From Gemmatimonadota bacterium (lineage in GTDB: Bacteria > Latescibacterota > UBA2968), in NCBI GenBank assembly GCA_002714465.1, contig PAXL01000018.1, forward strand, positions 32,866 through 52,534: DNA of 19,669 nucleotides, given 5' to 3'. Shown piece after piece: positions 1-19,669 of the stretch. Every line of letters starts with the position of its first letter. Within the stretch, counting starts at the first letter, position 1. The notes beneath the pieces are model-generated. The model was not told where the DNA came from. It made no database searches and saw only the letters and a list, made by a program, of their open reading frames with translations. Both the position numbers and the translations under genes were made by a program.

Positions 1-930
1 ATATGTTGATGCGCCTTCCATATGGAGCCAGCCACGGTGGGCCGCCGGCGATTCGACCGTTTTTCGCAGACTGAAGGTTACGTGGTACGGTCCGGCGAAA
101 TCCGGTGCGAAGTATCCGACCGGGTCGAGGTATGCCGCTGGTGTCAGGACAACCCACGTCAGAACGAGAACGCCTGACGCGATCCAGATGTTGCGGCTCT
201 TGATCACCTGAAGGACGGATGTCGGGTCGAGCGGATGACCCTGGCGAAAGAGGTGAGCGAGTGTGAGAGGAAGAAAGAGGAAAAGCCCGTTGAGCTTCGT
301 CGCGACGGCCAGCCCGACAAAAAGACCGGCGAGGATGTAGTCTCGCGTCTGCCCCTTAACCAGAATCCGAAGAGAGGCCCACAACGCAGCCCCAAACCAG
401 AGCGCGAGCAGCCCATCCACCGTCGCAAAGTGGGCGGCCTGAACAGACATTGGTGAAAGCGCAGCAAGTCCGACACACACCAGCCCACCCGGGACACAGA
501 ACAAAGCACGGCCGATCAGCCAGACGATCCAGACCAGAACCAAGCACGCGATAGCAGACACCCAGCGGCCCGCGATCCGCGACAGATCCGCATCCCTTAC
601 GCGCTCGCCGAACGGCTCGAAACCCAGAACCGCTCCCCCGACCACCGCCGCTGCACGATTCAGATACAGAAAGACCGTGCCGTAGCTCGTGAACAGGTAG
701 GTCTGGCCCCCGTAGACGTGCGTCGGAACAATACCCTCAGACAGCGTTGTCGCCGCCTGATTTATCGCTTCGGCATCCGGCTGAAACCCGGCTTGATTCA
801 CTGCCAGCGGCTTGCCATCCCTCGTGTAGCCCTCAAGCGACCGAGCACCCCAATCCAGCCCGGAGAAGCGCAGCAAGGCTGCTGCTAGAAAAATGCAGAC
901 GAGCGCAATGCCCGCAAGGCGCTGACTCAC
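1..930 (-). CDS. GT39/ArnT-like membrane glycosyltransferase (3' end cut by window edge)
   Basis: The minus strand is open from a GTG at 930 to the window edge, giving 310 codons with no stop. The start is preceded by an AAAGGGA ribosome binding site about 7 bases away. The N-terminus has a membrane segment followed by LRFSGLDWG, which resembles the opening of dolichyl-phosphate-mannose-type and ArnT-type glycosyltransferases. It is followed by a periplasmic-loop-like stretch containing FQPDAEAINQA, comparable to the acidic FHPDE-type catalytic loop of that superfamily. Further hydrophobic segments follow (ACLVLVWIVWLIGRALF, GLVCVGLAALSP, IWIASGVLVLTWVVLTP), with TKLNGLFLFLPL between them. 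Family members transfer a sugar from a polyprenyl-phosphate carrier to a protein or lipid at the outer face of the inner membrane. The C-terminal half is not in the window, so the acceptor cannot be guessed. It is the last of four consecutive minus-strand genes but lies about 190 bases beyond the P-loop gene. Confidence 0.78.
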   Translation of the reverse strand, partial: MSQRLAGIALVCIFLAAALLRFSGLDWGARSLEGYTRDGKPLAVNQAGFQPDAEAINQAATTLSEGIVPTHVYGGQTYLFTSYGTVFLYLNRAAAVVGGAVLGFEPFGERVRDADLSRIAGRWVSAIACLVLVWIVWLIGRALFCVPGGLVCVGLAALSPMSVQAAHFATVDGLLALWFGAALWASLRILVKGQTRDYILAGLFVGLAVATKLNGLFLFLPLTLAHLFRQGHPLDPTSVLQVIKSRNIWIASGVLVLTWVVLTPAAYLDPVGYFAPDFAGPYHVTFSLRKTVESPAAHRGWLHMEGASTY

Positions 931-1121
931 CCCAGTCCCTTTAGTCTCTCGAGGCAGAAGGCGCAACCTGCCGACCCTCCCCTGGCCCCAGACTCGTTGT
1001 AGAAGCGTCGCACCGTTTCCTCGGCGGCTGATTGTAATGGATCAACCCGAACACTATCTAGGTCTCCGACTCCTTGCCCTTCTTCGCACAACCATTGTTC
1101 TGGTCTCTTCTTGTCTTTGGC

Positions 1122-1775
1122 TCAGCGCTTGGCGCTAGACGAGGACGCGCTCTGCGCTTGGCGTATCAACAAATCCCGCGTGTCCAGATGCGGTATCGAC
1201 TCTCGCAGGAACACCTCCAGCAACCCTTCCGGCGTCATCTCCGACGTATCGATCACGAACTTCCTCTTGATCCACGTCCTCCGATATTCGAGGTCGAACG
1301 CCTCCTGCATCTCCTCGATATCCGATTCCGGCATCACCTGATAGCGATGCGGATCGTCCTTCATCCGCTGCACAATCACGTCTCGGTCAGCCGTCAGGTG
1401 CACCAGAATCGTATCCGACGGCAGCCCTTCTTCCCACGCCCTAGTTGTCTCCGCCAGCCGACCGAGCGACGGGTAGTAATACTTCGGCCCGTAGATCGAC
1501 TCTTCGATGTGAAACCCACCCAGCAGGATGTGCTCATACTTGTTGATCAGCCGGACGTGATATGCGATCTGAAACCGCTGAAATCGTTCCTTCAGCACCT
1601 CCGGAAGCTTTTTCATCACCTGCTGGTCTTTCTCGGACTTTAGCATCTGGCAGTCCGGGATCGAGAAATGGTCATCCAAGTGATGATGGATCCCGTTCTC
1701 GTGCCCCCAGTCCATCAACCCCTGACAGAGCGTGCTCTTACCCGTGTATTCCATCCCGACCAGAATCAGCCTCAT
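1122..1775 (-). CDS. Small P-loop NTPase, thymidylate/nucleotide-kinase-like
   Basis: A 217-residue protein beginning MRLILVGMEYTGKST, a Walker A motif at residues 7-15 (GxxxxGKST) directly after beta-strand 1, as in small nucleotide and sugar kinases. GGAGG lies 7 bases before the ATG. Residues LDDHFSIPD look like the base or phosphate-acceptor Asp region, and TILVHLTADRDVIVQRMKDDPHR resembles the LID-like arm of deoxynucleoside/thymidylate kinases, where an Arg-rich segment closes on ATP. The C-terminus is Ser/Ala-rich and probably disordered. I recognise the fold class, not the substrate. Its neighbours upstream on the same strand are an epimerase and a DapA-like aldolase, so a sugar- or nucleotide-metabolite kinase is possible, but this is inference. 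Confidence 0.8.
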   Translation of the reverse strand: MRLILVGMEYTGKSTLCQGLMDWGHENGIHHHLDDHFSIPDCQMLKSEKDQQVMKKLPEVLKERFQRFQIAYHVRLINKYEHILLGGFHIEESIYGPKYYYPSLGRLAETTRAWEEGLPSDTILVHLTADRDVIVQRMKDDPHRYQVMPESDIEEMQEAFDLEYRRTWIKRKFVIDTSEMTPEGLLEVFLRESIPHLDTRDLLIRQAQSASSSSAKR

Positions 1776-1885
1776 ATGCTATCCTCCATCGTTGTTTCAG
1801 ATACAGCCGCGAACGCGTTTCCGTTTGGCGTTTAAGAGAGTTCAGGAACATCAACCCAATAAGTTTGTATTTGCCTGCCCTACCG

Positions 1886-2713
1886 TCAGCGCGTAACCAG
1901 CGCCTCAGCATCGTGCACAGGCGTATACCCCACCTCTTCTCTCGCCGTCTCGATATCGAAGATGCTGTATGTGTTGTCCGAGATCACGTAGTAGTGTGCT
2001 CCACTCCGAAGCGTTCCATTCCTGTGCGCCTTGAAGCACCCATCCACAAACTGAGCCGCATCTTCCTGATGACACCAGACCGTGAAGTAGGCGACCTCTT
2101 CGGTCATCGCATTCCGCGCGTTGATCCCACCCCAACGAGCCGCAACCGCACTCTGTCCGAGCGCTCCCAGTCGTTGGCACCAAGCCTCGACATACGCCTT
2201 TGTGAGCCCATAGTCCCCTGTAGGGCAGGGTTCAAGCCTCGCAGACAGCCTAGGCCACGGGTCCACGCCATCGAAAGCTCGGGCCGCGATCCTCGAGAAC
2301 GGCTCCTTGTCGAACGGAAAGTAGGCGCCACCTGTGGCGTGAACCGAACTCGATCCGATCACCATCGCTGAGGGACACACATCCATCACGGCCTGGAAAA
2401 CCTGGTCGGTCATCCGGTTCATCGGACCCAGTTCACCTGTCCGTGCCAGATAAACCACGAGATCACGCCCCTCAAGCGCTCGCCTCAGCCCGTCGTCATC
2501 CTCCTGAATATCCAGATCAAGAAAATGCCGATGCGCCTCTTGGGCCGTCGCCTTGTCCTTCGCCCCAGGCAAATCCAGCGAAGTCACAACATAGTCCGGA
2601 TCCAGCTTAGGCAAATACGTCCTGAACCCCGACCCGATATTCCCCCTACCGCCAATCAACAGCACATCAATCAATGCTTCGTTTCTCCTCTTTAGCTCCG
2701 ACTCTTCACTCAT
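1886..2713 (-). CDS. NAD-dependent epimerase/dehydratase (extended SDR-like)
   Basis: A 275-residue protein in the longest reading. VLLIGGRGNIGSGF (residues 17-30) is a Rossmann NAD(P)-binding turn of the GxxGxxG type. D47 in SLDLPG follows beta-2 and may hold the adenosine ribose. SSS at 121-123 and Y168-GLT-K172 supply the Ser/YxxxK catalytic set of extended SDRs. It ends with a typical short substrate domain (TARE-EVGYTP-type ending). The ATG at 2713 has only a weak ribosome site, whereas a TTG at 2674 (codon 14) has AGAGGAG about 10 bases upstream and would place the Rossmann strand right at the N-terminus as usual. I therefore consider 2674 a serious alternative start. It lies 37-76 bases after the DapA-like gene and is probably co-transcribed. 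The substrate is likely a sugar or sugar acid; identity not known. Confidence 0.88.
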   Translation of the reverse strand: MSEESELKRRNEALIDVLLIGGRGNIGSGFRTYLPKLDPDYVVTSLDLPGAKDKATAQEAHRHFLDLDIQEDDDGLRRALEGRDLVVYLARTGELGPMNRMTDQVFQAVMDVCPSAMVIGSSSVHATGGAYFPFDKEPFSRIAARAFDGVDPWPRLSARLEPCPTGDYGLTKAYVEAWCQRLGALGQSAVAARWGGINARNAMTEEVAYFTVWCHQEDAAQFVDGCFKAHRNGTLRSGAHYYVISDNTYSIFDIETAREEVGYTPVHDAEALVTR

Positions 2714-2750
2714 TTGTAGCCGTCCGTTTGGATTTTGAGACTATGCAGAG

Positions 2751-3644
2751 TCATTTGAAACCAATCAGATCACTAAGTTCTTCGAGTATAGCATCCAGCT
2801 CCAAATGATCGCCTTCATCCATCTGCACAGCGCCCGGCGTCCGCATCAGATTGTTCTCGAATACCCCTCTCCGCACAAGTACCTCTTTACAGACCTGCAA
2901 CCCCACCATGATCAGCTGGTTGATCAGCGGCAGATGTGCGTTGTACAGTCTACGCGCTTCAGCCCTGTCACCCGCCTGAAAGGCATCCCACGTCTTCACA
3001 TACAAATCGAGCGTCTGTGCGGCGGGCATAAACCCGGAAGAGCCCCGCTCCATCTCGGACATCATCCAACGACCGTGTCCGCCACCGAAGATCCCAAGAC
3101 ATTCATCACCTGCGTCCTGAATCACCTGTGTCAGGTTGTGTGCACTCGGCTCCCGCTCCTCTTTTAAGTACTTCACCTCCTTAATCTCAGTAAGTAGCCG
3201 GACCAGAAACGGTGGCGGCAGCGGAACGATCGGAGCGTGCTGAATCATAATCGGCAATCCCACTTCTGCAATCGCTCGATAGTAGTCCATCACCTGATCG
3301 AGCGATGCCGGCGAGATATACGGAGGCAACGCGATCAATGCATCAGCACCCGCCTCGGCAGCGGACCGTGCAAGCTCCGTCGCCACCGCCCGACTCGGCG
3401 CCGCCACGCCGGCCACCACCGGAATCCGTTTAGCCGTCGTCTCACAGACAACCTTCAACGCATCGGCCCGCTCCGCGTCTGTCAGATACTGAAACTCGCC
3501 TCCGAGTACGGGATAAACGAGCCCGTGAGACCCACAGGCGACGCTGAACTCAACCTGCCGCGCCATCACCTGCATATCAATCGCATCCACCTCCGTCAAC
3601 GGCGTCTGCAGAACAGCAAATATCCCTCTCCAGCCCTCAGCCAT
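2751..3644 (-). CDS. Dihydrodipicolinate synthase/N-acetylneuraminate lyase-family aldolase, atypical active site
   Basis: A 297-residue TIM-barrel protein. The start is taken at the ATG at 3644 because AAGGAG sits 7 bases upstream; an ATG 24 bases earlier (3668) has no such site. The N-terminus GIFAVLQTPLTEV, the ADALIALPPYISP block and the Schiff-base lysine in VKYLKEE (K161) are typical of the DapA/NanA/KdgD superfamily. These enzymes condense or cleave pyruvate or 2-keto acids through a lysine imine. Two signature elements are changed: the GTTGE carboxylate-binding loop reads PVLGGEF (about residues 45-51), and the YNxP motif carrying the catalytic Tyr reads QHAP (135-138). It is therefore unlikely to be the lysine-pathway DapA and more likely acts on a sugar-acid-derived substrate. 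It is first in the minus-strand cluster with the epimerase. Confidence 0.9.
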   Translation of the reverse strand: MAEGWRGIFAVLQTPLTEVDAIDMQVMARQVEFSVACGSHGLVYPVLGGEFQYLTDAERADALKVVCETTAKRIPVVAGVAAPSRAVATELARSAAEAGADALIALPPYISPASLDQVMDYYRAIAEVGLPIMIQHAPIVPLPPPFLVRLLTEIKEVKYLKEEREPSAHNLTQVIQDAGDECLGIFGGGHGRWMMSEMERGSSGFMPAAQTLDLYVKTWDAFQAGDRAEARRLYNAHLPLINQLIMVGLQVCKEVLVRRGVFENNLMRTPGAVQMDEGDHLELDAILEELSDLIGFK

Positions 3645-3668
3645 CTCTATCTCCTTATCCCAGCGCAT

Positions 3669-3896
3669 TTCAGTCCCGCCGGTTCCGATCCCATACGATG
3701 CGCTATTTCAGGCGCCGATGAATTTGATCTCGCGGATTATCGTCGTCTACCTCAGCGCATCTGCCTGTGATCACGTTGACCCCCTCAGCACGATCGAGAT
3801 CCCCGCAAACCTTCCCCTGCGCGATCTGCTCCACCCGGTGACGCCTGACTCTCCTACCAGCTACTAACTATTCCCACACTCACCCACGCCCACTTT
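3669..3896. other. Gene-free leader upstream of the DapA-like gene
   Basis: About 230 bases between the candidate minus-strand promoter and the DapA-like start. I see no convincing conserved ORF. On the minus strand a GTG-initiated 23-codon reading frame ends with TAG shortly before the gene, but it has no ribosome site or recognisable sequence. It may simply be a long 5' leader. Confidence 0.3.
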
Positions 3897-3924
3897 ATGA
3901 TACCACCCCATCCACTCTCCGCAA
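3897..3924 (-). promoter_or_regulatory. Candidate sigma-70-type promoter for the DapA-like cluster
   Basis: Read on the minus strand: TTGCGG (3919-3924), 16-base spacer, TATCAT (3897-3902). The -10 matches the consensus at five of six positions; the -35 is weak. It is placed back to back with the plus-strand promoter at 3934-3962. Confidence 0.3.
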
Positions 3925-3933
3925 CAACCCGCC

Positions 3934-3962
3934 TTGACCCCTCTGAACCGTCCCCCTATCTT
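3934..3962 (+). promoter_or_regulatory. Candidate sigma-70-type promoter for the lipoprotein-DUF350-aminopropyltransferase operon
   Basis: TTGACC (3934-3939), exactly 17 bases, then TATCTT (3957-3962). Both hexamers are close to consensus and the spacing is optimal. Initiation near 3969 would leave a leader of about 65 bases before the TTG start at 4034. Confidence 0.5.
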
Positions 3963-3972
3963 CGACATAGTG

Positions 3973-4017
3973 GCGGGTTACCTGAATCATCCCAGCTCTG
4001 ACCGCAGTCCAACCCGC
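3973..4017 (+). repeat. Inverted repeat in the operon's 5' leader
   Basis: GCGGGTT (3973-3979) is perfectly complementary to AACCCGC (4011-4017), enclosing 31 bases, and lies just downstream of the predicted transcription start and 16 bases before the first start codon. It could fold the leader into a stem-loop near the ribosome site; no known riboswitch class is recognised. Confidence 0.3.
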
Positions 4018-4033
4018 AGCTAAACATGGAGCC

Positions 4034-4711
4034 TTGAACGGTTTGAACCGCGCTTTACTTATCGTCCTATACCTGACACTCGCCGTCGGTTGCGGAACAC
4101 GCGACCCCGTCGTCGAAATGCAGGAAAGCCTAGCATCTGCCCCGGACTACACGATCGTCCTTGAAGATATGCAGGATGAGGGTCTCGTCTTCACCAACTA
4201 CTATCACCGATACCGAGTCATCCAAGGCGAGCGACAGGTCCAGACGGACTGGGTCGAGGTCGAAGAGGAGGTCTACCGCAAATACGAGCCCTTCCTCGGG
4301 ATGGCCCTCGTCTCGAAGTCCGAAGTGGACGGCGTAAACAGCAACCCGCACCCACCGGGCTACCATCACGTGGGTAACTCCACTTACGGATACTGGGGCG
4401 GTGGAGGATTCTGGATGTGGTATGGGCAGTATGCGATGATGCGGAACCTTCTTGGCGGTGGATTCGGACGCGGAATCTCGCGCGGCGATTACGACGACTA
4501 CCGAAACGTCAACCGTCGCGGAAGACCCTACTACGGGAATGGCGATTACGGGACAAACGGGAAGTTGACGAAACAAACACGCCCGACTTTCTACCAGCGC
4601 CGTCAAGCAAAAATGAAGCAGCGACAGAGCAGCTTCTCACAGAAGGCCCAGAGCCGGTTGGGTAGAACCCGCACCGGGTTTGGTGGCCGAAGCAGAGGAT
4701 TTGGAAAATGA
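4034..4711 (+). CDS. Gly/Arg-rich lipoprotein of the PspA-associated module
   Basis: 225 residues starting at TTG 4034, which has GGAG five bases upstream. An N-terminal hydrophobic signal (residues 6-19) ends in LAVGC, a lipobox with Cys20 as the lipidated residue, so the protein is probably anchored in the envelope. Residues 36-110 form an acidic globular part (TIVLEDMQDEG, TDWVEVEEEVY). The middle is aromatic and Gly-rich (YGYWGGGGFWMWYGQY). The tail is basic, ending in GFGGRSRGFGK. The acidic-then-Gly/Ser/Arg layout recalls DUF1190/YjfM-YgiB proteins that accompany DUF350 in enterobacterial yjf clusters, but I cannot confirm homology by eye. Its stop overlaps the DUF350 start by ATGA, so the two are translationally coupled. 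First gene of the plus-strand operon. Confidence 0.75.
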   Translation: MNGLNRALLIVLYLTLAVGCGTRDPVVEMQESLASAPDYTIVLEDMQDEGLVFTNYYHRYRVIQGERQVQTDWVEVEEEVYRKYEPFLGMALVSKSEVDGVNSNPHPPGYHHVGNSTYGYWGGGGFWMWYGQYAMMRNLLGGGFGRGISRGDYDDYRNVNRRGRPYYGNGDYGTNGKLTKQTRPTFYQRRQAKMKQRQSSFSQKAQSRLGRTRTGFGGRSRGFGK

Positions 4712-5568
4712 TGCTCGACGATTTGGTTTCCAGCGCCATCTACCTGGTCTCCTCCTTCATCCTGTTCTGGATCGGCAAGTTGGTCTACGACTGGACCACG
4801 CCGACCTACAACGTGAAGGAAGAGCTCGTAGAGAAGGACAACACCGCGCTGGCCATCGCCCTAATTGGTTACTACTTCGCTCTCGTGCTCGCGATCGGCG
4901 GCGTAATGTCTGGCGACTCTCGAGGTCTTGACGGGGACCTGATCGACATCGCGATCTACGGCCCGCTGACGATCATCCTCCTGAACCTCTCGCGCATCCT
5001 GAACGACCGCCTGATCCTTCGCAAATTCAGAGTCCGCGACGAGCTCATCGAGGATCAAAACACAGGTACAGGCGCCGTCGTCTTCGCCGGATACATCGCG
5101 ACTGGACTCGTCATCAACGGAGCCGTCTCCGGCGTCGCCGTCCTCGACGCCACGGGCTCGGTCATCAGCACTGTCGTCTTCTGGGCCCTCAGCCAGATTG
5201 CGCTGATCGCCGCAGAGTTCATCTACGATACCATTACGTCGTATGACATCCACGAAGAAATCGAAAGAGAGAACGTCGCTGCTGGAATCGCTTTCGGCGG
5301 CGCGCTCATAGCCCTCGGGAACATCCTCCGGCACGCTGCCTCGGGCGACCTGATCACCTGGTCGATCTCGCTCCAAGACTTCGGCGTCGAGCTGGCCTTG
5401 GGCCTGATACTCCTCCCGATCATCCGCTTCCTGTCCGACAAGATCCTGATCCCTGGCAGAAGCCTCACAGACGAGATCGTTAATCAGGAGAACCCCAACG
5501 TCGGTGCCGCCTTCATTGAGGCCTTCTCCTACATCGGCGCCTCCTTCCTGATCGTCTGGTCTCTGTAG
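4708..5568 (+). CDS. DUF350 (YjfL-like) integral membrane protein with four-fold internal repeat
   Basis: 286 residues, roughly eight hydrophobic segments. The motif [aromatic]-x-[VI]-[KR/H]-[DE]-E-[LI] followed by an acidic/Asn turn and a membrane helix recurs at about residues 34-69 (YNVKEELVEKDN), 107-142 (FRVRDELIEDQN), 179-213 (YDIHEEIEREN) and 252-286 (SLTDEIVNQEN), with a spacing of 72-73 residues. DUF350 domains usually come as one or two such units, so this is a doubled form. The family's function is not established. It is repeatedly found with PspA, DUF4178 and polyamine-type enzymes, and a channel or membrane-sensor role has been suggested. The ATG overlaps the lipoprotein stop (ATGA). 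Next gene starts within about 35-86 bases, consistent with one operon. Confidence 0.88.
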   Translation: MMLDDLVSSAIYLVSSFILFWIGKLVYDWTTPTYNVKEELVEKDNTALAIALIGYYFALVLAIGGVMSGDSRGLDGDLIDIAIYGPLTIILLNLSRILNDRLILRKFRVRDELIEDQNTGTGAVVFAGYIATGLVINGAVSGVAVLDATGSVISTVVFWALSQIALIAAEFIYDTITSYDIHEEIERENVAAGIAFGGALIALGNILRHAASGDLITWSISLQDFGVELALGLILLPIIRFLSDKILIPGRSLTDEIVNQENPNVGAAFIEAFSYIGASFLIVWSL

Positions 5569-5630
5569 TCGTCCCCAAGCCCCTCCTCCCTCGCTCCTTG
5601 GCTTGAATCAGGAGACGCGGGAGGAAGGAC

Positions 5631-5657
5631 TTGAAACGCCTCACCCTTTCTTCATGA
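5631..5657 (+). CDS. Possible translation-coupling leader mini-ORF
   Basis: A TTG preceded by GGGAGGAAGG begins an eight-codon frame (reads as MKRLTLSS) whose TGA overlaps the ATG of the aminopropyltransferase as ATGA. The main start otherwise lacks a Shine-Dalgarno sequence. The short spacing (two bases) between the site and the TTG weakens the case. Confidence 0.2.
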   Translation: MKRLTLSS

Positions 5658-7198
5658 CCTCACGCACAAACCAAAGCCGTCTCCTCAAAACCTGTCTCTT
5701 CGCCACCGGCCTCTCCGGCATCGTCGCAGAATTCACCCTCTCCACGCTTGCCAGCTATATCCTCGGCAACACAACCCTTCAGTGGACACTGATTATGTCC
5801 CTGATGCTGTTTACGATGGGTCTCGGAAGTCGTCTCAGCCGATACACCACAGACAACCTGCTCGACGTCTTCATTACCATCGAGTTCGTCCTGTCCACCC
5901 TGTGCGCGACGTGCGCGGTCGCAGCCTACTTCGGGACCGCCTGGCTCGGCGAATCCACTGTCGTGATCTACAGCTACGCTGGAGCCATCGGACTCCTGAT
6001 CGGGATGGAGATCCCTATTGTCGCCCGAATGAACGACGCCTACGAGGGACTCCGAACGAACATTGCATCGGTGATGGAGAAAGATTACTACGGCGCCCTG
6101 GTCGGCGGACTCCTCTTCGCCTTCTTCGCACTCCCAAAGCTGGGTCTGACATACACACCTATAGCGCTCGGAGCGATCAACTATGTCGTCGCCTCAGCGC
6201 TCTACTGGCGATACCGCGACCTCGCAGCCTATAAGACGAGACTCCACATCGCCTTCTGGAGTGCAGGCGCGGGCATCTTGGCGCTCTCTATCTTCGCGAA
6301 ACCGATCCTGCTGTTCGGTGAGCAAAGCCAGTATAAGGATCGCATCGTGTTCACGGCACAGACACCCTACCAGAAGCTCGTCATCACGGAGTGGCAAGAT
6401 GACCACTGGCTGTTCATCAACGGGAGTATCCAGTTCAGCACCTACGACGAGGAGCGTTATCACGAGCCTCTGGTTCACCCAGCGATGGGTGTCGCCGGTG
6501 ACATCAGTCGGATCCTGATCCTTGGGGGAGGCGATGGACTTGCACTTCGAGAAGTACTGAAGTACGGATCCGTCTCCAACGTCACACTCGTCGACCTAGA
6601 TCCGAAGATGACACGATTGGGATCGGAGAACCCAATCCTTGTCGCCGCCAACGACGAGGCTTTCTTAGACGAGCGTGTATCCGTGATCCATCAGGACGCC
6701 GGCACCTATGTTCGCGAGGCCGGGCAGATTTTCAACGTCATCATCATAGACCTCCCCGACCCGAAGGGCCCCGATCTCGCCCGTCTGTATGCGCGAGATT
6801 TCTACCGAGACTGCAAAAGAGCCCTGGCACGAGAGGGCGTTCTGGTCACACAGGCTTCAAGCCCGCTCCACGCCCCCAAAGCATTCCAGTGCATCCTAAA
6901 GACCGTCGCGAGCGCCGGTCTGTCCGCTGTCCCGTACCACACAACGATCCCCACGATGGGCACTTGGGGCTGGGTCATTGCACAGAAAGCCGATCTTGTC
7001 GGATCGACGGAACTTAAAGGTCGGCTCTCGAGACTGCAGTTCGAGATTGTCGAGACCGACTTCATCAACAACGAAGCAATTGTGGGGATGCTGCAATTCT
7101 GGAAGGGCGCCTTCGACGGCATGGGAACGCTCGCCATCAACACGATGATGGACCCCGTCGTCGACAAGTACTACCGAGAATCGGAGTGGGGGTTTTAG
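5654..7198 (+). CDS. Membrane-fused spermidine synthase-like aminopropyltransferase
   Basis: 514 residues from the ATG at 5654; an in-frame TTG at 5603 would add 17 residues but has no ribosome site. The first ~210 residues hold about seven membrane segments (GLSGIVAEFTLSTLASYILG onward). The C-terminal half is a Rossmann aminopropyltransferase: TPYQKLVI, INGSIQFSTYDEERYHEPLVHPA, the GGGDG dcAdoMet-binding motif, VDLDP, and the catalytic IDLPDPKGP loop with its Asp. Family enzymes transfer an aminopropyl group from decarboxylated AdoMet to an amine. The fusion to a polytopic membrane domain is a known subfamily and suggests a membrane-proximal or transported acceptor. A TTG mini-frame (5631-5657) with a strong GGGAGGAAGG site ends in TGA overlapping this ATG and may couple translation. 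Third gene of the operon with lipoprotein and DUF350. No AdoMet decarboxylase gene is present in the window. Confidence 0.9.
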   Translation: MTSRTNQSRLLKTCLFATGLSGIVAEFTLSTLASYILGNTTLQWTLIMSLMLFTMGLGSRLSRYTTDNLLDVFITIEFVLSTLCATCAVAAYFGTAWLGESTVVIYSYAGAIGLLIGMEIPIVARMNDAYEGLRTNIASVMEKDYYGALVGGLLFAFFALPKLGLTYTPIALGAINYVVASALYWRYRDLAAYKTRLHIAFWSAGAGILALSIFAKPILLFGEQSQYKDRIVFTAQTPYQKLVITEWQDDHWLFINGSIQFSTYDEERYHEPLVHPAMGVAGDISRILILGGGDGLALREVLKYGSVSNVTLVDLDPKMTRLGSENPILVAANDEAFLDERVSVIHQDAGTYVREAGQIFNVIIIDLPDPKGPDLARLYARDFYRDCKRALAREGVLVTQASSPLHAPKAFQCILKTVASAGLSAVPYHTTIPTMGTWGWVIAQKADLVGSTELKGRLSRLQFEIVETDFINNEAIVGMLQFWKGAFDGMGTLAINTMMDPVVDKYYRESEWGF

Positions 7199-7233
7199 GG
7201 GTTGACGATTAAGACGGACTCAAGGTGTCCGCG

Positions 7234-8349
7234 CTACAGGCTGCTTTTCTTCTCTCTTCCTTCTACCCCGCCTTTTTCCGGTAATTCCGCCACATACTGA
7301 TACTCCATCTCTGTCTCCTGCCGTTTCTGCACATCCATAATGTGCTTCCAAGCCTCGACCAATCCATTCGGACACCAGGGCATCTCGTGCTTGATCCGCC
7401 TATGCAGGGCGCCTAGCCGGTAACACGGGACCGCCGCATACATATGGTGTTCCGTGTGGTAATTCATGTGCCAGTACAGAAACTGCACGATCGGATTTAG
7501 ATAGATCGTCCGGCAGCAAAGCCTGAAGTCAGGAACGGTGTCCACTAACCCAATGTGCTGTGTTGAATTGCACAGATTCTGCAGCCATCGCCCGAACATC
7601 TTCGGAAAAGTAACCACGAGTACAACTATCCAATAACCGGTCCCGATAGCGACAGCCGCGATCGCCACGTGACCTATGAGAAGGAACCGTTCCCACCGAG
7701 TGTAGAGCGCCTGCCGCTCAGGATCTGCCTCTGGGAGGATCAACTTCGACCAGGGATCCTGAGGTAAGTGTCCCTTGAATGACCGCCACTTGCCCTTCAG
7801 AGTGTCCCAAGGCAGCGTGAAGTTGATGATGTGTTTCTTCCAGATAGCCGCCATATCGTACTTCGTCGGGAGAACCACTTCCTGGTCGTCCGGCGGATGC
7901 AGCGCATACTTGTGGTGCTCCGTGTGACTCGCCCAGAAGTGATGGTGGTTGTGCCAGCCTAGGAAGGAGAACACGCGCAGGAACGACCGATTCAGCCATT
8001 TCTGACGAAATACCGAATCGTGGATCAACTCGTGGAAAGCGTTGATAGTGAAGGCCCACGAATGCCCGTTAGCGAAAACGAGAAGCACGGTCACATACCA
8101 AGGCCAGTTGAAGTATGAGTAGATCGCGAGTCCGGCCACACCGAGCATCACCGCGAGATACCCGAGTGTCTGAGCAAACCCAAGGAAATTGCTCTTTCGG
8201 TTAAAGGCCGCGAGCTCATCCTTCGTGAGCGAAGGACGATACCACTCGATCCGGGTCTTCTTCTGCGGCTTGCTGTAGACCGGCCCTTCGGTCAATACCT
8301 CATCATCGTTGAAAGCCGCTTGCTCTAGATCCTTCGTTGCGTCTGCCAT
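7234..8349 (-). CDS. Membrane fatty-acid desaturase (three-histidine-box family)
   Basis: 371 residues from the ATG at 8349. Upstream in-frame sequence exists but is the out-of-frame shadow of a decayed gene, and the family's N-terminus fits this start. Histidine boxes are FHELIH (H106 to H110), SHTEHH (H142-H146) and YHTEHH (H298-H302), with an extra NSTQH; these bind the di-iron centre of integral-membrane desaturases/hydroxylases. Hydrophobic stretches at about 60-95 and 222-250 fit the four-helix membrane layout. The enzyme probably introduces a double bond or hydroxyl into acyl chains of membrane lipid, changing fluidity. It is convergent with the aminopropyltransferase (35 bases apart) and downstream of the DUF2170-PspA-DUF4178 unit, but a terminator and a pseudogene lie between, so co-transcription is doubtful. 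Confidence 0.92.
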   Translation of the reverse strand: MADATKDLEQAAFNDDEVLTEGPVYSKPQKKTRIEWYRPSLTKDELAAFNRKSNFLGFAQTLGYLAVMLGVAGLAIYSYFNWPWYVTVLLVFANGHSWAFTINAFHELIHDSVFRQKWLNRSFLRVFSFLGWHNHHHFWASHTEHHKYALHPPDDQEVVLPTKYDMAAIWKKHIINFTLPWDTLKGKWRSFKGHLPQDPWSKLILPEADPERQALYTRWERFLLIGHVAIAAVAIGTGYWIVVLVVTFPKMFGRWLQNLCNSTQHIGLVDTVPDFRLCCRTIYLNPIVQFLYWHMNYHTEHHMYAAVPCYRLGALHRRIKHEMPWCPNGLVEAWKHIMDVQKRQETEMEYQYVAELPEKGGVEGREKKSSL

Positions 8350-8351
8350 CT

Positions 8352-8943
8352 CTATCTCTCTAGCCAGGCCTCCGGCCCGACACCCTCTATCCGCAGTGGA
8401 CCTGCACCTTCGCTCGGCTGTATTGACTCCAGACATCCGACCATCTTTTGCCACTCTCGTCGCCGGCCCACTGCATCCCGCGAGATTTCTGTGTAGCTTC
8501 CTTCCAACAAACGTGGTTTCGCCGGCACGGTAAGCCCGTTTATCTGCCCCATCATTCCGACATCGTCGTGAGTGATGCCCACTCGCGCCGACATCCCGAG
8601 GGGGCCATCCGTGACGTTTCCTTCCCAGACCCAGTTCTCCAGTTCGTCCCCCTGAACCAACTCGACGGTTCAAGCCTCGTACGCAACGAACGGCCTGTCC
8701 GAGTCACCCATAATAAACAGGTTGTTCGCAATGATACAGTCCTTCGGTGCGGTCCCGTTCAGGTGTTTGGAGTGGTTGATCCCGACCCGCAGACCGGGCT
8801 CGTATCCCACGAATATGTTGAACGCCACGAACGCCCGCTCTGTCTGGATATACAGGTCATCCGGGGGTTCCGTCCATCATACCGACGCCGTATGAGCGGC
8901 TCTTCGAATCGCGACTGCCTTTGATCCAACGTCGAATGGACCC
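8352..8943 (-). pseudogene. Decayed parallel beta-helix polysaccharide lyase (chondroitinase-B/PL6-like), C-terminal remnant
   Basis: Reading the minus strand, one frame gives a coherent stretch: DDLYIQTERAFVAFNIFVGYEPG, then LRVGINHSK, CIIANNLF, an in-frame TGA at 8672-8670, and then, without loss of sense, TVELVQGDELENWVWEGN and an ending GPLRIEGVGPEAWLER. The IIANNLF and WEGN strings are characteristic of right-handed beta-helix rungs, and the ending resembles the PLTxxDVGPxWL tail of chondroitinase-B-like proteins. Upstream, around 8870, the sense continues only after a one-base shift (YDG in another frame). The original gene's N-terminus is absent. At least one nonsense codon and one frameshift make this non-functional. 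It ends 2 bases before the desaturase ATG and fills the gap after the DUF4178 terminator. Family assignment is by eye. Confidence 0.55.
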
Positions 8944-8978
8944 CAAACTCTCGATCTTCTGCCTTACATCCCCAATAC

Positions 8979-9013
8979 AAAACGGCCCACCCACAAATTT
9001 CGTGAACGGGCCG
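8979..9013 (-). terminator. Rho-independent terminator after DUF4178
   Basis: On the minus strand, CGGCCCGTTCAC pairs over 12 consecutive positions (three G-T wobbles) with GTGGGTGGGCCG around a 7-base loop, followed by TTTTGT. It begins 23 bases after the DUF4178 stop, so it closes the DUF2170-PspA-DUF4178 transcript. Confidence 0.8.
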
Positions 9014-9035
9014 CCGTCTTTCCAATCTCGATCTC

Positions 9036-9587
9036 CTACGTTCCCGGCAGGATATTGTTGAACTGATACGTCTCAACCACTTCTCCCGCCGAAGCCGCAA
9101 ACTCGTTCTCTCCCCACTGCTCTATCAGAAGTGCCAGTTTCTCGGACTCATCCACATACGACCAGTTGATAAACTCCTGCCCCGATCCGCCTGGGTTAGA
9201 GCCGCCATCCTTGTAGAAATGTCCTGCATCGCTCGACTCCGCTTCATATTCTTTGCCTTCGAAGTGAATAACACTCGGCGGATCCTCATTCTCCAAGATC
9301 TCCACCCGCACATCCTCTTCGATGTCAGTCACCGCCACTTTGCGATACAGCGTCCAGCTCTCCGCATCATCTACCTCAAGCTCCAGATATCGCACCTCGC
9401 TCGACGACGTCAGTTCCCACTCATCCGTCCACTCGCCGTCGTAGTCGTAGCGATTGTGCGCCGTCACTTCCCAAGCCTTCAGGTCGTAATCGACGTAATA
9501 ACCCTTCTTCAACCTCGACAGCGTCAGATCGCTGAGCGGATCGATCCCGGGCTCTTCTTCCTTCTTCTTGAAGGGATTCCAGTCCAT
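9036..9587 (-). CDS. DUF4178 domain protein, PspA-module partner
   Basis: 183 residues. N-terminal MDWNPFKKKEEE is followed by a beta-rich domain: GYYVDYDLKAWEVTAHNRY, a charged TDEWELTSS, YLELEVDD and WTLYRKV. The C-terminal block is SSDAGHFYKDG, EFINWSYVDES, LALLIEQWGENEFAASAGE and YQFNNILPG, which is the hallmark of the DUF4178 family as found beside PspA. No signal peptide or membrane segment is seen, so it is probably cytoplasmic. The biochemical role is unknown; conserved neighbourhoods with PspA, DUF350 and aminopropyltransferases point to envelope stress or a polyamine-linked modification. Third gene of the minus-strand unit, 74 bases after PspA, and closed by a strong terminator. The ribosome site before the ATG is weak. 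Confidence 0.87.
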   Translation of the reverse strand: MDWNPFKKKEEEPGIDPLSDLTLSRLKKGYYVDYDLKAWEVTAHNRYDYDGEWTDEWELTSSSEVRYLELEVDDAESWTLYRKVAVTDIEEDVRVEILENEDPPSVIHFEGKEYEAESSDAGHFYKDGGSNPGGSGQEFINWSYVDESEKLALLIEQWGENEFAASAGEVVETYQFNNILPGT

Positions 9588-9661
9588 AGACTATTGATGA
9601 TATGTATGCGTGGAAAAGAAAATTGGTTCCTCAACCTTCACATCTGATATCCTCACCTCTT

Positions 9662-10363
9662 CTATCCTTCAATCCCCATCTTCGCCTTAAGAGCGGCCAG
9701 CCTCGCATCACTCGACCCGCCACCAGCCAGCGCCTTGTCGATCTCTTCATCTGCCGACGTCGGCTGTCCGGCGAGGTCGCCGTAGGCCTCTGCCAGAGAC
9801 TCGTCTTCCTCAACTCGCTCCTTCATCCGTTCGAGCATCGCGATCGTCCCCGATGACTCCACTTTCGCCAGCTGCTTGTTGATCTTCTTCGTCGCAGCGG
9901 CGGTCTTGGCCCGAGCACGCAGCGTGATCAGATCGTTCTCGTAGCTTGCAATCGTCGACTTCAGCTTGTCCACCTGGCTTTGCAGGTTCGCTGCCGTCGC
10001 TTCCTGCTGTTGGGCATCGACACCAAGCTGTGCTGCCCGTGTCGCAGTGTCTTCCTTCTTCGACAGCGCCTCCGTCGCGAGACGATCCGCCGCCGCCGGA
10101 TCCAGATCTCCTGACTGAACCTTCTGGAGCAGAAGCATCGCCTTCCGCTCGTAATCCGCCGCGGCGTGCTCGTTTTCCTCCGACTGCTTCTTCAGCCGAA
10201 TCGCCTGACCTTTCACCTGAGCGAGGCTCGTCATTGCGTTCTGGAGATCCTTTTTCAGATCTGTGATCCCCTGCTCGGTCATCTTGATCGGATCCTCAAA
10301 CTTGTCGAGGGCCGAATTGACTTCCGCCTTACCCATTCTGAACATTCGTTGAAAAATACTCAT
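9662..10363 (-). CDS. pspA: PspA/IM30-family membrane-repair protein
   Basis: 233 residues, almost entirely helical coiled coil, starting MSIFQRMFRMGKAEVNSALDKFEDP, the typical PspA/IM30 amphipathic helix 0/1 that contacts anionic membrane. DPIKMTEQGITDLKKDLQNA and the long heptad region to about residue 170 follow, then an acidic/Gly-rich linker and a short terminal helix (LAALKAKMGIEG). PspA proteins have the ESCRT-III fold, polymerise on damaged membranes and limit proton leakage. GGGAG about 8 bases before the ATG supports the start. The neighbours DUF2170 and DUF4178 match the YjfJ/YjfI type of arrangement rather than the pspABC-pspF regulon: no PspB, PspC or PspF is present. It is expected at the cytoplasmic face of the inner membrane. 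Confidence 0.95.
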   Translation of the reverse strand: MSIFQRMFRMGKAEVNSALDKFEDPIKMTEQGITDLKKDLQNAMTSLAQVKGQAIRLKKQSEENEHAAADYERKAMLLLQKVQSGDLDPAAADRLATEALSKKEDTATRAAQLGVDAQQQEATAANLQSQVDKLKSTIASYENDLITLRARAKTAAATKKINKQLAKVESSGTIAMLERMKERVEEDESLAEAYGDLAGQPTSADEEIDKALAGGGSSDARLAALKAKMGIEG

Positions 10364-10384
10364 CTATCGTCTCCCATCAGTCTT

Positions 10385-10398
10385 GGCGGCAGCCCGCC
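10385..10398 (-). repeat. Small hairpin in the DUF2170-PspA intercistronic gap
   Basis: GGCGG and CCGCC pair perfectly around a 4-base loop, about 22 bases before the PspA start. There is no T-tract, so it is not a terminator; it could affect transcript stability or PspA translation. A second weaker pair, TCACA/TGTGA, lies a few bases upstream on the transcript. Confidence 0.3.
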
Positions 10399-10450
10399 TT
10401 TGACTCACAGCCTTTGGTTTGTGATTTGACAATTGACACCGGGCTTAGCC

Positions 10451-10846
10451 CTATCTGTTCGTATACGCCAACAGTTCCTCCGCATTTTCCGCTAGCGCCA
10501 ATCCGAGCGCATTGATGGACCCTTCCAACTCGCTGCGATCCAGCGTATCCAGACGAAGCGTATCCCGGAACAGCACGACCCCCATCTCATCATCCACCGC
10601 AAAAGCCCCGTGAACCATAGTCCGATTGATCTCGAGGAGCCTCTTGTAGAGGTCCCCCGGATCGGACGGAACCTGAATGATCGCCTGTTCGAGGATCAGA
10701 ATCGGATCTTCGCAGTCGATGATCAGGTTATTCAGCCCGCTTTCTTCGTCGTTCACTACAACGAGCCCTTCGCTCTCGTCCTCCTGGGACATCGGGAGCT
10801 CAAGCTCTTGCAGGTATCCCTTGACCTTTTCGAATGCTTCTGGCAT
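10451..10846 (-). CDS. DUF2170 (YjfI-like) protein
   Basis: 131 residues, acidic and soluble. Key strings are GLVVVNDEESGLNNLIIDCEDP, ILEQAIIQVP, GDLYKRLLEINRTMVHGAFAVDDE and VVLFRDTLRLDTLDRSELEGSINALGLALAE, which match the DUF2170 family typified by E. coli YjfI. The alpha/beta pattern resembles type III secretion chaperone-like or CesT-like folds, so a chaperone or adaptor role for PspA is conceivable; that is inference. AGGAG lies 6 bases before the ATG. It is the first gene of the minus-strand unit, 87 bases upstream of PspA and directly downstream of a good promoter that carries a palindrome. Confidence 0.88.
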   Translation of the reverse strand: MPEAFEKVKGYLQELELPMSQEDESEGLVVVNDEESGLNNLIIDCEDPILILEQAIIQVPSDPGDLYKRLLEINRTMVHGAFAVDDEMGVVLFRDTLRLDTLDRSELEGSINALGLALAENAEELLAYTNR

Positions 10847-10938
10847 CTAGAACTCCTGTCGATGGTCCCGGCAGCTGGCCGGGCAGAATACGCCGTATCA
10901 AGACGTGACAACTGTTGGATTCACGCCGCACGGCTTAG

Positions 10939-10950
10939 GTTTCTAGAAAC
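10939..10950. promoter_or_regulatory. 12-base perfect palindrome overlapping the -10 of the PspA operon promoter
   Basis: GTTTCTAGAAAC is a perfect dyad spanning into the -10 hexamer of the minus-strand promoter at 10948-10975. The position would let a dimeric protein block RNA polymerase. Confidence 0.4.
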
Positions 10951-10975
10951 TTATGCCTCTGCGAACGGCTGTCAA
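10948..10975 (-). promoter_or_regulatory. Sigma-70-type promoter for DUF2170-PspA-DUF4178
   Basis: On the minus strand: consensus TTGACA (10970-10975), 16-base spacer, TAAGTT (10948-10953), about 100 bases upstream of the DUF2170 start. No sigma-54 GG-N10-GC pattern was seen, in contrast to the enterobacterial psp operon. Confidence 0.5.
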
Positions 10976-11012
10976 GATGGTCGGATAGATCAAATTCCAG
11001 GGAGTCAGATCA

Positions 11013-12008
11013 ATGAAATGCGCAGTCGTCGGGTTGGGTCTGGGACGTCACTTTGTAGCAGCCTTGGCCGGGAACCCTCAGATCAGCAGAATGGTTGTCT
11101 GCGATCCCGATCAGGGCAGGCAGGATTCGATACGGGAGGAACATCCCGGCATCGCACAAGGCTACGCCGATCTGGATACAATGCTGAACGACGAGCAACT
11201 GGACCTCGTCTGCCTGGTCACACCAGATCACCTTCACCGTCCACACGCCGAATCCTGCTTCTCGGCCGGATGTCACATCCTTCAGACAAAGCCCCTCGCG
11301 ACCAACCTAGACGACGCCCGTGCAATCATAAGTGCCTCGAAAGGTGCGAACAGAAAGCTAATGATCGCCCATGAGCGGCGATTCCGCCCGAGCGTCCTGA
11401 AAATCAAGTCGATCGTAGATTCGGGCGAGATCGGCGATCTCATTCACCTTAGAGTCGATGCGATCCAAGACAAACGGGAACAGTTCGTGCGTGCCCCTTG
11501 GTATGCCTCAGCGGAAGCCGGCAGGAGTGCGATCAACGGTACAGGCATCCACGAAGTCGACCTCGTCCGCCACCTAGCAAACCGGGCGATCACATCCGTA
11601 TCCGCCTTCGCCAACCAGCTGGGTGACCTCGACTTCCCGAAAGATAAGACCACCGCCGCCATCTTCCAGTTCGACAACAGCGTCGTCGGTCAGGTCACCG
11701 TTACTTACGAGGGTCGATGGCCACGGGGTGCGTATATCGACGATCACCTCCGCATCCTCGGCACCGAAGGCTCCATCTTCGGCAACAAGGTCTTCCGAAC
11801 CGGACAAGACGATTGGGAACCCATCGACACACAGCCCGGCGAAATCGTCCAAGGCATCAAAAGCTGCGTCGATACCTTCGTCAAGGCCCTAGCCAACGAC
11901 ACCCCCGTCCCGGTATCCGGCCCCGACGCCTTCGCTTCACTCGCCGCCGCCGTAGCCGCCGACCACTCCGCCGCTAGCGGCACCCCCCAAATCCCCGAGT
12001 CACTTTAG
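11013..12008 (+). CDS. Gfo/Idh/MocA-family NAD(P)-dependent oxidoreductase
   Basis: 331 residues. MKCAVVGLGLGRHFV has the GxGxxG nucleotide-binding turn, and acidic D31 of VVCDPD follows beta-2, suggesting NAD preference. LVTPDHLHRPHAESC and LQTKPLATN correspond to the conserved CTPNxxHxxxxxxAxxxGxHVxxEKPLA block, with the usual EKP changed to TKP but Lys93 kept. GTGIHEVDLVRHL carries the catalytic His180/Asp183 pair typical of the family's C-terminal domain. These enzymes oxidise or reduce a hydroxyl on a sugar, inositol or derivative. GGGAG precedes the ATG. It is transcribed divergently from DUF2170 with 166 bases between, and is probably functionally unrelated to the PspA module. Confidence 0.93.
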   Translation: MKCAVVGLGLGRHFVAALAGNPQISRMVVCDPDQGRQDSIREEHPGIAQGYADLDTMLNDEQLDLVCLVTPDHLHRPHAESCFSAGCHILQTKPLATNLDDARAIISASKGANRKLMIAHERRFRPSVLKIKSIVDSGEIGDLIHLRVDAIQDKREQFVRAPWYASAEAGRSAINGTGIHEVDLVRHLANRAITSVSAFANQLGDLDFPKDKTTAAIFQFDNSVVGQVTVTYEGRWPRGAYIDDHLRILGTEGSIFGNKVFRTGQDDWEPIDTQPGEIVQGIKSCVDTFVKALANDTPVPVSGPDAFASLAAAVAADHSAASGTPQIPESL

Positions 12009-12115
12009 GAATCCACTGCCAAAGCCCGCCCTCCTAGCCTGAGCAATACTGGTCACCTCAGTCAACGAGCAACGCAAGGAGACGAGTATCCATTGCCTAA
12101 ACGCCCGGGCGGGAT
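12009..12115. other. Short gap between the oxidoreductase and the esterase relic
   Basis: I see no terminator with a T-tract and no gene here; it may include unrecognisable 3' remains of the esterase relic on the minus strand. Confidence 0.3.
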
Positions 12116-12728
12116 CCAAAACGTGTGATTTAGCCCAACCGGCATCTCATCATCTGCTGGACCTCGCGCCCGAAGCAGTAGGCCGCCGCCGAGAAATCCG
12201 TTATCGAGTCGGGTGAACCGGAAATTCCTTCCGCATCCAAGTTCGTCTCCCGCTCATCGGTGACCCAACGTGGAACGCCGAAGATACGTTATGTTCCGCC
12301 ACGTGGCGCCGCCGATCTCTGTGTCCGCTTTGTTCGATCGTCGGACCCAATAGGCCGTGTCCAACTGACCCGAACAGGCCCACACCTCGTCGGTCATCAC
12401 ATTCTCGTAGACGGATCTGGTTCTTTGATCTCAAGCGTGTGTTGCCCACCGCTGTTTTTCGACGAGACTGTGACTGAACACTTCCCCCCCCGGTTCGACC
12501 GGGTCGATTTAGTTATGCAATAGAATGTGACCTGGGGATAGCGTCACCCGCATCGGCCGTTACCCAGACAGGAATAGAAATGCCCTGCTGGAGGACAGCG
12601 TGGTCCTCGAACAGGGCATTCGGCGCGACATCAGCACTGGCGACCGGCGCAAAGCCGACCAGCCCAAGCACTGTGATCAAACTATACGTTCGAAACCGTT
12701 TGCTGATCTTGCGTATAGGCTGGCCCAT
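12116..12728 (-). pseudogene. Decayed sialate O-acetylesterase (SGNH family)
   Basis: Minus-strand pieces in several frames line up in order with the family. First, an ATG at 12728, a signal peptide (LITVLGLVGFAPVASA), then DVAPNALFEDHAVLQQGISIPVW, the hallmark of mature SASA proteins. Second, at about 12406-12257, TDEVWACSGQLDTAYWVRRSN, equivalent to the GEVWxCSGQSNMxWPxxRSN serine block, but here the catalytic Ser-containing SNM reads LDT. Third, at about 12216-12153, SPDSITDFSAAAYCFGRE, equivalent to DFSAVAYFFGREL. Fourth, after a further shift, MPVGLNHTFW, the VPVGLINxxWGG block. The rest of the gene is missing. The SGNH serine is lost, and frameshifts and stops separate the blocks, so it is non-functional. 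Its 5' end overlaps the HU stop by 47 bases on the same strand. Confidence 0.78.
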
Positions 12729-13107
12729 TGTGCTTTACCGGCGCTTGATGGCGGTTGTTCGTTCCGTTGCTTGCGCCGTTGCTTTCGGCCAGGGTTTGTT
12801 CTACAGGTAATTCCTCGACCGGCTTTGAGAGAGCCTCTCGCAGGATGCGTCCCGGCTTGAAGGCAACTTTTCGTCTAGCGGGCACGTAGACCCGTTCACC
12901 GGTCTTCGGATTCCTCGCACCGGCTTTGGCGTTCGAGTGCTTCACAGTGAAGGCGCCGAACCCTCTCGCCTCAATCCGATTCCCCTCGATGATCGCTTCC
13001 GTCAGTGCTTCAAAGAACGCGTCGACTGATGCGCGTGCTTCCGTCTTGGAGTATCCAAACTCTGCGGCGATCGTCTTAACAAGATCCGCTTTTGTGACCG
13101 TATTCAC
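12682..13107 (-). CDS. HU/IHF-family nucleoid DNA-binding protein with C-terminal tail
   Basis: 141 residues from the GTG at 13107, which follows a GGGGGG run and starts the usual MNTVTKADLVKTIA; an earlier in-frame start at 13194 would add an unlikely 29-residue leader. The core of about 92 residues is a complete HU: helices 1 and 2, GNRIEARGFGAFTVKHSNAK and ARNPKTGERVYVPARRKVAFKPG, including the GF-GxF and RNPKTG DNA-arm signature with the intercalating Pro. After LREAL the protein continues for about 45 residues rich in Gln, Asn, Ser and Glu (for example SNGASNGTNNRHQ), absent from typical HU. The last 15 codons overlap the start of the esterase relic. HU bends and compacts DNA as a dimer. 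It stands alone, with no operon partner visible. Confidence 0.9.
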   Translation of the reverse strand: MNTVTKADLVKTIAAEFGYSKTEARASVDAFFEALTEAIIEGNRIEARGFGAFTVKHSNAKAGARNPKTGERVYVPARRKVAFKPGRILREALSKPVEELPVEQTLAESNGASNGTNNRHQAPVKHNGPAYTQDQQTVSNV

Positions 13108-13275
13108 ACGACCCCCCGATAATCGGACATTAGATTTTCGAAGTATGGTAGGTAAGGAAAATGTGTGTTGAGTGCAAGCGCAACTCCGATGCACGAACAG
13201 GGACGAAGGCGATCGAGCAAAGACGTGAGGGAACTTAAGAGATCGCTGCTGTTGAGTTGGCGTTTGGAAGAATTT

Positions 13276-13296
13276 GGACCGAAGGTGGTCCTTTTT
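13276..13296 (+). terminator. Weak terminator-like hairpin
   Basis: GGACC, 6-base loop, GGTCC, then TTTTT. The stem is only five pairs, but the T-tract follows immediately. No plus-strand gene is visible upstream of it, so it may close a short untranslated transcript or be chance. Confidence 0.35.
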
Positions 13297-13352
13297 CGAG
13301 AGGTAGGAATGACTTTTATTTTTGGGGATTTCACTAGATGCCTTTAACAGGG

Positions 13353-13429
13353 GGAGTAGGCGATCCTAAGGCCTGCCGAAAGAGCGACCGACGCCTCAAG
13401 TTTCTCTGTCATAATAATGTGCCTACTCC
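13353..13429 (+). repeat. 9-base perfect inverted repeat enclosing 59 bases
   Basis: GGAGTAGGC (13353-13361) and GCCTACTCC (13421-13429) are perfect complements. Inside, AGGC (13369-13372) can pair with GCCT (13393-13396). It sits about 60 bases upstream of the epimerase relic and could be a closing stem of a structured leader RNA or an operator. The GGGGAGTAG start resembles the yybP-ykoY manganese riboswitch, but its other conserved elements are not seen. Confidence 0.3.
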
Positions 13430-13490
13430 GTTCATGCAAGGAATAGATCAGACACAAATCGACGATAAAACGTGAAGCGAACGCACCGTG

Positions 13491-14482
13491 ATGTACGATC
13501 GAATAAGGGCCCTCGTAACGGGCGCAACGGGCTTCATCGGAAGCCACTTGTGTCTGCGGAACTTCTCGCCGAAGGCGCGCCCGTAATCGACTTCGATTAT
13601 ATATGATGTCTCTTCAAACGCGCCCGTTTCTTGCGGATCGCGAAGGCTTCACATTCATCGAAGGCGACATCGATCAGGAAGACTCCGTCGGTCGTCTCTT
13701 CGAAGACTTTCACTTCACGCACATAATCAACCTAGCTACACCGGCGGGTATCCCTTTCAGTCTCGAACAACCCCGCACCTATCTCCAGAGCAACGTCGTC
13801 GGTCTCCTCAACGTGCTCTAAGCATCGAGACACAACGACATCCGCCACCTCGTCTACGCGTCTTCGTCATCGCTATACGGGCTGAAAGAAAACCTGACCT
13901 TCAGCACGAGTCATCCGACGGATCATCTCGCATTATGCTGCAACAAAGAAGCCGAACAAAATGATGGCGCACACCTACAGTCGTCTGTCCGCTTGCCGAC
14001 CACGGGCCTGGGGTTCTTCACCGTCTACTTGCCCCGGGGGCGTCTCGACAAAGCGCTCTGCATTTTTACAACGACGATTCTGGAGGAGTGCAAGATCGAC
14101 GACTACGATAAAGGCCCGGGAAGGCAGCCCGTCACATATAGATGACGTCGTTGAGGGGATTACTCGGACGACTAGCAACATCCCAGAACCCTGCGAATCT
14201 CGGTCCCTAAAAAGCCCTAACCCAAGCGAATCGTCGAGGCCATATCTTATATACAATATTGGGAATGACGAAACGGTGACCGTAAACCGCGTCATCGAGT
14301 CGCACGAAAGGATTACTGGAAGGACGGCAGAGCCGCACGGGCTGCGCGCGAGAAGGAACAACGTGAGGGCCGCCTACGCCGACACGTCCGCCCTAGAGCA
14401 GACCGTTTTTTGCCTGAGTATCTCGATCGGCAAGGGCCTAGGGTCCTTCGTCGAGTGGTATCGCGATTATTACAGGATATAG
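13491..14482 (+). pseudogene. Decayed UDP-glucuronate 4-epimerase-like gene
   Basis: The full length of a CapD/UDP-glucuronate-4-epimerase-type SDR can be followed across changing frames. ALVTGATGFIGSHL opens it at 13491. A shift near 13560 breaks the frame (the next frame reads ELLAEGAPVIDFDY). FTFIEGDIDQED, HIINLATPAGIPFSLEQP and NVVGLLNVL follow, then a TAA at 13819-13821, where homologues read Glu (GAA). ASRHNDIRHLVYASSSSLYG continues in frame, then a shift near 13928 restores HYAATKK with the catalytic YxxxK and MMAHTYS. A shift near 14000 gives PTTGLGFFTVYLPRGR, another near 14130 gives HIDDVVEGI, and YLIYNIGNDETV and GSFVEWYRDYY close it. With one nonsense codon and at least four shifts it is inactive. 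The order of blocks is intact, so the decay is recent. Confidence 0.85.
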
Positions 14483-14534
14483 GAGGCTGGCACTCCATCT
14501 TCATCTCGAGCAGGGACAACATTTTCGTCTTCAG

Positions 14535-14921
14535 TTACTCTCCGAGCCCTTCTTCGCCCAGCGTGTAATCGATCCACGCGCTGATCTTACCCGGATCTTC
14601 ATCCCGTCCCATCACATGCTTCGACCTGATCCCCAGCTGTCCCAGCGCTTCGATCCGCTCCTTCTCGACATCATCCAACAGCACGAGCACGCAGACCCGT
14701 GAGTGAACCCGCTTGATAAATGTGATACACTCGTCTAAGCTGATCTCAGGCAGATCATCTCGCATCACCACCGCGTGGTAGAAATTCGGCGCATTATTCA
14801 GACGATCCAGCAACCCCTTCGCATCCGACACCACTTCCACGTTCAATTCCGGCTTGTCGAGCAGCTGCCCGCCCAGCTTCATCGCGTAGACGGGATCTTC
14901 AGCCAGCAGTAATTGAATCAT
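14535..14921 (-). CDS. Atypical CheY-like receiver-domain protein
   Basis: 128 residues from the ATG at 14921, chosen because GGGAGG lies 4 bases upstream; an ATG 12 bases earlier is less favoured. The pattern MIQLLLAEDP (acidic pair E8, D9), an alpha/beta alternation, HAVVMRDDLPEI with D55/D56 at the end of beta-3, VCVLVLLDD for beta-4 and K101 in RSKHVMG follows a receiver fold. However, the Thr/Ser expected at the end of beta-4 is Leu and the KP cis-proline is absent. It may therefore be a pseudo-receiver that does not switch by phosphorylation. It has no output domain and no kinase beside it. Confidence in the coding call is higher than in the family. Confidence 0.65.
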   Translation of the reverse strand: MIQLLLAEDPVYAMKLGGQLLDKPELNVEVVSDAKGLLDRLNNAPNFYHAVVMRDDLPEISLDECITFIKRVHSRVCVLVLLDDVEKERIEALGQLGIRSKHVMGRDEDPGKISAWIDYTLGEEGLGE

Positions 14922-15629
14922 TGGCCCTCCCATATTCGCAACGCTAATTCATAAGGAATGATAGCACCTCTCAGGGCCTGGTTCGCAGGAGAAGTCAGGG
15001 AGGGTTCAGGACTTTGGGAAACCAATCTCAACATACTTGATGGACACCCTCTCACAGGCTAGCCATAGGCGGCGTCAGACAGCATAGCAGGGGCCACGCC
15101 CAGCGGCGACGTTCTCCATTGGCCCTCTGGTCGTTCAAAGAACCGGCCTGACGCAATCGGTGGTGGGGTAGGGATATCTGCACGAATCCGAGAGGATCCA
15201 CATTTGGCTCTGCTTCGCTCTAAAGCTTCTGTTTTTGTTGCCGATAGGAATATGGGTGGAGAAGTCCGACCTCTCCTAAACAGAAAAAGTTTGCCCCTCT
15301 CCTCGAAGTGAGTAACTTCGAAGAGAAGGGCTTTGACCAAGCGGTGTCGCATTGCTCCACGGGCCTCTGACACCAAGCGCCTTATCCCCTCCGAGAAATC
15401 AGGATAAGACGTTGAAGCCTGTTTATTGAGATCGGCTTCTCCACCTCTTTTTTAACTCTCCCCTCAAATCGCCAGCATCTTTCCCACAATCGGGCTGCCG
15501 GGGTCTCGGTTTCCGCGTCGAGACTCCCTTTATTGGGTTGAGCGTTTAAGGATCTCGAAGGCTGGGTTGTGACCCCCCTACTCAAAGATATCGGCAACCA
15601 CTTGAGCGATCTTTAGTCGAACACGAAAA
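14922..15629. other. Long gene-free stretch with strong hairpin
   Basis: About 700 bases between the receiver gene and recJ. A 105-codon open frame on the minus strand (15059-15376) has no ribosome site and no recognisable protein pattern, and I do not call it. Apart from the hairpin at 15293-15331 and a weak GTCTCG/CGAGAC pair at 15503-15524, I see pyrimidine-rich sequence without clear function. It must contain the promoters of recJ and the receiver gene. Confidence 0.5.
15293..15331. repeat. 17-base-pair stem hairpin
   Basis: GCCCCTCTCCTCGAAGT (15293-15309) pairs with ACTTCGAAGAGAAGGGC (15315-15331) around a GAGTA loop, with only two C-A mismatches. On the minus strand it is followed by AAACTTTTTC, so it may be a terminator in that direction, although no minus-strand gene ends here. 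Confidence 0.5.
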
Positions 15630-17297
15630 ATGCATCGCTACCCCATCTGGAAAATTAAACATCCCGGCGCTTACGAGTCGATACGGGACGTTTATCTCTC
15701 CAACCGGAACCTCACCAGCAACCAGATCGACAATTCCACGGATCATCTTCACGACCCGTATCTGATGCATGACATGGAGCGAGGCGTGTCCCGGATCGAG
15801 ACGGCCATTCGATCCGGGGAACAAATCACGGTATTCGGCGACTACGACGCCGACGGGGTCACCAGTACAGCTCTGCTGCTAGATTTTCTCGACACGGTCT
15901 CTGCCACTGCAAAGCCTCTCCTCCCGGACCGGTATCGTGACGGATACGGGATGAAAGCATCGACCGTGGAAAAGGCGCTCGCCGACGGAACGCGTCTCAT
16001 CATCACGGCCGACAACGGGATCTCGGCCTTCGACGCTACCGAAAAGGCGCAGGGCGTCGGTGTTGATGTGGTCGTCATCGACCATCATCACCCGCAGGAT
16101 CGGCTACCCGTTGCCCACGCGGTTATCAACCCAAATCGACCCGATTGCGAATACCCGTTCAAGAGTCTCGCCGCGGTCGGTGTGGCCTTCAAGGTCGTCC
16201 AGGCGCTCTCCGATCGATTCATGGAGGGCGATGAGCGACGCCAATATCTGAACGGTCTGCTCGAGTATGTGGCGCTTGGTACGGTCGCGGACATGGCGCC
16301 GATGGTGGGCGAGAACCGCATCCTCACAAGGCGCGGGATGCAGATGCTCGAACGCTCTCAACGTCACGGGATTCGTGCGCTCAAAGAGATCGCGGGCACA
16401 AAGGGGAAGATCGACTCAACATCGATCGGCTTCTTCCTCGGTCCTCGGATCAACAGTGCGGGACGTATTCAGAAGGCTGATGCGGCCCTGGACTTGCTAC
16501 GAGCGAAGACGGCCATCGAGGCAATGCGATTGGCGGAAGACTTGAATGGGCTGAACCTGCAGAGACAGGAGCTCCAGCATACGTGCAACGACGAGGCTGA
16601 GCGTCAGGTGCGTGAGGAAGGCCTCGCCGACCATCGCTTGATCCTAGTCCGGGGAGACGAGTGGCATCTGGGCGTGATCGGACTGATCGCAGGGCGACTC
16701 AAGGAGCGGCACAACCAGCCTTCAATTGCCGTATCGGGAGCAAAGGGAGATACGCTCGTCGGATCCGCTCGTTCGGCAGGCGGCTACAACATCGTCGAAG
16801 GCATCTTCAGAGCGTCGAAACACCTAACCGAGTATGGCGGACATGCCGATGCCGCCGGCTTCTCGATGAAGCCCAAGAACTTTGAAGCCTTCCGGGAGCA
16901 GATGATGGCCGATGCCGCAGAGCATCTCTCGGACACGGACCTCACCCCGATGCTCGACCTTGACCTCACCCTGCGACCAGAAGACATCTCCCTCAAAACG
17001 GTCCAGGACCTCGACCACTTCGCCCCCTTCGGTCCACGCAACGAGGCGCCCCTGTTCGCCGCTGTGCACTGCAGGCTAAATCGGATCGACACAGTCGGTC
17101 AGGATGCCGCGCACTTGAAGATGCAGGTCGAAACGGATAAGACCCGTTGCGAAGCGATCTGGTTCCGTGAGGGTGAGCTGGTTTACGAGCTCACTCGCGG
17201 CGACATAGTCGATCTCGCCTTCTCGCTGGAGGCCCGAACCTGGAACAACCGCACCAGTCTCCAGATGGTCATCCAAGACATGAAACCCACCGCCTAG
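15630..17297 (+). CDS. recJ: Single-stranded-DNA-specific exonuclease RecJ
   Basis: 555 residues, a normal length. DHH phosphoesterase motifs are in order: ITVFGDYDADGVTS (66-79, motif I), ITADNGI (125-131, motif II), VIDHHHP (149-155, the DHH motif) and LGTVADMAPMVGENR (216-230, motif IV); together these bind the catalytic Mn/Mg ions. GPRINSAGRI (271-280) is the RecJ-specific link. The DHHA1 domain contains GSARS and EYGGHADAAGFSM (401-413), and an OB-like C-terminal part starts near HFAPFGPRNEAP (463-474). RecJ degrades 5' single-stranded ends during RecF-pathway recombination, mismatch repair and fork restart in the cytoplasm. The start at ATG 15630 has no clear Shine-Dalgarno. It is monocistronic or followed by the FAD gene after 97 bases. 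Confidence 0.96.
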   Translation: MHRYPIWKIKHPGAYESIRDVYLSNRNLTSNQIDNSTDHLHDPYLMHDMERGVSRIETAIRSGEQITVFGDYDADGVTSTALLLDFLDTVSATAKPLLPDRYRDGYGMKASTVEKALADGTRLIITADNGISAFDATEKAQGVGVDVVVIDHHHPQDRLPVAHAVINPNRPDCEYPFKSLAAVGVAFKVVQALSDRFMEGDERRQYLNGLLEYVALGTVADMAPMVGENRILTRRGMQMLERSQRHGIRALKEIAGTKGKIDSTSIGFFLGPRINSAGRIQKADAALDLLRAKTAIEAMRLAEDLNGLNLQRQELQHTCNDEAERQVREEGLADHRLILVRGDEWHLGVIGLIAGRLKERHNQPSIAVSGAKGDTLVGSARSAGGYNIVEGIFRASKHLTEYGGHADAAGFSMKPKNFEAFREQMMADAAEHLSDTDLTPMLDLDLTLRPEDISLKTVQDLDHFAPFGPRNEAPLFAAVHCRLNRIDTVGQDAAHLKMQVETDKTRCEAIWFREGELVYELTRGDIVDLAFSLEARTWNNRTSLQMVIQDMKPTA

Positions 17298-17360
17298 AAC
17301 TAGCCCTCTCTTTCTCTCTTCTCTTCTCCCGTCTTCCATCTATCTTTTCCCCGACTTTTG

Positions 17361-17390
17361 ATTCTCAATCCTCCATTCTCAATTCTCAAT
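17361..17390 (+). repeat. Three copies of ATTCTCAAT upstream of the FAD gene
   Basis: ATTCTCAAT occurs at 17361-17369, 17375-17383 and 17382-17390, the last two overlapping by two bases, in a very pyrimidine-rich spacer just before the ATG at 17395. It displaces any Shine-Dalgarno sequence. It may be a protein-binding array or simple slippage-prone sequence. Confidence 0.4.
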
Positions 17391-17394
17391 CTGA

Positions 17395-18747
17395 ATGTCC
17401 TACGACTTCGTCGTTGCCGGCGCCGGAATCGGCGGCCTTGTCGCTGCTAGATCAGCACAGGAACACGGTGCTCGCGTGCTCGTCATCGAGAAAGCGGATC
17501 GTATTGGCGGGTCCGCCGCTGCCTCAGGTGGCACCGTATGGTGCGCTCGCGACATCAATGAATGGCTGAAGGTTCAGCCTGATGGTGATACGGAACTCGG
17601 GCAGGCCCTGATCGACGGTTTCGAAGAGGGCATCGAGTGGCTGACAAGCCAGGGTGTCGTCGTCACGCCTGTTCCAGACCGACCATATAAGTTCCTGCGA
17701 AACATCTACCGTCTCGACCCGGACCCTCGGACCGCTCTCACGACGCTCTACGACAGAATCCAATCCGAAGGCGGCGAGGTCCTCTGCCAATCTACGCTCC
17801 GGGACATATTTACCCAGGACGGACGGATAGACTCCGTCTACATCAGCACATCGGACGGCGATCGACGGATCGAGACCCTTTCACTTGTACTCGCTACGGG
17901 AGGCTTCCAAGCGAATCCCGAGTTGAGAGCGCGATACATGGGTCGCTGGGCAGACCGAATGATCGTGCGCGGCGTCCCTGAGAACACAGGGGACGCTTTC
18001 GAGGCTGCCCTTCGAATCGGCGCATCTACAGCGGGGGCCTTCGGAAGGTTCTACGGGCACTATCTTCCAGCCGCCCCGGCTCAGGTCAAGCTCCACAACT
18101 TCGTCCTCGTCAAACCGGACTTCAGCGAGTACGCCGTTACGGTCAATCTGCTCGGAGAACGGTTCGACGACGAGTTCCTAGGCGACGAAGTCACCGTTCA
18201 CGCGCTGATCCACCAGCCGGAGGGTATGGGCGTGCTCGTATTTGATCAGCATATCCGCTCGAACATGGAGCAATACTCCCAGTGGCCCACGGCGGATGTC
18301 GATCGTGTTGTCAACATCCGGGATGCCGGGGGAGAAGTCCTCGAGAATGACACGCTCAGGTCGCTCGCCGCGCAAATGGCGTCGAAGTGGGGTGTTCCTC
18401 CTGGTGTGTTTCTGGAGACGATCGAGGGCTACAACACAGCCTGCGAGGCGGATGACGCGTCTATGCTGTCGATCCCGAAGTCTGGCGGTCTGATCAAGAT
18501 CGCTGAACCGCCCTTCTATGCGATTCGCGTCGTAGCAGGAGTAACGTTCACCTACGGAGGGGTCAAGGTGGACTCCGAAGCCCAAGTCCTCGATCGATCG
18601 GGCGGCCCGATCGGCGGACTCTACGCTGCCGGTGCAGACTGTGGCGGGATCTACACGCGCGGCTATACGGGAGGACTGTCTATGGGACTCGCCTTCGGCC
18701 GGCTCGCAGGGCGAAACGCAGCAGCCTACGCAAGGAGAAATTCTTGA
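17395..18747 (+). CDS. FAD-dependent oxidoreductase, fumarate reductase/ketosteroid-dehydrogenase flavoprotein type
   Basis: 450 residues. MSYDFVVAGAGIGGLVAA is the dinucleotide-binding motif (GAGIGG, 9-14). VLVIEKADRIGGSAAASGG continues the FAD site, as in FAD_binding_2 proteins. LVLATGGFQAN is the second FAD signature, and the C-terminal GGIYTRGYTGGLSMGLAFGRLAGRNAA closes the flavin pocket. FTYGGVKVDSEAQVLD corresponds to the family's GGLxxDxxxxVLD strand. Members include fumarate reductase flavoprotein, tricarballylate dehydrogenase TcuA and 3-ketosteroid dehydrogenases; the substrate here is unknown. No heme domain and no signal peptide are seen, so it is cytoplasmic. Its stop overlaps the next gene by four bases, and the start has no Shine-Dalgarno. 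Confidence 0.92.
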   Translation: MSYDFVVAGAGIGGLVAARSAQEHGARVLVIEKADRIGGSAAASGGTVWCARDINEWLKVQPDGDTELGQALIDGFEEGIEWLTSQGVVVTPVPDRPYKFLRNIYRLDPDPRTALTTLYDRIQSEGGEVLCQSTLRDIFTQDGRIDSVYISTSDGDRRIETLSLVLATGGFQANPELRARYMGRWADRMIVRGVPENTGDAFEAALRIGASTAGAFGRFYGHYLPAAPAQVKLHNFVLVKPDFSEYAVTVNLLGERFDDEFLGDEVTVHALIHQPEGMGVLVFDQHIRSNMEQYSQWPTADVDRVVNIRDAGGEVLENDTLRSLAAQMASKWGVPPGVFLETIEGYNTACEADDASMLSIPKSGGLIKIAEPPFYAIRVVAGVTFTYGGVKVDSEAQVLDRSGGPIGGLYAAGADCGGIYTRGYTGGLSMGLAFGRLAGRNAAAYARRNS

Positions 18748-19574
18748 GCAACGATTGGGAACCACTTGAGCCTGATATCAAGACCATCCTGTCAGCAGAC
18801 CCGGATCCGCTTCGCAGTCTTGCGGGTGGAGAGACACCCGCGATAGTTTTCCGGAACGCCTACAGCGAGGCAGATAGCACGGGACTGATCGACCGGTTCA
18901 TAGAAAAGGGTCTAATTGTTGACCCATCCGGCCCCGACGCAGGAGGGCAAAAGAAGCGGATCGACATTGGTACGAGTCTGGCGCAGCGCGGAAACGACCA
19001 GGAAGCCTTCTTCGAACACGCTATGGAGACAAAAAAACTCTTCGGCACCCTTTTCGACGGTTTCGCGAACCCGGTCACCTTTATCTACGAGTCGCTCGCT
19101 GCCCTGGACGTCAACAAGCAGGTCGTCACAGCGCACGAGAAGGATGACCGAGAGTATGGTCCGGCCATCTTCAGGACTCACTACGAAGGTCATCGCTACC
19201 CACCACACATCGACCACGTCACCCTCCGCGAAAAGCGCTTCGACTACGAGGTCTCGCGCTTCAAGCATCAGTTTGCGGGCGTACTGTGCATGCAGAACAC
19301 GGCGACCACGGGCCAGGCGACCCAGGCGATTCTCCATCGCTGCTTCTGGACCGAAGAGATCCAACCGCACATCGCGAACGATTCCTTCTATAACTACGCC
19401 GCTGATAACGACATCCCGAAATTCCAAGTGGACCTCGAACCCGGCGACCTCTACTTCTTCAACACAGGCCTGATCCACGAAGTCCCGGCTTTGGAAGGCG
19501 ACGATCCCCGCATAGTCCTCGCCGTCTTCATCGGCTACTCCGAAGACGACCCCGAAATTTTCGTCTGGTCTTAA
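18744..19574 (+). CDS. 2-oxoglutarate/Fe(II)-dependent oxygenase-like protein
   Basis: 276 residues starting with TTG in a TTGA overlap with the FAD gene's stop, with AAGGAG 7 bases upstream, so translation is coupled. RYPPHIDHV gives the metal-binding His155-x-Asp157, and FFNTGLIHEVPAL gives the distal His245, with Arg256 in DPRIVLAVFIGY as the 2OG carboxylate anchor. This is the HxD...H facial triad of the cupin-fold dioxygenases. PGDLYFFN between them is the usual strand before the distal His. Such enzymes hydroxylate or desaturate a small molecule, lipid or protein with O2 and 2-oxoglutarate. The subfamily is not recognised. Pairing with an FAD dehydrogenase suggests two steps on one substrate. 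Confidence 0.85.
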   Translation: MSNDWEPLEPDIKTILSADPDPLRSLAGGETPAIVFRNAYSEADSTGLIDRFIEKGLIVDPSGPDAGGQKKRIDIGTSLAQRGNDQEAFFEHAMETKKLFGTLFDGFANPVTFIYESLAALDVNKQVVTAHEKDDREYGPAIFRTHYEGHRYPPHIDHVTLREKRFDYEVSRFKHQFAGVLCMQNTATTGQATQAILHRCFWTEEIQPHIANDSFYNYAADNDIPKFQVDLEPGDLYFFNTGLIHEVPALEGDDPRIVLAVFIGYSEDDPEIFVWS

Positions 19575-19669
19575 AGACTAAACGCAGAGGACGTAAAGGA
19601 ATTAGCCAGGGAGAACACGGAAGGGAAAATTTACCACGACTAAGGAGTCGAGACTCAAACATCATCAAC
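19575..19669. other. 3' flank with small hairpin and repeat-like sequence
   Basis: CGACT and AGTCG (19637-19650) form a five-pair hairpin around AAGG, 60 bases past the oxygenase stop, without a T-tract. The preceding ACGCAGAGGACGTAAAGG and GAGAACACGGAAGG resemble degenerate members of the widespread CAGAGACACAGAGAACACGG-type intergenic repeat. No gene is seen before the window ends. Confidence 0.3.

Follow-up and report, generated by a model that had tools for sequence, protein, structure and literature searches.

A Latescibacterota-like copy of a published PspA module and its lipoprotein C-terminal lysine as a putative aminopropyltransferase substrate

Polyamine genes recur beside PspA, and the locus described here raises the question of which molecule accepts the aminopropyl groups of the membrane aminopropyltransferase encoded in such neighborhoods. 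One possibility named in the text of Ravi et al. (2024, mSystems; PMC11237479) is the "aminopropylation of other substrates." We analyzed a 19,669-nt stretch of Gemmatimonadota bacterium contig PAXL01000018.1 (hereafter the window, to which all positions refer). The best overall explanation, to which we assign a probability of about 0.5, is that the window carries a published module arranged in two convergent units, in which, as we infer, the enzyme aminopropylates a lysine of the neighboring lipoprotein. New here is the near-invariant Gly-Lys end of the lipoprotein family, by virtue of which this terminus becomes a candidate target, open to test, for the polyamine enzyme next to it.

Gene content and published counterparts

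A preliminary description of the locus had listed six module genes, all of which proved real and correctly placed when compared with Pfam and NCBIfam profiles. They form a plus-strand unit (4034–7198) that converges on a minus-strand unit (10846–9036). The plus-strand unit encodes a lipoprotein (4034–4711, TTG start, 225 aa), which itself has no Pfam or NCBIfam match at E ≤ 0.01, a DUF350/YjfL-type membrane protein (4708–5568; PF03994, 202 bits) whose frame shares 4 nt with that of the lipoprotein, and a membrane-fused aminopropyltransferase, SpeE (5603–7198; NF002956, 551 bits with a cut-off of 472). The minus-strand unit encodes a CesT/Tir-like chaperone (10451–10846; PF22550 CesT_Tir_1, 158 bits), a PspA/IM30 family protein (9662–10363; PF04012, 159 bits), and a DUF4178 protein (9036–9587; PF13785, 72 bits). 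The chaperone had been labeled DUF2170, an identity that we reject at the Pfam level because PF22550 matches and PF09938 (DUF2170) has no match at E ≤ 0.01; the text of Ravi et al. also places DUF2170 in the CesT/Tir superfamily (PMC11237479). A PDB search with the CesT protein returned only PspA/Vipp1 matches with E-values of 0.4 or worse, which were counted as chance.

These genes show the module to be a Latescibacterota-like copy of the PspA, CesT/Tir, membrane aminopropyltransferase, DUF350, lipoprotein, and DUF4178 set that Ravi et al. (2024) name the "second major group" of CesT/Tir-PspA (PMC11237479). As in their description of that group, CesT/Tir and PspA are an adjacent pair, seven long helices precede the synthase domain of the spermidine synthase, a DUF4178 protein is present, and the DUF350 protein, with two DUF350 stretches in 286 aa, is probably of the 8TM form. 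The lipoprotein is probably of their Ctha_1186 type. The second group is described as a single six-to-seven-gene operon, with an RHH regulator in some cases (PMC11237479), whereas the window is split into two convergent units, and the scanned proteins include no RHH protein; we take the single operon as typical rather than essential. The consulted passages of that text contain no reference to a Gly-Lys end of the lipoprotein. The earlier suggestion of a lineage-specific version is rejected because the gene set is in print and the same module, including its convergent layout (also seen in Binatia, Scalindua, and deltaproteobacteria), spans several phyla.

The E. coli yjfIJKLMC cluster, the "third group," has in common with the window a CesT/Tir-superfamily protein, PspA (YjfJ), DUF350 (YjfL), YjfM as the tailed protein, and YjfC as the polyamine enzyme. 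It differs in having DUF2170, DUF2491, a 4TM DUF350 protein, a peptide-spermidine ligase (YjfC), and a YjfM tail ending in -GG, where the window has PF22550, a two-stretch DUF350 protein, SpeE, and a tail ending in -GK. PspA is also shared with the classical PspABC/PspF phage-shock system. PspB, PspC, PspF, DUF2491, and an ATP-grasp ligase, all previously described as missing, were indeed not found among the window proteins scanned with Pfam (a set that includes part of the short frames), nor was DUF1190. The window yielded no structured RNA at gathering scores and no tRNA, and two pieces of the gap at 8355–8876 have no Pfam match.

The C-terminal lysine of the lipoprotein

The lipoprotein consists of a signal peptide, Cys20, an ordered domain at about residues 25–105, and a basic tail predicted to be mostly disordered (AlphaFold mean pLDDT 67, pTM 0.47; 79–93 in the domain and mostly below 60 in the tail). 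The tail ends in -RGFGK, with the codons for Phe-Gly-Lys at 4700–4708 of the plus strand. Cys20, G224, and K225 are invariant in 16 of 16 aligned rows. All 59 members of the lipoprotein cluster, window included, end in Gly-Lys, as do six more loci with a tblastn match that ORF clustering had missed (65/65 for the SpeE loci plus the window), and the last residue is the only lysine column filled in all 59 rows. The same end was found in 10 of 10 lipoproteins from loci fetched later, in 43 of 44 genome copies (a set that partly overlaps the SpeE-locus copies; one copy lacks it), including all 12 copies on contigs whose length differs from that of the SpeE contig, and in 106 of 109 database homologues, the other three of which look frame-shifted by eye. 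In the background, Gly-Lys ends 7 and Lys ends 135 of 1208 other ORFs, spurious ones included, and among the 504 background ORFs in clusters of at least three loci the numbers are 4 and 48. A loose lipobox pattern was matched by only 50 of the 59 lipoproteins. The ORFs were extended to the earliest available start codon and so frequently carry surplus N-terminal sequence; C-termini are unaffected. A lipoprotein, on another contig in some cases, was found in 45 of 46 genomes, all preselected for membrane SpeE, so that lipoproteins without SpeE fall outside this count; genome G098, although it carries SpeE, gave no lipoprotein match.

A C-terminal lysine on a lipoprotein can be explained without SpeE. 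E. coli LD-transpeptidases are described as coupling Braun's lipoprotein Lpp covalently to peptidoglycan, and the link runs through the C-terminal lysine of Lpp. By analogy, the side chain of the last lysine could be joined to peptidoglycan by an L,D-transpeptidase, the lipoprotein serving as a tether or tension sensor; the role of SpeE would be to supply free polyamine or to control the tethering. Cys20, the long flexible tail, and the invariant last lysine all fit this strong rival, which we nevertheless regard as unlikely. Compared by description only, the two lipoproteins share the terminal lysine; the -GK end, the ordered N-terminal domain, and the tie to SpeE belong to the window lipoprotein, and a tie to SpeE is not something a Braun-type anchor predicts.

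Further observations that do not favor a tether come from distant plasmid SpeE operons (SpeE matched 49 plasmid records, nine of which were examined). In 8 of 8, the frame directly 5′ of DUF350 (in Ensifer, of SpeE) ends in lysine, and PF03994 was confirmed in 7 of 7 tested DUF350 frames. The Alteromonas protein (-SSGK) is not counted as an unrelated type, as an HMM check placed it distantly within the lipoprotein family (E 9e-15). Four other types of small membrane protein remain, those of Ensifer (-ESGK), Gemmatirosa (-RHGK), Novosphingobium (three proteins, -SHK/-THK), and Tritonibacter (two proteins, -RVK), the latter two each counted once as a type; their best mutual E-value is 0.045, and they are too short for their unrelatedness to be proved. 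Some have, by eye, only about 25–30 residues after the membrane helix, which again argues against an anchor to peptidoglycan. The idea that a basic tail is common to Lys-ended proteins is weakened because that of Novosphingobium looks acidic on inspection by eye.

SpeE catalysis and the putative acceptor

SpeE combines seven N-terminal transmembrane helices (seven long predicted helices, residues 19–243, plus strand 5657–6331) with a C-terminal spermidine-synthase domain. The donor-site and catalytic residues of spermidine synthases are kept, with Y286, H287, E288, D383, and D386 present in 80 of 80 homologues, D383 and D386 within the aligned motif DLPDP (residues 383–387, plus strand 6749–6763), and residue 311 is Asp in 74 and Glu in 6. 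SpeE is likely an active aminopropyltransferase. The acceptor side is altered. Ordinary spermidine synthases carry the acceptor-side motif PTY(P/S/T)(S/T)G, and at its site the window has PTMGTWGW (residues 450–457, plus strand 6950–6973); across the 80 homologues the Tyr position holds Met (42), Leu (36), or Phe (2). The changed motif alone does not exclude amine acceptors because a solved SpeE of Pyrobaculum (7xif) has IPSFG aligned at the site of PTYPSG. An AdoMetDC gene, as judged from one cluster member, lies close to the module in 6 of the 80 loci (these are the best 80 of 102 loci, picked by SpeE similarity, so that all contain SpeE, and many lie on short contigs); AdoMetDC also occurs in the SpeE operons of Alteromonas, Novosphingobium ES2-1, and Ensifer.

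SpeE might instead make a spermidine-like polyamine at the membrane that acts as a stabilizer or as a signal read by PspA/CesT, the Gly-Lys end serving another role such as sorting. This is close to the view expressed in the text of Ravi et al. (PMC11237479) and agrees with the retained spermidine-synthase fold and residues as well as with the motif of 7xif. We find it somewhat doubtful, since these genomes also encode another SpeE, whose motif is the ordinary one in 4 of 5 cases read, and the lysine ends would be left without explanation.

Lysine and arginine in SpeE average 2.9–3.2 in the N-terminus and in loops 2–3, 4–5, and 6–7, and 0–0.1 in the other loops. The 27 residues after TM7 have a mean of 4.5 K+R, which speaks against an outward catalytic domain. 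The catalytic domain is nevertheless predicted to lie outside the cytoplasm, with about even odds. An outward domain would need decarboxylated AdoMet (dcAdoMet) outside the cytoplasm, and we know of no organism in which this occurs; with an inward domain, modification of the tail would need to precede its export.

Under the aminopropylation reading, the lipoprotein would be exported and anchored through its Cys, and its flexible tail would present a free C-terminal lysine, onto which the 7TM enzyme would move aminopropyl groups from dcAdoMet. The resulting end would be polyamine-like and more cationic. The state of the lipoprotein could then be relayed across the membrane by DUF350, together with a potassium channel in many relatives, to the CesT/Tir-PspA pair, which would assemble at the inner face and stabilize the membrane. 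We propose the lipoprotein lysine as the SpeE substrate only tentatively, and signaling to PspA via DUF350 seems somewhat less likely still. A broader speculation, held just as tentatively as the substrate assignment, is that membrane aminopropyltransferases of PspA-linked polyamine operons are enzymes of protein modification. Each would act outside or at the face of the membrane and add aminopropyl groups to the free lysine that ends an exported partner anchored in the membrane, here the -FGK lipoprotein. YjfM and YjfC would then represent a second chemical route to a polyamine-ended tail, one in which a ligase sits beside a -GG protein. YjfM, the E. coli counterpart, lies beside YjfC (annotated as a peptide-spermidine ligase), and 59 of 113 YjfM homologue rows end in -GG; the remaining 54, judged by eye as a group, seem to be truncations, shifts, or fusions.

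A lipoprotein family in which no lysine but the final residue is invariant, together with other Lys-ended small membrane proteins, offers a concrete candidate substrate. If it is the true one, a new modification of the bacterial envelope would link polyamine chemistry with membrane repair by PspA. Under the tether reading, many phyla would instead couple a Braun-type lipoprotein to a stress system.

Co-occurrence, layout, and neighboring features

The gene set very likely forms one system, in good agreement with the preliminary description. Among 64 genomes from the phylum to which the nearest relative belongs (L001; Latescibacterota-like), CesT and DUF350 occur together in 38, CesT alone in 3, DUF350 alone in 5, and neither in 18; CesT, PspA, DUF4178, SpeE, and DUF350 share a single contig in at least 35 of those 38, among the matches listed. 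Among 158 genomes from the phylum that includes a Desulfobacteraceae record, CesT is found in 9 and membrane SpeE in 10, all 9 overlapping (8/0/1/148 without the center genome, p = 1e-12 with kinship ignored), and the two genes lie on separate contigs in 6 of the 9 carrying both. Across the 46 genomes chosen for SpeE, DUF350 is present in 40 and absent from 6, and CesT is absent from 3. The CesT match of genome G037 spans 40 positions only. The preliminary description had proposed that halves lying far apart without co-occurring would speak against a single system; in other phyla the halves do lie far apart, and they co-occur nonetheless.

It had further proposed that the module is divided so that a sensor arm and an enzyme arm can be regulated separately. 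The two opposite-strand units and the terminator-like hairpin 3′ of the DUF4178 gene (8981–9015, minus strand, 16 pairs) fit such a device, which we consider very unlikely. In the nearest relative's phylum, with only PspA and SpeE copies near the module kept, the layout is convergent in 19 of 64 genomes and CesT and SpeE are co-directional in another 19 of 64 (among the matches listed); co-directional genomes make up about half of those bearing the module, and a second clade has one direction. Layout tracks the SpeE tree, with two changes among the 45 scored of 97 rows (labels were assigned by hand, the 52 unscored rows are loci without PspA or CesT, and labeled loci L011 and L097 are left out as their SpeE frames were not recovered).

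The promoters put forward for the two arms are at chance level. The site at 3934–3962 matches at 9 of 12 positions, but sites of this quality number 3 in the scanned region and 3.7 ± 1.7 in shuffled sequence; that at 10948–10975 is absent from the scan list and reads by eye TTGACA-16-TAAGTT, with 3 of 6 matches in the −10 element. By blastn against the nearest relative, neither upstream region is conserved in place, and the promoter pair is rejected as a sign of split regulation. Within the 686-nt gap, only the hairpin is matched by blastn in that relative; alone it proves little because the region holds 7 terminator-like hairpins with 4.8 ± 1.7 expected.

A fatty-acid desaturase gene (7234–8349, minus strand; PF00487, 92 bits) does sit in the middle, as first described. 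Its membership in the module is rejected, as the terminator-like hairpin follows the DUF4178 gene and a desaturase match adjoins the module in 1 of the best 80 of 102 loci. A homologue occurs in 43 of the 64 genomes of the phylum and lies inside the module in one (G001), and we judge the desaturase to be a passenger unrelated to the module.

Composition, co-occurrence and layout of the module

On the plus strand of the window, a lipoprotein (4034–4711), a DUF350 protein (4708–5568) and a membrane aminopropyltransferase (SpeE, 5603–7198) face DUF4178 (9036–9587), PspA (9662–10363) and a further protein (10451–10846) on the minus strand, with a minus-strand desaturase (7234–8349) between the two blocks. 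The gene calls of the preliminary description were borne out with one correction, as the families score well above their curated cut-offs and the lipoprotein has no family match, while the gene at 10451–10846, labeled DUF2170, is a CesT/Tir-like protein (PF22550, CesT_Tir_1), also well above cut-off. The nearest locus, L001, encodes a SpeE 74% identical to that of the window, and the SpeE tree joins both, with good support, to loci named Latescibacterota. L001 and L002 are labeled Gemmatimonadetes yet placed among these named Latescibacterota, and the labels may be outdated.

The proposal that these genes form one system is supported by their co-occurrence and linkage, and by co-occurrence even where linkage is absent. 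Among 64 genomes of the L001 phylum, CesT was found in 41 and DUF350 in 43 (both in 38, CesT only in 3, DUF350 only in 5, neither in 18; Fisher p 9e-9, relatedness not corrected), and 35 of the 38 genomes with both carry CesT, PspA, DUF4178, SpeE and DUF350 on a single contig. Within 158 genomes of a second phylum, that of the Desulfobacteraceae record L012, all nine genomes with CesT (three matches weaker, E 1e-23 to 2e-8) are among the ten with membrane SpeE (p = 1e-12, centre genome left out); the two share a contig in three of the nine, and in one genome (G147) they lie on separate contigs of 107 and 540 kb. A set of 46 genomes of other phyla, selected for SpeE and mostly lacking PspA and CesT at the SpeE locus, contains CesT_Tir_1 in 43 (42 above cut-off), DUF350 in 40 (39) and the lipoprotein in 45. 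Strong CesT and DUF350 matches occur together in 35 of these 46 genomes (places read by hand), nine times on one contig (separated by over 40 kb in two genomes) and 26 times on different contigs, where contig breaks are indistinguishable from real distance. CesT_Tir_1 was found in 0 of 14 control genomes.

The suggestion of a lineage-specific gene set did not hold, since CesT/Tir-PspA gene groups of this kind are described by Ravi et al. (2024; PMC11237479) and the convergent form occurs in several lineages, including Binatia, Scalindua and deltaproteobacteria. Of the L001-phylum genomes, 46 have CesT, DUF350, DUF4178 or a long SpeE: 19 show the window's convergent layout, another 19 carry CesT and SpeE in the same orientation, two are split over contigs, and six lack CesT or SpeE, several of these resembling contig ends. 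The two layouts require two changes among 45 scored rows in a tree of 97 SpeE proteins.

A conserved lysine end beside the aminopropyltransferase

The lipoprotein was found by tblastn at 64 of 80 SpeE loci, the best 80 of 102 picked by SpeE similarity, and Cys20 and a terminal Gly-Lys are invariant in 16 aligned sequences. The Gly-Lys end is present in 59/59 members of the lipoprotein cluster, window included, in six more loci whose frame was missed by clustering (65/65), in 10/10 lipoproteins at loci fetched later, and in 106/109 database homologues, the remaining three of which appear frame-shifted by eye. In a genome set partly overlapping the others, 43 of 44 copies end this way, including all 12 on contigs that differ in length from the SpeE contig, and the sole exception is in a genome (G108) with two further Gly-Lys copies. 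Among 1208 other ORFs, seven end in Gly-Lys and 135 in Lys. No comparable shared end pair was seen at the C-termini of DUF350, SpeE, DUF4178, PspA or CesT, although many SpeE proteins have a hydrophobic residue followed by Tyr as their last two residues. Of all Lys columns, only the terminal one is complete (59/59 rows); the tail ahead of Gly-Lys is variable, with a net charge of +10 to +19 over the last 60 residues, and mostly disordered in the AlphaFold prediction. A loose lipobox pattern is matched by 50 of the 59. As a main rival to modification of this residue, the C-terminal Lys could be a Braun-type tether.

Lys ends recur in SpeE operons on plasmids. SpeE matches were found in 49 plasmid records, of which nine were opened and eight compared, Rhodovulum having only a partial SpeE. 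In 8/8 loci the frame directly upstream of DUF350 (PF03994 in 7/7) or, for Ensifer, of SpeE ends in Lys (Ensifer has its DUF350- and AdoMetDC-like frames further upstream): -SSGK in Alteromonas, -ESGK in Ensifer, -RHGK in Gemmatirosa, -SHK or -THK in three Novosphingobium records and -RVK in two of Tritonibacter. The first ORF lists favored Lys ends, so the comparison was not blind; the unselected criterion is that each frame immediately precedes DUF350 or SpeE. By the lipoprotein-family HMM, the Alteromonas protein is a remote family member (E 9e-15), and none of the eight loci yielded another match to it at E<=1. The other four types are 47–78 aa long with one hydrophobic stretch by eye, and their mutual similarity (best E 0.045 outside Novosphingobium) comes from proteins too short to prove unrelatedness.

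SpeE retains donor-site and catalytic residues, with D383 and D386 in 80/80 sequences, but where ordinary enzymes have a PTYPSG-like motif it carries T(M/L)G(E)WGW (PSFG(E/D)WG in the plasmid relatives). Because the solved Pyrobaculum enzyme has IPSFG at this site, the changed motif alone names no acceptor. The other main rival is that SpeE carries out plain polyamine synthesis. Of five genomes read, four (L081, L082, L084 and L085, not L083) have a second SpeE with PTY(P/S/T)(S/T)G, in each case in one reading frame with AdoMetDC, by coordinates, elsewhere in the genome.

The AlphaFold model (pLDDT 89, pTM 0.65; best Foldseek match 6qmm, E 2e-16) shows a spermidine-synthase domain preceded by seven long helices. 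Lys and Arg are concentrated in the N-terminus and loops 2-3, 4-5 and 6-7 (means 2.9 to 3.2, versus 0 to 0.1 in the remaining loops), which under the positive-inside rule would place the catalytic domain outside, although the 27 residues behind TM7 average 4.5 Lys and Arg and count against this. To our knowledge, decarboxylated AdoMet is not known outside, so we regard this predicted placement as evenly balanced, even though it is the lipoprotein side.

Ravi et al. (PMC11237479) proposed that the system monitors polyamines or aminopropylation of other substrates. Our sequence comparisons point to the lipoprotein Lys end as a concrete candidate for such a substrate, and we give a probability of roughly one in three to the proposal that SpeE aminopropylates it. 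A parallel is seen in the E. coli yjf cluster, where YjfM ends in -WGG next to YjfC, annotated as a peptide-spermidine ligase, and 59 of 113 rows of YjfM homologues end in -GG, most of these in -WGG. Work by Pederick and colleagues from 2023 is reportedly associated with this YjfC ligase. The Gly-Lys end was not found in the open-access literature searched or in the accessible part of Ravi et al. (PMC11237479); what is new, and can be tested, is this terminal lysine and how it is tied to the membrane aminopropyltransferase.

Transcription units and neighboring genes

The DUF350 frame shares 4 nt with that of the lipoprotein, and SpeE starts 34 nt downstream; the minus-strand genes are spaced by 87 and 74 nt. 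A hairpin of 16 pairs, followed by a T-rich tail, lies 3' of DUF4178 (9015–8981, minus strand) and is the only part of the 686-nt gap matching L001 (blastn, 34 nt, 85%, E 2e-4). Its conservation is a better argument than the hairpin itself, since seven terminator-like matches were seen in the region versus 4.8 expected. Promoters had been placed at 3934–3962 and 10948–10975 and the two units proposed to be separately regulated. The region scan gave three promoter-like sites versus 3.7 expected and did not list the second, and blastn found no conservation upstream of either unit in L001, so neither the promoters nor separate regulation gained support.

The desaturase, earlier noted in the middle of the module, is a neighbor common to the window and its nearest relative: a homologue occurs in 43 of 64 genomes of the L001 phylum and inside the module in one (G001), and a match in one of the 80 SpeE loci. 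Between desaturase and DUF4178 (8350–8980, minus strand), broken reading frames resemble gene remains; two pieces had no Pfam match.

PspA-family matches occur in 48 of 64 genomes of the L001 phylum, most module-bearing ones having two to four, one of them in the module. The commonest extra partner is a potassium channel gene (25/80 loci; none seen in the window), and of two members of its cluster compared with Pfam, one has RCK/TrkA domains and the other is an ion channel lacking them. By blastp to clusters, L088–L095, a one-direction clade of the L001 phylum, have an extra FAD amine-oxidase-like gene, several also a DnaJ-domain gene, and some a potassium channel or AdoMetDC. Farther downstream in the window, 18744–19574 (plus strand) encodes an oxygenase of the iron/2-oxoglutarate type that is related to WelO5, a halogenase (PF22814, 75 bits). 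Halogenases have H-x-G at a site where this protein, by eye, has H-I-D, making it more likely a hydroxylase.
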